Below are positions 1 through 45,030 of a stretch of DNA of 45,030 bases, piece by piece. Under the pieces are notes generated by a model. The model was not told where the DNA came from. It made no database searches and was given only the letters and a program-made list of their open reading frames with translations. The position numbers were made by a program, and so were the translations under genes. Each line of letters begins with the position of its first letter. Positions within the stretch are counted from its first letter, which is position 1. Source of the stretch: a virus. Location of the stretch: positions 1 through 45,030 of the IMG/VR virus record IMGVR_UViG_3300035138_000207; one strand, 5' to 3'.

Positions 1-61
1 AATGCAAACTTCGGGTTTTAAATTCTGTCAACTTTTTTTAGGGCAGTGAGAATAATAATAG
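1..61. other. left terminus, candidate cos end
   Basis: This short non-coding leader precedes the small terminase gene, which is where lambda-type phages carry cos. Bases 1-9 (AATGCAAAC) are repeated exactly as the last nine bases of the window (45022-45030). A filled-in cohesive end would give this pattern, but so could a short assembly overlap. No other structure is evident. Confidence 0.4.
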
Positions 62-412
62 ATGAATACGGAACAAATTAGTATAAAAAAAATAATTAAT
101 GAATTAAAAAAAAGAAATTTAACTGTTCAGTTATCCGCGCAGCTGTTTGAAATTTTCAAGATGAAAAATGTTTCCGCTGCTGTGATTGCATCTTTGATCG
201 GGGTTAATCCGAGAGTGATTTCCAAATTTTACCAGGCAGGAATTATCGATAGGGAACCGGACGGAAATTATAATCTGATAAAAGCGTTGAATCAATACAT
301 TGAACATGTGAAGGGAACAAAAAAAAAAGTAATGAGGTCGACTATACTGATGATAAAAAAAGGATTCTGCATTACAAGGCCGAACAGGAAGAGATTAAAA
401 CTCTGCAGATGA
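62..412 (+). CDS. terminase small subunit, N-terminal part (Nu1-like, frame 1 of a split gene)
   Basis: Residues 1-85 look like a Nu1-type DNA-recognition domain with a winged-helix/HTH pattern (SLIGVNPRVISKFYQ followed by a wing). It would bind the packaging site and hand DNA to the large subunit. After an A10 tract at 319-328 this frame turns into a basic, non-terminase-like tail and stops at 412. The expected continuation is in the -1 frame, beginning SNEVDYTDDKK and running into the next entry without a stop. The joined product would be about 205 residues, close to lambda gpNu1 (181). Either the A10 tract is a slippage site or the base count there is wrong. Confidence 0.75.
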   Translation: MNTEQISIKKIINELKKRNLTVQLSAQLFEIFKMKNVSAAVIASLIGVNPRVISKFYQAGIIDREPDGNYNLIKALNQYIEHVKGTKKKVMRSTILMIKKGFCITRPNRKRLKLCR

Positions 413-678
413 AAAAGGAAGTGGCGCCTGTATCGCTGATGAAGCATTTCTTTTCATTTTTGGAAAATTTTATTCAGCGGATTTACCGCCGGCAACATGA
501 GATCTCTCCACAGATCGAGGCTTTTTATTTAGGCGGTGAAAGAAAGCAGGCAGTTCAGTTGTCAATACGAGAGCTGGAAGGAATTGTGAAAGATGTAATG
601 AATGAATTATTAAAGGCTATGAAGAAAGAAGGTTATAAATACAAACATGAAAGTGATGTACCGAAAATTAAAAATTAA
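409..678 (+). CDS. terminase small subunit, C-terminal part (-1 frame)
   Basis: The reading frame is open upstream of this ATG back through the A10 tract at 319-328. It encodes a KAEQEEIKTLQMKKE stretch, typical of the linker helix in Nu1-like small terminases, followed by a helical region that should mediate oligomerisation and contact the large subunit. The ATG at 409 is therefore probably internal rather than a true start, and no convincing ribosome site precedes it. The alternative is a separate 89-residue protein, but the fit to the 3' half of a small terminase and its position before the large subunit make the joined reading better. Confidence 0.65.
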   Translation: MKKEVAPVSLMKHFFSFLENFIQRIYRRQHEISPQIEAFYLGGERKQAVQLSIRELEGIVKDVMNELLKAMKKEGYKYKHESDVPKIKN

Positions 679-737
679 GATAATTATTTTATATTTAAAA
701 TGGTCGGAAAAAAAAAGGAAGATAATAGAAAAGTATA

Positions 738-2639
738 ATGCCGGGTAATCCTTATTTACAGCATTCTTTACTAAATCAAATCAGTTTTGAGTCTTTGTTT
801 GAGATTCGCAATTTCATTAAAGGATTCAAAACCGATGCTTACATTCCCATGCCTTCAAAATGGGCGGCGGAGAATCGTTATCTGCCGCCAGGTACTACTG
901 AATATCCTGGACTTGTTGATCATTCGATCGCGCCTCATTTAGTTGAAATTCAGGATTGCTTTCATCCAGACAGCGGAATCACAAAAGTAACAATCATGAA
1001 GGGCACTCAGGCTCTTGCTACTACGGCAATCGAGAATGTGATCGGTCATAGCATAAAATTTAAACTTCATAATATTTTATATATTATTTCCAGTAAGAAC
1101 ATCGCCGGTATCAGGTCGAGTTCGGCGATAGATACTATGATAGATTACAGCAATCTGACTGAATATATAAAGCCGATATCGACCCGCATGAAACGGAAGG
1201 TCGCCGATAATAAGTACTATAAGGAAATGCACGGCGGGCGCCGGTTGATGCTGACTTCCTGGAATAGCATCGCCGATGCAAAATCCGTAACCTGGTCTTT
1301 TATCATAGAAGACGAGCTTGAGGAAGCACCTTACGAACTCGCAAAACAGGGAGATCCTGAAAGTATTTTTGAAGGACGCGCTAAAACAATCAGGGATTTA
1401 AAGATAGCACAATTGAGCACGCCTATAAATGTCAACGGCAGAATATATAAAAATTTCCTGCTTGGCGATCAGCGTTTTTTTTACGCTCAATGCGTTCTTT
1501 GCGGAGAAAGGCAGATTTTGGAACTATTCGGACTGGGGCGCGATTACGGGTTAAAAGCGAGATCGGAAACGATTGACGGCGTTGAACAGATCATCCCGGA
1601 AACGGTCGAATACATTTGTAAACATTGCAAGAAATCTTTGAGGGAATTTCAGAAGGGAAAAATGATGACCGGCGGTATCTGGATACCGACGGCTCGGCCG
1701 GTCAATCCCGGATACCGGTCGTACCACATAAGCAATTTAATGTCACCGGTAATGTTTTATACATGGACCCGTGTAATGCAGGATTTTTGCGAAACCGACT
1801 GGGGCGCGAATGTAACGAAATTCAAAAATTTTACGATCGATACGCTCGGCTGGCCCTGGGAAAACAGGACTGAAAAGAAATCCTGGAAAGATATTAAGTA
1901 CAAGCGTGCGGAAAAATATCCGCTGGGAATAATGCCGGACGGCGGGTTGATAGCGGTAAGCGGGACCGACGTGCACAAAATATTTTTGGAAACGACCGTC
2001 GTCGGTTACGGTCCGGGAATGGAAAACTGGATCATCGATCATAAGAAATTTTACGGGGAGACTTACAATTATAAAAATAAAGTCTGGCAGGAATGGCAGA
2101 ATTATATTACAAAAATAAAATTTAAATTAAAAAATATCGAAATACCTATAGCAATGAACGCCGTCGATTCCGGATACAACCCGAAACAGAACGAACTGAA
2201 CGACACAAGCCTGAACGAAGAGCATACCGTGTACGAGATAGTCGCGCGGACTCCCCGGTGCATAGCCGTCCGCGGCAACGATTCCCTGCTTGACATGGTG
2301 ATAAAACCGGAAAAAGTGAAAAAGGTTTCTCCCCTCAAATTCCGGTACGACGTGGCTGTCAGCGTCCTGAAGGAAGAAGTTATGATAAACCTCGACCTGC
2401 CGGAAGGTTCCCGTGGGTATATTCATTTTTCCGCAGAATTGCCGGATGAATACTTTAAAGGTTTTTTATCGGAAGTTTACGCGGAAGTTTTGCCGGGGAA
2501 ATGGATGTGGAAAAAAATATACGAACGCAATGAACCGCTTGACACTTATATCAGCGCGAGAGCCGCGGCGGAAAGGCTTAACCTGCCGTCATGGAGCGAC
2601 CAGGTATGGGAGAATTACAGGGGGAAGCTGTTTAATTGA
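738..2639 (+). CDS. terminase large subunit (lambda gpA / GpA family)
   Basis: This is the packaging motor and cos-cleaving nuclease. At 633 residues it matches lambda gpA (641). A P-loop-like segment lies near residues 86-97 (MKGTQALATTA), in the degenerate form usual for GpA proteins, and a Walker-B-like acidic EDELEE begins at residue 191. A Cys-x2-Cys pair near residues 252-256 and a second near 292-295 suggest a small zinc-binding insertion. The C-terminal third carries GTD and NAVDSGY segments typical of the RNase-H-like nuclease. The start has an AAGGAAG ribosome site. The gene lies 59 bases after the small subunit frame and is followed after one base by a small gene. Confidence 0.93.
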   Translation: MPGNPYLQHSLLNQISFESLFEIRNFIKGFKTDAYIPMPSKWAAENRYLPPGTTEYPGLVDHSIAPHLVEIQDCFHPDSGITKVTIMKGTQALATTAIENVIGHSIKFKLHNILYIISSKNIAGIRSSSAIDTMIDYSNLTEYIKPISTRMKRKVADNKYYKEMHGGRRLMLTSWNSIADAKSVTWSFIIEDELEEAPYELAKQGDPESIFEGRAKTIRDLKIAQLSTPINVNGRIYKNFLLGDQRFFYAQCVLCGERQILELFGLGRDYGLKARSETIDGVEQIIPETVEYICKHCKKSLREFQKGKMMTGGIWIPTARPVNPGYRSYHISNLMSPVMFYTWTRVMQDFCETDWGANVTKFKNFTIDTLGWPWENRTEKKSWKDIKYKRAEKYPLGIMPDGGLIAVSGTDVHKIFLETTVVGYGPGMENWIIDHKKFYGETYNYKNKVWQEWQNYITKIKFKLKNIEIPIAMNAVDSGYNPKQNELNDTSLNEEHTVYEIVARTPRCIAVRGNDSLLDMVIKPEKVKKVSPLKFRYDVAVSVLKEEVMINLDLPEGSRGYIHFSAELPDEYFKGFLSEVYAEVLPGKWMWKKIYERNEPLDTYISARAAAERLNLPSWSDQVWENYRGKLFN

Positions 2640-2640
2640 A

Positions 2641-2871
2641 ATGTACTGGACGACTGAAAAAATTAATATAATCAAAACTATTATGCTATATGCAAATAGT
2701 TATGATTCTGCAGTCAAAGAATTAAGGCAATACAATATAATAACAAACAAAGGAGTATTGAATCAAATTGTTGTTAAATTAAGAAAATCTGGAAATATAA
2801 AAACTCCGTTTCTCAGACATGGAGGCAAAAGGCCCGGAAGCGGAAGACCAAAAATAAATTATGAAAAATGA
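2641..2871 (+). CDS. small basic DNA-binding-like protein
   Basis: This 76-residue protein starts with an ATG one base after the large terminase stop, which implies coupled translation. The N-terminal 55 residues look like a compact helical, HTH-like unit with repeated IK/LR motifs. The C-terminus GGKRPGSGRPK resembles an AT-hook/GRP DNA-binding tail seen in many small phage proteins. A longer in-frame extension into the terminase gene exists but overlaps it fully and is unlikely. Codons are much more A-rich than in the terminase, so this marks the start of an AT-rich inserted segment. Function unknown. Confidence 0.6.
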   Translation: MYWTTEKINIIKTIMLYANSYDSAVKELRQYNIITNKGVLNQIVVKLRKSGNIKTPFLRHGGKRPGSGRPKINYEK

Positions 2872-3034
2872 AAAAATAAGACAGAAAAGATTAGAAAAGC
2901 AGAGAATGAAAAGAAAGCATCATAATAAAGTAGCTGATCATAGAAGCAGATGTGAATTCGGGAATTATAGGAAATATCAGCAGGAAAAAATTTATGAATA
3001 TAAATATAGAGAGTTAGAAAAAATATTTAAATGA
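2861..3034 (+). CDS. very basic small protein, unknown
   Basis: This 57-residue reading frame overlaps the previous gene by 11 bases, and its stop overlaps the next ATG (ATGA). That tight coupling is the main reason to call it. The product is dominated by Lys, Arg, Tyr and Glu (KNEKIRQKRLEKQRMKRKHH at the start), probably helical and nucleic-acid binding. No family was recognised. Confidence 0.5.
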   Translation: MKNEKIRQKRLEKQRMKRKHHNKVADHRSRCEFGNYRKYQQEKIYEYKYRELEKIFK

Positions 3035-3282
3035 AAATCAAAAAAATAGATACATCAAAACATTGTATATCAGGAACATTTGAACATCAAATACCGATGC
3101 CTATTATGGGCCGGGTAAGATATATCGATTACTGTATAGCTGATATTGTAGCAGCTTTAAATGCTGCCGGAATAAATACAATTGCTTCATGCTGCGGACA
3201 TGGAAAAGATGACGGATCTATAATTTTAGATGATAGATATGATAACAGGGAAATTATAATTAAATTTAATAAGGAATTATAA
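3031..3282 (+). CDS. small conserved-type phage protein with CCGHG motif
   Basis: This 83-residue protein contains INTIASCCGHGKDDGSI near residues 48-64, followed by a short beta-rich end. The SCCGHG.....GSI pattern recurs in small phage and prophage proteins of unknown function; the Cys-Cys-His group may bind metal. It starts in an ATGA overlap with the preceding small gene. It is the last gene before the first repeat array, which begins about ten bases after its stop. Confidence 0.6.
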   Translation: MKIKKIDTSKHCISGTFEHQIPMPIMGRVRYIDYCIADIVAALNAAGINTIASCCGHGKDDGSIILDDRYDNREIIIKFNKEL

Positions 3283-3292
3283 AATAATTCAC

Positions 3293-3377
3293 GGCGTGGC
3301 ATGAATTAGGAGTAAACCAATATTTTAGAGCGAGCCAACATCTGAGAGTAAACCACATTGGTCGAGCGTAATTTTAA
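3293..3377 (+). repeat. array 1: alternating 9-base repeats with 9-base spacers
   Basis: Repeat R1 = AGTAAACCA occurs at 3311-3319 and 3347-3355, and R2 = AGCGAGCCA at 3329-3337. A degenerate R2 (GGCGTGGCA, 6 of 9 identical) lies at 3293-3301. Each spacer is exactly nine bases: TGAATTAGG, ATATTTTAG, ACATCTGAG and CATTGGTCG. The array closes with AGCG plus TAATTTTAA at 3365-3377, the same 13 bases that close array 2. It sits between a small phage gene and the IS110-like gene. The ribosome site of that gene (TAGGAGTAAA, 3387-3396) itself resembles an R1 start. Stops fall in the frame set by the repeats, so this is more likely RNA or a DNA site array than protein. Confidence 0.85.
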
Positions 3378-3401
3378 AAAAAATATTAGGAGTAAAATTA
3401 A

Positions 3402-4274
3402 ATGAACCAAGAAGATCATAAAAATTTAAAAGCATTAGTACGCACCATGTATGATTATCAGGCAATGCGAATAGTAACTGGCATTAGAATGAGATTCAAA
3501 AAAAATGAAGAAAAAATGGCAGAGGAATTTATGGATGATGCTGAGATATCTGAAAAAGATTACGATGCAGTAAATTATACTTATGAAACTTCAAAACGTG
3601 TTGAAGCAAGATTATCAAAAGAAATTAAAAGTATAATAAAAAAAGAACCTATTTATGAAAAATTTCTTATAAAAGTTCTGGGCTGCGGAGAATTAATGTC
3701 AGCTGCTATTTTATGCGAATTTGATATTGAAAAAGCTGCAACTGTATCAAAATTATGGCAATTCGCCGGATTAAATCCCGGAATGGTCAGAGGTAAAAAA
3801 ATATTGAATATCACAAAAAAAACAGATCTGGCAAAATATGAAGTCGTAAAAAAATATAAAAATCAAAGAGGTGAAGAATGCGCAATAATATTGTCAGATG
3901 AAATGATTAGAGGAGATAAAAAGAAAACCGGATTTATTTCCCCTTTCAATTCATGGATACGAACAAAATTATGCGGCACGCTTGCAGATTGTATGATTAA
4001 AGCAAATGGGAATCCTAATCCGGATAAAATAAATTATCCAGTAAAGTATTATTATCCATATAAAACCAGACTTGAACAGGAAGAAAATACAGTAACTCAT
4101 ATCGGAAAAGAAACCGCATGGAAAGACGTATCAAAAGGACACCGTGATAGAGCCGCAAAGCGTTACATGATAAAAATGTTTTTGAAGGATTTATATGTAG
4201 AATGGAGAACAATTGAAGGATTATCAGTCAGACCACCTTATCAGGAGGAATATTTAGGGCATAAGCATGAATGA
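3402..4274 (+). CDS. orphan IS110-like protein (Transposase_20 domain only), array-associated
   Basis: This 290-residue protein carries the C-terminal domain of IS110/IS116/IS902 transposases. It has a helix-hairpin-helix-like GCGELMSAA at residues 94-102, FAGLNPG at 121-127, and FISPFNSWIRTKL at 178-190. The last aligns with the IS110 segment ISKxGNxxLRxxL that carries the catalytic serine; Ser180 and Ser184 are candidates here. A basic helical tail RYMIKMFLKDLYVEW spans 254-268. The N-terminal DEDD RuvC-like domain of real IS110 transposases is absent, replaced by about 80 helical residues, and there are no insertion-sequence ends or target duplications. It lies precisely between two repeat/spacer arrays, and its stop codon falls inside the first repeat unit of array 2. 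Orphan proteins of this type recur in phages. The role is unknown; RNA- or array-guided action is an inference. Confidence 0.8.
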   Translation: MNQEDHKNLKALVRTMYDYQAMRIVTGIRMRFKKNEEKMAEEFMDDAEISEKDYDAVNYTYETSKRVEARLSKEIKSIIKKEPIYEKFLIKVLGCGELMSAAILCEFDIEKAATVSKLWQFAGLNPGMVRGKKILNITKKTDLAKYEVVKKYKNQRGEECAIILSDEMIRGDKKKTGFISPFNSWIRTKLCGTLADCMIKANGNPNPDKINYPVKYYYPYKTRLEQEENTVTHIGKETAWKDVSKGHRDRAAKRYMIKMFLKDLYVEWRTIEGLSVRPPYQEEYLGHKHE

Positions 4275-4498
4275 GCCAAATGCTTGGAGTAAACCAAAAC
4301 GAAGGAGCGAGCTATGTAAGTGGAGTAAACCAATATACCAGAGCGAGCCATGAAATCTGAGTAAACCACGAATTTCGAGCGAGCCATCAAATCTGAGTAA
4401 ACCAGAGATTTCGAGCGAGCCACAGAAAGTGAGTAAACCAAAGATCTATAGCGAGCCAATTCCGAAGAGTAAACCATTTAAGTAGAGCGTAATTTTAA
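4265..4498 (+). repeat. array 2: twelve 9-base repeats alternating in two types, 9-base spacers
   Basis: R1 (AGTAAACCA) is perfect at 4288, 4324, 4360, 4396, 4432 and 4468, exactly 36 bases apart. R2 (AGCGAGCCA) is at 4342, 4378, 4414 and 4450, with variants at 4270 (AATGAGCCA) and 4306 (AGCGAGCTA). All spacers are exactly nine bases and differ; most end in G, so the unit may be ten plus eight. It opens with GCATGAAT, which also opens array 1 (3299), and closes with AGCGTAATTTTAA at 4486-4498, identical to array 1. It overlaps the end of the IS110-like gene and stops four bases before the next ATG. In register it would read SKPxxxSEPxxx, with an ATG at 4267 but a TGA at 4351 and a TAG at 4483. 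Confidence 0.9.
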
Positions 4499-4502
4499 CA
4501 TC

Positions 4503-5210
4503 ATGAAAATAATAATCAGAACCTGCGGCGAACGCACGACAAAGGAATGTATCCGGCTTGCCGGAAAGCAGGGCAGCGTTGAAGTAATAAACGCCGTCCC
4601 CTTCGGCGAATCGATCAGGCTGACTTATTTAAAAGCGATGCAGTACAACCAGGAATGGGTACCTGTCGTCGATGCCGATACATTGCTTTACGACAACGTC
4701 CTGCAGCCGGCTATCAATGAACTGGCAGGCAAGAATGATAAAATATTCTGCCTTGACGGTAACACTGACGATAAAATCCTGATGAAGAAACGCCGTGCCG
4801 GTATACATATTTACAGGCGGGAGCTTTTAAGTTTTGCAATGCGTTTTATCGACAACAATCACATCAAACCTGAAAGTAATATCAGACGTCAAATGTCCGA
4901 CCTGGGATTTCCGACTTACGTATCGGGAATTGTTTTCGGCAGGCACGATTATGAACAGTATTACAGGGACCTGTGGAGGAAAGCCGTCTGCCAGACTCGG
5001 AAATTGGGAGGGATGATAAAGAACCGGCCGGACAGATGGAAAGAACTGGCAAAGGAAGACGATGATTTTTTTGTCATATACCACGCTCATTATTACGGGA
5101 AAAGTCTCAATGAAAAGATCGTCATCGACAGGCGTCAGGATTTTGATGCTGAGGAAAATATCAAAAAACTGGGATTAAAGGAAAAGGGGGAATATGAAAA
5201 CGCTCAATGA
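4503..5210 (+). CDS. glycosyltransferase-like protein (GT-A fold, DxD)
   Basis: This 235-residue protein has an N-terminal beta-alpha-beta pattern (KIIIRTCGERTTKECIRLA) and a VVDADTLL segment near residues 57-64 that fits the nucleotide-sugar/metal-binding DxD of GT-A enzymes. The C-terminal half is polar and lacks membrane segments, suggesting a cytoplasmic enzyme acting on soluble or lipid-linked sugars. There is no clear ribosome site because array 2 ends four bases upstream. Base use is clearly richer in G+C than the array segment. It begins a run of carbohydrate- and methyl-transfer genes to 8126, consistent with host-surface or virion glycan modification. Confidence 0.65.
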   Translation: MKIIIRTCGERTTKECIRLAGKQGSVEVINAVPFGESIRLTYLKAMQYNQEWVPVVDADTLLYDNVLQPAINELAGKNDKIFCLDGNTDDKILMKKRRAGIHIYRRELLSFAMRFIDNNHIKPESNIRRQMSDLGFPTYVSGIVFGRHDYEQYYRDLWRKAVCQTRKLGGMIKNRPDRWKELAKEDDDFFVIYHAHYYGKSLNEKIVIDRRQDFDAEENIKKLGLKEKGEYENAQ

Positions 5211-5793
5211 AGTCGAAAGTTACTGGAAAAACCCGGACAGCAAGAACGATCCTCTGGGATATATCGTCGGACAGGAAAAAACTGATTTCCTTTGCGGACA
5301 GATTTCTAAACTCGACGATATTAAAAAAAACGATTTAATTTTAGAGCTCGGATGCAATATCGGGCGCAATCTTAACGGACTGGCAGTCAGGGGATACCGG
5401 TTTCTAAAAGGAATCGAGATAAATACGAAATGTAAAAAGGTAACAGATTCACTTTTCCCGAGACTCAAAATCATGGATGTGCCGATATATTACGGGCAGA
5501 TTGAAAGATTACTTCCGACTTATCCTGCCAATTTGAATAAGCTGGTATTTACCATGGCGGTACTTTGCCATATCCATCCGGATGTTGAAGATATTGTCTT
5601 TGATAATATGGTGAGGATAAGCAGTAAATATATTATAACTATCGAAGATGAATATAAAGTATCGGAAAGACATTGTCCGCGAAATTATCATGAGATATTT
5701 AAATCAAGAGGGATGAAGCAGACGGGTTGTTTTCAATGCAGGGGAATCCCTAAACTTGGAAAAAATTATGTTTACAGATGTTTTGAGAAATGA
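5194..5793 (+). CDS. SAM-dependent methyltransferase-like protein
   Basis: This 199-residue class I methyltransferase-like protein has motif I as LILELGCNIGRNLNGL near residues 47-62 and motif II acidic residue as GIEIN near 73-77. Later strands read LVFTMAVLCHIHP and YIITIEDEY. The substrate is unknown; by neighbourhood it may methylate a sugar or sugar intermediate. It starts inside the end of the glycosyltransferase gene (17-base overlap, preceded by AAAAGGGGGAAT) and overlaps the next gene by four bases (ATGA), so the three are translationally linked. Confidence 0.65.
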   Translation: MKTLNEVESYWKNPDSKNDPLGYIVGQEKTDFLCGQISKLDDIKKNDLILELGCNIGRNLNGLAVRGYRFLKGIEINTKCKKVTDSLFPRLKIMDVPIYYGQIERLLPTYPANLNKLVFTMAVLCHIHPDVEDIVFDNMVRISSKYIITIEDEYKVSERHCPRNYHEIFKSRGMKQTGCFQCRGIPKLGKNYVYRCFEK

Positions 5794-6389
5794 AACTTTA
5801 TAATTACAAAAATTACCGGGAATATGAGGATTCCCAGAAAGCCGCTTATCATCGCAAATTTAACAATATATGGGCGAAGGAAGAAAACATCGAGGCTATA
5901 TCGAATTATATTATATCGGAAATGGAACCGGAATGTGCTTTGTGTCATGGAGTCAGGCAGGGATATGAAATCCAATGGTTTAAAAAATATATTCCGGGGC
6001 TTGAAGTTACCGGCACCGATATCGGCGGAAGCGTTCATGATAATATAATCGAATGGGATTTTAATGTGTCAAATTCCGATTGGCTGCATAGATTTGATTT
6101 CATTTATTCAAATTCCTTTGATCATGCTTATGATCCTGCGCATACATTTGGCATATGGACGGATCAATTAAAACCTGGCGGCATGCTGATCCTTGAATAT
6201 GACCGCCGGCAGGAACACACCGGGGAGATCAGCAAAGGAGTAAATAAAACGGATCCTGTTTCCATTAAATTTGAGGAATTGATTTCTTTGATTCCGAAAT
6301 GGATATATAATTTTGCGGCAATTAAAATTTTGAATATGCCTGTTGTTACGCAGGAATGGAGAAAGGCTTTGATTGTGAGGGTAATATGA
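5790..6389 (+). CDS. methyltransferase-like protein (type 11 fold)
   Basis: This 199-residue protein has the late strands of a SAM methyltransferase (FDFIYSNSFDHAYDP, then LKPGGMLILEYD), a layout seen in methyltransferase type 11 proteins. The first glycine motif is unusual: CALCHGVRQGYEIQWF replaces the normal DxGxGxG, and the acidic end of strand 2 is in VTGTDIGG. It may be a divergent enzyme. Membership in the glycan cargo operon suggests a sugar substrate. It starts in an ATGA overlap with the previous gene. Confidence 0.55.
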   Translation: MKLYNYKNYREYEDSQKAAYHRKFNNIWAKEENIEAISNYIISEMEPECALCHGVRQGYEIQWFKKYIPGLEVTGTDIGGSVHDNIIEWDFNVSNSDWLHRFDFIYSNSFDHAYDPAHTFGIWTDQLKPGGMLILEYDRRQEHTGEISKGVNKTDPVSIKFEELISLIPKWIYNFAAIKILNMPVVTQEWRKALIVRVI

Positions 6390-6778
6390 AGAATTCAATA
6401 ATATTAAAAATCCGTGATTTTATAATCGGATTCAGATTAAAGAAATATAATCATAAATATCAAGGCGGCATTGAACGTAAAAAGAAGGAAATTAAAGATG
6501 GCTTATTATTTTATTCTTTTTATGCTTTAAGACCAATAATGGCTTTTGGATTTGTAATGCAAAAAGCACATGAATTAAGATTGATTCAATTAACTCCGAC
6601 AATTACAAAAAATGAAAAAATAAAAAAAGCCTGTGCGATAGCCAGGAATATAATTGATACTCAATTTGGTATAATGAAAATTTATCAGAGATATTCAGGT
6701 CTTAAGCCGAAATCAATTGAAGAAAATGTAAATAGAGCAACAGGAATTCAACCATCAAAACCATGGACAAGGGAATAA
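6386..6778 (+). CDS. unknown AT-rich cargo protein
   Basis: This 130-residue protein starts at an ATG that overlaps the previous stop (ATGA). A longer form starting upstream is possible but less economical. It is basic, Lys- and Ile-rich, with one hydrophobic stretch around residues 40-60 (LLFYSFYALRPIMAFGFVM) too polar at its ends to be sure of a membrane span. Codon use is markedly more AT-rich than in both neighbours, suggesting separate acquisition. No family recognised. Confidence 0.5.
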   Translation: MKNSIILKIRDFIIGFRLKKYNHKYQGGIERKKKEIKDGLLFYSFYALRPIMAFGFVMQKAHELRLIQLTPTITKNEKIKKACAIARNIIDTQFGIMKIYQRYSGLKPKSIEENVNRATGIQPSKPWTRE

Positions 6779-7320
6779 ATAATAAAATGAGACCATTGCT
6801 TCCCGAAAACGAACGCCAAAACAAAATACAAGGCTTCATCAAATGCGTTGATATCATCGAATCCCTCCATCTTGAATATTACCTTGGCGGCAACATCCTG
6901 CTTGATATATTCCGGGAAAAGGATATATCAAACTGGCCTTACGGCATAGCAATAAATTTTAAATATGAAGAACTGCTGGAAAAAGGCGCTGATCTGAAAA
7001 GAGAATTGAAGCTGGCAGGTTTCAGGGTTGTAAAGAACAGCCTTAAGCTAAGATTTAAAATAAATGCCTACTGGGGCGAAAGACTTTACGAACTGGCAGG
7101 CTGGTATAAAAAGAACAATGACAGGATCCGGGCGAAATATGTTCTGCCTGGTAAATTATTTACTCCAGGTCATTATGAAAATTTATTAAACAGAAAATAC
7201 CAGACTTTTAATCCGCCCGTTGAATACCTGGAATTCCGGTTCGGAAAAGACTGGAAAATCCCGAACAGGAGTTCTAAACGGTCAGCCTTTGAAAATTCGC
7301 AATACTGGAGAAAAAGATGA
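6763..7320 (+). CDS. LicD-like nucleotidyltransferase-fold protein, degenerate
   Basis: This 185-residue protein resembles LicD/fukutin-related phosphotransferases in layout: LEYYLGGNILLDIFRE near residues 32-47, where LicD has GTLLG..R, and PVEYLEFRFGKDWKIP near 152-167, where LicD ends with YLE..YG..W..P. LicD proteins attach phosphorylcholine or ribitol phosphate to glycans. The acidic DDID metal motif is not visible (GIAINF lies in its place), so activity is uncertain. It begins within the end of the preceding gene, with an alternative ATG at 6787, and its stop overlaps the next start. Confidence 0.45.
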   Translation: MDKGINNKMRPLLPENERQNKIQGFIKCVDIIESLHLEYYLGGNILLDIFREKDISNWPYGIAINFKYEELLEKGADLKRELKLAGFRVVKNSLKLRFKINAYWGERLYELAGWYKKNNDRIRAKYVLPGKLFTPGHYENLLNRKYQTFNPPVEYLEFRFGKDWKIPNRSSKRSAFENSQYWRKR

Positions 7321-8126
7321 AAGATAAATTACCCGTATATATTCTTATCCGCACATCCAAAAGGCCTTTATTTTTCAGAATCATGATGAATTCCATAAAA
7401 AAGCAGACATATCCGAATATTGTAACAATAGTACATACCGACGATTCTGAAGACAATTATATCGAAGGCGATATTATCATTAAGTCGAAGAGGGACATTT
7501 CCCTCGGAAGAGGGCATTATAATTTATACTGCAACAAGCTGCTTGACGCAATTCCGGACGGCCCGGGCTGGTATCATTTCATTGACGATGATGACATGTA
7601 TGCGGGACCGGATGTAATCGAAAGATTCGTTGCCGCAAGCAGGGAAAATTTTATCAATGTCGCGAGAACGCATAGGGGCGGAAATATAATCTGGCCGAAA
7701 TCATGGGGGGCGCAGAGGTCGTTCCAGTCCGAATGTTTTCTATTGCATACAATGCATAAAAATAAAGCAAGATGGTGGAGTAAAACCGGCGGAGATCATA
7801 ACTATAGTTTACAGTTAACCAACATGCTTGAGATTAACTGGATCGAAAATTTGATAGTATGCACTGCCCTGGACGGCAAGGGTAGGGGGTGGAGATTTGA
7901 TTTGAATGAATCAAAGGCAAAAAAAGAATATTATAAACAAATCAGATCAAATAAAGAGCCTAAAAAAGATGACGGCAAAATGGTCGAAGTTATTTTTAAA
8001 AGGCGCGTCACTGGCAGGAGCTCCCAGCGCGGAAGGGTCGGGGAAATAAAGATCATTCCGAGATATTATGCTGAAAAACTACTAAGATATTCGCCTCCGA
8101 AAGTCAAAATTTTAAAAGAGGTGTAA
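7317..8126 (+). CDS. family 2-like glycosyltransferase
   Basis: This 269-residue protein begins with a GT2 pattern (PVYILIRTSKRPLFFRIMMNSIKKQTYPN), and the metal-binding acidic cluster is FIDDDDMYAG near residues 93-102. No membrane helix is present. It would transfer a sugar from a nucleotide donor. With the genes from 4503 on, it forms a cargo module inside the late operon, between terminase and head genes. The C-terminal 60 residues are basic and could bind a polyanionic acceptor or DNA. It starts in an ATGA overlap and is followed by a new promoter. Confidence 0.7.
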   Translation: MKDKLPVYILIRTSKRPLFFRIMMNSIKKQTYPNIVTIVHTDDSEDNYIEGDIIIKSKRDISLGRGHYNLYCNKLLDAIPDGPGWYHFIDDDDMYAGPDVIERFVAASRENFINVARTHRGGNIIWPKSWGAQRSFQSECFLLHTMHKNKARWWSKTGGDHNYSLQLTNMLEINWIENLIVCTALDGKGRGWRFDLNESKAKKEYYKQIRSNKEPKKDDGKMVEVIFKRRVTGRSSQRGRVGEIKIIPRYYAEKLLRYSPPKVKILKEV

Positions 8127-8132
8127 AAACAA

Positions 8133-8161
8133 TTGACAAAATGAATTTATAATAATACTTT
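8133..8161 (+). promoter_or_regulatory. sigma-70-type promoter
   Basis: TTGACA at 8133-8138 and TACTTT at 8156-8161 are separated by 17 bases. The predicted transcription start is close to 8168, immediately before the ATG at 8170. Together with the terminator at 8359-8393 it delimits a separate unit of roughly 225 bases inside the late operon. Confidence 0.55.
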
Positions 8162-8169
8162 TTGAATAA

Positions 8170-8328
8170 ATGGAAAAAATCGAAATCGACCTGGCAGAAC
8201 AGAAATTAAAAGATGTCACTCTTGAAATAATGAAGCATCTTGACCGCAATGTTCACATTGAAATAAACGGGGAAAATCAAAGTAAATCAATTATTGTAAA
8301 GCTGAATTTGACAAAAAGATTTAAATAA
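8170..8328 (+). CDS. small acidic/basic protein in its own transcription unit
   Basis: This 52-residue reading frame (MEKIEIDLAEQKLKDV...) alternates charged residues; it has a helix-like first half and a strand-rich end (SIIVKLNL). No Shine-Dalgarno site precedes the ATG. If transcription starts near 8168 the message would be almost leaderless. The alternative is that the unit is a small RNA and this frame is incidental. No family recognised. Confidence 0.4.
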   Translation: MEKIEIDLAEQKLKDVTLEIMKHLDRNVHIEINGENQSKSIIVKLNLTKRFK

Positions 8329-8358
8329 TTATATATATCGGTAATCGTTGAAACATAC

Positions 8359-8393
8359 AGCCGGTAGCTCATAAGGGGTTACCGGCTTTTTTT
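8359..8393 (+). terminator. intrinsic terminator
   Basis: An 8-bp perfect stem AGCCGGTA (8359-8366) and TACCGGCT (8380-8387) encloses a 13-base loop and is followed by seven T residues. It ends the small unit at 8133-8393. The head genes begin 14 bases later, so late transcription must read through or be antiterminated. Confidence 0.85.
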
Positions 8394-8406
8394 ATGGGTA
8401 AAATTT

Positions 8407-8646
8407 ATGACGGCAGCAGAAAAGGCGGCAAGGATAATCGAAGTCGAAGCGGAAATTGCGGAGATCGATACCGCTTTATCCCATATCCGGAAGGCAGGCC
8501 AGTCGTATACTATCAATTCCGGGGGATCTATCCGTACCGTAACGCTTGCGGATTACGATAAATTAAAAAATGATCGGGCGGATTTAAAGCATGAGCTCGC
8601 ATCGCTTAACGGAAACAAGGCAATGCGCGTCCGGCCGGGATGGTAA
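8407..8646 (+). CDS. gpW-like head-tail joining protein
   Basis: This 79-residue protein has two long helices separated by a beta-hairpin segment (GQSYTINSGGSIRTVTLADYDKL), the layout of lambda gpW and of small proteins that precede portals in related phages. gpW closes filled heads and forms part of the connector. It ends directly at the portal start codon (TAA ATG). The assignment rests mainly on position, length and fold pattern. Confidence 0.6.
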   Translation: MTAAEKAARIIEVEAEIAEIDTALSHIRKAGQSYTINSGGSIRTVTLADYDKLKNDRADLKHELASLNGNKAMRVRPGW

Positions 8647-10125
8647 ATGATCGTAGTTATAAATAACGGCAAGGCCACGCCGCTCAGACGCGGAAAGCAG
8701 ATGACCGGGGAAAAAATACCTGGCGATCTCAAGTCATGGGATCATATGGGCACGGATCCGAACGAGTTGCTGCTATGGTCTTACGATATTTTATCGGAAA
8801 GATCGACGACTCTTTACCATACGCATCCGCCGGTAGCCGGGGCTATAAACAAGCTGACAAATTACGCGATAGGAAATGGGAATGTCTTCCGATCCCAGCC
8901 GGACTGGGAAATCCTGGAAATTAAAAAAGATTACGCGAAGGATTGGGGAATGCGTTTTCAGAAGCTTGTACATTATACATTCAAGCTGCTGAATTATTAC
9001 GAAAAACAATCTCTGCTTTTCAGGACCGCCCTGGTAATGGGAGATTCCCTGCTTATATTCGACAGAAATTCAAAACCGTTCGGAATGCCGTTCGACCTGG
9101 TCGAATCGGGAGGTGACCAGATTAGTTTTCAGGCAAAGGGGACTACGCTTGGCATATATCATGACGGACTTCTGCGCAGGCAGGGAGTAGCGCTTTATGG
9201 CAAGCAGGAAAAAACGCCTTTCACCGACGAGAATGGCGATCAGAACATTATCCAGTTTTACCTGAAGCTGATAGCCAGACAATTACGGGGTTATCCCGCG
9301 GCATACAGGATCATTGCCGCAGCAAAGAACAATGACAGATGGTGGGATGCCACGCTCGCGAGAGCCGTACTTGAAGCGACTATTTTTGCAAGCGTTAAAG
9401 AACAAAATGCCGGCGATACCAATTTGCAAATGGAAGCCCTGCATGACGCGTTATATAACGAAAACGGAAACAAGGCAAATACACTGGAACGGGAGAACGT
9501 ATACGATATCGGCGCCGGAAACATCCTCAGCTATGGAAAAAATGCGGGACCGATAGAATTTTCCGACCTGAAAACGCCTTCAGGCAATTTTGATAAAATG
9601 CAGGCTGCCTATATCGATATGGTCGGAATGGCCACGGATGTGCCTCCCGAATATGTTTTGTCAAAGTACAATACAAGCTACACAGCTCATAAAGGCGCAG
9701 GCAACGACTTTATCCGTTCATACATGCAGAAAAGAAATAGGTTTAATTACAACGTAGACCGGCCGGTAATAAGGGAACTGGCTAAATATTTTTTTATGGC
9801 CGGTTTGATAGAAATGCCTAATCCGAAATTTTTTACAAGTGCCATAATACAGGAAGCGACGATTGCCGGTAAATTTATCGGTCCGGTACCTGGACATATC
9901 AATCCGCTGCAGGAAGTAAACGCAAATGTAAAGGCAGTGGATAACGCTTTTGAATTGCGGTCGGATATCGCGGCGCAGTATGGCAACGAGTGGGACAATG
10001 CTATCGAGGAATGGCAGATCGAAGAGGATGAATTCCGGAAAAAAAAGCCGCAGATACAGGCCCAGATAATCGGGCAGGAAATGGATGAGGCCGATCTGAA
10101 TAAAAATAAAGGAGACGATGAATGA
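8647..10125 (+). CDS. portal protein (lambda gpB family)
   Basis: At 492 residues this fits lambda-type portals (533 in lambda). Recognisable parts are HTHPPVAGAINKLTNYAIGNG near residues 57-77, the central LIARQLRGYPAAYRIIAAAKN region near 208-228, and YKLSxYNTSYT-like SKYNTSYTAHKGAGNDF near 337-353, all typical of the family. The portal forms the dodecameric DNA entry channel at one capsid vertex and docks terminase. Its stop overlaps the start of the protease gene by four bases. Confidence 0.92.
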   Translation: MIVVINNGKATPLRRGKQMTGEKIPGDLKSWDHMGTDPNELLLWSYDILSERSTTLYHTHPPVAGAINKLTNYAIGNGNVFRSQPDWEILEIKKDYAKDWGMRFQKLVHYTFKLLNYYEKQSLLFRTALVMGDSLLIFDRNSKPFGMPFDLVESGGDQISFQAKGTTLGIYHDGLLRRQGVALYGKQEKTPFTDENGDQNIIQFYLKLIARQLRGYPAAYRIIAAAKNNDRWWDATLARAVLEATIFASVKEQNAGDTNLQMEALHDALYNENGNKANTLERENVYDIGAGNILSYGKNAGPIEFSDLKTPSGNFDKMQAAYIDMVGMATDVPPEYVLSKYNTSYTAHKGAGNDFIRSYMQKRNRFNYNVDRPVIRELAKYFFMAGLIEMPNPKFFTSAIIQEATIAGKFIGPVPGHINPLQEVNANVKAVDNAFELRSDIAAQYGNEWDNAIEEWQIEEDEFRKKKPQIQAQIIGQEMDEADLNKNKGDDE

Positions 10126-11267
10126 AAACCATATATTTATCAGGTGTTGTAGGCTGGGATATAACTGCGGACAGGATAAGGGAACAGGCCGATATGAAAT
10201 CCCAGGAAAAACTCCGGGTAATAGTAAATTCTCCCGGCGGTTACGTTGACGACGCGTTTGAAATATATGATTTGTTTCAGACATACAAAGGCGAGATTGA
10301 ATTCGTAATAATGGCTTATGCGGCCAGCGCGATGAGTTACATTGTAATGTCCGGCGATAAAATATCCGCGTTCAAAAATTCAATCTGGATGGCACATAAA
10401 GTTCAGAGTATAGCTATCGGCGATGATGATGACATGTTCCGAGAGGGAAACATTTCAAAGGGTATGAATAACATTCTCGCCGAAGCATACGCGAAAAGGC
10501 TTTCGGGCAGCAGGGAAGAAATCCTGGCAAAAATGAAAAATGAAATATGGGCTATCGGATGGGAACAACTCACTGACGCAGGCCTGATTGACAATGTGAT
10601 CGATAATCCGGAAGAACTGGAAATCCCGGATATCAAGGAAGATGAAAAGGAGGAATTATTCCTGTCCGTGACGGATAATATCGAAACGGAAAAATTATTC
10701 GCGGCCGCAAAAACAAAGGTAATCGCCGTTCAAAACAAGATCCGCAAGGATGAAGAACGGATGAAAGAAAGCATTCAGAAAGCTGCCGCATTTATAAAGG
10801 ATTTAAATCCGGTTAAACCGGAAAATAATAAAAAACTGGAGGCAAACATGAATTTGCAAGAATTTTTAAAAGCTAATCCGGATGCCAAGGCCGAGTTTGA
10901 CGAAGCCCTCCGAGCGGCCAGGGAGGAAGGACAGGCTTTAGGTTCCGCCGATGTGAACGCGGAAAGGCAGAGAATCTTTAACATGCTCAGGGATTCCGGG
11001 ACTGCCGTAACGAAGGAATTGGCAGATGCCATTAACCAGGGCACGCCTGACCTGGAGTTCGCAAGGGCGGAACTTCAGAGGCAGAGGGCTAAGCGCGATA
11101 AAACGGACGGTATTGACTTCGGAACGCTTGTTGTTAACCAGACTCCGGGCGAACAGGATAAAAAGACTGCCGGCGAGCTGAAGAACAAAAAAAAGTCGGA
11201 CGAGGAGTTCGACAAGGAAACGGATGCAATGATTTCCAAAATTAACGAGGTCGGAGGTAAAAAATAA
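10122..11267 (+). CDS. ClpP-like prohead protease fused to scaffold
   Basis: In this 381-residue protein the N-terminal 170 residues form a ClpP/S14-like fold: oxyanion-loop NSPGG at residues 36-40, nucleophile in AYAASAMS (Ser69), and histidine in IWMAHK (His92). Residues 180-381 are highly charged and helical, as expected for scaffold. This matches lambda gpC, whose 3' half also encodes scaffold Nu3. An internal start with a strong ribosome site produces the scaffold alone (see next entry). The protease would cleave the portal, scaffold and itself during head maturation. Confidence 0.9.
   Translation: MKTIYLSGVVGWDITADRIREQADMKSQEKLRVIVNSPGGYVDDAFEIYDLFQTYKGEIEFVIMAYAASAMSYIVMSGDKISAFKNSIWMAHKVQSIAIGDDDDMFREGNISKGMNNILAEAYAKRLSGSREEILAKMKNEIWAIGWEQLTDAGLIDNVIDNPEELEIPDIKEDEKEELFLSVTDNIETEKLFAAAKTKVIAVQNKIRKDEERMKESIQKAAAFIKDLNPVKPENNKKLEANMNLQEFLKANPDAKAEFDEALRAAREEGQALGSADVNAERQRIFNMLRDSGTAVTKELADAINQGTPDLEFARAELQRQRAKRDKTDGIDFGTLVVNQTPGEQDKKTAGELKNKKKSDEEFDKETDAMISKINEVGGKK
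10848..11267 (+). CDS. nested scaffold protein (Nu3-like internal start)
   Basis: Within the protease gene, in the same frame, an ATG at 10848 is preceded by CTGGAGGCAAAC, a near-ideal ribosome site seven bases upstream. The 139-residue product begins MNLQEFLKANPDAKAEFDEAL and is almost entirely charged helix, typical of capsid scaffolds. This reproduces the lambda C/Nu3 arrangement. The internal initiation is inferred from the site and from family precedent. Confidence 0.7.
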   Translation: MNLQEFLKANPDAKAEFDEALRAAREEGQALGSADVNAERQRIFNMLRDSGTAVTKELADAINQGTPDLEFARAELQRQRAKRDKTDGIDFGTLVVNQTPGEQDKKTAGELKNKKKSDEEFDKETDAMISKINEVGGKK

Positions 11268-11602
11268 TGAGTACCGAATATTTAACTGAAAATTTGATTG
11301 CAGGTCCCTGCAATACACAGCAGGTCAAGTTCGCGGCAGATACATATTACCGCGGAATGCCGCTTGAATACGATGCCGATAATGACAGGTACCAGTATTA
11401 CGGAACCTCCACAAGCATAATCGCGGGCATTTTCCTTGAGGATGAAAGCCGCGCCATATCCGCGAACGGATACGGATCTATCATCAAGGGCGGCGAAGTG
11501 TACGAAGGCGGCATCGTCGATGACAGCGGCGATGCTTATACGATAACCGAGGACATAATCGACGCATGGGCAAAACTCGGAATTTACATTAAAAGGACAT
11601 AA
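11267..11602 (+). CDS. head decoration protein (lambda gpD-like)
   Basis: This 111-residue protein matches the gpD family in length and pattern: an extended N-terminus, then AGIFLEDESRAISANGYGSIIKGGEV and AWAKLGIYIKRT at the end, corresponding to the beta-tulip fold. Trimers cement the expanded capsid at the quasi-threefold axes. The start overlaps the protease stop (TAATG). Confidence 0.85.
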   Translation: MSTEYLTENLIAGPCNTQQVKFAADTYYRGMPLEYDADNDRYQYYGTSTSIIAGIFLEDESRAISANGYGSIIKGGEVYEGGIVDDSGDAYTITEDIIDAWAKLGIYIKRT

Positions 11603-11616
11603 GGAGGCTAAAAGAA

Positions 11617-12711
11617 ATGGCTGAAGTATTAAATCAATTTACGCGGAGAATGAAAAAGTTTTACGAGGTCATTTACAACGATCTCATGCCGGGAATGAAG
11701 GGAATCGATGAATTCCTTTTTCCGGAGCTGGATATAGATCCTGACAGCAGCGGTTTCGCGCTGGATGAACTCGTAAAAAACGTGCACGGCGTATCTTTCC
11801 GGCGCAGAGGCGAACAATCTGCAGTAAGACCTTATGAAGCCGGAGTCGGTACTATTTACGAGATCGAAAGAGCATCCGAAAAAACGCCGATAACTGAACG
11901 TCTAAGGGATATTGTTATTGCCGGCGGCGAGGAAACGGAAGCATTCAGCTCCCGCGAAGCGCGTTTGATCCGGCAAATCACCAAACAGCATACGGTTGCA
12001 CATAATATAACGCGCTGGAAGTTGTCAATTGATACGATCAGAACCGGGAAATATTCGCCCAAAGGCATTGACGGCCAGGATATAGGTATGGAAATTGATT
12101 TTTCCAGGGATGCGAGCCTTGATATAACATACGATTTTACCGATTCCGGGGCAAAAGTCAATACTGCTCTTAAGGCTCTTTATGATGCGTACAGGGCAAA
12201 AAATGGTTTCGGCACAAATCTTGTATGCCTGATGGGATCTAGCTGGCTGAAACAGTTTGAAGAAGATGACGATGTAATCGAAAACCGCAAGGCAAATTCC
12301 GATAACATACTGGTTACCTCAAATCTAATCCCGCCGGCAATGCAGAATGTACAGGGATTATATCTGGTATCTATGTACAGAGTTCCCGGAGTTGTTTTTC
12401 CGATGTTTATTTGCGCATATGATCCGGATGCTTCCTTTATTGCATATAAAGGCGCTACTGCAACGGCATATGTCCCGGACGATGAATGCCTGATGTTTTC
12501 GTTAAAATCCCCCCGGTATAAAGTACAGAGGGGCGTCGATGTGCTGGATTCAAACGGAAATGCTGCAAGGACTGCCGGCGATATAGTATTTGATGAATTT
12601 ACGGAGAAGGATCCGGTTCAGACATACCTGAGAAGCCAGGCAAGATATGCTTTTATCCCGGCCGATGCGGATCATACGGCCAGATCAACGGGAACTTTCA
12701 GCGAAAGTTAA
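11617..12711 (+). CDS. major capsid protein (lambda gpE family)
   Basis: At 364 residues this is close to lambda gpE (341). It has the order typical of the family: N-terminal arm, TERLRDIVIAGGEETEAFSSREARLIRQIT near 88-117, then a long A-domain with LVSMYRVPGVVFPMFICAY near 250-268 and a C-terminal DVLDSNGNAARTAGDIVFDEFTEKDP segment. A strong ribosome site (AAGGAGGCTAAAAG) supports the start and high expression. Confidence 0.92.
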   Translation: MAEVLNQFTRRMKKFYEVIYNDLMPGMKGIDEFLFPELDIDPDSSGFALDELVKNVHGVSFRRRGEQSAVRPYEAGVGTIYEIERASEKTPITERLRDIVIAGGEETEAFSSREARLIRQITKQHTVAHNITRWKLSIDTIRTGKYSPKGIDGQDIGMEIDFSRDASLDITYDFTDSGAKVNTALKALYDAYRAKNGFGTNLVCLMGSSWLKQFEEDDDVIENRKANSDNILVTSNLIPPAMQNVQGLYLVSMYRVPGVVFPMFICAYDPDASFIAYKGATATAYVPDDECLMFSLKSPRYKVQRGVDVLDSNGNAARTAGDIVFDEFTEKDPVQTYLRSQARYAFIPADADHTARSTGTFSES

Positions 12712-12735
12712 AAGTACATGGCAGGATAGTTAAAT

Positions 12736-13068
12736 ATGACATCAAGTGCGCTGGATATTTACGAATCTCAAAAAGCCGAACAGATGGGAGAGGACGGCCC
12801 TTTCACCGAATCCGCCGTCTTCGATCCGGACGGAGAATATGAGGAAGATATATCCGGCGTATTTGATGATAGTACTATCACGGAAAATAAAGACGCGGGT
12901 AATGTTGAACAAAAAAACAAGCAGCCGAGATTTTCAATTGCCGGTCTGCCTTATGAAAAAACGGTCATGCTGGGAAGGAATATTTATTTATCTTACAGGG
13001 ATGAAACTTACAAGATAGATTTTATAACCGAAGACGAACAGGGACTGCAGGTATTATGGCTGGTTTAA
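12736..13068 (+). CDS. head-tail joining protein candidate
   Basis: The N-terminal half of this 110-residue protein is acidic and probably disordered (many D, E, S). The C-terminal 50 residues are strand-rich (KTVMLGRNIYLSYRDETYKIDFITEDEQGLQVLWLV), as in lambda gpFII-like connector proteins. The position directly after the capsid gene fits a head-completion or joining role. Its end overlaps the next gene by 13 bases. Confidence 0.5.
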   Translation: MTSSALDIYESQKAEQMGEDGPFTESAVFDPDGEYEEDISGVFDDSTITENKDAGNVEQKNKQPRFSIAGLPYEKTVMLGRNIYLSYRDETYKIDFITEDEQGLQVLWLV

Positions 13069-13472
13069 CGATAGATTTTAATGATAAGGCTTTTGAAGCG
13101 CTGCTGAAAGAATTAAAAATATTGTTTCCCGAGATAAGGGCGCAGGCGCTAGGATATGTAGGAAATGAAGGGCGTAAAACTTTAAAAATGAAATTTTTGT
13201 CAGGACAGGAAATCGATTTGCGGGCTTATCCTGTCGATAAAGCAGGCAGGCGTACAATAACTTACAGCGTTGGCAAAGATGCGAGATATGTAAAAATATC
13301 CTCTTATCCCGTAAATCTTTTTGAAAGGGGGCGGCGCCTGAAAAGCGGATCGAAGGAATCCGGAAAACGGATAATTACTAAAAAATTAAAACAAGTAATG
13401 ATGTCGGATATGGCGCGGCTGACAACCGAATTTGATAATAAATATCTGAAAAAAAAGGTAAGCAAATTATAA
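13056..13472 (+). CDS. tail completion protein (gpZ/HK97 gp10-like)
   Basis: This 138-residue basic protein has an N-terminal helix pair (FEALLKELKILFPEIRAQALGYVGNEGRKTL) and a central YSVGKDARYVKISSYPVNLFERGRRL. The LFERGRR pattern recurs in HK97-gp10 and lambda-gpZ-like proteins, which complete the tail end before head joining. It overlaps the next start by one base. Assignment by pattern and gene order. Confidence 0.6.
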   Translation: MAGLTIDFNDKAFEALLKELKILFPEIRAQALGYVGNEGRKTLKMKFLSGQEIDLRAYPVDKAGRRTITYSVGKDARYVKISSYPVNLFERGRRLKSGSKESGKRIITKKLKQVMMSDMARLTTEFDNKYLKKKVSKL

Positions 13473-13879
13473 TGCGGGATTTCGATGAAATATTAAACCA
13501 GCTGAAATCCGACCTGGAAGCCGATATACCGGCATTGCTGGCAGCCGAATCGTTAGATGATTTTGCCGAATATAAAATCGGCGGAAGCAAGAATCCAGAT
13601 GAGACAGGACTTTTTGTTTACCTGGAAAACGGCAGGTTAAGCGTTGATCTGGATAGATTGACCGTTATTGTCCAGCTGCAACTGCATAAAGTGGAAGAAA
13701 TCGACTCGGCTAAATACGCATCTGCGGTATCGAATTATCTTCTGGATTATGATTCTGGGCGCATAGGATTTGCGTCATTGGATGAAATAGAAGTCGACAG
13801 CTGGCCTATTGAAAAAAACCAGACAGCATTCGTTTATATAGTATGTACATGGTTTGATGAAAAGGACAGCTGCGATTAA
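13472..13879 (+). CDS. tail terminator candidate (gpU-like position)
   Basis: This 135-residue acidic protein begins with a helix, followed by alternating strands (LTVIVQLQLHKVEEIDSAKYASAVSNYLLDY), a layout seen in tail terminator proteins that cap the tail tube and fix its length. It lies between the completion protein and the tail tube, where lambda has gpU. No specific motif confirms it. Confidence 0.5.
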   Translation: MRDFDEILNQLKSDLEADIPALLAAESLDDFAEYKIGGSKNPDETGLFVYLENGRLSVDLDRLTVIVQLQLHKVEEIDSAKYASAVSNYLLDYDSGRIGFASLDEIEVDSWPIEKNQTAFVYIVCTWFDEKDSCD

Positions 13880-13895
13880 GGAGAAGGAGAAAATC

Positions 13896-14105
13896 ATGAA
13901 AAAGAAAACAGTCTCAAAATGCGGGGCAAGGTTGAATTTCGACAAGGAAAAATATATCAGGGAATTCAACGAAAAAAAGGAAACAAAAAAAAAGACAACA
14001 GCAAGGAATCGGGGAAAAAATGCGGTTCCTGAAAAAATAGATAATGATGTCGTCGGCATCATTGATTTTGAAAAAACCGAAAAAGAGGTAGTAAACTATG
14101 AGTAA
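13896..14105 (+). CDS. small lysine-rich protein of the tail operon
   Basis: This 69-residue protein starts after an AAGGAGAAGGAGAAAATC ribosome site; upstream in-frame starts lie inside the preceding gene and are less likely. It is very rich in Lys and Glu (KKETKKKTTARNRGKN), probably disordered, with an acidic strand-like end. Its stop overlaps the tail tube start by eight bases. Function unknown. Confidence 0.6.
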   Translation: MKKKTVSKCGARLNFDKEKYIREFNEKKETKKKTTARNRGKNAVPEKIDNDVVGIIDFEKTEKEVVNYE

Positions 14106-14784
14106 GAAACATAAAGGCGCGGATACTATTCTTTACAACGCGGAAACGGGCACGCTGGTTACGTCAGGAACTCTCGATGATGATTCTTGGTACCGTATCA
14201 AGGCGAAAGCGTCTTCGGGATCTGCATTACCCGGCCTGGCAGTACAGAGTCTTTTCTGCACGCCAAAGAATAGCGGGGATGCGATAACGCTCGCCGAAGG
14301 CGACGAAGTATGGCCGGTTACGCTGACGGAAGTCTGCAAGGCAGACGTGGAAATATCCGGTGAAAAGGGCATTGTCGAAACGACGGATAGCTGTGATTAT
14401 CCCTATGTGGCTAATCTACCGGACGGATTTACGAACCTGTCGGGATCTATCAATACCCTGCTGCGATTTGACGAGGATACTGAAGCCCTTATCGATGTTA
14501 CGCTGGATTTTCTCAGCAAGTTTTACGACATTGTCGAGGACGACGGCGAAGGCACGTACACGCTGACAAGCAAGAATGACGACGATCTTCTCCTGATGAT
14601 TCTGCTGAATAAGGATTCTATCGACCAGGTCGGCGAGATCGAAAACTGGATAATTACCCCGGCTGTGCTGAGCGGCATATCGCAGAATATCCCGTTGAAA
14701 GATGCGCTGAAAGGCGATTACAGCTGGTCGAAAGGCCAGGGGCCTGCGTCAATCTACAAAAAGACAGTTGTAGCTGAGACATAG
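14098..14784 (+). CDS. major tail tube protein
   Basis: At 228 residues this is in the range of lambda gpV (246). It is acidic and strand-rich, with ALPGLAVQSLFCTPKNSGDAITLAEGDEVWPVTLTEVCKADVEISGEKG in the first half, consistent with a tail-tube beta barrel. It precedes two genes with the layout of lambda G and T and then the tape measure, which fixes its role by order. The tube forms hexameric rings through which DNA passes. Confidence 0.75.
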   Translation: MSKKHKGADTILYNAETGTLVTSGTLDDDSWYRIKAKASSGSALPGLAVQSLFCTPKNSGDAITLAEGDEVWPVTLTEVCKADVEISGEKGIVETTDSCDYPYVANLPDGFTNLSGSINTLLRFDEDTEALIDVTLDFLSKFYDIVEDDGEGTYTLTSKNDDDLLLMILLNKDSIDQVGEIENWIITPAVLSGISQNIPLKDALKGDYSWSKGQGPASIYKKTVVAET

Positions 14785-14792
14785 AGGCATTT

Positions 14793-15170
14793 ATGAAATT
14801 AAGATCGATTAAAATAGAGAAAAGGTTTATCCCGGAATGGAATAAAAACAGGGAACTTCCGGCAGCCGAACAGGTAATTATTTACTTCAAGCGTATACCT
14901 GGCACAAGCGAAAAATCAAATTATAAATCCTTTAAGGTCAACCAGAAATCCGACATTGAAATGATATATAACGATCAGATAATGATTGCCGGGCTGGTTG
15001 ACCGTATAGAAAATCTTGAAATAGAAACAGCCGGCGAAACAAAGAAGATCAAAACCGGGCTGGATCTTGCAAATGCGAATAATTCGCTGCTTGGCGATTT
15101 GTTTACCGAGATAAGGGATTATCTGTTTCCGGACGCGGAGGAATTAACCGAGGGGGAATCCGAAGCCTAA
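14793..15170 (+). CDS. tail assembly chaperone (gpG-like)
   Basis: This 125-residue protein lies between tail tube and tape measure with the spacing of lambda gpG. Its C-terminus is acidic (LFPDAEELTEGESEA). In lambda, G and its frameshift product GT wrap the tape measure during tail assembly. A GGGGG run at 15152-15156, four codons before the stop, could allow a -1 shift into the frame of the next gene, which is open across the junction. Confidence 0.6.
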   Translation: MKLRSIKIEKRFIPEWNKNRELPAAEQVIIYFKRIPGTSEKSNYKSFKVNQKSDIEMIYNDQIMIAGLVDRIENLEIETAGETKKIKTGLDLANANNSLLGDLFTEIRDYLFPDAEELTEGESEA

Positions 15171-15187
15171 CAACAATACTAAAACTG

Positions 15188-15553
15188 ATGTTGTTAGGCT
15201 ACGGTCCCGATTATAAAACAGACAACACATTCTGGAATAAAGCCGAAGAAATTCCCGGCGGCCATATGATTCAGAGAGAGATAGTTAACGCGGTTTCCGG
15301 GAAGCCGTTTTTCTACAATGATCCTGATAATCATAAACCGGTAAGACTGCAGGGAGTGAATTTTGAGGAATTTTATTATTATTACCTGATATGGGAAGAC
15401 TGGCACGGTCTGAAAGTTTTGCCGCATGGCAAAGGCACTCTTGCGGAAAGAAGATGGGTCATAGATATTATTAAAATATTTGAAAAAGTTTATGATGAAG
15501 TCCGCGCTTTAAGGGAAGAATGGCTGGCAAGAAAAATGAGAGCCGGTAAATAA
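15188..15553 (+). CDS. tail assembly chaperone extension (T-like, possibly frameshift-expressed)
   Basis: This 121-residue frame contains VNFEEFYYYYLIWEDWHGL and ERRWVIDIIKIFEKVYDEV, as found in the second chaperone gene of siphoviruses. Its frame is open upstream through the end of gpG, so it may be made as a G-T fusion by a -1 shift at 15152-15156 rather than from the ATG at 15188, which lacks a ribosome site. It ends with an ATA/ATG overlap at the tape measure gene. Confidence 0.55.
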   Translation: MLLGYGPDYKTDNTFWNKAEEIPGGHMIQREIVNAVSGKPFFYNDPDNHKPVRLQGVNFEEFYYYYLIWEDWHGLKVLPHGKGTLAERRWVIDIIKIFEKVYDEVRALREEWLARKMRAGK

Positions 15554-18138
15554 TGGCAGATATAAGCTTAAAAATAAAATCGGATTTTGAACAGGCGGAA
15601 AAGGATTTTCAGTCTTTGAAAAATTCTTCGGAATCGGTGCGCAAACAGGTTGAAAAATTCCAACAGAGCTTTAAATCCGAACAGATAGATAAATTTACTG
15701 AAAGAAACAAGCTTGCTGCTACCGCCGCGACCGCGACCGGCGGAAAGATCGCGGGAATGCAGAAAGAATATTCCGGGCTTCAAAGGGAGATACAGAGGCT
15801 GATATCGAAGGGGATGTCGCCGCAGGATATCGAAATTCAAAAACTCATAAAGGATTACAATAAGCTTGACAAAGAACTTGCGTCCACAAGCAAGACAACG
15901 GATCAGACGGCTGTTTCTTTTGGCTCGCTGGTAAAGGGAATTGTTGGCGCAAATATAATACAATCGGCATTATATAAAATTAAGGACGGATTTTCGGCGA
16001 TTATTACCGAGGCAATGAAGCTTGAAGACGCCGAGGCCGCCTTTACCCCGCTTATGGGGGGAGCGACAAAAGCGAAAGAACTTGTCAAAGCTCTTAATGT
16101 TGCGGCTGCCGAAACTCCATACCAGTTTGAAACTATACAAAAATCGGTATCGACATTGCTTCCCGTAATGAATGGAAATATTGAAAAAACCGTCGAAACA
16201 TTCAAAATGCTCGGCGATACGGCCGGGGGAAATATTCAGAAACTTGATTCCGTGACAAGGGGATATACAAAGGCAATGCTGAAGGGCAAAGTCGATATGG
16301 AATCCCTCAATATGATTGCGGAAGCCGGCGTGCCCATATTCCAGGAAATGGCCGAAACCATGGGATACGGCAAAGATAATATGGAGGCGTTCTTTAAGAA
16401 AATTTCAACAGGCAAAGTATCTACTGATGAACTGACAAAAGCGTTTCAGAAAATGACATCCGAGGGCGGGAAATTTTATCAGGGAATGATCACGGCAAGT
16501 AAAACCACTTCGGGAGTTATTTCAACATTAAAAGACAATATCGCGATGACTGCCGCCGGAATCGGGCAGGCGTTCCTGCCGTATATAAAAGAAGCGGCAT
16601 TGGTATTGATTAAAGTATCCGCAGGCGTTTTAAAATGGATACAAACAGGGGATAATCTCAAAAATACCCTCACCGCTCTCGGTTACATATTTTCCGCAAT
16701 TGCCGGCGGAATAGTAGCATTTAAAGTCGCCAGTATTGCCGCTTCCGTGGCATCCGGAGGTTTTTCAATTGCGATAAAAGCGCTTACAGGCGCAATGGCG
16801 GCTAACCCGATCGGTCTTATTGCCGTAGTTATTACTGCAGTATTGATTCCCGCGATAATATATCTTGTTAAAAATTTCGATAAGGTAAAATTCTATGTAA
16901 TCGACTTTGCCCTGGCTGCCAGGCAGAAAATGCTGGAACTGACACTGCTGATACAGGAAAAAGTCACCGGTGCCGTCATGGAAATGCTGGAAAAATTCCG
17001 GGAACTGCCAATTGTCGGTAAAATGTTCGGCAAGCTAATCGATTATCAGAAGGGGTATACTCAGCAGATTCGGAACGATATAAGCGCGATCGAAGAAAGC
17101 CGGCAGACCAAACGAGCTGCGTTTGAAGAGTTAATGGCTCAGAAGCAGAAAGAGATCGATGCCGCCAAAGCGGAAAGCGATTCAGTATTAAACAATAATA
17201 ATTTGATAAACGAATCGGAATTAAACAAAGCAGCCACTTTCGAGGAAGCGCTTAAAACCATGTCAGATAAAAGGCTGGAAGATTATGAAGCGCAGCTTGA
17301 GGCTTCTCAGACATTTTTCGATCAGAAAGCGGAAATGGAAGCTCTCGATTACGAAAGGAGAATGGAAGCGCAGAATGAATTTATTGAAAATCAGAAAAAT
17401 GCCGAAAATGCTTTTGTCGACGGTCAGGCTGAAATGCGGAAGAAAACAAATAAGAAGCGGGAAACCGACGAATATACGCACATGCAAAACCGGCTGAAAA
17501 TGTTGAAAAAATATCTCTCTGAGGTTACCGTAAACGAAAGCCTTACGGGCGAGCAAAGGAAGGTTATAGAAGCCGGCATACGGGAGCAAATTACAAAAGA
17601 AGAACAGAAATTATCTACTGCCCGTACGACCTTCGCGAATTCATTGTTAACACAGGCCGGCGACCTGGCAACAAGTTTGCAGACAATCTATGAAAATTCG
17701 GGCAAAAAAAGCCGGGAGCTCGCAATTGCAATGAAAGCCATTTCTATGGCACAAGCTGCTATCAATACGGCCCTGGCCATATCTAATACATTGGCAACTT
17801 ATCCACCCCCATACAGTTTTATCCTTGCAGCTGTAACGGCTGCCGCGGGCATCGCCCAGCAAATAGCGATTGCCACAACTCCGATCCCGTCGGCCCAGAC
17901 CGGACTGATGGATTACACAGTCCCGGATACCAGGGCAAATACCCTTGACCGCGCCGCTGTGATGGCGTCGCCGGGCGAGAAAGTGTCAGTCACTCCTCGC
18001 AGTGAAGAATCCAGCCGGGATCTGTCCGTAAATATTAACATCAACGAAGATAATATATTCTCGCTTGTCCAGAAAGGTATTGATTCCGGCCGTATAAACG
18101 TAAATGACAATAATATCGGCAGGGCGGTATTTGCATGA
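15553..18138 (+). CDS. tail tape measure protein
   Basis: This 861-residue protein has long N-terminal coiled coil (residues 1-120), the conserved tape-measure core KLEDAEAAFTPLMGGATKAKELVKAL near 155-180 followed by LNMIAEAGVPIFQEMAETMGY near 252-272, and hydrophobic segments near 372-405 and 422-440 that may insert in the host membrane. A second Lys/Glu coiled-coil block spans 505-700. It sets tail length and identifies the phage as a long-tailed siphovirus. It is the longest late gene, as usual. Confidence 0.93.
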   Translation: MADISLKIKSDFEQAEKDFQSLKNSSESVRKQVEKFQQSFKSEQIDKFTERNKLAATAATATGGKIAGMQKEYSGLQREIQRLISKGMSPQDIEIQKLIKDYNKLDKELASTSKTTDQTAVSFGSLVKGIVGANIIQSALYKIKDGFSAIITEAMKLEDAEAAFTPLMGGATKAKELVKALNVAAAETPYQFETIQKSVSTLLPVMNGNIEKTVETFKMLGDTAGGNIQKLDSVTRGYTKAMLKGKVDMESLNMIAEAGVPIFQEMAETMGYGKDNMEAFFKKISTGKVSTDELTKAFQKMTSEGGKFYQGMITASKTTSGVISTLKDNIAMTAAGIGQAFLPYIKEAALVLIKVSAGVLKWIQTGDNLKNTLTALGYIFSAIAGGIVAFKVASIAASVASGGFSIAIKALTGAMAANPIGLIAVVITAVLIPAIIYLVKNFDKVKFYVIDFALAARQKMLELTLLIQEKVTGAVMEMLEKFRELPIVGKMFGKLIDYQKGYTQQIRNDISAIEESRQTKRAAFEELMAQKQKEIDAAKAESDSVLNNNNLINESELNKAATFEEALKTMSDKRLEDYEAQLEASQTFFDQKAEMEALDYERRMEAQNEFIENQKNAENAFVDGQAEMRKKTNKKRETDEYTHMQNRLKMLKKYLSEVTVNESLTGEQRKVIEAGIREQITKEEQKLSTARTTFANSLLTQAGDLATSLQTIYENSGKKSRELAIAMKAISMAQAAINTALAISNTLATYPPPYSFILAAVTAAAGIAQQIAIATTPIPSAQTGLMDYTVPDTRANTLDRAAVMASPGEKVSVTPRSEESSRDLSVNININEDNIFSLVQKGIDSGRINVNDNNIGRAVFA

Positions 18139-18815
18139 AAATACTGATCAACGATAAAATGCAGTTTGCGACGGACGCGCCGGATGAAATTAAATCGCCG
18201 GCGCTATCTGATATCTATACCGACGATGATGAATTTACTATAACTTTTGACGACGCGGAAAAGGTAAACTGCATCGGAATCGGGTATACAGACGCGACGG
18301 AAATCGTAATTACCGACGGTGTCAGCCCGCAAACAGTATCCTTGACTGCCGAGGGAAAATATAAAAACGGGCTTTATATTCTCGACGAGGAGCTGGAGGA
18401 TACCGAGTATACGATTTCACATGACGGGACCTACATCGGGCGCGTGGCGATCGGGGAATACCGGGAACTGCACGGCAACCCGTCGATGGAAACCGGATTT
18501 TACACGAATAGCGAAAACCGGGAATCGGAGTCGGGGCAGGTTATACCCGGATCCGGAGGTTATTACGGACGCGTGCTGGGATTCGAGGTAAGATATGAAA
18601 TCGATGATACGATATACAATGACATTGAAACGGCTTACGAAAGCCAATTAATGAGGGGATTTCCTTTTTTCATGTATACTGTAGATGAACAGCATAAAAT
18701 CCCTGTAAATATGCTCAGGTTTTACGCGCAAACGGATAAACCTTTAAGCATGCTGCAGTCATCCGTATATCAATTTTTATACAGTTTTAAATTTAAATTC
18801 ATGGAAAAATTTTAA
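18135..18815 (+). CDS. distal tail / minor tail protein
   Basis: This 226-residue, strand-rich and acidic protein follows the tape measure with a four-base overlap. The first half looks like a carbohydrate-binding or jelly-roll-like beta domain (FDDAEKVNCIGIGYTDATEIVIT). The second contains GRVLGFEVRYEIDDTIYNDIETAYESQLMRGFPFF. Position suggests a tail-tip component that joins the tube to the tip. Confidence 0.55.
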   Translation: MKILINDKMQFATDAPDEIKSPALSDIYTDDDEFTITFDDAEKVNCIGIGYTDATEIVITDGVSPQTVSLTAEGKYKNGLYILDEELEDTEYTISHDGTYIGRVAIGEYRELHGNPSMETGFYTNSENRESESGQVIPGSGGYYGRVLGFEVRYEIDDTIYNDIETAYESQLMRGFPFFMYTVDEQHKIPVNMLRFYAQTDKPLSMLQSSVYQFLYSFKFKFMEKF

Positions 18816-20642
18816 ATGGCAGAATATTTTTTACAGCCGATAAGAAATCCTGTAAAGTACATAATGGAAATGTTCAAAAGCCTTTCCTATGATCCACGTC
18901 TGGCCATTGCGGACAGCGTATTCGGAAGAGAATATAATATATACGCTTTTTCAACGGCGCCTTTGATTACGGACCCGTCTAATTACTGGATTACATGGGG
19001 GGGATATTTTGATAATCCCGTCGGATACGGTTTCCAGGTATTTTTGAATTTTTTTCTGACCGAGGTTTTTACAACGGCGGCTTTAGTATCTACAGAGAAT
19101 TGTTTTTATATTGATACGGTAAATGATATTTTGTACATGAACATAACATATAAACCCTGGCAATATCCCGCATGGGCAAAGTTGTATGATAATCACGAAT
19201 CGACATTTACAAACGCCCCAAAAAATGCCATGAATCCGTCCGATATATATTATGGCGCAGTTAAAGTGCTGCCGAGGATGAAGGCGCCGTCGATAAGCAA
19301 TAAACTTTCATCAGCAATATCTGGCATCATTGTATATAACAATTTCCAGATAGACATAAATAATGCGGATGGAAAATTCGATGATTTCAATATCACTGAC
19401 TTTTTCAACACTCCAATACAGGTAAACAAAACTACGGAAAATGCGGAAACGATAGAAGATTTTAATTTAATCCGGCGCGGATTCGTAAGCGATATCCCGA
19501 TAACATTTGATAAAATGCAGGTAAAGGGTTCGGAACAAACGTACATAATGAACAGGGAATTCTGCCGAAAATTTACGGCAGACGATTATCCGAATATTCC
19601 GGAAGGAAACATCAATAACGATATCCCGGTAGCGTGGGGCCCTGTATTAAAAGCGCCGCTCATAGAAATAAATCGCGACAGTGGGGATCCCTGCACATGG
19701 ATTGAATATATCGCGCTTGATTCTGAATATATAACATCCGTTTCATATGTGTATGATTCGGACGGGAATACGCTGACCCATACATTCAATTCCTCTACCG
19801 GCATAATCCGGGTTACCGAGGTAGACGGCGACGGCGAGGCTATAGAAGGCGAAAGCGCGACTGTCGTAGGTAAAGCCGATAACAAACTCGGCCAGGTAAT
19901 AATCGACGCACTTGCCGCAAATGAAAATCTGCCTTATGTAGAGGGTATATGGGATATAACAGAAACAAACGCTTATTTAAGTATTTGCGCGGATGTAGGT
20001 TTTTATTTCGGAGGCGGAACGACAAAAGAACTTGTCGAAGCAGTATTAAAAAGCGACAATGCTTACCTGATCCAGAAAAACAACGGGCTCTGGACAATAA
20101 GGCAGTGGGGACAGGAATATGATGTTTTTCAGATCCCTTCGTATCTGTTTACTCAAAAACCGAAAAAAAATTTCAAGGACGCATATAAATATTTTTGTTC
20201 AACGGTCGAAATCTTATACAACCTTAATGTAAATGACGACAATTACGGAATGACTTACGTCAACGATTCATCTGAAAAAGAAATTTACAACGAATATCAT
20301 AAATCATTTACAGCGCCTTTTAAAACTGATTTAGTCGATATTGATGATATTACTAACCTTGCGGAAAGGCTTATAGAAAGATTTGGCGCCATCAGGGAAA
20401 CACTGCAAGTCGGACTGGGAGTGGATACATATCAGGTTAACCTGCTTGATACTGTTTATATTCTCCCAATCGTCAACAGTAGAATATTTTCCAGTTATAG
20501 CAAGTTTATCGTTAAAGAGAATAATCCCGGGCAGGATATCCTGACAATGGAAGGCATTGACCCGGGATACATGCTGACATTCGATGGAGTGCCGGCAATG
20601 GTGGATATCAATGATTATCTTGTTGTAAATAATGTAAACTGA
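18816..20642 (+). CDS. tail hub / tip protein
   Basis: In this 608-residue protein a central region IVYNNFQIDINNADGKFDD and NNDIPVAWGPVLKAPLIEI (near 170-190 and 268-286) resembles the baseplate-hub modules of siphophage and Mu-like tail proteins, which contain an IP.A.G.V element. The rest is strand-rich with no membrane segment. It likely forms the base of the tail tip. It begins directly at the stop of the previous gene. Confidence 0.6.
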   Translation: MAEYFLQPIRNPVKYIMEMFKSLSYDPRLAIADSVFGREYNIYAFSTAPLITDPSNYWITWGGYFDNPVGYGFQVFLNFFLTEVFTTAALVSTENCFYIDTVNDILYMNITYKPWQYPAWAKLYDNHESTFTNAPKNAMNPSDIYYGAVKVLPRMKAPSISNKLSSAISGIIVYNNFQIDINNADGKFDDFNITDFFNTPIQVNKTTENAETIEDFNLIRRGFVSDIPITFDKMQVKGSEQTYIMNREFCRKFTADDYPNIPEGNINNDIPVAWGPVLKAPLIEINRDSGDPCTWIEYIALDSEYITSVSYVYDSDGNTLTHTFNSSTGIIRVTEVDGDGEAIEGESATVVGKADNKLGQVIIDALAANENLPYVEGIWDITETNAYLSICADVGFYFGGGTTKELVEAVLKSDNAYLIQKNNGLWTIRQWGQEYDVFQIPSYLFTQKPKKNFKDAYKYFCSTVEILYNLNVNDDNYGMTYVNDSSEKEIYNEYHKSFTAPFKTDLVDIDDITNLAERLIERFGAIRETLQVGLGVDTYQVNLLDTVYILPIVNSRIFSSYSKFIVKENNPGQDILTMEGIDPGYMLTFDGVPAMVDINDYLVVNNVN

Positions 20643-20650
20643 GGCTTATC

Positions 20651-21514
20651 ATGCAAACAGGAAAAACAATCGATCAAATTACGCGGACATTAACTGCATT
20701 TGACGGGACCGAGCGTATACCGGGACGGGATGGTTCAGGGGATTTCAAGGCAACTGTCGCGTCACTGGTTTTATATGCAACATCCGGCGGATTGATAAAA
20801 GAAATCGATGATGATGATTATACTATCTTGGATACCGATGTTTATAAAATATATATATTTAAAAATCTTACTGCTGACCGTTATCTATACTTACCAACGC
20901 ATGCCGATAATAATGGCGTTGATATACTGGTAATAAATGATGATGGAAGTTATAATGTCATCGTATCGCCGGAAGGAAGCGATTCTATCAATGACTGGAA
21001 CTCAACCGTTGAAATAACCGAAAAATACGGATGGTGGAGATTTATAGCAGACTCTGAAAGATGGATAGGAATTACAGATGGGTGGAGTACAATATATGAG
21101 GTAAGCTCGGAAACAGCAGATACAGGGCTTGCATTGGATGGATCATGGGATGATGTTGATGGAATGAGTTTGCTTAATGGGGTTTACGGGAAAGGATATT
21201 TATACGCCTTTGCTTCACAATTTTTAGAAGATCTGAGTCAAGTGACTCAATTTAGACTATATTGGGGAATTGGCAAAACTGCCGGAAACAATGCTCCTGA
21301 TATTAAGGATAATTTGATGACAAGGATACGTACCGGGAATGAAGAATTAATTTCAATGAATTTTGAACGTCATATCGATAATTTTGAGTACGAGTCGGAT
21401 GGATCAACTATTTACATGAAAGCTAGGGCTTATAGTACTGAATCTTTAGATAAGCATTATTGTTATGGAGATACAAATTGTCCCATGTACATAAAATGGA
21501 GGCGAGTATATTAA
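20651..21514 (+). CDS. tail appendage / receptor-binding candidate
   Basis: This 287-residue beta-rich protein has an N-terminal anchoring-like segment (QTGKTIDQITRTLTAFDGTERIPG) of the kind that attaches side structures to phage tails. It continues with aromatic-rich strands typical of receptor-binding domains and ends with MYIKWRRVY. Codon use becomes more AT-rich toward the 3' end, suggesting a swapped receptor-binding part. Confidence 0.5.
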   Translation: MQTGKTIDQITRTLTAFDGTERIPGRDGSGDFKATVASLVLYATSGGLIKEIDDDDYTILDTDVYKIYIFKNLTADRYLYLPTHADNNGVDILVINDDGSYNVIVSPEGSDSINDWNSTVEITEKYGWWRFIADSERWIGITDGWSTIYEVSSETADTGLALDGSWDDVDGMSLLNGVYGKGYLYAFASQFLEDLSQVTQFRLYWGIGKTAGNNAPDIKDNLMTRIRTGNEELISMNFERHIDNFEYESDGSTIYMKARAYSTESLDKHYCYGDTNCPMYIKWRRVY

Positions 21515-21766
21515 ATGAAATATTATGAAACACTTGAAGGAATGCCAGTAAAAACTAATTGTCCACAAAAAGACTGGACTGAAATAACCGAACAGGACTA
21601 TGCTGATATATGTAATCAAAGAAACAAGCAAATTAAAGACGAACAGAAGGTATTAGACGAGCAGATGAAACCTATCATAGACCAACGAAAACGCATTCAG
21701 GCTAAAATGGAAGAAATGGCATTATCAGAACTTGGCGAAGAAAAATTGAATATAAATAAGGAATAA
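21515..21766 (+). CDS. small coiled-coil protein of the tail-fibre cluster
   Basis: This 83-residue protein starts right after the previous stop. Residues 30-75 are a heptad-rich, Gln/Lys/Glu coiled coil (NRNKQIKDEQKVLDEQMKPI). It lies between two fibre-type genes, so a fibre-assembly or linker role is possible. No family recognised. Confidence 0.5.
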   Translation: MKYYETLEGMPVKTNCPQKDWTEITEQDYADICNQRNKQIKDEQKVLDEQMKPIIDQRKRIQAKMEEMALSELGEEKLNINKE

Positions 21767-21769
21767 TAA

Positions 21770-22747
21770 ATGTCAAACGAAGCAACTATAATAAACAATC
21801 CCGATTCGACGCCAGGCGCGGTTTCGACCGGCTATCAGCGTCAGAATACCCGTTTCATAGCGCAGGCGAATGGAGTCGATCATACAATCGTCGAGGCGTA
21901 CGCTGTAAACCAGGTAAAGGTAAAAATATCCGGGCCGGTGGATGTTAACGGCGTTCTATACGAAATTGATACGGAGGCGACGCTGACAATAACCGTTACC
22001 GGAAGATATATTGTCTATCTCGCAGGATCCGGCAACAACTTGACTCCGACATTGCTGAACACGACTACAAGTTTCGGGACATTCGATGATTCGAAGAATG
22101 CCAGGTACTATTCGAGTCAAAGGGTTTTAAACTGGGTTATTAATTGCACGCTGGGGCAGACGCCTACTGTGCGGAGATGGTTATATACCAAAGGCAGTGG
22201 TGGGTTTGTTTATGATGATATGGTGATCAGGGATGATTTGAGCGTTGAGGATGATGCAAGTATTGGCGGCAATTTATCAGTTTCGGGAACTGCTACATTG
22301 CCGACAATATCCGGTGGTAATTTAACGCTTTCAGGAAACGCAGTATTGCCTACAATCTCCGGCAACACTAATATTACCGGCGATTTAACGATGTCTTCCG
22401 GGAAAGATGTTAAAATATCCGGCGCCGGACGCGTAGAACATGGGGGGACTCCAGTTGCAGGGTATTTGAGTAATGGAACACCATTTTATATTAAAGAAAT
22501 TAGTATTACTATATCAGATGGAAGTATTGCAGGTAGTGCTGCTCATGGGATAACAAATGCCGCTACTTCTAATAGAATTTTTGATGCAATTGCTCGAAGA
22601 TTAAATACGCAATGGTATATTATACATTCAAATTATAATAATGTCGCCATAGCTCAATATTCCTGGAGCGATACAAATTTAACCCTTTCAAGATATCCTG
22701 ATAGTGTTGGAACTTATGCATTTACTGTTGCAATTTGGTACACTTAA
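21770..22747 (+). CDS. tail fibre-like protein
   Basis: This 325-residue protein has an N-terminal domain rich in strands (EATIINNPDSTPGAVSTGYQRQNTRFIAQ). Near 160-215 there are short glycine/serine repeats of the fibre type (GNLSVSGTATLPTISGG then GNLTLSGNAVLPTISGN), and a C-terminal globular part of different, AT-richer codon use. This is typical of a trimeric fibre with an exchanged receptor-binding tip. Its 3' end overlaps the convergent lipoprotein gene by 26 bases. Confidence 0.65.
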   Translation: MSNEATIINNPDSTPGAVSTGYQRQNTRFIAQANGVDHTIVEAYAVNQVKVKISGPVDVNGVLYEIDTEATLTITVTGRYIVYLAGSGNNLTPTLLNTTTSFGTFDDSKNARYYSSQRVLNWVINCTLGQTPTVRRWLYTKGSGGFVYDDMVIRDDLSVEDDASIGGNLSVSGTATLPTISGGNLTLSGNAVLPTISGNTNITGDLTMSSGKDVKISGAGRVEHGGTPVAGYLSNGTPFYIKEISITISDGSIAGSAAHGITNAATSNRIFDAIARRLNTQWYIIHSNYNNVAIAQYSWSDTNLTLSRYPDSVGTYAFTVAIWYT

Positions 22748-23273
22748 AAGATATTTCATGGTAATTAACAACCATCCATATCAATTCGTGATAAGGAATA
22801 GAATAATTTATTTTAATATTGTCTCTTAAAGCAGATAAAGGAATTATATATCCTTTATCTGCGGTTATATCGTAGTATAAACCATCGACATATGCAAGTG
22901 CATGACTATATTTTTCATCGGGAAATTTAACGCTGACAAAAAAATTTGATAATTCAGGAAACTGGATATCTATGATGTAACAAAACTTAGTAATAAAATC
23001 GTCACAATCACCTTTCATAAAATTTTTTTCGTCACGGTTATTGTATAATTCTTCAGGTGTTTGAATATAATCTATCTTAAACTGGACATAATCTGAGACA
23101 TAAACAATATTTTTTTTGAGCCAATAAGCAGCTTGTACAGGATTTTCAAATTCAGGAATATCATTCTCAAAATTATAATCAGTTATTTCCCCGATCTCAA
23201 CTTCGTACCCATATTCCCACTCACACGCAGCCGGGATTAAACTCAAGATTATTATTATGATTAATTTTCTCAT
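22722..23273 (-). CDS. lipoprotein with transglutaminase-like cysteine protease fold
   Basis: This 183-residue protein has a hydrophobic N-terminal signal ending in PAAC (Cys17), which fits lipoprotein processing and anchoring. A papain/transglutaminase-like triad is visible: Cys90 in GDCDDF, His124 in YSHALAYVDG, Asp135 in YYDITADKG. The gene is one of only two confident genes on the reverse strand. It carries its own promoter (23291-23318) and a GGTGA ribosome site, so it can be expressed in the lysogen. This is the layout of a moron that alters the host surface, for example superinfection exclusion or conversion; that role is inferred. Confidence 0.7.
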   Translation of the reverse strand: MRKLIIIIILSLIPAACEWEYGYEVEIGEITDYNFENDIPEFENPVQAAYWLKKNIVYVSDYVQFKIDYIQTPEELYNNRDEKNFMKGDCDDFITKFCYIIDIQFPELSNFFVSVKFPDEKYSHALAYVDGLYYDITADKGYIIPLSALRDNIKINYSIPYHELIWMVVNYHEISFKCTKLQQ

Positions 23274-23290
23274 ATCAAATCACCATATAC

Positions 23291-23318
23291 AATATACTTT
23301 ATTTTTTATTTTTTTCAA
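23291..23318 (-). promoter_or_regulatory. reverse-strand promoter for the lipoprotein gene
   Basis: On the reverse strand, TTGAAA (23318-23313) and TATATT (23296-23291) are separated by 16 bases. The lipoprotein ATG lies about 18 bases downstream, preceded by GGTGA. This gives the gene transcription independent of the late operon. Confidence 0.5.
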
Positions 23319-23343
23319 TAAAATATCCTTGAAAAATTTAACA

Positions 23344-23356
23344 TTATGTCGCATAA
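23344..23356. promoter_or_regulatory. 13-base palindrome, copy 1
   Basis: TTATG-TCG-CATAA is a perfect inverted repeat with a three-base centre. An exact copy, with one further matching base on the left, lies at 28239-28251. Both are intergenic. This copy lies between the lipoprotein promoter and the next forward gene. It may be an operator of the phage repressor, but no other copy was seen in the control region. Confidence 0.35.
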
Positions 23357-23384
23357 GTAGGAAAAATTGTAAAAAAATAAATAA

Positions 23385-23690
23385 ATGCTCGAAAAGATAA
23401 TAGAATATCTGGTAATTACAATTGTTCTCGGCGTTGCCGCCGGCATTATTAAAACGTCAATCAAAAAAGCAACCAACGGCAACAAGGAAATACTGGATAT
23501 AATATCAAATGATATCAAATCGCTAAACGATAAAGTAACCGATATGAAGATCGAACTCGCGAATGAGTACCTGAAAAAAACGGATTTTAACGAATTTAAA
23601 AAAGAAAATATAAACGCGCATACATGTCTCAGGGAGGAGATCAGGGACATTGAAAAAGAATATTTGCGGGGGCATAATGTCGCTACGTAA
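23385..23690 (+). CDS. membrane-anchored coiled-coil protein (lysis-region candidate)
   Basis: This 101-residue protein has a single hydrophobic segment at residues 4-24 (KIIEYLVITIVLGVAAGII) followed by a long charged helix. One N-terminal span plus coiled coil resembles spanin- or holin-associated proteins. It opens a cluster of small membrane proteins running to 25326. Its 3' end overlaps the next start by 14 bases. Confidence 0.55.
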   Translation: MLEKIIEYLVITIVLGVAAGIIKTSIKKATNGNKEILDIISNDIKSLNDKVTDMKIELANEYLKKTDFNEFKKENINAHTCLREEIRDIEKEYLRGHNVAT

Positions 23691-23925
23691 AGAAGTCTCT
23701 GAAATAAAGGGTACTCTTAATAAGATATACGAGCATATTGTCGTACTGCTTAAACTCGTAGATCACGTGAACGATCACGGCAGGCGCATCGAAAGGCTTG
23801 AAGGCAAGGTTGAAAGACTGGAAGCAAATATGACAAATATAAAAGTGCATGGATGCGAACCGATTGTTGAAACCGATGTATTAAGCTGGGAAGAATTAGG
23901 AAAGGTAATGAACAATAAAAAATGA
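23677..23925 (+). CDS. small coiled-coil protein
   Basis: This 82-residue protein starts at the ATG preceded by GCGGGGGC; an in-frame start further upstream is weaker. Residues 1-55 show clear heptads (LRKEVSEIKGTLNKIYEHIV, RRIERLEGKVERLEANM). It has no membrane segment. It overlaps both neighbours, indicating operon translation. Function unknown; similar short coiled-coil proteins accompany phage lysis genes. Confidence 0.55.
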   Translation: MSLRKEVSEIKGTLNKIYEHIVVLLKLVDHVNDHGRRIERLEGKVERLEANMTNIKVHGCEPIVETDVLSWEELGKVMNNKK

Positions 23926-24440
23926 ATAATCTTCTGAACAGACTATATGATAATGGCCGGGATACAATTGGAATTTTATATTATCTGGATAGCGAAGAAA
24001 AATTAAGATATACCTTCACTCTTGAAGATGAATACCGGGAAATTAAAATCCCTGGGGAGACTAGAATCCCTGCCGGTAAATATGAAATAATACTTAGGAC
24101 GGAAGGCCGGACATACAATAAATACTGTGATCATAGAAATCAGAAAATCAGGGAACTGACCAGAAAATATGGCATACTACAATATAAAAATATACCCGGT
24201 TTTAAATATATTCTGTCGCATATTGGAAACGACGAAGATGATACGGATGGATGTATTCTTACAGGCAACAAGGCGCATAATAACAGCAGGGGCAGGGGAT
24301 ATATAGAAGACAGCACGGAAGCTTACATTTATTATGTTTCCGCCGTATACGCCGGCATGGACCGGGGCGAGAGATGTTATATAACAATAATGGATGTCGA
24401 CCGGGAGATCAGGAGGCAGTTTAATCTTGACTACAGCTAA
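23922..24440 (+). CDS. DUF5675-like protein
   Basis: In this 172-residue protein the sequence order FTLEDEYREIKIPGETRIPAGKYEI (32-56), NIPGFKYILSHIGND (87-101), then DTDGCILTG (103-111) is the hallmark of DUF5675 proteins. These are found in phages and secretion islands and have unknown function, possibly linked to cell-wall or lysis steps. There is no signal peptide. It lies in the small membrane/lysis cluster. Confidence 0.75.
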   Translation: MNNLLNRLYDNGRDTIGILYYLDSEEKLRYTFTLEDEYREIKIPGETRIPAGKYEIILRTEGRTYNKYCDHRNQKIRELTRKYGILQYKNIPGFKYILSHIGNDEDDTDGCILTGNKAHNNSRGRGYIEDSTEAYIYYVSAVYAGMDRGERCYITIMDVDREIRRQFNLDYS

Positions 24441-24666
24441 AAAAATCGGACTGGCAGCTTTTATAATAAGCGAGATAATTCTCAGTATATTGCTGATAAT
24501 CGGATGCATTCAGGTTTTATGTGATAAAGCCAAGTTTGAAGATTTAACATCAATTGCCATTGCTCAAGCAGGAGTATTGACAGTTACCTGGGGCAGCCAG
24601 GCAGGCGTTAATATGATAAAAAATAATAATAAATCCGGAGGGAATTTCAATGAAACAAATACTTAA
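24427..24666 (+). CDS. holin candidate
   Basis: This small protein of 79 residues is called from a TTG preceded by AGGAGG ten bases upstream; a longer form from ATG 24394 overlaps the previous gene. It has a hydrophobic segment at residues 7-30 (LAAFIISEIILSILLIIGCIQVL) and a second, weaker one near 43-60 (IAIAQAGVLTVTWGSQAGV). Two potential spans and a polar tail fit a small holin. Not confirmed by any specific motif. Confidence 0.5.
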   Translation: MTTAKKIGLAAFIISEIILSILLIIGCIQVLCDKAKFEDLTSIAIAQAGVLTVTWGSQAGVNMIKNNNKSGGNFNETNT

Positions 24667-25000
24667 AAATATCGGCTGGTTTATATTGATGTATCTATTC
24701 AATATTATTCTGGAAATCGATATATTCTGTAATGTTGTTTTCTTTTTCGGGCAACCCGGTGAAACGATTTCAAGTCATTTTGGCAGATCATTTCCGAACA
24801 GTCTTTTTGCTATATTTATAGACTGGTTATTTTTCTGGCAGAAAGTTCAATCTCATTGCCGGAACGCAGCATTAACGCCGACGTTCAATTTTGACGAATC
24901 AAAAGACCTTATCCCGAAGAAAAAAGCCGAACAGCGAATAGCACAAATATTAATCACTTCATTTTTTATTTTTATAATTATATGGATGGTAATAAAATGA
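24650..25000 (+). CDS. two-span membrane protein of the lysis region
   Basis: This 116-residue protein has a strong ribosome site (GGAGGGAATTTCA). Hydrophobic segments lie at 9-33 (WFILMYLFNIILEIDIFCNVVFFF) and 96-114 (ILITSFFIFIIIWMVI). Between them is GETISSHFGRS...FIDWLFFWQKVQSHC, a pattern (D/GET.S...... LFFWQ..HC) that recurs in small membrane proteins of tailed-phage lysis cassettes. The exact function is unknown to me. Confidence 0.55.
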   Translation: MKQILKNIGWFILMYLFNIILEIDIFCNVVFFFGQPGETISSHFGRSFPNSLFAIFIDWLFFWQKVQSHCRNAALTPTFNFDESKDLIPKKKAEQRIAQILITSFFIFIIIWMVIK

Positions 25001-25326
25001 ATAAGAAAATAATTTTATTTATAGCAATTCTTATGCTGATTTTAATATCACTGGTATTTTTCTGCTGCAACACATTTAAGCCAAAATGGCGCAACGATCT
25101 ACCTTCGATATGCAATATTGCCCGTGAAGACAAACAGTTTTATTATAAATCGGAAGAAAAATCAGGATCCGTGCCGGGTATGGAATATTGTTTTAAATGC
25201 CTGCAACGGGATCAGTGCCGGAAGGAAGTGTTCGGCGTCGACAAGGAAGGGAATCCGTTACCGGTTGACTATACCGATAAGGAAAAACTCATTTATTTCA
25301 ATAACTGCCTTAATGAATTAAAATAA
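24997..25326 (+). CDS. small membrane-anchored, cysteine-rich protein
   Basis: This 109-residue protein starts in an ATGA overlap with the previous gene; an in-frame ATG at 24982 is possible. It has an N-terminal hydrophobic segment (IILFIAILMLILISLVFFCC), then an outside-type domain with cysteines spaced as CNIAR, YCFKCLQRDQC and NNC. It could be an outer spanin-like or lipid-anchored protein, though the lipobox is poor. It is the last gene before a terminator. Confidence 0.5.
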   Translation: MNKKIILFIAILMLILISLVFFCCNTFKPKWRNDLPSICNIAREDKQFYYKSEEKSGSVPGMEYCFKCLQRDQCRKEVFGVDKEGNPLPVDYTDKEKLIYFNNCLNELK

Positions 25327-25364
25327 TCTAAACATTTTTATTCCCTCGATTTTATGACTTGTTT

Positions 25365-25391
25365 AGCCGTTATCTTCGACGGCTTTTTTTT
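25365..25391 (+). terminator. intrinsic terminator ending the late operon
   Basis: AGCCGT (25365-25370) pairs with ACGGCT (25379-25384) across an eight-base loop, followed by a run of eight T. It lies 39 bases after the last small membrane gene. The next 155 bases to 25546 are extremely AT-rich and gene-free, probably a promoter region for the following gene. Confidence 0.8.
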
Positions 25392-25546
25392 ATCATTTTT
25401 AGCGCTTAAAATTATAATTAAAATTAAATAAATGTTTATTAAAAATAATATATTTAAAATAATATTTTTGTATGACAGAAAATACTTGATTTTATATTGA
25501 GTAATTATCATTTTATAAAAATTAATAAAAAAACAAGGAAGGCTAT

Positions 25547-26392
25547 ATGGCAGACAAGGATGTTACAACGCAATATAATATTTCAACAATTAAAGAATCT
25601 ATCATATCGGGAGAAATACAGGAAGCCAACTATTTAAGAGCTGTCACGGAAGGTTTGGTCCCTTCTCTCTCGGAAATCCTGAATAATAAGAAAAAATATA
25701 AAGATATAATTGAAGAAAACGGCACTGTCAATGCCAGGTTTCTGCTGGCCTCCTTTTACGTACTGGACGGCAAGACTGCCGATAATTATATGAAATTCGG
25801 AGAATATTTTATATATTTCGATGAAAACAAAAAATGGAAAGAACTCGGTGATTTTGAAAACAGAACTGATTTTTTGAGAAAAGTTAATTTTCCCCGTTCC
25901 GAGGCATACTGCAGTCAGGCGGCGCACATATATAACCTGATAAAGATAGGCAGGCTTGAGCCGGACAGGCTTATTAAATTAGGCAGCAAAGCAACTCTTG
26001 TTTCACAGTATATCGTTGAGGATTTAAATAATAATGAGCTGATGAAACTGGTAAAACAACTGGAAAGACTTACTTTCCGGGAAGCGCAACATTTTATGCG
26101 TTCAGGCGAATATAAATATTTCCTTGCCGGCGAAAAAATCCCGGAAGAGAAGAAACGTATTTTTCCGACGAAAAAACAGGACGGGGAATATGTGCATTTA
26201 AAATTCGATATGCCGAAAGTGAAGGTTTCGAAGGATCAAAAATCGACAGAATACCGTTTTCCCGATCCTGTCAGGCAGCAGGTCTGGAATATGGCTATAA
26301 CTGAAATGCGAGAAGAAATTGCCGATAGAATGACGGATATTATAAACAGGCCGGAAGGGGAAGCGTGGAGAAAAAAACTGATCAAGGAATAA
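25547..26392 (+). CDS. unknown protein between late operon and attP
   Basis: This 281-residue, charged, helical protein has a strong AAGGAAGG ribosome site. It includes NARFLLASFYVLDGKTADNY near 62-81 and FPRSEAYCSQAAHIYNLIKIGRL near 114-136. The latter resembles the helical HTH-rich middle part of ParB-like or plasmid-type regulators, but no ParB box is visible. It is separated by a terminator from the late genes and lies just upstream of attP, a common position for lysogeny-expressed accessory genes. Family not recognised. Confidence 0.55.
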   Translation: MADKDVTTQYNISTIKESIISGEIQEANYLRAVTEGLVPSLSEILNNKKKYKDIIEENGTVNARFLLASFYVLDGKTADNYMKFGEYFIYFDENKKWKELGDFENRTDFLRKVNFPRSEAYCSQAAHIYNLIKIGRLEPDRLIKLGSKATLVSQYIVEDLNNNELMKLVKQLERLTFREAQHFMRSGEYKYFLAGEKIPEEKKRIFPTKKQDGEYVHLKFDMPKVKVSKDQKSTEYRFPDPVRQQVWNMAITEMREEIADRMTDIINRPEGEAWRKKLIKE

Positions 26393-26421
26393 TATTGATT
26401 TATATACAAATTAATATTTAA

Positions 26422-26443
26422 TGTAGCAAAAATGTAGCAAAAA
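26422..26443 (+). promoter_or_regulatory. integrase arm-type repeats, left pair
   Basis: Two direct copies of TGTAGCAAAAA lie at 26422 and 26433, spaced 11 bases (about one helical turn). An equally spaced, same-orientation pair lies on the other side of the tRNA-like core at 26670 and 26681. Such pairs flanking the core are the usual layout of tyrosine-integrase arm sites. Confidence 0.7.
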
Positions 26444-26554
26444 TTTTTTTAAACCAATAAACAAAGAATGATATATACTAAAAAACAATTGACTTTCTTC
26501 TATTATATGCTTAAATCAGATTAATTAAATATACTTTAAATGAAAATATTCCCC

Positions 26555-26599
26555 TGAATGGCATTCAAGAGGCCGAGGGTTCGAGCCCCTTCATCTCCA
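26555..26599 (+). other. attP core: 3' part of tRNA-Ala(GGC)
   Basis: From 26559 the sequence follows a tRNA from position U33 to the discriminator A73. It has anticodon GGC at 26560-26562, variable loop AGGCC, T arm GAGGG-TTCGAGC-CCCTT at 26575-26591, and acceptor strand CATCTCC plus A73 at 26592-26599. T at position 70 implies the G3-U70 pair that marks tRNA-Ala. The D arm is absent and the 5' half of the anticodon stem has a mismatch, so this is not a complete gene but a fragment that restores the host tRNA on integration. Confidence 0.85.
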
Positions 26600-26669
26600 T
26601 TCTGAAAATCAATAAAAATACAAGGGAAAAGGAAAGTCGGTATTTGATAAGCGCTTAAAAATTCAAAAA

Positions 26670-26690
26670 TGTAGCAAAAATGTAGCAAAA
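26670..26690 (+). promoter_or_regulatory. integrase arm-type repeats, right pair
   Basis: TGTAGCAAAAA at 26670 and TGTAGCAAAA at 26681 form the second direct pair, five bases upstream of the integrase start. They could also let integrase repress its own transcription by covering its promoter. Confidence 0.65.
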
Positions 26691-26694
26691 TTAT

Positions 26695-27855
26695 ATGTCA
26701 AATTTTAACCTTTACGCCAGAAAGAAAAAAAGCGGAAAATCCGTCTATTATGTCCGCTTTAAAAAATCGGACGGTTTATATACTACGGCGCTGTCTACCG
26801 GGTGTACATCGAAACTGGCGGCCAGGGAATGGGCTGAAAATCATTTAATTGATATAGGAATACCTGTAACCGGCAGGAACGTAACTTTTAAGGAATTTTC
26901 CAAAAACTTCTTTGACTGGGACGGCACATGGGCGCTTAATAAACGATCGCAGGGTTTAAGGTTAAGTAAGTCTCACTGTCTTTATACCGCAAAGACTGTT
27001 GAGAAGCATGTACTGCCTGTTTTTGGAAATACCAACCTGGCTGATATCGATAAGTTAAAAATCAGGGATTTCAGAAATACATTGTTTAAACAGGGATGGT
27101 CAGGAAGCCTGATAAACAAAGCTTTATATGCCATTAAAATTATACTGGATGCCGCTGAAGAACGGGGATACATAAAAGGCGTACCGAAAATAGAGAAGGC
27201 CGTAGAGAAGCCTAAAATAAAAGGTATTTTAACAATTGATGAAGTCCGGGAATTATTTACGCAGCCATGGATGACAAACACCTACCCTGAACGGGAACAG
27301 TTGCATGGATTTGTCGGGAATTTACTTGCATGTGTGTCGGGATTAAGGCTCGGCGAAATCCAGGGATTGCTTTTGTCAGATTTGCATATTGAAGACGGTT
27401 ATATCACTGTCCGTCGGTCCTGGAATCGGATACTCTGTCATCTTAACGAAACGACGAAGAACGGGAAAATACGGAATATACTGATACCTTCATATGCCGC
27501 CAGTCAGGTAGAAAGGCTCGTAAAAGAAAATCCCGGGCAATCTCCTGATTCTTTTTTATTTTTTTCATTTATTAATTCCCAGCCGGTTGATTCAAAAGTA
27601 TTTATTAACTCTTTTTTTAATGCCTTGAAAAAAATCGGGATATCCGAAGTGGAACGTAAGCAACGCAACATAACTTTCCATTCCCATCGCCACTGGTTCA
27701 ATTCCCTTCTCCTGAACGCGAGGATCCCGCTGCATAAGGTGCAATCGTTAACGGGTCATCTTTCCGATGAAATGACCGAATTGTATTATCATACTGACGA
27801 TATGGCAGATGTAAAGCAGATTCAGGAAGAATTGTTTTCTGATAAAATAAATTAA
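26695..27855 (+). CDS. int: tyrosine-recombinase integrase
   Basis: This 386-residue protein has a small N-terminal AP2-like arm-binding domain (residues 1-50), a core-binding SAM-like domain (about 60-165), and a catalytic domain. That domain contains Arg in VSGLRLGEIQGL, HSHRHWFNS, GHLSDEMTELYYH, and nucleophile Tyr near residue 364. It inserts the phage at the 3' end of a host tRNA-Ala gene using the core at 26555-26599. It lies directly beside attP, in the forward direction, as in many lambdoid-like phages. Confidence 0.95.
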   Translation: MSNFNLYARKKKSGKSVYYVRFKKSDGLYTTALSTGCTSKLAAREWAENHLIDIGIPVTGRNVTFKEFSKNFFDWDGTWALNKRSQGLRLSKSHCLYTAKTVEKHVLPVFGNTNLADIDKLKIRDFRNTLFKQGWSGSLINKALYAIKIILDAAEERGYIKGVPKIEKAVEKPKIKGILTIDEVRELFTQPWMTNTYPEREQLHGFVGNLLACVSGLRLGEIQGLLLSDLHIEDGYITVRRSWNRILCHLNETTKNGKIRNILIPSYAASQVERLVKENPGQSPDSFLFFSFINSQPVDSKVFINSFFNALKKIGISEVERKQRNITFHSHRHWFNSLLLNARIPLHKVQSLTGHLSDEMTELYYHTDDMADVKQIQEELFSDKIN

Positions 27856-28298
27856 TTATTGAATTTTTTTATTGAATTAAGAAAATTTTAAAATCCATTC
27901 TTGGCTGCCGAGATTTTCCTGTTTTTAGAGAACCTGCAACAAATCCAATTTTCAAATATATTTTTGAATCTGACATAATCTGATTTAAACATCTCTTTTA
28001 GTAATAATAAATCGATTATATATTTCTGATAACAATGTGCTATATCTGTGCTTGAAAAAATTTAGCATTCTGTAAAATTTTAAACAAGGCTTAATATTAT
28101 TTTTTTATTATTTATTTTCTTGAAAAATATTACTGGTTGTGCTATTTATTATATAATAAAAACAACAAATAAAACCTGCATAAATCTTGCCTATTTAAAA
28201 TTGTTGTTGAAAAAATAAATAAAAAAAATAGGTTGTGATTATGTCGCATAAAAAAATTATTAAAAAACAAGAAGAAATTTTAAAAAAATTAAAAATCA
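27856..28298. other. AT-rich intergenic region between integrase and repressor 3' ends
   Basis: This 443-base stretch has no convincing gene. It contains several TTGAAA boxes (28052, 28122, 28207); the one at 28122 has a TATTTA 17 bases downstream. It also holds the second copy of the TTATGTCGCATAA palindrome at 28239-28251. A 51-codon forward frame from the ATG inside that palindrome (28241-28396) overlaps the repressor gene antisense and has a weak ribosome site; I do not call it. An antisense or regulatory RNA start is possible. Confidence 0.4.
28239..28251. promoter_or_regulatory. 13-base palindrome, copy 2
   Basis: An exact copy of TTATGTCGCATAA seen at 23344-23356; the shared match extends to 14 bases (ATTATGTCGCATAA). 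It lies 47 bases downstream of the repressor stop, which is unusual for a repressor operator. Confidence 0.35.
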
Positions 28299-28649
28299 TC
28301 AATAATTATTTTTTTTTAAAGCGAGAAGGACAGTATCAAGATAATTTGAAAAATCATTATAAATTTTTTCCTGAAGATCGTCGGGTAAAAGATTAATCTC
28401 ATGTGCCATTTCTACACAAATTTTCGGTAGATTAAATCTTTTTGCTTCCTCTTCTGTTTCATAAAAAAATTCCGATAATGACATTTTGGGCTTTAAAATT
28501 TTAAGTGCTTTCTCGATAAAATCAATCGGAGGATAGCTTGATTTTTCCCAAACAGAAATACTCGTTTGAGCAAAACCTGTTTTCTGAGACAATAATCCCT
28601 GACTCATTTCCAATTCTTTACGTAATTTTTTAATTCTTTCCCCATACAT
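28299..28649 (-). CDS. XRE-family repressor (CI-like)
   Basis: This 116-residue protein has an N-terminal Cro/CI-type HTH at residues 4-58 (ERIKKLRKELEMSQGLLSQKTGFAQTSISVWEKSSYPPI). The C-terminal half is short and helical, without a LexA-like peptidase, so release from repression would not use RecA-driven self-cleavage. It is divergent from the forward early genes that begin at 28792, with the shared control region between them. This is the standard place for the lysogeny repressor. Confidence 0.85.
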   Translation of the reverse strand: MYGERIKKLRKELEMSQGLLSQKTGFAQTSISVWEKSSYPPIDFIEKALKILKPKMSLSEFFYETEEEAKRFNLPKICVEMAHEINLLPDDLQEKIYNDFSNYLDTVLLALKKNNY

Positions 28650-28791
28650 ACTTTTATAATAATATTTATGTAAAAAAATTCAATTTTTTATTTTTTTTAA
28701 ACAAAAAATTGTTGAAATAATAGCTATTTAATATTATTATAGTATTATCTGAATGAAACAATATTAAACGAATAAAGGTAACTATTAAACT
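28650..28791. promoter_or_regulatory. divergent control region with early promoter
   Basis: These 142 AT-rich bases separate the reverse repressor from the forward early genes. A forward promoter candidate is TTGTTG (28709-28714) and TATTAT (28732-28737), 17 bases apart. The dyad-rich stretch AATAATAGCTATTTAATATTATTATAG-type sequence around 28716-28742 overlaps it and could hold repressor operators. On the reverse strand a TATAAT lies at 28740-28735. A ribosome site (AAAGGTAAC) precedes the ATG at 28792. Confidence 0.55.
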
Positions 28792-28974
28792 ATGGCAAAA
28801 GAATTAATAACACTTGAAGATCGGAAAACGCCGGGCAGTGTCAGTATGAAACTCTCGGCATGGGAAAAAATACGTAAATATGCAAAAGATAACGATCTCA
28901 ATTCTAAAAGTGAAGCTGTCGAAATAATGGTCCTGGCTTTTTGTACTAATAATAAAGATATTGAGGCCAACTAA
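28792..28974 (+). CDS. small ribbon-helix-helix-like protein (Cro position)
   Basis: The segment SVSMKLSAWEKIRKYAKDNDLNSKSEAVEIMVLAF of this 60-residue protein has the strand-helix-turn-helix spacing of MetJ/Arc regulators. It is the first gene divergent from the repressor, where lambda-like phages carry Cro, so it likely regulates the switch. Its stop overlaps the next ATG by one base. Confidence 0.6.
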   Translation: MAKELITLEDRKTPGSVSMKLSAWEKIRKYAKDNDLNSKSEAVEIMVLAFCTNNKDIEAN

Positions 28975-29141
28975 TGCAACAAATAACAAAATGTTCATAC
29001 TGCAGTAAATACGAGATTCGCCCCGGCAAATGGGGATCATATCCTCCTGATAAACAAATAGATCCTAAGGAAATAACGCACGGCATATGCCCCGATTGCC
29101 TTGAAAAAGTATTTAAAGAAGAAGGGCTGGAAGCGGCTTAA
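28974..29141 (+). CDS. small zinc-ribbon protein
   Basis: This 55-residue protein has two Cys pairs, KCSYCSKY near residues 6-13 and GICPDCLEK near 41-49, which form a four-cysteine zinc site. It is overlapped by one base at both ends in a tight early operon. Function unknown. Confidence 0.65.
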   Translation: MQQITKCSYCSKYEIRPGKWGSYPPDKQIDPKEITHGICPDCLEKVFKEEGLEAA

Positions 29142-29464
29142 TGGAAATAACTCAGATTATACAATCCATTCAGGCATCGAATATGGCGATAATGAACAAC
29201 AACGCGATGCTTGAACAATTGATACAAAGCGTGGATCGGCAGCAAAAAGAAGAACAGAAAAAGCGTGAAGAATGGGAAGAAAAAGCCGCCCTGATGACTT
29301 TTGATGAACTCGGGGAATATTTAAAGCAATCGCCGAACGCGTTGAGAACAAAATATAAAGACATGAAGATACCGTATTTTCAGATCGGCCGGTCAATCCG
29401 CTTCCGAAGGTACGAAGTAGACGGCTGGCTTGAAACAAAAAAAGTCTCAGCAGGTAAAAGATGA
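29141..29464 (+). CDS. excisionase-like winged-helix protein
   Basis: In this 107-residue protein residues 1-45 form a Gln/Glu-rich helix that may oligomerise. Residues 51-100 (MTFDELGEYLKQSPNALRTKYKDMKIPYFQIGRSIRFRRYEVDGWLE) match the HTH_17 excisionase/MerR-type winged helix. It may bend attP DNA for excision or act as a regulator. It lies in the first early operon near integrase and attP. Confidence 0.75.
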   Translation: MEITQIIQSIQASNMAIMNNNAMLEQLIQSVDRQQKEEQKKREEWEEKAALMTFDELGEYLKQSPNALRTKYKDMKIPYFQIGRSIRFRRYEVDGWLETKKVSAGKR

Positions 29465-29607
29465 AAGTAATTGTAATAGACAAATTATCGAACCGTATAG
29501 TTTACGAGTATAAATTTAAAACCACAAAACAAACAGGCGGTTTTCTCAAGGGATTATTAAAATTTCTCAATATCGAAGAATTTGAAGCGCATATTTGTTT
29601 TATTTAA
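29461..29607 (+). CDS. small protein, unknown
   Basis: This 48-residue frame starts in an ATGA overlap with the excisionase-like gene. It begins with a strand pair (KVIVIDKLSNRIVYEYKF) followed by a short hydrophobic helix. It is supported mainly by coupling. The 87 bases that follow contain a short GC-rich dyad (GCGCAGCGC-like) and a GAGG ribosome site for the next gene. Confidence 0.45.
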   Translation: MKVIVIDKLSNRIVYEYKFKTTKQTGGFLKGLLKFLNIEEFEAHICFI

Positions 29608-29694
29608 AAATAAACAATTGTATATGCTAAATGCCCGCAAGGGAGGTTATGCGCAGCGCTATACCTTAATAAATATATAAATCGAGGTAATTAA

Positions 29695-29952
29695 ATGCAA
29701 AAGGAAACAGGGAAGACATTAGAAGAAAGAAAGGAGGCTTTATCCCATTTGAGTTATCGTATTAAAATAAAACTCGACATAGTGGAACAGCTTGCAATCA
29801 AAATTAAAAAATTAGGAAGGCAGTTAGATATTGAAAGAAACGAATTAGGCAGGCTTGAAAAAGAACGAAATAAAGAATTGAGAGATAATAATAAATTACA
29901 AAAACAAATAAACAAAGAAAAAGCCGGTAAGGTAATACCGACTTTCGTGTAA
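29695..29952 (+). CDS. coiled-coil protein, unknown
   Basis: This 85-residue protein is almost entirely Lys/Glu/Arg-rich heptads (KLGRQLDIERNELGRLEKER), likely a homodimeric coiled coil. Ribosome site CGAGGTAATTA. The 210 bases that follow are gene-poor apart from the small membrane peptide at 30068. Confidence 0.5.
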   Translation: MQKETGKTLEERKEALSHLSYRIKIKLDIVEQLAIKIKKLGRQLDIERNELGRLEKERNKELRDNNKLQKQINKEKAGKVIPTFV

Positions 29953-30067
29953 TTTTTAAAATAAACAAAATTTAAATTAGATCATTAGCATTACAGCAAT
30001 AAATAATAATGTCAATTATTTTTTTCAAAAAGCCTTCGGCAATAGAACTTACATCAGGAAAGTCAAT

Positions 30068-30151
30068 ATGAAAATATTTCAGCGTCTGATTATAGCAGGA
30101 ATCATTCTGATTATGGTATGCTTATTTTTAATAAGGTTATATCCATTGTAG
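30068..30151 (+). CDS. 27-residue membrane peptide
   Basis: MKIFQRLIIAG then IILIMVCLFLIRLYPL: a single hydrophobic span with basic N-terminus, preceded by AGGAAAG. A shortened, similar copy lies at 30621-30674, on the other side of the intervening gene. Either a genuine microprotein or a remnant. Confidence 0.4.
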   Translation: MKIFQRLIIAGIILIMVCLFLIRLYPL

Positions 30152-30162
30152 TGGGAATATAA

Positions 30163-30615
30163 ATGTCTCAATATGCTAAAAATACATCGGTTTCAATTGA
30201 GAGCTCGCAAAGAGAGGTCCAGAAGATATTACGGAAATATGGAGCAGATAGATTCGGCTTTATGGAAGATCATACAACAGCATATCTTATGTTTTCATTT
30301 TCTAACCTGCAGATACAAATATCTGTAAATATTCCGAGTCGGGAAGGTTTTGAGAAAACTGAAACCGGCAGGATCCGGAAAAATAGTCAGATTGATCAAG
30401 CACATGAACAAGCTGTTCGGCAGAGGTGGCGTGCGCTTGTTCTTACAGTAAAAGCAAAGCTGGAAGCTGTAGAAACCGGAATCAGCACAATCGAGAAAGA
30501 ATTTATGGCTTTTGTAATGATGCCGGATGGTAAACAACTAGGAGATCACCTGGTCCCTCGATTACTTCAGATTGCTGAAACCGGAAAAATGCCGAGATTA
30601 CTCCCGGGAGTATAA
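30163..30615 (+). CDS. conserved-type phage early protein, unknown function
   Basis: This 150-residue protein has the order SVSIESSQREVQKILRKYGADRFGF, then QAVRQRWRALVLTVKAKLEAVETGISTIEKEFMAFVMMPDGKQLGDHLVPRL. This corresponds to a family I recognise as widespread in phages of varied hosts, always small and of unknown role. The central RQRWRALVL.VKAKLE.V..GI.T.E.EF is its hallmark. It lies among early genes, so a replication- or host-takeover role is possible. Confidence 0.7.
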   Translation: MSQYAKNTSVSIESSQREVQKILRKYGADRFGFMEDHTTAYLMFSFSNLQIQISVNIPSREGFEKTETGRIRKNSQIDQAHEQAVRQRWRALVLTVKAKLEAVETGISTIEKEFMAFVMMPDGKQLGDHLVPRLLQIAETGKMPRLLPGV

Positions 30616-30620
30616 TCATA

Positions 30621-30674
30621 GTGGGAATTATTTTTGTAATGTTATGCTTATTTTTAATAAGAATATATCTATAA
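30621..30674 (+). CDS. possible 17-residue membrane peptide (partial duplicate)
   Basis: From a GTG the frame reads VGIIFVMLCLFLIRIYL, closely matching the end of the peptide at 30068-30151. The DNA is also similar (TATGCTTATTTTTAATAAG in both). No good ribosome site. Probably a duplication remnant. Confidence 0.25.
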   Translation: MGIIFVMLCLFLIRIYL

Positions 30675-30690
30675 ATGAAGGAGAAAATAT

Positions 30691-30996
30691 ATGACTAAGC
30701 TACAACAGGGAGATGTAATTTTAATAAAAGTAAATTGCGATTTACGACAAGGAAAAAAATTAAATCATCTTATTTTAGCCGAAGGGGAAGCAACCGGACA
30801 TTCTCATCAAATTGTTTCCGGTATTGCTACTTTAATAGCAGTGGGAAATAAAACGATATTACACGTTTTATCTGACTATGCAAAACTCGATCATGAAGAA
30901 CATAAAGAAATCAATGTACCAAAAGGTAAATGGGAGGTTAAAAAAGTCAGGGAATACGATCATTTCGAGGAAGAAATAAGACAGGTTATAGATTAA
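30691..30996 (+). CDS. small protein coupled to the tetrapeptide-repeat gene
   Basis: This 101-residue protein has the pattern QGDVILIKV...LAEGEATGHSHQI...LHVLSDYAKLDHEEHKEINVPKGKWEVKKVREYDH. This beta-rich small protein, with GE.TGHSH and H.EH..I..P.G.W.V...REYD, recurs next to repeat proteins of the kind encoded immediately downstream. The His-rich motifs suggest metal binding. Its stop shares a base with the next start (TAATG), so the pair is probably co-translated. Confidence 0.65.
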   Translation: MTKLQQGDVILIKVNCDLRQGKKLNHLILAEGEATGHSHQIVSGIATLIAVGNKTILHVLSDYAKLDHEEHKEINVPKGKWEVKKVREYDHFEEEIRQVID

Positions 30997-32423
30997 TGAT
31001 AAATCAATTAACACAAAAACAGGAAGAACAATTAATTCAATTCCGCGAAGAATGTCTTACAATAGGATTATCCACAGATCGGATAGATCGTTCTAAAAAT
31101 CAAAAAATAATAAATTGGATTTATAAAAAATATTTAAAAATCGATAAAAATCCTTATATATGGTATATTGATAGTCCTTTTTCATATAATTTAGTTATCA
31201 ACATTCTATATAATCTCGGGGCCAATCTCAGGGACAATCTCAAGGACAATCTCTGGGACAATCTCTGGGACAATCTCGGGGCCAATCTCAGGGACAATCT
31301 CAAGGACAATCTCTGGGACAATCTCAGGGACAATCTCGTGGCCAATCTCAGGGCCAATCTCAGGGCCAATCTCGTGGCCAATCTCAGGGCCAATCTCGTG
31401 GCCAATCTCAGGGCCAATCTCGGGGCCAATCTCAGGGACAATCTCGGGGACAATATCTGGGACAATATCTGGGCCAATCTCAGGGACAATCTCGTGGCCA
31501 ATCTCAGGGCCAATCTCGTGGCCAATCTCAGGGACAATCTCTGGGCCAATCTCTGGGACAATCTCTGGGCCAATCTCAGGGCCAATCTCTGGGCCAATCT
31601 CAGGGACAATCTCTGGGACAATATCGGGGCCAATCTCTGGGACAATCTCGGGGACAATATCGGGGCCAATCTCAGGGACAATCTCGGGGACAATATCGGG
31701 GCCAATCTCGGGGACAATATCGGGGCCAATCTCAGGGACAATCTCGTGGACAATATCGGGGCCAATCTCAGGGACAATCTCGTGGATAAAGTTACATTTT
31801 ATAATATATATCACTGTAATTTAGATATCTTTTGGATATCATTTTATATGTATCCATTATTATATATAAAAAATTTTTACGGATTATTAGCAAAAGATAT
31901 TATAAGATATTTTGAACTACAGAAAAATATAGGCTATGTTTTTTATCACAAAGATATATGTTTTATTTCAGAGAAACCCATTGAGATAAATAAATCCGGC
32001 ATCCAGTTGCATGCTGACGGAAAACCTGCACTACTCTTTGCGGATGGATATTGTTTATGGATGCTTAATGGCGTAAGAATGCCAAAAAAAATTGTCATGA
32101 CTCCTGCTAAAGAACTCGATTGCAATTTAATTTTAAAAGAAAAAAATGCCGAAGTAAGACGTGAAATTATCCGTAAAATAGGTATAAATAGAGTCATTGA
32201 GAAACTAAAAGCTACATCCATTGATAAATCTCTGGATGGTCAATATGAATTAATGAATTTTAATTGTATTGATGGTAGATTCCGACCTTATCTTAAAATG
32301 TTAAATCCTTCAAACGGAATGTGGCATATCGAGGGAGTACATCCTGACTGTCGAACCATAAGCCAGGCTTTATCATGGAGAGACGGTGAGGATGATTATC
32401 AAAAACCTGAAATACTTACATAG
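30996..32423 (+). CDS. tetrapeptide-repeat protein (DUF6745-like)
   Basis: This 475-residue protein has three parts. Residues 1-72 are an N-terminal helical domain. Residues 73-264 are 48 uninterrupted repeats of N-[LI]-x-[AD], where x is only G, R, W, V or K. Residues 330-475 form a C-terminal domain with LHADGKPALLFADGYCLWMLNGVRMP and KNAEVRREIIRKIGINRVI, which fits the DUF6745 family as I recall it. No enzymatic motif is visible. The function of such proteins is unknown. The almost identical codons of the repeats indicate recent expansion. It is coupled to the upstream small gene. Confidence 0.75.
   Translation: MINQLTQKQEEQLIQFREECLTIGLSTDRIDRSKNQKIINWIYKKYLKIDKNPYIWYIDSPFSYNLVINILYNLGANLRDNLKDNLWDNLWDNLGANLRDNLKDNLWDNLRDNLVANLRANLRANLVANLRANLVANLRANLGANLRDNLGDNIWDNIWANLRDNLVANLRANLVANLRDNLWANLWDNLWANLRANLWANLRDNLWDNIGANLWDNLGDNIGANLRDNLGDNIGANLGDNIGANLRDNLVDNIGANLRDNLVDKVTFYNIYHCNLDIFWISFYMYPLLYIKNFYGLLAKDIIRYFELQKNIGYVFYHKDICFISEKPIEINKSGIQLHADGKPALLFADGYCLWMLNGVRMPKKIVMTPAKELDCNLILKEKNAEVRREIIRKIGINRVIEKLKATSIDKSLDGQYELMNFNCIDGRFRPYLKMLNPSNGMWHIEGVHPDCRTISQALSWRDGEDDYQKPEILT
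31212..31787 (+). repeat. 48 tandem 12-base units
   Basis: 576 bases of AA-T-[CA]-TC-NNG-G-[CA]-C units with no interruption or frameshift. Variation is confined to three places: first base of codon 2 (C/A), the first bases of codon 3 (GGG, AGG, TGG, GTG, AAG), and the middle of codon 4 (GCC/GAC). Because the period is a multiple of three, antisense frames over it are also open and should not be taken as genes. Confidence 0.95.
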
Positions 32424-32428
32424 ATACT

Positions 32429-32566
32429 ATGAAATATAATCTTACTAAAGAAAAATATATCTGCGTTAAATGTAAAAGAAAATATGAGATAGAAACCGAT
32501 ACCACAGTCACTTTTAAATGTGAATGCGGTGGTAAATTGGAGAAGGTTGAGGAAAAGAAAAAATAA
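32429..32566 (+). CDS. small zinc-ribbon protein
   Basis: This 45-residue protein has CVKC near residues 12-15 and CEC near 33-35, separated by a beta-hairpin-like segment, followed by a Lys/Glu tail. It may bind zinc. Stop and next start overlap by one base (TAATG). Function unknown. Confidence 0.55.
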   Translation: MKYNLTKEKYICVKCKRKYEIETDTTVTFKCECGGKLEKVEEKKK

Positions 32567-32790
32567 TGAAAATCATAATTGAGAGCACGGAAAAAATTAC
32601 ATCGTTAAATGGAGTCCCTGCGCGTATATGGGAGGGATATACACAAAGCGGTATAAAGATTCATTGTTTTATTGCTCGTGTTGCTGTTTCAGAAGATGAG
32701 AAGGACATAGAGCAATTTGAGAAGGAATTAAAAGAATGCAAAGTACCTTCGCCAGAAATTGAAGCATATCCGGCAAGATTAATATTATAA
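32566..32790 (+). CDS. small conserved-type phage protein
   Basis: This 74-residue protein contains SLNGVPARIWEGYTQSGIKIHCFIARVAV near residues 13-41, a strand-rich pattern that recurs in small phage proteins of unknown function, then an acidic helix and PSPEIEAYPARLIL. It is the last gene before the 477-base stretch that holds the candidate structured RNA. Confidence 0.6.
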   Translation: MKIIIESTEKITSLNGVPARIWEGYTQSGIKIHCFIARVAVSEDEKDIEQFEKELKECKVPSPEIEAYPARLIL

Positions 32791-32839
32791 TTACTAAGCA
32801 TACTGCGCCTTCAAGGCGGGTAAATAAATACAGTAAAAC

Positions 32840-33233
32840 GTAAATTTTTATAACAGGAGGTTAATTTCAAGTGTCTTTTTTTTCCCGGCAAATTTTCGGC
32901 GGAGCAATGTTTTGTACGCCTTTATTTTAAGCAGGTTCGTTCCTATCTCCGTCAACTGCCTGGTAGATTTGCTATTTACAGACGGGCATCTTAAATGTCA
33001 GACAAAATAGCGTTGGGCGGTGGCGATCACGTTCAAAGCCGTTCAAAACCCATTAAAGGTTAAGTTAATTTTTCGTGAGTAGACGCACATAGGGCGAGGG
33101 ATTTTTATCGGGTGGGACCGGTTGACAAAGCGGAAGAGACGTTTGACACTTATGGACAGATTACGAAAGCGAATGACTGCTGGAAAGACAGCAAAGCCGG
33201 GGAGTTAAGCAGTCTCCCCGGCTATTAAAATAC
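32840..33233 (+). ncRNA. candidate structured non-coding RNA
   Basis: No convincing gene occupies 32791-33267, yet the sequence is richer in G+C than its AT-rich surroundings. It contains several local stems: GGCG/CGCC at about 32898-32920, GGCAT/ATGTC near 32985-32999, a nested TGGG..CGG/CCG..CCCA at about 33014-33052, TGCTG-GAAAGA-CAGCA at 33178-33193, and a perfect 10-bp hairpin at 33195-33204/33214-33223. A 19-codon frame from a GTG at 32871 with an AGGAGG site lies at its 5' end and could be a leader peptide. I could not match it to a known RNA class. Boundaries are approximate. Confidence 0.45.
33195..33223 (+). other. strong 10-bp hairpin before the early operon
   Basis: AGCCGGGGAG (33195-33204) pairs perfectly with CTCCCCGGCT (33214-33223) across a nine-base loop. 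Only ATTAAAATA follows, with no T run, so it is a poor intrinsic terminator. It may be the closing stem of the RNA above or a processing/stability element for the downstream message. Confidence 0.6.
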
Positions 33234-33267
33234 AATTATGTTACATTTATTTAAGGAGGTGTATCAA

Positions 33268-33639
33268 ATGGGAGATTATATTGATTTCTCATTGAAAAAT
33301 TTAGCTGCAGGAGCAACCGGCGAAATATTTGATCAGGCGTTCACGGATATCGTGGAAAATATTATCGACCCTAACCGGGAAGCAAAGAAAGAACGGGAAA
33401 TCACTGTCAAGGTTAAATTCGTTCCGATGGATGAAGAACGACGAACGGTAAAAAGAATAATATCTATCAGCACAAAGCTGGTCCCGCTCCCGCAGTTTAA
33501 CCTTGAATCAGCAATGTTTGTCGGCATAGAGAACGGGGAATATGTCGGCAAAGAACCAAACCAGTTTCAGCAGAAACTTCCTTTCGAGGATGAATCTATA
33601 ATTGATTTTAAGGAGGCAAAAAAGAATGCAAGACAGTAA
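33268..33639 (+). CDS. early phage protein (resembles so-called replication terminator proteins)
   Basis: This 123-residue protein starts at the ATG preceded by AAGGAGGTGTATCAA; the upstream ATG at 33238 lies before the ribosome site. The pattern SLKNLAAGATGEIFDQAFTDIVENIIDPNREAKKEREITVKVKFVP resembles small phage proteins often labelled replication terminator, though the real function is unknown. It begins the main early operon and overlaps the next gene. Confidence 0.6.
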   Translation: MGDYIDFSLKNLAAGATGEIFDQAFTDIVENIIDPNREAKKEREITVKVKFVPMDEERRTVKRIISISTKLVPLPQFNLESAMFVGIENGEYVGKEPNQFQQKLPFEDESIIDFKEAKKNARQ

Positions 33640-34351
33640 AGAAGCTATTGAAAAGATCGTTGAATTATCAGCAGCTAATATTCATAACGTCAATGATATT
33701 TTCTATACCGATAAAAAATTATACCAGGTAAAAGAAGAATCCTCTCCGGATCCCAATGTCTTAAATCTGTGTACATTATCCGGTGTTGTGGATTATTTGA
33801 AAAACAAGCTGGATGATGAAAAGAAATATACTATCCATATTTCTAATTACAACCAGGTGGAAATACTCGGGGAATATGAACCTGAATTCGGCAGGCGCAA
33901 GAAATATGTTTCTTCCGTTGCCGATGATTTTACTTTCAGATTCGGCAACTTTTATCCGCACGAAGAATTCATGATCGCGCTGCAGGCGCAGTTTAGCAGT
34001 AATTATAAATTAACCAATTTATTAAAAATTACCGGTAATATCATATCAGAATCAAACATACAAACGCAAGATGACGGCATTACACAGATGACTACGATTC
34101 GGGATGGTATTGTAAATAAAGAAAAAAAAGAACTTCCTAATCCAATTAGTCTGATACCTAAAAGAACTTTTCCTGAAGTAGAACAGCCTGAAACGGAATT
34201 TATTTTCAGGATTAGAAAAACTCAATTAGGAAGTGTTGAATTAGCTTTATTCGAATCAAGCGGCGGATACTGGCGGGTTGACTGCATCCATAAGATAAGG
34301 GATTATTTAAACGAACAACTGGAAGGTCTTAATTGTGTAATTATAGCGTAA
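33626..34351 (+). CDS. early phage protein, unknown
   Basis: This 241-residue protein starts at the ATG with AAGGAGGCAAAAAAGA upstream; an earlier in-frame start is less likely. It contains TLSGVVDYLKNKLDDEKKYTIHISNYNQVEILGEYEP near 44-80 and DDFTFRFGNFYPHEEFMIALQAQFSSNYKLTNLLKITGNI near 92-131. Similar pairs of this and the preceding gene occur in early regions of phages of low-GC bacteria. It is probably linked to replication or recombination. No catalytic motif recognised. Confidence 0.55.
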   Translation: MQDSKEAIEKIVELSAANIHNVNDIFYTDKKLYQVKEESSPDPNVLNLCTLSGVVDYLKNKLDDEKKYTIHISNYNQVEILGEYEPEFGRRKKYVSSVADDFTFRFGNFYPHEEFMIALQAQFSSNYKLTNLLKITGNIISESNIQTQDDGITQMTTIRDGIVNKEKKELPNPISLIPKRTFPEVEQPETEFIFRIRKTQLGSVELALFESSGGYWRVDCIHKIRDYLNEQLEGLNCVIIA

Positions 34352-34380
34352 CTTTAAGCGCTTAAACCGGGAGGGTTATC

Positions 34381-34620
34381 ATGTGGGGTTATGACTATAA
34401 GAAGCATCGCAAATGCAATGAAAAAGATCAGAAGAAAGTAATCTCATCAATGGCAGATGCCCAGGAATATTTTGATAGGATAAATAAAGAAAAAGAAGAC
34501 AGGCGCGTCAAATGGATGCTTCTTATATTGCTTATTGCTCTCATCGGCGTAATAATACTGGCTCGACAAATGCATTATAAAGAAAGGCAACAAGAAATAA
34601 AAATTGAAGCAAGCGAATAA
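34381..34620 (+). CDS. single-span membrane protein
   Basis: This 79-residue protein has a charged N-terminal helix (about 45 residues), then a membrane segment at 47-64 (MLLILLIALIGVIILA), then a short basic tail. GGGAGGG ribosome site. It lies in the early operon between an unknown gene and the replication protein. Function unknown. Confidence 0.6.
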   Translation: MWGYDYKKHRKCNEKDQKKVISSMADAQEYFDRINKEKEDRRVKWMLLILLIALIGVIILARQMHYKERQQEIKIEASE

Positions 34621-34623
34621 TTT

Positions 34624-35490
34624 ATGGATATCGACAAGATCAGAATAGAACAGGATGAGGATATTTTATTCCTGACCATAAAAAAATATAAATTATTTTT
34701 GAAGCATCAGGAGGAAGGCGGCCTAGATGCAATGAATCTGTATCTGCATTACATGTTTACGGCCAGGCTGCAGCATACGAATGTCATTAAAGCTAATGAC
34801 GCATATGTGCGGAAAGGCCTGGGATGGGGAATTTTAAAGCTGAAAAAGTCAAAATCTTTGTTAAAAAAATGGAAATTAATTGAATATAAACAGGATCGAA
34901 ACGCAGGCGGACAAATGCAGGAACAGTACATTTTTTTAAGGATTTCAAGCAGCTTACCGCAGGACAATATTTATACCGGCGGTACAAATATTATACCGCC
35001 GGTACAGAAAACCGCCCCACCGGTTGACCGCCCTACCGGTGACGAGAAACAAATGCTTGAACTAGAAAAGAAATGCTTTAACAAGAAAGATAAAGAAAAT
35101 GATGAATCAAAAAACGATTCATCGCCTCCGTTTTCCGAATCATTGTATAAATTTTCCATGGACCTTATATATAAAAAATACGGCGAATTAAACCGGGGAG
35201 AACGCCTTGCAATTACGGACAAGGAAGGGAAGCAGGTAAAAGCTATTATCCTGTATGCAATAAAAGCAAACAACAAGGATCCTGCTTCCATGATTCAACA
35301 AAAAATTGATAACCTGGGTAAGTTAGCGGAAATCGACAGCTTTTACAAAGTGACTCCGGGGTGTTTGCTGTCACAGTGGAATGAAATCACCGATTTCCAC
35401 GTAAAGCAAATGCAGAACAAAAAAAAGAAACAGCAGCAGGAAAAAATCGATTACAGAACAACAGGAGGGCCGAGCGGGCCGAATGGATGA
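34624..35490 (+). CDS. replication initiation protein (O-like)
   Basis: In this 288-residue protein the N-terminal 110 residues form a helical winged-helix-like domain (MNLYLHYMFTARLQHTNVIKANDAYVRKGLGWGILKLKKSKSLL), as in phage O or RepA-type initiators. A low-complexity Thr/Pro/Gly linker (about 117-140) is encoded by a cluster of GC-rich inverted repeats that look like an origin, as in lambda O. Residues 170-265 form a second helical domain (LYKFSMDLIYKKYGEL), followed by a Lys/Gln tail. It overlaps the next gene, a likely partner. Confidence 0.65.
   Translation: MDIDKIRIEQDEDILFLTIKKYKLFLKHQEEGGLDAMNLYLHYMFTARLQHTNVIKANDAYVRKGLGWGILKLKKSKSLLKKWKLIEYKQDRNAGGQMQEQYIFLRISSSLPQDNIYTGGTNIIPPVQKTAPPVDRPTGDEKQMLELEKKCFNKKDKENDESKNDSSPPFSESLYKFSMDLIYKKYGELNRGERLAITDKEGKQVKAIILYAIKANNKDPASMIQQKIDNLGKLAEIDSFYKVTPGCLLSQWNEITDFHVKQMQNKKKKQQQEKIDYRTTGGPSGPNG
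34971..35045. other. candidate replication origin repeats inside the initiator gene
   Basis: ACCGGCGGT (34975-34983) and ACCGCCGGT (34995-35003) are exact inverted copies, each flanked by TATA and ACA. They are followed by ACCG at 35011 and 35027 and ACCGGT at 35019 and 35035. The cluster is far more GC-rich than the gene around it and falls in the protein's flexible linker, as the lambda origin does in gene O. An A/T-rich stretch adjoins it upstream. Confidence 0.5.
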
Positions 35491-36076
35491 TTACGGCGAA
35501 TTATTGAACAAACTGCGGGACAGTTACGGCAAGGATTTTGATAATGTCCAGCAGGTTGAAGAAATAAAAGCATACCTGAAAGAACGGCAAATCCCTTTAT
35601 CTTCGCTGAATGCTCTGCACAGGCGCATCATCGAGACAGAAACATTTTTGCCGCGCCGGCGCAAAGACTGGAAAAGAATTCTCGACCAGATATTTTTAAC
35701 GCCGAGAGAATCATTGAGCGAGGCACGAAAAAATAAGCTGCCTTATTACCAGCTTGAACGCGTTAAGGACTGGACCGCAGACGAAATACTCGATAATTGC
35801 CGCAGAATACGAAACAGGCAGGCAAAAATATGGGAATCGGGATTGTTGTCAAATAACCTGGAAAGTCAGTATATCAGCTTTTTGAGTATCTGGGACAGGC
35901 TGAATGATGTAGATGAAGATTTCAGGGAGATTGCCAAAAAAAGAATTATCGAAAACGGCGAAAGGGAATTATATTCGACAACCAAGGTTGATTTAAGTGA
36001 TCTGGGGAAAAAAATAAAACCGGCAAATGTAAAAAAAATATACAAAAAGAACCCGGTCAGGGAGATACCATTTTGA
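35483..36076 (+). CDS. helicase-loader-position protein, unknown
   Basis: This 197-residue, highly charged, helical protein has no Walker motif, so it is not a DnaC-type ATPase. It follows the initiator with an eight-base overlap, where lambda has P, and may recruit the host helicase. Sequence such as LPYYQLERVKDWTADEILDNCRRIRNRQAKIWE suggests a protein-interaction module. Assignment by position only. Confidence 0.45.
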   Translation: MDDYGELLNKLRDSYGKDFDNVQQVEEIKAYLKERQIPLSSLNALHRRIIETETFLPRRRKDWKRILDQIFLTPRESLSEARKNKLPYYQLERVKDWTADEILDNCRRIRNRQAKIWESGLLSNNLESQYISFLSIWDRLNDVDEDFREIAKKRIIENGERELYSTTKVDLSDLGKKIKPANVKKIYKKNPVREIPF

Positions 36077-36405
36077 AAAAGGGAAATAAATTCGGCGCCC
36101 GTAAAGTGACTTTCAGGGGAATTGAATTTGCATCAAAAAAAGAATGTGAACGATATATTGAATTGCTGGATATGCAGAAAAAAGGGAAAATCGAAAACTT
36201 AAAATTACAGGAAGAATTTATACTTATTCCGGAGAATAAGTTTTTTAAAGCAGTTATATATATAGCCGATTTTGTTTACGAGGACGGCGACGGACTTATC
36301 GTTGAAGATGTAAAGGGATTAAAAAAAGGCGCGGCATATTCATTATTCAAAATCAAGCAGAAATTGTTTTATCAAAAATATCATGTGGTTATACGGGAAA
36401 TATGA
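36073..36405 (+). CDS. DUF1064-like nuclease
   Basis: This 110-residue protein starts at a TTG overlapping the previous stop (GGGAGA upstream). It has the order NKFGARKVTFRGIEFASKKECERYIEL near residues 4-30, then YIADFVYEDGDGLIVEDVKG near 61-80 and FKIKQKL near 90-96. The Y.ADF.Y..DG..VEDVKG core is the restriction-endonuclease-like active site of DUF1064 phage proteins, thought to cut branched or other DNA. Confidence 0.75.
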   Translation: MKKGNKFGARKVTFRGIEFASKKECERYIELLDMQKKGKIENLKLQEEFILIPENKFFKAVIYIADFVYEDGDGLIVEDVKGLKKGAAYSLFKIKQKLFYQKYHVVIREI

Positions 36406-36824
36406 AGCGTACAAAAATAAACCAGAAAGCAAACAGGGAACTGAAAAAGCTGTTTGAAATTGAAGGCATTAAATCATGTGAATTAAGATTACCCGGATGC
36501 ACGGGAACTATGTTTTTGACTTTTGCGCATCGGCATAAAAGAAACTGGTATAAGGATAAACCGGACAGTCTGCTATGGAAACGAGTGCAGGTCGTTCTGT
36601 CTTGTTGTAATTGCCATCAGGTAATTGAAAAGGATGCCAGATTAACGGAAAAAATGTTTATGGATCTCCGCGGCGAGGAAATTAACTGCAACTTCCTTGA
36701 ATGCGCTGCCGGGATGGGTGTTGCAGACAATGGGAACTGCTTTCTCGGCGGCAATTATAAAAATCCGGTATGTCTTATGTTTAAAAACGAGGATGAGTTT
36801 TCAAGGGAGGGACGGGAATGTTAA
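36402..36824 (+). CDS. HNH-like zinc protein
   Basis: This 140-residue protein contains CELRLPGCTGTMFLTFAHRHKRNW near residues 23-46 and VVLSCCNCHQVIEK near 65-78. The spaced Cys pairs and AHRHKR....L.C..CH..IE match zinc/HNH-type phage proteins. It could be a nuclease acting with its neighbours in recombination or packaging. It starts in an ATGA overlap. Confidence 0.6.
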   Translation: MKRTKINQKANRELKKLFEIEGIKSCELRLPGCTGTMFLTFAHRHKRNWYKDKPDSLLWKRVQVVLSCCNCHQVIEKDARLTEKMFMDLRGEEINCNFLECAAGMGVADNGNCFLGGNYKNPVCLMFKNEDEFSREGREC

Positions 36825-36901
36825 TAATAATCTTTTTGTTTATCTGCGTTTTTGCGGCAATAGCAACACATGAATCTTATATGAATCAGGAGGGTGAGTA
36901 A
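36818..36901 (+). CDS. 27-residue membrane peptide
   Basis: MLIIIFLFICVFAAIATHESYMNQEGE: one hydrophobic span. It starts inside the end of the HNH-like gene with a GGGAGGGACGGGA site upstream, and its last codons hold the ribosome site for the transglycosylase (stop and ATG share a base). It may be real or only a translational coupler. Confidence 0.4.
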   Translation: MLIIIFLFICVFAAIATHESYMNQEGE

Positions 36902-37365
36902 TGAAAAAGCTATTATTGGCTTTTATCATTCTTATTGTCAGTCGCATATCTTTTTCAATTCCTGAAGACAATATAATTCATTACGCGGCAAAATACGACT
37001 GGATGACCGTAGAGATATACCAGGCTATTGAAATTAATGCAGAGAAACATAATATCCCTCCGGCCCTGGGCGCGGCTTTAATAAACAGAGAGAGCCAGGG
37101 AAATCCGAAAGCGCGGGGAAAAGCGGGAGAGAGAGGACTCGGACAGCCTTTGGTATGCCATTATTCCGGGGATCCGGATGATTTATTTATTCCCGCAGTT
37201 AATCTTGATGTCAGCTTTTCGTATTTATTTCAGGCATACCATAAAGCAAAAGGCAATATAAGGCTGACTTTAATGTATTATAACGGCGGATTGAAATGTA
37301 AAGCAGATAAATACAAAAACTGGAATTATGTTGAGGATATAATAAATGAATATCGGCCTTATTGA
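36901..37365 (+). CDS. secreted lytic transglycosylase (SLT domain)
   Basis: This 154-residue protein has a signal peptide at residues 1-19 (KKLLLAFIILIVSRISFSI). The soluble-lytic-transglycosylase core has catalytic Glu64 in AALINRESQGNPKARG, then GERGLGQ near 76-82 and LMYYNGG near 121-127. It cleaves peptidoglycan between MurNAc and GlcNAc. It lies in the early operon, far from the late membrane genes, so it might serve DNA entry or wall remodelling rather than final lysis, or be the signal-anchored endolysin. Its 3' end overlaps the next gene. Confidence 0.75.
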   Translation: MKKLLLAFIILIVSRISFSIPEDNIIHYAAKYDWMTVEIYQAIEINAEKHNIPPALGAALINRESQGNPKARGKAGERGLGQPLVCHYSGDPDDLFIPAVNLDVSFSYLFQAYHKAKGNIRLTLMYYNGGLKCKADKYKNWNYVEDIINEYRPY

Positions 37366-38233
37366 TGTAGACGGAAGAAATTTCCCGAATTTGGCATTGA
37401 TGAAATTATCAGCATGGCATAAATAAAGAGGTGATAAAGTTGAATTCGCTTCTATGTTCGGGCAGTATGATTTAATATATAAAAGCAAAGTATTTACTTT
37501 CACACCGGACAATAATTATGCGTATAATTGTGATAAGGAAATAAAAGGCGGAACCGGATACGGATTTGAATCATATTTGTTAAATGCAATTGAACATAGA
37601 TGTCCTGATTATTCACTGTATGATTGTAAACATGCTTACGGGTTTTTAACCCGCGGATGTATAAGAGATTGTCCCTGGTGCATAGTTCCGAAGACAGAAG
37701 GGAATATAAAGGCGGCTGCAGATATTGAGGATTTTCTCGCAAATTATAAATCGGCTATATTGATGGATAATAATGTACTGGCTTCCCCATGGGGAATAAA
37801 GCAGATAGAAAAGATTATTAAACTCGGTATCAAAATAGATTTCAATCAGGGCCTAGACGCAAGGTTGGTTGATGATTCTATTGCTAAATTATTAGCAAAA
37901 GTTAAATGGATCCGGTATATACGATTTGCTTGTGATACCTGTTCACAGATGGAGGATATTGAAAAATCGATAAAACTAATTAGGAAATATTCCGGAAAAG
38001 TCGGCGAATATATGTGTTATATGCTTGTAACTGACGATATTGAGGACGCTGCGGAAAGAGCATCCTTTTTAAGGAGTTTAAATATAAATGCTTTCGCACA
38101 GGCATATAGAGATTATGAAAATAAAATTATAGTTAATAGAGAAACAAAAGAATTTTGTAGATGGGTAAATATTAAATCGTTTTTCAAGACTTTTTCTTTT
38201 GAGAGATGGCTACAGATAAGGAATGTACATTAA
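37346..38233 (+). CDS. radical SAM protein interrupted by an in-frame TAA
   Basis: The frame starts at ATG 37346 (MNIGLIDVDGRNFPNLALMKLSAWHK), meets TAA at 37424-37426, then continues without shift as RGDKVEFASMFGQYDLIY to the end. Family members I recall read straight through here with a residue such as Gln or Ala. The downstream part from ATG 37454 has 259 residues, the cluster motif CIRDCPWC (C-x3-C-x2-C) at its residues 69-76, and a TIM-barrel-like pattern. Only the first 36 residues are lost if translation restarts at 37454, but that ATG lacks a ribosome site. It may be a nonsense mutation (CAA to TAA), a sequencing error, or readthrough. Role unknown. Confidence 0.7.
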
Positions 38234-38269
38234 TGATATTTTTAAAAATTATATATAAGGATGGCATAA

Positions 38270-39211
38270 TTGAATGAGTTGGCTCTTTTCGCGGGCTCTG
38301 GTGGAGGAATACTCGGAGGATTTCTCCTCGGATGGAAAACAATCTGTGCAGTTGAAAAAGATCCCTATTGTGCAGGGGTACTTATACAAAGGCAAAATGA
38401 AGGCATTCTCCCGCCGTTCCCTATCTGGGATGACGTTTGCACTTTTGACGGACGCTTATGGAGAGGCATTATTGACATCGTTTCTGGAGGCTTTCCATGC
38501 CAGGACACCAGTCAGGCGGGAAAAGGAGCTGGACTTGACGGGGAAAAGTCAGGACTTTGGAAGGAAATGGCAAGAATCATTCGCGATGTTAGACCAAAAA
38601 TCGTTTGGGTGGAAAACTCGTCAATACTCAATCAACGGGGACTTGACCAGATTCTCCGGGACCTGGCCGAGATGGGGTATAATGCTCGATGGGGAGTGCT
38701 GGGAGCTGATGATGCCGGAGCGAATCACATCAGGAAGAGAACATGGATTCTGGCGTACACCGGATGCAGGAACTCATGGGAATGTAGCGACACCAAACAA
38801 GAGTGTAATAAATGGAACGGCAAGGAAGAATCAACAAATAAGATTAGTCGATCAAGTTACAATGTGGCCCACTCCGACACAATCAGATTACCGGACAGGA
38901 TACGGAATGTCAAATGCCGGCAAAAAGAGAATGAAACATTCCAGGGGCAAGCCTCTCCGGGATGTAATATTCAGAACTCCGACACAATCGGACGCGAACA
39001 AATGGTCCAACCAATCGGAAAGGGAACGCAAGGAAAAAGGACAATCTGTCAGGTTGAACCATCAACTGGAAGTTGGTGGAAAACTGAACCCGATGTGGGT
39101 AGAATGGCTGATGGGGTGGCCGCTAGGGTGGACAGACTTAAAGCCATTGGAAACGGACAAGTTCCGGCAGTGGTTAAACTCGCATGGAGTATTTTGAGTA
39201 ATATACGATGA
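38270..39211 (+). CDS. C5-cytosine DNA methyltransferase
   Basis: This 313-residue protein starts at a TTG with AAGGA eight bases upstream. Motif I is LALFAGSGGGILGG (residues 4-17), the catalytic Cys77 lies in GGFPCQD, ENS is at 115-117, and the motif VIII-like HIRKRTW is at 153-159. A variable polar target-recognition region spans 165-275, and motif X RLKAIGNGQVP lies near 289-299. It methylates cytosine in phage DNA, probably against host restriction. Its whole length is overlapped in the +1 frame by another long coding frame. Confidence 0.85.
   Translation: MNELALFAGSGGGILGGFLLGWKTICAVEKDPYCAGVLIQRQNEGILPPFPIWDDVCTFDGRLWRGIIDIVSGGFPCQDTSQAGKGAGLDGEKSGLWKEMARIIRDVRPKIVWVENSSILNQRGLDQILRDLAEMGYNARWGVLGADDAGANHIRKRTWILAYTGCRNSWECSDTKQECNKWNGKEESTNKISRSSYNVAHSDTIRLPDRIRNVKCRQKENETFQGQASPGCNIQNSDTIGREQMVQPIGKGTQGKRTICQVEPSTGSWWKTEPDVGRMADGVAARVDRLKAIGNGQVPAVVKLAWSILSNIR
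38274..39197 (+). CDS. overlapping-frame protein inside the methylase gene
   Basis: This 307-residue frame starts at an ATG four bases inside the methylase gene and ends 14 bases before it, all in the +1 frame. It begins MSWLFSRALVEEYSEDFSSDG and contains FSGTWPRWGIMLDGECW and, near its end, LNPMWVEWLMGWPLGWTDL. These are hallmarks of a phage protein family I recognise, often annotated beside or as cytosine methylases. A stop-free frame of this length is unlikely by chance, so both frames are probably under selection. Function unknown; it might be a methylase partner. Expression of both would use starts four bases apart. Confidence 0.6.
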   Translation: MSWLFSRALVEEYSEDFSSDGKQSVQLKKIPIVQGYLYKGKMKAFSRRSLSGMTFALLTDAYGEALLTSFLEAFHARTPVRREKELDLTGKSQDFGRKWQESFAMLDQKSFGWKTRQYSINGDLTRFSGTWPRWGIMLDGECWELMMPERITSGREHGFWRTPDAGTHGNVATPNKSVINGTARKNQQIRLVDQVTMWPTPTQSDYRTGYGMSNAGKKRMKHSRGKPLRDVIFRTPTQSDANKWSNQSERERKEKGQSVRLNHQLEVGGKLNPMWVEWLMGWPLGWTDLKPLETDKFRQWLNSHGVF

Positions 39212-39930
39212 GTCAAAAAACGAAAATTGAATGGTGCGATATTACCTGGAATCCGGTATGGGGTTGTTTAAGAGGGTGTGAATATTGTTATGCAAAGAGA
39301 ATTTCAAGAAGATTTTATAGAAAAATTGGTAATATCGATATCAATTATAAACTTGATAATAATATAATTCCATACTCAGAAAGTCTGATTGAAAGATATG
39401 AGGAATACGATAATCTTTACAATTTCCATCCAATCTGGCTGGAATCAAATTTTCAAAAAAAATTCCCTAAGAAACCATCCCATATATTTGTTAATTCCAT
39501 GTCGGATATATGCTATTGGCAGCCTGAATGGATATATAGGGTTTTCGACAGGATTAAACAATATCCGCAACATAAATTCTTGTTTTTAACAAAAGATATG
39601 AAATCATATTTTATTAATTATCCGGAAAACTGCTGGCTCGGAATTACAGCGGCTGATCAGAAACAAATGGATAATCTCGGCTCTTTTACCTCAAGTCATA
39701 TAGTGTTCATATCGGTTGAACCAATTCAGGAAAAAATAAAATTAACAGTAAAACCGAACTGGTTAATAATTGGTGCTGAAACCGGTAATCGTAAAAATAA
39801 AGTTATTCCTGAAAAAAGCTGGATAGCAAATTTATTATTAGAAGCGGACAGATATTTAATACCTGTTTTCATGAAAGACAATCTCAAGCCTGTTTGGGGA
39901 AATGAACTTATCCAGGAGTGGCCGGAGTAA
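39208..39930 (+). CDS. phage Gp37/Gp68 (DUF5131) radical-SAM-like protein
   Basis: This 240-residue protein begins SQKTKIEWCDITWNPVWGCLRGCEYCYAKR with Cys20, Cys24 and Cys27 in a C-x3-C-x2-C cluster site. It continues IFVNSMSDICYWQPEWI, FLFLTKD, NCWLGITA, ISVEP and WLIIGAETG, the ordered strands typical of the DUF5131/Gp37-Gp68 family. It probably binds a 4Fe-4S cluster; the substrate is unknown. It starts in an ATGA overlap with the methylase. Confidence 0.9.
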   Translation: MSQKTKIEWCDITWNPVWGCLRGCEYCYAKRISRRFYRKIGNIDINYKLDNNIIPYSESLIERYEEYDNLYNFHPIWLESNFQKKFPKKPSHIFVNSMSDICYWQPEWIYRVFDRIKQYPQHKFLFLTKDMKSYFINYPENCWLGITAADQKQMDNLGSFTSSHIVFISVEPIQEKIKLTVKPNWLIIGAETGNRKNKVIPEKSWIANLLLEADRYLIPVFMKDNLKPVWGNELIQEWPE

Positions 39931-39931
39931 T

Positions 39932-40162
39932 ATGTCAAAAAGACCGACAATAAGATTCTCTATTGACCCGGATCAGAAAACGGATATAGAGGCATATGCG
40001 AAGGCTAAGGGATTTGATAATCCTTCAAATTTGGCACGGGTAGCATTGTTCAACTACATTAGTCGTAATAAGATGACAGAGAGTCAACGCTGTAGAGCTG
40101 AAAAGGCTGATACAGGAAATAATAGAATCAGTAATGTATTAAAAATCGAAAATGCTGGTTAA
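39932..40162 (+). CDS. ribbon-helix-helix-like protein
   Basis: This 76-residue protein is called from the ATG after GGCCGGAGTAAT; an earlier start lies inside the previous gene. KRPTIRFSIDPDQKTDIEAYAKAKGFDNPSNLARVALFNYI fits strand-helix-helix DNA-binding proteins of the Arc/CopG type. The C-terminal 30 residues are polar. It is likely a transcriptional regulator or DNA-coating protein. Confidence 0.6.
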   Translation: MSKRPTIRFSIDPDQKTDIEAYAKAKGFDNPSNLARVALFNYISRNKMTESQRCRAEKADTGNNRISNVLKIENAG

Positions 40163-40165
40163 TAA

Positions 40166-40426
40166 ATGAAGTATTCAACTACTTGGATTAATACGGAAAT
40201 AAAAATTACTGCAGAGAAAATTGATAGGGATAAATTTGAGGAAGATAAAGTGTATATCCACGTCGACAGATTAAGTGGTGATTGTCAAAAATTTTTAAAT
40301 CAATTCGCTTTTGATCCTAAAGACAAAGTAATTGAAGCAGCTATTAAATGGAGAAAAGAATTTAATTCGGAAACTGAATTGAATTTAATAAAAGTCACTG
40401 ATGAATATATTAAAAGATATATGTAG
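40166..40426 (+). CDS. unknown AT-rich early protein
   Basis: This 86-residue, charged, mixed strand-helix protein (YSTTWINTEIKITAEKIDRDKFEEDKVYIHVDRLSGDCQKFLNQF) has no recognised motif. It overlaps the next gene by 26 bases. Confidence 0.5.
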   Translation: MKYSTTWINTEIKITAEKIDRDKFEEDKVYIHVDRLSGDCQKFLNQFAFDPKDKVIEAAIKWRKEFNSETELNLIKVTDEYIKRYM

Positions 40427-40721
40427 ATTACATAACATTAAAATCAAATGGTATTATTCTGATAAAAAATTGTTACAAAAAATAAAAGAGAATAGTGAAA
40501 TTAAATTAACTATGAACTGCAAAAATATAATTGAAAAGAAACTGGAAGAAATAAATTTTCCGGATTGTATCATAAATAATAATCCAAAAAAAGAACGTAA
40601 AATCCCTGTTGAAAAGTGGTCGCGTGTAGTCGGTTACTTCCGGCCTGTCAGCCAGTGGAATAAGGGAAAGCAGGAAGAATTTAAAGATAGAAATTATCAC
40701 AATTCTATTAAGGAGTTATAA
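40401..40721 (+). CDS. small protein with anaerobic ribonucleotide-reductase-like tail
   Basis: In this 106-residue protein the C-terminal segment VEKWSRVVGYFRPVSQWNKGKQEEFKDR (about 71-98) resembles the end of class III ribonucleotide reductases, which read R.TGY.RPV..WN.GK..E...R just before the glycyl-radical loop. The zinc cysteines and the rest of the enzyme are absent. The N-terminal 65 residues are an unrelated helical, Lys-rich part. It may regulate or decoy the host reductase; that is speculation. Confidence 0.5.
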   Translation: MNILKDICRLHNIKIKWYYSDKKLLQKIKENSEIKLTMNCKNIIEKKLEEINFPDCIINNNPKKERKIPVEKWSRVVGYFRPVSQWNKGKQEEFKDRNYHNSIKEL

Positions 40722-40723
40722 TA

Positions 40724-41281
40724 ATGAATGATAGATTAGGTGACTGTATTCAGACATATACGGGTAAACAATTCTATCCACTAGATGTGCGCCAGGAAGA
40801 TATCGATATTGAAGATGTCGCCCACGCATTATCCATGAAATGCAGGTATAATGGACATTGCCGGAAATTTTATTCGGTGGCAGAACATTCTGTTTACGTG
40901 GCCAGGGAACTGGAATGTCGATATCCTGCCGATAAAAATGTTATTCTATGGGGATTACTTCATGATGCGGGCGAAGCATATTTGCCGGATACTCCCAGTC
41001 CTATTAAACATATGGGGATCGGCATTTTATCAAAATGCGAAGAGGATATTTTAAAGGTTATATCAAAAAAATATGATTTATCATATCCGCCGCCGGTCGA
41101 AGTGAAAAAAATAGATAATATTTTATTGATGACTGAAAGAGCCCAGGTAATGGCTGGAGGATGTGTCTCAGGATGGAATTTATCAGAACTTCCGATTGAT
41201 TTGGAAATAATATTTTATTCGCCGATGGTTTCAAAAACAATTTTTTTGAGTGAATTTAATAGAATAAATAATATGAGGTGA
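40724..41281 (+). CDS. HD-domain phosphohydrolase
   Basis: This 185-residue protein has the HD metal-site order RKFYSVAEHSVYVAREL (His55), LWGLLHDAGEAYLPDTPSP (His80-Asp81), and a later Asp in KKIDNILLMTERAQVM near 128-143. It resembles YfbR-like 5'-deoxynucleotidases and HD proteins common in phages, so a role in nucleotide-pool control is likely. Strong AAGGAG ribosome site; the stop precedes the next ribosome site. Confidence 0.8.
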   Translation: MNDRLGDCIQTYTGKQFYPLDVRQEDIDIEDVAHALSMKCRYNGHCRKFYSVAEHSVYVARELECRYPADKNVILWGLLHDAGEAYLPDTPSPIKHMGIGILSKCEEDILKVISKKYDLSYPPPVEVKKIDNILLMTERAQVMAGGCVSGWNLSELPIDLEIIFYSPMVSKTIFLSEFNRINNMR

Positions 41282-41289
41282 TATTTTAT

Positions 41290-41658
41290 ATGCTGGCATT
41301 ATCAATCCGTGAACCCTGGATATATGCTATTCTGCATTTAAAAAAAAATGTTGAGAATAGAACCTGGCCAACGAAAGTTTGTGGCAGAATTTTATTACAT
41401 GCATCAAAACAGTTCGATTATGATGGCTATAGATGGATTGAAAATGAAATGGGATATATTCTTCCTGAAAAAGATATGTTTGAACTTGGCGGTATTGTGG
41501 GATCAGTAGAAATAACAGACTGCATTAAATATCATGATTCAGGCAAAAAAATTCCTTCATGGTTTTTTGGTCCTTATGGATTTATATTAAAGGATCCTGA
41601 ACCAATAAATTTTATATTATATAAAGGGCAGCTTGGATTTTTCGAGGTTCATATATAG
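41290..41658 (+). CDS. ASCH-domain protein
   Basis: This 122-residue protein starts at the ATG nine bases after GAGGTG. LALSIREPWIYAILHLKKNVENRTWPTKVCGRILLHASK (2-41) is a clear ASCH/PUA-like signature, followed by GGIVGSVEITDC near 66-77 and FFGPYGFILKDPEPI. ASCH proteins bind RNA or modified nucleosides; some cut RNA or deacetylate nucleosides. Here it may act on RNA or modified bases alongside the DNA methylases. Its stop overlaps the next GTG start. Confidence 0.85.
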   Translation: MLALSIREPWIYAILHLKKNVENRTWPTKVCGRILLHASKQFDYDGYRWIENEMGYILPEKDMFELGGIVGSVEITDCIKYHDSGKKIPSWFFGPYGFILKDPEPINFILYKGQLGFFEVHI

Positions 41659-44186
41659 TGAATAATTCAGATTATTTAAAATTTCTAAAAAACAAAATGA
41701 AGCTTGCTGTCTCTTCAGGTATTGACGTTGCCAAAATAGACATCCAAAACATAAATACCGGAGTAAAGAAATTAAAGCCGCATGAAATTGACGCGATTAG
41801 ATGGGCTGCTATCGGAGGACGTCGCGCATTGTTCGAATCATTCGGACTTGGTAAAACATGTCAGCAGCTTGCGCTTGCGAAATTAATTACAGACAGGGAA
41901 GACGGTAAATTTTTAATTATTATGCCGCTCGGAGTTAAGCAGGAATTTAAAAGAGACGCTCAGGATTTTTTTAATATTAACGATATCGTTTATGTAAAAA
42001 CACTGGAAGAATGCAGGGAATCAAGCAGTAAAATACTGATTACCAACTACGAGCGAGTCCGCGACGGGAATATTGATCCTAATTATTTTATTGGATGTTC
42101 CCTTGATGAAGCATCTATACTAAGAGGATATGGCACAAAGACATATCAGACTTTTTTGACATTATTTGACGGAGTCAAATATAAATTTGTCGCAACTGCA
42201 ACGCCTTCGCCTAACAGATATAAAGAGTTAATTCATTATGCCGGTTTTCTTGGAATAATGGATACTGGGCAGGCCCTCACTCGTTTTTTTAAAAGAGATT
42301 CGACAAAAGCCAACAAGCTGACTTTGTATCCGCATAAAGAAGAAGAATTCTGGCTGTGGGTATCGACCTGGGCGCTGTTTATTACAAAGCCTTCAGATCT
42401 CGGATATGACGATACGGGTTACGATCTGCCGCCTCTGAACATTCATACCCACAGGCTGAAAGTCGATCATTTGACTGCAGGCGCCGACCGGATGGGGCAA
42501 ATGCAGCTATTCAGGGATGCGGCACTATCAATTCAGGATGCCTGCAAAGAAAAGAGAGACAGCCTTGATAATCGTATAGATGAAATGATGCGGATTATTG
42601 ATGCTAATCAGGAAAAGCATTTTATTATCTGGCATGATCTTGAATCGGAAAGGCACGCGATAAAAAAAGCATTGCCTGAAGTAAAGGAAATCTATGGAAC
42701 ACTTGATATTGATATTCGTGAACAAAGGACCATCGATTTTTCAGACGGTAAAATAAAGTATATCGCTACAAAACCGGAAATATCCGGATCCGGGGTCAAC
42801 TGGCAGCGGTATTGCTCAAATGCTATATTTTTAGGCATAGGATACAAGTTTAATGATTTTCTGCAGGCTATTCACCGTTTACGGCGTTTTCTTCAGGATA
42901 AGGAAGTTAATATTTTCATTATTTATACGGAATCGGAAGATCAGATATATCAAGTTCTTTTGCAGAAATGGCAGCAGCATGATTATCTTGTAAATAAAAT
43001 GATTGATATAATTAAAAAATATAACCTTTCAATTAATGCCATCGAAGACGGTTTAAAAAGGTCATTTCATCAGGAGAGAACAGAAGTGAAAAAAAACAGA
43101 TTTATTGCAATCAATAATGATAATGTAATTGAATGCCGGAATATGAAAGACAATTGTATTGATCTTTTGCTGACATCAATTCCTTTTAGCAATCATTACG
43201 AATATACGCCAACATATAATGATTTCGGTCATAATGAAAATAACGAAAAATTTTTCATCCAGATGGATTTTTTAACGCCTCATCTTTTAAGATTGCTTAA
43301 ACCGGGCAGGGTGGCCTGTATTCATGTAAAAGACCGCGTTTTATTCGGAAACGCGACCGGTGACGGAATGCCGACGATAGATCCTTTTTCAGACATGACG
43401 GTTTTTCATTTTATCAAGCACGGCTTCCGCTACATGGGAAGGATAGTCGTTTTGACTGATGTAGTCAGGGAAAATAACCAGACATACCGGCTCGGATGGT
43501 CCGAGCAGTGTAAAGACGGCACTAAAATGGGAGTCGGATGTCCTGAATATATACTATTATTCAGGAAGCTGCCTTCCAATAATAATAAAGCTTACGCCGA
43601 TAATCCCGTAATTAAATCCAAAAAGGAATATACAAGGGCGCAATGGCAGATTGATGCGCATGCTTTCTGGAAATCATCCGGAAACCGGCTTCTTTCATTT
43701 GAAGAATTAAAAAATATCAAGATTGATAATTTGCAGCATGCTTTTCGGGATTTTACTAGTAAAGAAATATATGATTATGACCAGCATATAGAATTGTCAA
43801 AATATCTCGATGAGAACAACCGATTGCCAGCTGCTTTCATGGTAGTGGCGCCTGGTTCATGGTCGGACCTTATATGGGATGATATTAACCGTATGCGGAC
43901 ATTAAACGGCAATCAATCCGCGAAAAATCTGCAAATGCATATATGTCCGTTTCAATTAGACATAGTTGAAAGGTTAATTAACAGATTTAGTAATAAAAAC
44001 GATGTTGTTTTTGACCCATTTGCTGGATTATTTACAGCCCCTTATATGGCCGTTAAAATGGGACGGAAGGGAATAGGAATAGAATTAAATCTGGAATCAT
44101 TTTATGATGGTGTTCAATATATGAATGCTGTTGAAGAAGAATATGAAACTCCGACATTATTTGATTATTTGGATATGGCAGGATAA
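41658..44186 (+). CDS. SNF2-like helicase fused to DNA adenine/cytosine-N4 methylase
   Basis: This 842-residue protein starts at a GTG overlapping the previous stop. The first half is a superfamily 2 motor: Walker A SFGLGKT (61-67), DEAS (150-153), TATPSP near 178, and a second RecA lobe ending FLQAIHRLRRFLQ. The second half is a beta-type N6/N4 methylase: catalytic-type TSIPF at 506-510 (in place of TSPPY/DPPY), then motif I DPFAGLFTAPYMAVKMGRKGIGIE at 786-809. It would translocate on and methylate DNA. The change of P to I in the catalytic loop may affect target or activity. Confidence 0.85.
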   Translation: MNNSDYLKFLKNKMKLAVSSGIDVAKIDIQNINTGVKKLKPHEIDAIRWAAIGGRRALFESFGLGKTCQQLALAKLITDREDGKFLIIMPLGVKQEFKRDAQDFFNINDIVYVKTLEECRESSSKILITNYERVRDGNIDPNYFIGCSLDEASILRGYGTKTYQTFLTLFDGVKYKFVATATPSPNRYKELIHYAGFLGIMDTGQALTRFFKRDSTKANKLTLYPHKEEEFWLWVSTWALFITKPSDLGYDDTGYDLPPLNIHTHRLKVDHLTAGADRMGQMQLFRDAALSIQDACKEKRDSLDNRIDEMMRIIDANQEKHFIIWHDLESERHAIKKALPEVKEIYGTLDIDIREQRTIDFSDGKIKYIATKPEISGSGVNWQRYCSNAIFLGIGYKFNDFLQAIHRLRRFLQDKEVNIFIIYTESEDQIYQVLLQKWQQHDYLVNKMIDIIKKYNLSINAIEDGLKRSFHQERTEVKKNRFIAINNDNVIECRNMKDNCIDLLLTSIPFSNHYEYTPTYNDFGHNENNEKFFIQMDFLTPHLLRLLKPGRVACIHVKDRVLFGNATGDGMPTIDPFSDMTVFHFIKHGFRYMGRIVVLTDVVRENNQTYRLGWSEQCKDGTKMGVGCPEYILLFRKLPSNNNKAYADNPVIKSKKEYTRAQWQIDAHAFWKSSGNRLLSFEELKNIKIDNLQHAFRDFTSKEIYDYDQHIELSKYLDENNRLPAAFMVVAPGSWSDLIWDDINRMRTLNGNQSAKNLQMHICPFQLDIVERLINRFSNKNDVVFDPFAGLFTAPYMAVKMGRKGIGIELNLESFYDGVQYMNAVEEEYETPTLFDYLDMAG

Positions 44187-44189
44187 AAT

Positions 44190-44471
44190 ATGCATATTAT
44201 AATAAACGGTAAGCAATACAAAGGAAAATGCGAACTGACATTTAACTCTCTGCCTGAAGACAGGGAAAACGAGGATATTAAGTTATATTTAAATAGCTAT
44301 TTATATGATTGGAAGCAGGCAAAAACATTAACATTTGGTATTATGATAAAAAATTATAGAATATATGGGGAATGCAGATATAATGCCGAGCATAATTGTT
44401 TTATATGTCCGGAAAAAAGAATGAGTATATATATAAAAAAATTTAAATATATGGGACATATATATGAATAA
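44190..44471 (+). CDS. unknown small protein
   Basis: This 93-residue, strand-rich protein (HIIINGKQYKGKCELTFNSLPEDRENEDIKLYL) ends with two cysteines in an NAEHNCFICPEKR segment. Its 3' end overlaps the next gene by eight bases. No family recognised. Confidence 0.5.
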   Translation: MHIIINGKQYKGKCELTFNSLPEDRENEDIKLYLNSYLYDWKQAKTLTFGIMIKNYRIYGECRYNAEHNCFICPEKRMSIYIKKFKYMGHIYE

Positions 44472-44673
44472 CGGAGAGGTTGATTATGCGGAAAGAAAAG
44501 CGATGGAATTATTTGATATGTGGAATGATGTTTCTGGTATATTTTACCCTGGTACAAGTTATTATGGTGAAATAGAAGCCTGTATTATAGATGCTGTACA
44601 TATAGGTATTCAAATGGCATTACATAATAAGGTCAATATTAAAGATGGTAATGTAATCAAGGGAGATTATTAA
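44464..44673 (+). CDS. unknown small protein
   Basis: This 69-residue helical protein starts MNNGEVDYAERKAMELFDMWNDVSGIFYPGTSYYGEIEACIIDAVHIGIQMAL. No motif recognised. Bases 44674-44784 after it are very AT-rich and hold only a weak 33-codon frame at 44694, which I do not call. Confidence 0.5.
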   Translation: MNNGEVDYAERKAMELFDMWNDVSGIFYPGTSYYGEIEACIIDAVHIGIQMALHNKVNIKDGNVIKGDY

Positions 44674-44784
44674 ATATATATTAAGTCAATAATATGAATA
44701 GAATAGAATCAATATCATTGGTATTATATCGTTACTGGAAAAAATTTTTATTTAATTTAAAAAAAAAATATAAAAGGAGTTCAC

Positions 44785-44952
44785 ATGACAAATAAACAAA
44801 TATATAAGAACATATCAAATAATAAAAAGATAGATCAATGTGCTAATGCTATTGATAATATATATAAAGCGTTATATACTATTGATAAGAGATTAAAAAT
44901 AATTGAAATGCCCTGGCATAAAAAAATAAAAAAATTTTTTAAAAGGAAATAA
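44785..44952 (+). CDS. small basic protein near the right end
   Basis: This 55-residue frame follows a good ribosome site (AAAAGGAGTTCAC). The product is Lys/Ile/Asn-rich and helical, ending KKIKKFFKRK. It is the last plausible gene before the right terminus; a further 18-codon frame at 44960-45016 is too short to support. Confidence 0.5.
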   Translation: MTNKQIYKNISNNKKIDQCANAIDNIYKALYTIDKRLKIIEMPWHKKIKKFFKRK

Positions 44953-45021
44953 TATAACAATGATTATTTCTGAATTTAAATTAAATAAATGGGTCCTTCT
45001 AAGGAAAAATGCTTAATATCA

Positions 45022-45030
45022 AATGCAAAC
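45022..45030. repeat. right terminal copy of the 9-base end repeat
   Basis: AATGCAAAC, identical to bases 1-9. See the left terminus entry. Confidence 0.5.

What the first reader, a model, noticed from the sequence alone, without database searches (positions are those of the whole stretch)
3293..4498. Orphan IS110-like protein bracketed by two clocked repeat/spacer arrays: candidate new system
Seen directly: two arrays flank one gene. Both alternate AGTAAACCA and AGCGAGCCA, separated by exactly nine-base, non-repeated spacers. Both open with GCATGAAT and close with the identical AGCGTAATTTTAA. The gene between them carries only the Transposase_20 half of an IS110 transposase. Established: IS110 transposases are guided by a bridge RNA made from sequence next to the gene. 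Inference: the arrays may be transcribed as a multi-guide RNA whose 8-9-base spacers are recognition segments, with the two repeat types marking two kinds of guide. No insertion-sequence ends are seen, so this is unlikely to be an ordinary transposon.
Basis: partly seen in the sequence, partly recalled or inferred. Interest (0 to 1): 0.93.

Follow-up and report, generated by a model that had tools for sequence, protein, structure and literature searches.

The report
TIGR-TasA RNA-guided system in phage
The two repeat arrays and the gene between them are a phage-borne TIGR-Tas system, a kind of RNA-guided DNA-binding system described in 2025; this is a new, compact, nuclease-free example whose targets are unknown.

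Summary
Two arrays (3293-3368, 2 units; 4270-4489, 6 units) alternate AGCGAGCCA and AGTAAACCA at an exact 18-nt step (36-nt unit) around a 290-aa gene. This is TIGR-Tas (Faure et al. 2025, PMC12045711): edge and loop repeats, ~9-nt paired spacers, a truncated edge repeat ending each array, and a stand-alone Nop-domain protein (TasA). The protein matches solved TasH and TasR by sequence (E 1e-12, 1e-8) and fold (5e-12, 1e-7). Of 88 loci examined, window included, 71 carry a parsed 36-nt dual-repeat array. Details I did not find in the paper's text: the window's TasA lies in a well-supported clade where 13 of 19 members have a ParB-like gene beside tasA, yet its own four-member subclade shows none; and the ninth spacer base is nearly constant per locus, so guides are probably 8 nt between 10-nt repeats. 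No guide has a match within three mismatches in the phage's own 45 kb, and database matches look like chance. I read it as a cleavage-free RNA-guided DNA binder; its targets are open.

The parts
3293..3368 (+). TIGR array 1, two units: degenerate edge GGCGTGGCA, spacer pairs TGAATTAGG/ATATTTTAG and ACATCTGAG/CATTGGTCG, truncated terminal edge AGCG
   Evidence: unit layout as in PMC12045711
3402..4274 (+). tasA: 290-aa Nop-domain protein without nuclease domain
   Evidence: phmmer to TasH E 1.2e-12 and TasR E 1.4e-8; profile E 9.8e-23 to 9mty; AlphaFold2 pLDDT 88, Foldseek best TasH 4.7e-12, TasR 1.4e-7, IS621 4.4e-4; PHROG 4285 'transposase' 9e-34
4270..4489 (+). TIGR array 2, six units: AATGCTTGG/AAACGAAGG, TGTAAGTGG/ATATACCAG, TGAAATCTG/CGAATTTCG, TCAAATCTG/GAGATTTCG, CAGAAAGTG/AAGATCTAT, ATTCCGAAG/TTTAAGTAG; first edge repeat overlaps the tasA stop codon; truncated terminal edge AGCG 4486-4489
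3365..3377 (+). shared 3' boundary of array 1, AGCGTAATTTTAA (truncated edge plus AT-rich tail)
   Evidence: no terminator-like site found on the + strand
4486..4498 (+). same 3' boundary of array 2, AGCGTAATTTTAA
738..2639 (+). context: terminase large subunit (GpA type), same strand, upstream of the TIGR module
   Evidence: phrog_15 8.5e-116; PF20454, PF05876
8647..10125 (+). context: portal protein, downstream of the module
   Evidence: phrog_21; PF05136

Best explanation
It is a TIGR-TasA system in a probably temperate tailed phage. [quoted passage not shown] A TasA dimer holds one tigRNA through the box motifs (AG...CCA) shared by the edge and loop repeats. Spacer A then pairs with one DNA strand and spacer B with the other, opening and bending a site of about 16-18 bp (shown for TasR, inferred here). 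TasA has no nuclease domain, so it should bind without cutting, most likely blocking transcription or replication of foreign or host DNA. That last step is the least certain. The confidence given is for identity as TIGR-TasA; I put cleavage-free DNA binding at about 0.8 and the roadblock role against non-self DNA at about 0.4.
For: Array anatomy matches TIGR feature by feature. The protein matches TasH and TasR by sequence and by fold, ahead of IS621. Array association: 71 of 88 loci carry a parsed dual-repeat array; a 36-nt period appears within 2 kb of tas in 64 of 81 loci, against 5 of the stretches more than 5 kb away, 447 kb in all. Most relatives share the same edge repeat AGCGAGCCA. The 290 residues are taken up by the Nop-type fold with no HNH or RuvC domain. 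No guide matches the phage's own 45 kb at 3 or fewer mismatches in 9+9, consistent with non-self targets.
Against: There is no expression or binding data for this locus. Natural targets were not found. No rho-independent terminator follows the arrays, though the paper calls that typical. The clade's usual ParB-like partner is absent, so this subclade may work differently from described TasA-TasParB loci.
Confidence: 0.95

Rival explanations
1. A new, separate guide-RNA system derived from IS110, with the two repeat types marking two guide classes.
For: The protein is IS110-related: weak Transposase_20 match and IS621 among the fold hits at E 4e-4.
Against: TasH and TasR are much better hits in sequence and fold, and the array follows the published TIGR layout in nearly every testable feature.
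Confidence: 0.02
2. TIGR-TasA used for the phage's own purposes: guides direct TasA to phage sites for regulation, replication or integrase architecture.
For: The phage has a tyrosine integrase (26695-27855), and Faure et al. suggest that TasA-bent DNA could aid integrases.
Against: No A + rc(B) site in the window at 3 or fewer mismatches in 9+9; the single 8+8 site at 2 mismatches is matched by two in the mispaired control. Own-locus matches of the family's units are not above mispaired or wrong-geometry controls.
Confidence: 0.12
3. A decayed or non-functional remnant: TasA lost its partner and the arrays are shrinking.
For: No ParB-like partner in the window, where 13 of the 19 clade members have one; array 1 has only two units, and both first edge repeats are degenerate.
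Against: The ORF is intact and the family's invariant residues are kept; all internal repeats but one are perfect. Three relatives in the subclade also lack the partner but keep tasA and arrays.
Confidence: 0.1

Closest known systems
TIGR-TasA with dual-repeat array (e.g. FpTIGR of Flavonifractor plautii; PMC12045711)
   Same: [quoted passage not shown] phage location is common in the family.
   Different: No terminator-like site after the arrays. Array 1 has only two units (5-15 are usual).
TasA-TasParB operons (PMC12045711, fig. S14)
   Same: Same well-supported TasA clade by my tree (98/97); repeats effectively 10 nt. The partner found beside 13 of 19 clade members folds like ParB/KorB/Noc. 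That this partner is the published TasParB is my inference.
   Different: The window and its three nearest relatives have no such partner gene within the DNA searched.
TasH / TasR (PDB 9w04, 21kl, 9mty)
   Same: Homologous Nop core and C-terminal region; fold match E 5e-12 to 1e-7.
   Different: No HNH or RuvC nuclease domain.
IS110/IS621 bridge-RNA recombinases (8wt6)
   Same: Related Nop-like RNA-binding core (Foldseek E 4e-4).
   Different: No DEDD catalytic half; no Rfam hit in the window at the gathering threshold; an array instead of a single bridge RNA.

Membership tests
TIGR-Tas (dual-repeat type) | Two distinct 8-12-nt repeats alternating, with ~9-nt spacers | tested here: met
[quoted passage not shown] 5' edge truncated (typical) | tested here: met
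   AGCG + TAATTTTAA at both 3' ends; first edge repeats degenerate rather than cleanly cut
TIGR-Tas (dual-repeat type) | Predicted rho-independent terminator after the array (typical, not defining) | tested here: not met
   no + strand terminator-like site in 2500-5300; the paper calls it typical
TIGR-Tas (dual-repeat type) | Box motifs shared between edge and loop repeats | tested here: met
   both start AG and end CCA in the window and in most relatives
TIGR-Tas (dual-repeat type) | Adjacent protein with a Tas Nop domain | tested here: met
TIGR-Tas (dual-repeat type) | Processing into 36-nt tigRNA bound by Tas | not testable with these tools
   needs RNA pull-down and sequencing; the unit length is 36 nt
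TIGR-Tas (dual-repeat type) | Tandem-spacer DNA targeting (A on one strand, B on the other) | tested here: inconclusive
   no natural target found in own genome, related phages or viral contigs above controls
TasA subtype | Nop only, no HNH or RuvC | tested here: met
TasA-TasParB operon | parB-like gene in operon with tasA | tested here: not met
   partner profile finds none in the whole 45-kb window
IS110 transposase | N-terminal DEDD catalytic domain plus Transposase_20 | tested here: not met
   only a sub-threshold Transposase_20 match, 15.1 of 21.3 bits; fold is Nop-type only

The most novel reading that the evidence does not exclude
The window's subclade (window, L002, L017, L018) is a TasA lineage that parted from ParB-linked relatives and works alone with 8-nt guides, as a phage-borne, cleavage-free, programmable DNA-binding system against competing elements, whose arrays diversify partly by local unit duplication and point mutation rather than by capture of new spacers.
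Probability: 0.2. Interest if true: 0.6.

Novelty: new member of a known kind. Interest (0 to 1): 0.3.

Why it matters
TIGR-Tas biology is open: natural targets, array origin and the role of the nuclease-free TasA are unknown (PMC12045711). This locus is a small, complete example (one 290-aa protein, eight guides) in a 45-kb phage contig, so self-targeting could be tested across the whole contig and was not seen. The close subclade without a ParB-like partner gives a natural contrast for asking what that partner does.

Tried and rejected
Self-target search with the published geometry, A + 0-2 nt + rc(B): none in the window at 3 or fewer mismatches. In the family's own loci, 32 matches at 3 or fewer mismatches for the 845 true pairs, against 37-46 for the same pairs in other geometries and for 709 mispairs: no enrichment. 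Cross-phage search over 1.15 Mb: 7 matches at one mismatch for 770 true units, against 4-6 for 647 mispairs and 7-11 for wrong geometry: no enrichment. Exact 18-base scans of viral contigs: 1, 1, 4 and 5 hits for four real units, against 1 for one mispaired control. The five-hit case counts one virus three times, and the four-hit loci are not homologous by blastn. Three of those four share a similar coding context by eye, which I take as a common short protein motif. Spacer A is not systematically complementary to spacer B, which agrees with the paper. Rfam and tRNA searches of the window gave nothing. PADLOC gave nothing for the four proteins tried.

Full report
What is there. The window is the whole of a 45,030-base virus record and looks like a temperate tailed phage: terminase large subunit 738-2639, portal 8647-10125, head protease, major head protein, tape measure, integrase 26695-27855, and a helix-turn-helix repressor-like gene 28299-28649. 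Between terminase and portal lie two arrays around a 290-codon gene, all on the + strand. Each array alternates AGCGAGCCA and AGTAAACCA at an exact 18-base step. Array 1 (3293-3368) has two 36-base units and array 2 (4270-4489) has six; each starts with a degenerate edge repeat and ends with the same truncated edge repeat and AT-rich tail. The longest alternating chain is 11 in the window and 1 in each of 20 shuffles.

Identity. The protein matches TasH (E 1.2e-12) and TasR (E 1.4e-8) by single-sequence search, and a family profile reaches 6.6e-21 and 9.8e-23. Its AlphaFold2 model (pLDDT 88) is closest to TasH complexes (E 4.7e-12) and TasR (1.4e-7), then to IS621 (4.4e-4). [quoted passage not shown] With no nuclease domain this is the TasA type.

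Relatives. An alignment-based scan gave 80 viral loci and 7 genomic loci. With the window that is 88 loci, and in 71 a chain of at least four alternating repeats was parsed by script. A 36-base period lies within 2 kb of tas in 64 of 81 non-duplicate loci, but in only 5 of the stretches further than 5 kb away, 447 kb in all. The edge repeat AGCGAGCCA or a near form recurs in most of them; the loop repeat varies around AGAAAACCA.

A clade with a ParB-like partner, and a subclade without. In many close relatives the gene next to tasA codes a protein of 220-265 residues with no Pfam hit at 0.001. Its predicted structure matches KorB, Noc and ParB (best E 3e-6), so it is ParB-like and probably the published TasParB. 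In the tree the window falls in a clade of 19 (support 98/97), 13 of which have this gene within 650 bases of tasA. The window and its three nearest relatives (L002, L017, L018; support 100/97) have none in the DNA searched. Because the root was placed only for drawing, and some of these contigs are short, loss in this subclade versus gain elsewhere is not settled.

Placement in the phage. L002 (TasA about 68% identical) also has a terminase upstream and a portal downstream, although its terminase is only 26% identical; L097 has a terminase upstream at 27%. The tas module therefore seems to move between phages more freely than the genes around it; this is an inference from three loci.

Guides. 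In this clade the ninth spacer base is nearly constant within most loci and equal after edge and loop (window G in 11 of 12 spacers of array 2; L020 A 16 of 16; L023 G 34 of 34; L018 is an exception), so repeats are effectively ten bases and guides eight. The paper gives 10-nt repeats for ParB-linked arrays. Adjacent units resemble each other slightly more than shuffled order predicts (mean 5.64 of 18 against 5.47, p 0.005; with eight bases per spacer, 16 pairs with at least 10 of 16 equal against 8.4 expected, p 0.0015). Window units 3 and 4 of array 2 (14 of 18 equal) are one such pair. Related phages share units that differ by single substitutions. This fits some growth by local duplication and drift; it is modest evidence, and other causes, such as guides against variants of one target, are not excluded.

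Targets. With the published geometry no guide has a site in the phage's own 45 kb at three mismatches or fewer. Neither the family's own loci nor 1.15 Mb of related phage DNA show more matches than mispaired or wrong-geometry controls, and exact scans of viral contigs gave few hits with no convincing pattern. The host is unknown, so host targets could not be tested.

Mechanism and verdict. By homology the arrays give 36-nt guides that steer a TasA dimer to DNA with one spacer per strand; without a nuclease domain it should bind rather than cut. Blocking of foreign or host DNA is the most likely use, but it is an inference. The system is a new member of a known kind.

Noticed in passing
31212-31782: A 12-base tandem repeat (..GGGACAATCTC..), about 47 copies, inside the 475-aa ORF 30996-32423 (DUF6745 match at residues 307-415); it gives a strong false 36-base period. 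It appears to code a tetrapeptide repeat.
   Followed up: partly
L097:2609-3292 and 12 other loci beside tasA: ParB-like partner gene (220-265 aa) next to tasA, no Pfam hit at 0.001 in those scanned, structure like KorB/Noc/ParB; absent from the window.
   Followed up: yes
39208-39930: DUF5131 protein (E 2e-35) with a relative in L019 (41% identity, about 9 kb from its tasA).
   Followed up: no
41658-44186: 842-aa protein matching DNA helicase families over its length and DNA methyltransferase families in its C-terminal half: possible helicase-methyltransferase fusion.
   Followed up: no
4351-4413: Array 2 units 3 and 4 have similar spacers (TGAAATCTG/CGAATTTCG and TCAAATCTG/GAGATTTCG), with spacer A resembling the reverse complement of spacer B in both.
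   Followed up: partly

What the first reader, a model, noticed from the sequence alone, without database searches (positions are those of the whole stretch)
4270..4485. Strict 18-base clock with two repeat types in perfect alternation
In array 2 all six R1 copies are identical and exactly 36 bases apart, with R2 copies midway. R1 and R2 fit one pattern, AG[TC][AG]A[AG]CCA, differing by three transitions. Both contain a GNRA-type tetranucleotide (GTAA, GCGA). Ordinary satellites do not keep variable spacers at constant length. The constraint is on length and on the repeats, not on spacer sequence, as in guide arrays or protein-docking arrays.
Basis: seen in the sequence. Interest (0 to 1): 0.75.

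Follow-up and report, generated by a model that had tools for sequence, protein, structure and literature searches.

The report
Phage TIGR-TasA RNA-guide array
The regular 18-base pattern is a phage-borne TIGR array, a bank of small split guide RNAs used by a neighbouring Tas protein to find DNA; the kind of system was described in 2025, and this is another member without a nuclease whose natural targets are still unknown.

Summary
Array 2 (4269-4489) holds six identical GAGTAAACCA repeats exactly 36 nt apart, alternating with GAGCGAGCCA-type repeats and separated by 8-nt variable spacers. A two-unit array with the same repeats lies at 3292-3368. The 290-aa gene between them (3402-4274) passes the curated NCBIfam model for TIGR-Tas proteins. 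Its predicted fold matches solved TasH and TasR (Z 20 and 18), but it has no nuclease domain. This is a TIGR-TasA locus of the kind described by Faure et al. 2025 (PMC12045711). Relatives in about 50 phage contigs and MAGs keep the 36-nt unit, 8-nt spacers and the box C/D pair, while spacers vary. No target was found above mispaired controls, in the phage itself or in 1.8 Mb of related phage DNA. Close relatives add something: arrays change by gain and loss of whole 36-nt units, even between contigs identical over 1,500 bp of flank, with no polarity at one end. This is a new member of a known kind; the array-turnover data bear on an open question about how TIGR arrays grow.

The parts
3402..4274 (+). 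tasA gene, 290 aa, solo Nop-domain TIGR-associated protein, no HNH or RuvC domain
   Evidence: NCBIfam NF052498 119 bits vs cut-off 100; PDB TasH E 1e-12 and TasR 9mty 1e-8; AlphaFold model pLDDT 88.6 matches TasH Z 20.4, TasR Z 18.2, IS621 Z 14.1, Nop5 about 7
4269..4489 (+). TIGR array 2: six units of edge repeat, 8-nt spacer A, loop repeat, 8-nt spacer B, 36 nt each, ending in truncated edge GAGCG
4269..4278 (+). first edge repeat, 5' half degenerate (GAATGAGCCA), overlapping the tasA stop codon 4272-4274
4287..4476 (+). six identical loop repeats GAGTAAACCA at 4287, 4323, 4359, 4395, 4431, 4467
4305..4458 (+). edge repeats GAGCGAGCCA at 4305 (1 mismatch), 4341, 4377, 4413, 4449 (1 mismatch)
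4485..4489 (+). 3'-truncated last edge repeat (GAGCG, followed by TAATTTTAA)
   Evidence: same end as array 1
3292..3368 (+). TIGR array 1: two units with the same repeats; loops at 3310 and 3346, edge at 3328, degenerate first edge 3292-3301, truncated last edge GAGCG 3364-3368 followed by TAATTTTAA

Best explanation
The locus is a TIGR-TasA system carried by a tailed, probably temperate phage. The two arrays would be transcribed on the + strand together with tasA and cut inside the edge repeats into 36-nt tigRNAs. Each tigRNA (half edge, spacer A, loop repeat, spacer B, half edge) would be held by a symmetric TasA dimer through two box C/D-like motifs, one in the loop repeat and one made by the two edge halves. 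Spacer A pairs with one strand and spacer B with the other strand of a contiguous target of about 16 bp. With no nuclease domain, the complex would bind, unwind and sharply bend DNA rather than cut it. Most likely it represses or blocks rival mobile elements or host genes (about 0.5). Shown here: repeat anatomy, Tas homology and fold, absence of a nuclease domain, conservation of the rule in relatives. Inferred from the published system: processing, dual-strand pairing and bending. Not shown for this locus, and open for TasA in general: the biological target and outcome.
For: The protein passes the curated TIGR-Tas model, its best PDB sequence relatives are TasH and TasR, and its model matches TasH-tigRNA and TasR-tigRNA complexes above everything else. 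The array matches the published description: two alternating 8-12-nt repeats, short spacers, 36-nt unit, arrays upstream and downstream of tas, truncated edges at both ends (PMC12045711). In relatives all detected arrays lie on the tas strand, and 47 of 53 contigs gave a detectable array. Box D/C pairing (positions 3-8) holds in 65/65 arrays in both edge and loop, with G-C to U-A replacement in three loop sets. The extra edge pair (4-7) holds in 63/65 edges but only 17/65 loops, as the TasR structure paper predicts.
Against: No transcript or RNP data. No rho-independent terminator was found after the arrays, though the paper says one is typical. The box D motif here is AG rather than the UG of TasR arrays; the paper allows such divergence. 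Edge repeats were detected with a consensus, which favours their conservation. No target found.
Confidence: 0.96

Rival explanations
1. The array is a DNA-level protein docking array (iteron-like), with phased sites for a phage DNA-binding protein, and the tas gene is a coincidental neighbour.
For: Strict phasing and short repeats.
Against: Relatives pair this repeat type with a Tas gene on the same strand, also in unrelated phage backbones. Repeat base pairs covary as in an RNA. Arrays end in the half edge repeats that a last or first tigRNA needs.
Confidence: 0.02
2. It is a minisatellite or coding repeat with no guide function.
For: Tandem Repeats Finder does report it as a 36-nt tandem array.
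Against: Spacers are mostly unrelated between units while spacing stays exact. The + strand of the array carries stop codons in every frame. The same layout recurs next to diverged tas genes.
Confidence: 0.01
3. It is an IS110-type transposon remnant with its bridge RNA (the protein is called 'transposase' in PHROGs and weakly hits Transposase_20).
For: Pfam Transposase_20 E 0.031, below its cut-off; PHROG 4285 'transposase'; fold match to IS621 Z 14.1.
Against: No DEDD/RuvC catalytic domain, closer to TasH/TasR (Z 20 and 18), and a multi-unit dual-repeat array instead of a single two-loop bridge RNA.
Confidence: 0.01

Closest known systems
TIGR-TasA (Faure et al. 2025, PMC12045711; e.g. Flavonifractor plautii FpTIGR)
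   Same: Solo Nop-domain protein, dual alternating repeats, 36-nt unit, arrays on both sides of tas, truncated terminal edges, phage context
   Different: Spacers of 8 nt with 10-nt repeats here (FpTIGR has 18 nt of spacer per unit); box D is AG; only 2 and 6 units; no terminator detected
TIGR-TasH of Salicola phage CGphi29
   Same: Closest solved relative (Z 20.4), 16 nt of spacer per unit as here
   Different: TasH has an HNH nuclease that this protein lacks; identity about 25%
TIGR-TasR (PDB 9mty)
   Same: Nop fold, box C (CCA) ends of repeats, edge/loop logic
   Different: TasR has a RuvC nuclease; repeats start with UG
IS110/IS621 bridge-RNA recombinases and box C/D snoRNPs (Nop5)
   Same: Shared Nop-type RNA-binding fold (Z 14 and about 7)
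   Different: Different RNA architecture and effector domains

Membership tests
TIGR-Tas | Nop-domain Tas protein by sequence | tested here: met
   NCBIfam NF052498 119.4 bits against cut-off 100; PDB TasH E 1e-12
TIGR-Tas | Tas fold | tested here: met
   VIA-align Z 20.4 to 9w04 over 226 residues (rmsd 2.8), Z 18.2 to 9mty over 191
TIGR-Tas | Array of two alternating 8-12-nt repeats with short spacers, about 36-nt unit, adjacent to tas | tested here: met
   definition in PMC12045711
TIGR-Tas | Box C/D pair kept and covarying in edge and loop repeats; extra pair in edge repeat only | tested here: met
   65/65 and 65/65 for positions 3-8; 63/65 edges vs 17/65 loops for positions 4-7; U-A replacement in three loop sets
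TIGR-Tas | Truncated edge repeats at array ends | tested here: met
   Both arrays end in GAGCG followed by TAATTTTAA and begin with a degenerate edge
TIGR-Tas | Rho-independent terminator after the array (typical, not defining) | tested here: not met
   No + strand terminator-like site at 2600-4800; the paper calls it typical of arrays, not a criterion
TIGR-Tas | Processing into 36-nt tigRNA bound to Tas | not testable with these tools
   needs small-RNA sequencing
TIGR-Tas | Dual-strand DNA targeting by spacer pair | not testable with these tools
   a search for genomic targets gave no excess over mispaired controls, which neither shows nor excludes it
TasA subtype | No nuclease domain | tested here: met
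   290 aa; model residues 1-289 align to TasH from residue 63 on; no HNH or RuvC hit in Pfam
IS110 transposase | N-terminal DEDD/RuvC-like catalytic domain | tested here: not met
   model aligns to IS621 only from residue 124 on; no such domain in the 290 aa
CRISPR array | One repeat of about 25-36 nt, spacers of similar size | tested here: not met
   two 10-nt repeats and 8-nt spacers

The most novel reading that the evidence does not exclude
TIGR arrays of phages are actively remodelled guide banks: complete 36-nt units (both spacers together) are exchanged from a shared pool at internal positions, faster than flanking DNA collects substitutions. That would imply a unit-acquisition or recombination process unlike end-polarised CRISPR adaptation.
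Probability: 0.3. Interest if true: 0.7.

Novelty: new member of a known kind. Interest (0 to 1): 0.35.

Why it matters
TIGR-Tas is a recently described class of RNA-guided DNA-targeting systems whose natural role, targets and way of gaining guides are unknown, TasA most of all. A locus in a 45-kb phage record with two short arrays is a compact system for experiments. The comparison of near-identical phages gives direct data on how the arrays change, which the discovery paper lists as an open question.

Tried and rejected
Target search: composites of spacer A plus the reverse complement of spacer B, gaps -2 to +3, in own genomes and in all related contigs, against controls with A and B mispaired within the same contig. 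Exact matches were not enriched (gap 0: 1 vs 0.8 expected). An excess at gap 0 with at most one mismatch (48 vs 32) shrank to 57 vs 43 one-mismatch hits with sd 7.4 in the larger set and is treated as chance. Two reciprocal 1-mismatch hits between the related phages G029 and G033 were seen after the fact and are not claimed. Scanning IMG/VR for one composite gave 107 hits, about what I estimate for chance in a collection that size (my estimate of its size, not a tool result), so I stopped. Covariation between spacers A and B: none. GNRA tetraloops: rejected, see above. Whole-array RNA folding: not more stable than shuffles (z -1.1). Conserved partner gene next to tas: none; other window genes near tas had no homologue near tas in relatives apart from a distant terminase in two short contigs. 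Rfam and tRNA scans: empty. Supplementary tables of PMC12045711 could not be read, so I cannot say whether this exact record was in its list.

Full report
Observation. The window is a whole IMG/VR record of 45,030 bases. Array 2 starts at 4269 and ends at 4489. It holds six identical GAGTAAACCA repeats at a 36-nt step and, midway, GAGCGAGCCA-type repeats, two of which differ by one base and the first of which is degenerate. The invariant part of each repeat is 10 nt, so spacers are 8 nt. In 200 simulated sequences nothing comes near a run of six exact 9-mers at 36 nt. A two-unit array with the same repeats lies 5' of the gene, at 3292-3368. Both arrays end in the same truncated repeat, GAGCG followed by TAATTTTAA. 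The first repeat of array 2 overlaps the stop codon of the gene before it; in the closest relative, L001 (67% aa identity), the first repeat and the stop codon overlap with the same offset.

Identity. The gene between the arrays (3402-4274, 290 aa) passes NCBIfam NF052498, 'TIGR-Tas system RNA-guided endonuclease', with 119 bits against a cut-off of 100. Its best sequence relatives in the PDB are TasH (E 1e-12) and TasR 9mty (E 1e-8); with a profile of 13 relatives these become 1e-20 and 3e-22. An AlphaFold model made from those relatives (mean pLDDT 88.6) matches TasH complexes at Z 20.4, TasR at 18.2, IS621 at 14.1 and archaeal Nop5 at about 7. The match to TasH starts at TasH residue 63, so the N-terminal nuclease part is missing, and Pfam finds no nuclease. 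This is the TasA subtype. The NCBIfam name 'endonuclease' and the PHROG name 'transposase' mislead here.

Array anatomy against the published system. Faure et al. (PMC12045711) describe two alternating 8-12-nt repeats (edge and loop) with short spacers, arrays up- and downstream of tas, 5'-truncated first and 3'-truncated last edges, 36-nt processed RNAs, and a structure in which box D and box C of each repeat pair, with one further pair in edge repeats only. I read GAGCGAGCCA as the edge (it is the truncated one) and GAGTAAACCA as the loop. Over 65 arrays of relatives, positions 3 and 8 pair in 65/65 edges and 65/65 loops; three loop sets replace G-C by U-A. Positions 4 and 7 pair in 63/65 edges but only 17/65 loops. 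The edge search used a consensus, which favours the edge figures; the loops were required only to resemble their own array's consensus. The sequence enclosed by the kept pair is TAAA or CGAG, so the GNRA reading is in the wrong register.

Relatives. Scans gave 15 and then 44 viral loci, plus 10 in genome contigs of MAGs labelled Spirochaetes, Dehalococcoidia, Omnitrophota, Neomarinimicrobiota, Bathyarchaeota and others. All detected arrays lie on the tas strand. A ladder parser found arrays in 47 of 53 contigs and 718 units; spacer lengths were 8 and 8 in 632 of 676 counted units. Spacers A and B show no covariation. Other window genes are not found near tas in relatives, apart from a distant terminase in two short contigs, so the cassette sits in unrelated backbones.

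Targets. With the geometry implied by 8-nt 3' overhangs (A followed by the reverse complement of B; my derivation), neither own genomes nor 1.8 Mb of related DNA held clearly more matches than controls with A and B mispaired. So there is no sign of self-targeting, and natural targets remain unknown. The power is limited, because targets in unsampled elements would be missed.

How arrays change. This goes beyond the finding and rests on metagenome assemblies. G034 and G042 are identical over 1,500 bp downstream of the array and over the 74 bp compared upstream, yet share only 12 of 22 and 18 units. Differences are whole 36-nt units scattered through the array, not gathered at one end. L298 and L299 differ by one complete unit. 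G029 and G033, about 90% identical in flanks, share none. Shared units keep both spacers together and nearly unchanged: 2 differences in 160 spacer sites (10 shared units) between G030 and G034, against 134 in 2,238 flank sites; counting one further, doubtful collinear unit it is 7 in 176. Shared units were defined by similar spacers, so this figure is biased low. Identical units occur twice within some arrays, and a few pairs of units share one spacer only. This points to duplication, loss and recombination at repeats, and perhaps to guides kept intact while a unit lasts. A dedicated acquisition process is possible but not shown.

Verdict. The system is of a known kind (2025). What remains open is what this nuclease-free version does and against what. 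In a phage with a tyrosine integrase (26695-27855) the paper's suggestions (blocking rival elements, aiding integration, regulation) all stay possible. I favour blocking rival elements or host genes, at about 0.5, because guides turn over fast in relatives and show no match to the phages that carry them.

Noticed in passing
window 30996-32423: 475-aa protein with a long run of 4-aa repeats (such as DNLRANL, DNLWANL) encoded by about 48 copies of a 12-bp tandem repeat at 31212-31786.
   Followed up: partly
window 26695-27855 and 41658-44186: Tyrosine integrase (phage is probably temperate) and a protein with an SNF2-related domain and an N6/N4 DNA methylase domain.
   Followed up: no
window 26420-26444 and 26664-26690: Short runs of an 11-bp repeat (AATGTAGCAAA) in the stretch just before the integrase gene; possibly sites for integrase or its accessory factors.
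   Followed up: no
L091 (G010) 9461-10297 and 11128-11961: Two tas genes in tandem with three TIGR arrays; some units are shared between its arrays.
   Followed up: partly
L298/L299 and L307 (G034)/L308 (G042): Near-identical phages whose TIGR arrays differ by whole 36-nt units.
   Followed up: yes
G016, G027, G032, G039, G043 and L063: tas-bearing contigs in which the ladder parser found no dual-repeat array, although a looser scan saw weaker edge chains next to tas in G016 (L032) and L063; the others may have diverged repeats or the stem-loop array type.
   Followed up: no

Follow-up and report, generated by a model that had tools for sequence, protein, structure and literature searches.

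Orphan methylases of phages usually serve to protect phage DNA. The described C5-cytosine methyltransferases closest to the phage locus analysed here are M.EcoHK31I (YGGCCR; Lee, Kam and Shaw 1995) and M.AquI (CYCGRG). In M.EcoHK31I, the small-subunit gene lies inside the large-subunit gene in another reading frame, and the beta polypeptide is 176 aa long. According to PMC3404938, the larger subunit of M.EcoHK31I has motifs I-VIII and X, together with a predicted target domain, whereas its smaller subunit has motif IX alone; in M.AquI, motifs I-VIII are on one chain, and motifs IX and X on the other, small chain.

On this description, M.EcoHK31I appears to be the closest precedent for the present locus, which consists of a methylase in frame 0 (chain A) and a second product in the +1 frame (chain B). 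The likeness is one of layout, in that motif IX is on a different chain from motifs I-VIII and X, and the second gene is nested in another frame in both systems. However, the systems differ in several respects. Firstly, the two open reading frames (ORFs) overlap almost completely in the phage locus, with starts 4 nt apart and a chain B of 307 aa. Secondly, no partner nuclease was found among the genes scanned. Thirdly, the target-recognition domain is predicted on the larger subunit of M.EcoHK31I in PMC3404938, whereas it is assigned, less certainly, to chain B here. M.AquI, as described in PMC3404938, shares the separation of catalytic motifs I-VIII from the distal part of the enzyme, but both motifs IX and X are on its small chain, whereas motif X is on chain A here. 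The layout of M.AquI is resembled by three relatives of the locus (L144, L158 and L310), in which motif X is on the +1 chain.

A +1 ORF inside a C5 methylase has also been annotated in the Paenibacillus phages Shelly ('g55 internal gene') and Diva ('g49 internal gene'), although the start given there for the internal ORF is 184 nt inside the methylase gene, rather than 4 nt as here. Shelly gp56 matches phrog_1008 (E 5.2e-74), and these records give the function only as 'DNA methyltransferase'. Hence it was already on record that such ORFs exist. No description of the overlap family was found in the literature searched, with most subscription papers outside that search; the overlap is not described in the excerpts of PMC3404938, PMC3439449, PMC6456624, PMC4014571 and PMC6070908, nor in those of PMC3091744, PMC3025963, PMC10885494, PMC3711429 and PMC8227390. 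As far as this literature extends, the novelty lies in an overlap that is near-total and has twin starts, in how widespread it is, in the evidence of selection, and in the division of motifs.

Organisation of the locus

The window, meaning the whole 45,030-base virus record that was analysed, represents a tailed phage, as it contains terminase, portal, head protease, major head and tape-measure genes. The two ORFs that the original prediction had placed in one stretch of this record were confirmed, with starts four bases apart (Table 1). Chain A matches PF00145 (E 1.2e-29, residues 4-231) with a score of 104.2 bits, relative to a cut-off of 22, and phrog_363 (E 4.3e-65). Chain B, the ATG of which is directly preceded by an in-frame TGA, matches phrog_1008 (E 4e-25, residues 66-289) and phrog_26627 (E 5.1e-19); no family scored above cut-off for it in a search of Pfam and NCBIfam, with tRNA_anti-codon the best Pfam entry (E 0.17). 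Chain B is conserved across alignment A1, which like A2 omits loci L008 and L049, and comprises 57 rows following the removal of near-duplicates.

Table 1. Coordinates of features of the overlapping gene pair in the window
Feature	Position	Strand	Basis or comment
Shine-Dalgarno-like AAGGA	38257..38261	+	8 nt before TTG, 12 nt before ATG; read from sequence
Chain A (frame 0), C5-cytosine methylase, 313 aa	38270..39211	+	TTG start 38270-38272, stop 39209-39211
Chain B (+1 frame), 307 aa, phrog_1008 / phrog_26627 family	38274..39197	+	ATG start
Chain B conserved N-terminus LFSRALVEEYSE	38283..38318	+	Opposite methylase motif I; invariant or near-invariant columns of A1
Chain A motif I	38288..38308	+	Position in window; taken to be motif I, SAM binding
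Chain A motif IV, GGFPCQD, catalytic Cys	38486..38506	+	GFPC in 57/57
Chain B core segment W..S..SWKT..FS.TWPRWG...GECW, residues 99-143	38568..38702	+	Opposite motifs VI-VIII
Chain A motif VI, WVENSS	38606..38623	+	EN[SV] in 57/57
Chain A motif VIII	38726..38752	+	R155, R157, W159 invariant
Central region	38753..39067	+	Chain A near neutral, no column at 90% identity; chain B with PTPT-type segments
Chain B MWPTPTQSD segment	38862..38888	+	Position in window
Chain B FRTPTQSD segment	38970..38993	+	Position in window
Chain B motif-IX-like segment LNPMWVEWLMGWPLGWTDL	39084..39140	+	hhalign to single-chain methylases
Chain A motif X RLKAIGNGQVPAV	39134..39172	+	hhalign of frame-0 C-terminus to single-chain methylases
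Start of next gene (DUF5131)	39208..39211	+	Overlaps methylase stop as ATGA; sequence

On either side of the methylase pair is a radical-SAM-like gene, the upstream neighbour (37454-38233) matching phrog_9298 (E 9.2e-68), and the downstream neighbour (39208-39930), which begins in the ATGA overlapping the methylase stop, matching DUF5131/PF07505 (E 2.3e-35). Further along the window are a gene of the HD-type deoxyribonucleoside 5'-monophosphate phosphatase family (40724-41281; phrog_318, E 1.2e-53) and one for an 842-aa helicase (41658-44186; phrog_16, E 3.1e-114), residues 425-828 of which also match phrog_67, labelled DNA methyltransferase (E 1e-28). No endonuclease was recognised among the neighbour genes scanned.

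Division of methylase motifs between the two frames

Frame 0 had been predicted to contain all the main C5-methylase motifs. Chain A does hold motifs I-VIII and X, with PCQ in 54/57 sequences besides the invariant GFPC and EN[SV], and motif VIII present; however, motif IX is absent. A motif-IX-like pattern, [LMA][MQ]G[FWY]P, was found in none of the 57 chain A sequences and in 53 of the 57 chain B sequences, while motif X (GNGQ[VI]P) was found in 51/57 chain A and 0/57 chain B sequences. Therefore chain A alone is not, by motif content, a complete monomeric enzyme. A wider scan of the overlap groups likewise never found the motif-IX pattern in frame 0, with the pattern missing real variants, such that it was in neither frame for 5/69, 24/78, 5/79, 3/78, 11/21 and 17/27 of the groups' unique methylases. 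The original prediction had also located hallmarks of the +1 product opposite motifs I and X. This is correct for the N-terminal hallmark, whereas the C-terminal hallmark, WVEWLMGWPLGW, is within the motif-IX-like segment, just upstream of motif X rather than opposite it.

The reading of LNP.WVEWLMG.P.GW as motif IX, and GNGQVP as motif X, follows the general scheme of C5-methylase motifs, and is supported by the homologous segments that single-chain actinophage methylases have in one frame, in the same order. An alignment of 26 such methylases (A3) was compared with each chain. Frame 0 aligned with the single-chain methylases over motifs I-VIII (99.9%, 157 columns), and its C-terminus with the motif X that immediately follows motif IX in these proteins (hhalign 91.4%, 28 columns, E 9e-7). 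The chain B segment aligned with the in-frame segment just before motif X (hhalign 97.3%, E 2.4e-11), which suggests, over 25 columns, homology to motif IX. An hhalign comparison found no homology between chain B residues 1-160 and any part of the single-chain methylases. The model of a single-chain member (pLDDT 66, pTM 0.69) matched M.HhaI along its entire length (249 residues, Z 22.7, rmsd 3.3; 1-416 of the model against 10-326). The AlphaFold2 model of chain B alone was poor (pLDDT 52, pTM 0.25), and Foldseek found no fold for it in the PDB at E <= 0.001; hence no chain B domain was structurally identified. A PDB profile match of chain B to 3nng (E 0.029, 41 residues) was taken as chance. 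The central region of chain B is presumed to be its target-recognition region.

The single-chain actinophage methylases, such as Tweety gp72, Hamulus gp68 and prophi104-2 gp17, share the motif-IX-like segment and motif X with the overlapping pair, but have all motifs in one frame, with the +1 frame keeping only an ORF resembling the chain B core. This core segment can also be traced in +1 ORFs of actinophages. In six actinophage methylases with every methylase motif in one frame (L246, L250, L256, L261, L283 and L292), the +1 frame opposite motifs VI-VIII scored 40-68 bits on the chain B profile, above all 200 permutations, which means that they may retain a short +1 protein or a relic of one.

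With motif IX missing from frame 0 and present in the +1 frame, the best reading of the two products is that they belong to a single enzyme.

Association of the +1 frame with methylases

The constancy of this association was surveyed in 398 genomes from the phylum of a Pseudomonas host, 24 of which contained phrog_1008. The phrog_1008 match shared its locus with a C5-methylase ORF at all 29 newly fetched loci, and at 28 of these the +1 profile also matched, in the frame one base after that of the methylase. One locus (L440) is represented only by its match to phrog_1008, and in another (L448) the methylase frame is cut short. Given duplicates (L436/L452 and L441/L454), and a few match rows without a locus, the 29 loci represent about 27 distinct places. 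No stand-alone member of the +1 family was found at these places in the 398 genomes, and thus the expectation that the family always overlaps a methylase held at every place examined in the survey. The suggestion that the overlap is ancient gains support from its occurrence in loci from many bacterial phyla, and in divergent branches of methylases.

Which chain carries the C-terminal part varies among relatives. Frame 0 of L144 and L158 stops shortly beyond motif VIII, and the +1 ORF extends into motif X. In the actinophage relative L310, a single +1 ORF bears the core together with motifs IX and X. L287 has three ORFs, one for motifs I-VIII, one for the core and one for the part with motifs IX and X. 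In RedFox, gp43 is the C-terminal part and gp42 the catalytic part. The catalytic parts of L310 and L289 closely resemble Hamulus gp68, in which everything is in one frame. Among very similar mycobacteriophage methylases, L310, L289 and L290 differ from L250 (Hamulus) in that the frame is broken inside the catalytic part or downstream of it, and hence the C-terminal part can be in one frame or the other. If the chains assemble, it would matter little which of them bears a module, and such movement between frames would be expected; single cases are also compatible with sequencing errors or decay.

These observations bear on the possibility that the methylase is complete and that the +1 ORF overprinted on it encodes a phage protein with a separate function. 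The +1 frame is conserved in its own right and has its own start, and it remains intact in six of 80 bacterial-genome loci (L097, L105, L110, L126, L133 and L142) with a single stop in the methylase frame. Those six copies may be decaying prophages, sequence errors, or instances of chain B having a role of its own. However, motif IX is in the +1 frame, with none in frame 0, the survey found no place for the family outside a methylase, and motif X can move onto the +1 chain. An independent role is consequently unlikely, and the proposal that the +1 product is a separate phage protein, unrelated to the methylase, was not supported.

Start codons and selection on both frames

Starts were counted at 242 of the 248 unique overlap loci, the other six being omitted because their profile matches fell short of the N-terminus. 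The +1 frame starts with ATG at 238 of the 242 loci, and with GTG at four, and a stop codon directly precedes this start at 226. A methylase NTG codon is exactly 4 nt upstream at 215 loci (112 ATG, 66 GTG and 37 TTG), leaving 27 without an NTG codon at this position. A Shine-Dalgarno-like tetramer is present 8-24 nt upstream of the +1 start at 194/242 loci. In the window, the AAGGA site could serve both starts.

Selection was measured by pairing close relatives, with each sequence used once, and classing changes by their effect in both frames. This resulted in 113 pairs, of which 78 were used and 35 dropped for undefined region borders. Actinophage methylases were rejected as plain non-overlapping controls, as they were not clean: their +1 frame also beats all 200 permutations. 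Therefore other genes of the same loci were used, with the +1 frame of 63 such gene pairs serving as a sham control. Among changes silent in frame 0, the +1 nonsynonymous to synonymous ratio was 0.40 [0.35-0.46] opposite motifs I-VIII and 0.31 [0.25-0.41] at the C-terminus, relative to 0.77 [0.69-0.88] in the sham frame. In the central region, the corresponding ratio (SN/SS 0.65 [0.54-0.79]) overlapped the sham, whereas NN/NS (0.66 [0.58-0.74]) did not overlap its sham value (0.90 [0.82-0.97]); alignment is uncertain here, owing to indels. Outside the centre, constraint on the +1 frame is thus clear, and inside it the signal is weak and mixed. The ratios for frame 0 were 0.14-0.22 over motifs I-VIII, 0.83-0.85 in the centre and 0.33-0.38 at motif X, meaning frame 0 is nearly free between motifs VIII and X. 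Purifying selection thus acts on both frames, judged by comparison with the sham control.

A different explanation for the arrangement is programmed ribosomal frameshifting, in which a ribosome that has translated motifs I-VIII in frame 0 moves into +1 to read the target region and motif IX, then returns for motif X, generating one chain. The order of motifs across the frames, I-VIII (frame 0), IX (+1) and X (frame 0), is indeed that of a single-chain methylase, and one shift after motif VIII would produce a full methylase in L144, L158 and the L310 group. However, two shifts would be required in the window. Furthermore, frameshifting leaves unexplained the selection on the +1 frame opposite motifs I-VIII, the conserved ATG with its directly preceding stop, and the openness of frame 0 between motifs VIII and X. 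As the sole mechanism, it is judged quite unlikely.

Openness of the +1 frame

The original prediction estimated the chance of a 307-codon stop-free run as (61/64)^307, or about 4e-7. The arithmetic is correct, but this is a naive null model. When each of 57 methylase genes was re-drawn synonymously 300 times, the +1 frame contained a mean of about 7 stops, and was stop-free in 26 of the 17,100 re-draws. In 200 codon permutations of the window gene that preserved its protein, there were at least 3 stops in the +1 frame, relative to the 2 observed, one being the TGA that precedes the ATG and the other the stop that ends the ORF. The score of the window on the +1 profile was 388.5 bits, with a maximum of 194.2 across these permutations. 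Chance openness of the +1 frame was therefore rejected on both the re-draws and the permutations.

Among the best 80 of 562 viral relatives, both frames were open in 79, with a single stop in the +1 frame of L008 the sole exception, and the third frame contained 12-29 stops. Searches with the +1 profile found the overlap intact in 80/80 loci from viral contigs (best 80 of 586), and in 72/80 from bacterial genomes (best 80 of 350), where the eight without a clean overlap are the six with a frame-0 stop and the two rearranged loci, L144 and L158. The methylase profile, a query carrying no bias towards the +1 frame, returned an intact overlap in 79/80 loci (best 80 of 584), with one stop in the +1 frame of L337. 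As these loci are best matches and mutually related, the counts are not independent events. Frequent +1 stops in close relatives had been named as the result that would overturn dual coding, and such breaks were found in only 1/80, 0/80 and 1/80 loci of the three viral samples.

The notion that the +1 ORF is untranslated, its openness and similarity being by-products of codon bias and a conserved methylase, has a negligible probability and is already contradicted: part of the similarity is such a by-product, since permuted genes still average 160 bits on the +1 profile, but the window gene scores far above the permutation maximum, has fewer stops than every permutation, and is accompanied by a selection ratio below the sham control and by twin starts.

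Discussion

Dual coding, as first proposed for this stretch, is strongly supported by the openness of the +1 frame in relatives, selection on both frames, the twin starts, and the constant overlap with a methylase. Judging from sequence evidence, the locus is probably an orphan phage two-polypeptide C5-cytosine methyltransferase, with its chains overprinted in two frames. Under this two-chain reading, ribosomes would load at one Shine-Dalgarno site and begin at either of two codons 4 nt apart. A weak TTG at good spacing, and an ATG at longer spacing, would result in both chains being made from one message, such that both frames would be translated. Chain A would supply the catalytic core (motifs I-VIII) and motif X, and chain B would supply motif IX and probably the target-recognition region, with the N-terminal part of chain B the likely product of overprinting. 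The chains would then assemble into one enzyme, presumably as a heterodimer, that would methylate the phage DNA, most likely as a defence against host restriction.

A broader generalisation, which we regard as evenly poised, is that these loci represent a widespread class of C5 methylase, in which a complete two-chain enzyme is encoded by a single stretch of DNA, almost end-to-end in two frames. The twin starts 4 nt apart would set the ratio of the chains. The C-terminal module, consisting of the target region, motif IX and sometimes motif X, would swap between chains through single frameshifts, since the two would assemble in either case. In this view, the N-terminal half of chain B would have arisen de novo by overprinting, as a domain that keeps the chains together.

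The arrangement is conserved in many phages and prophages, and is usually missed by gene annotation: an Acinetobacter phage record has one CDS at the overlap, and four E. coli genomes have the methylase only. If the two-chain reading is true, this overlap would rank with the longest of those known between same-strand phage genes, and with the most widely conserved. It would also explain why phrog_1008 sits on methylases, and is labelled 'DNA methyltransferase'. Annotation that allows one ORF per stretch would be calling half an enzyme, and methylation assays that clone the annotated frame alone might fail. The overlap would have a testable reason, in that its two products would be parts of one enzyme, made from one message.
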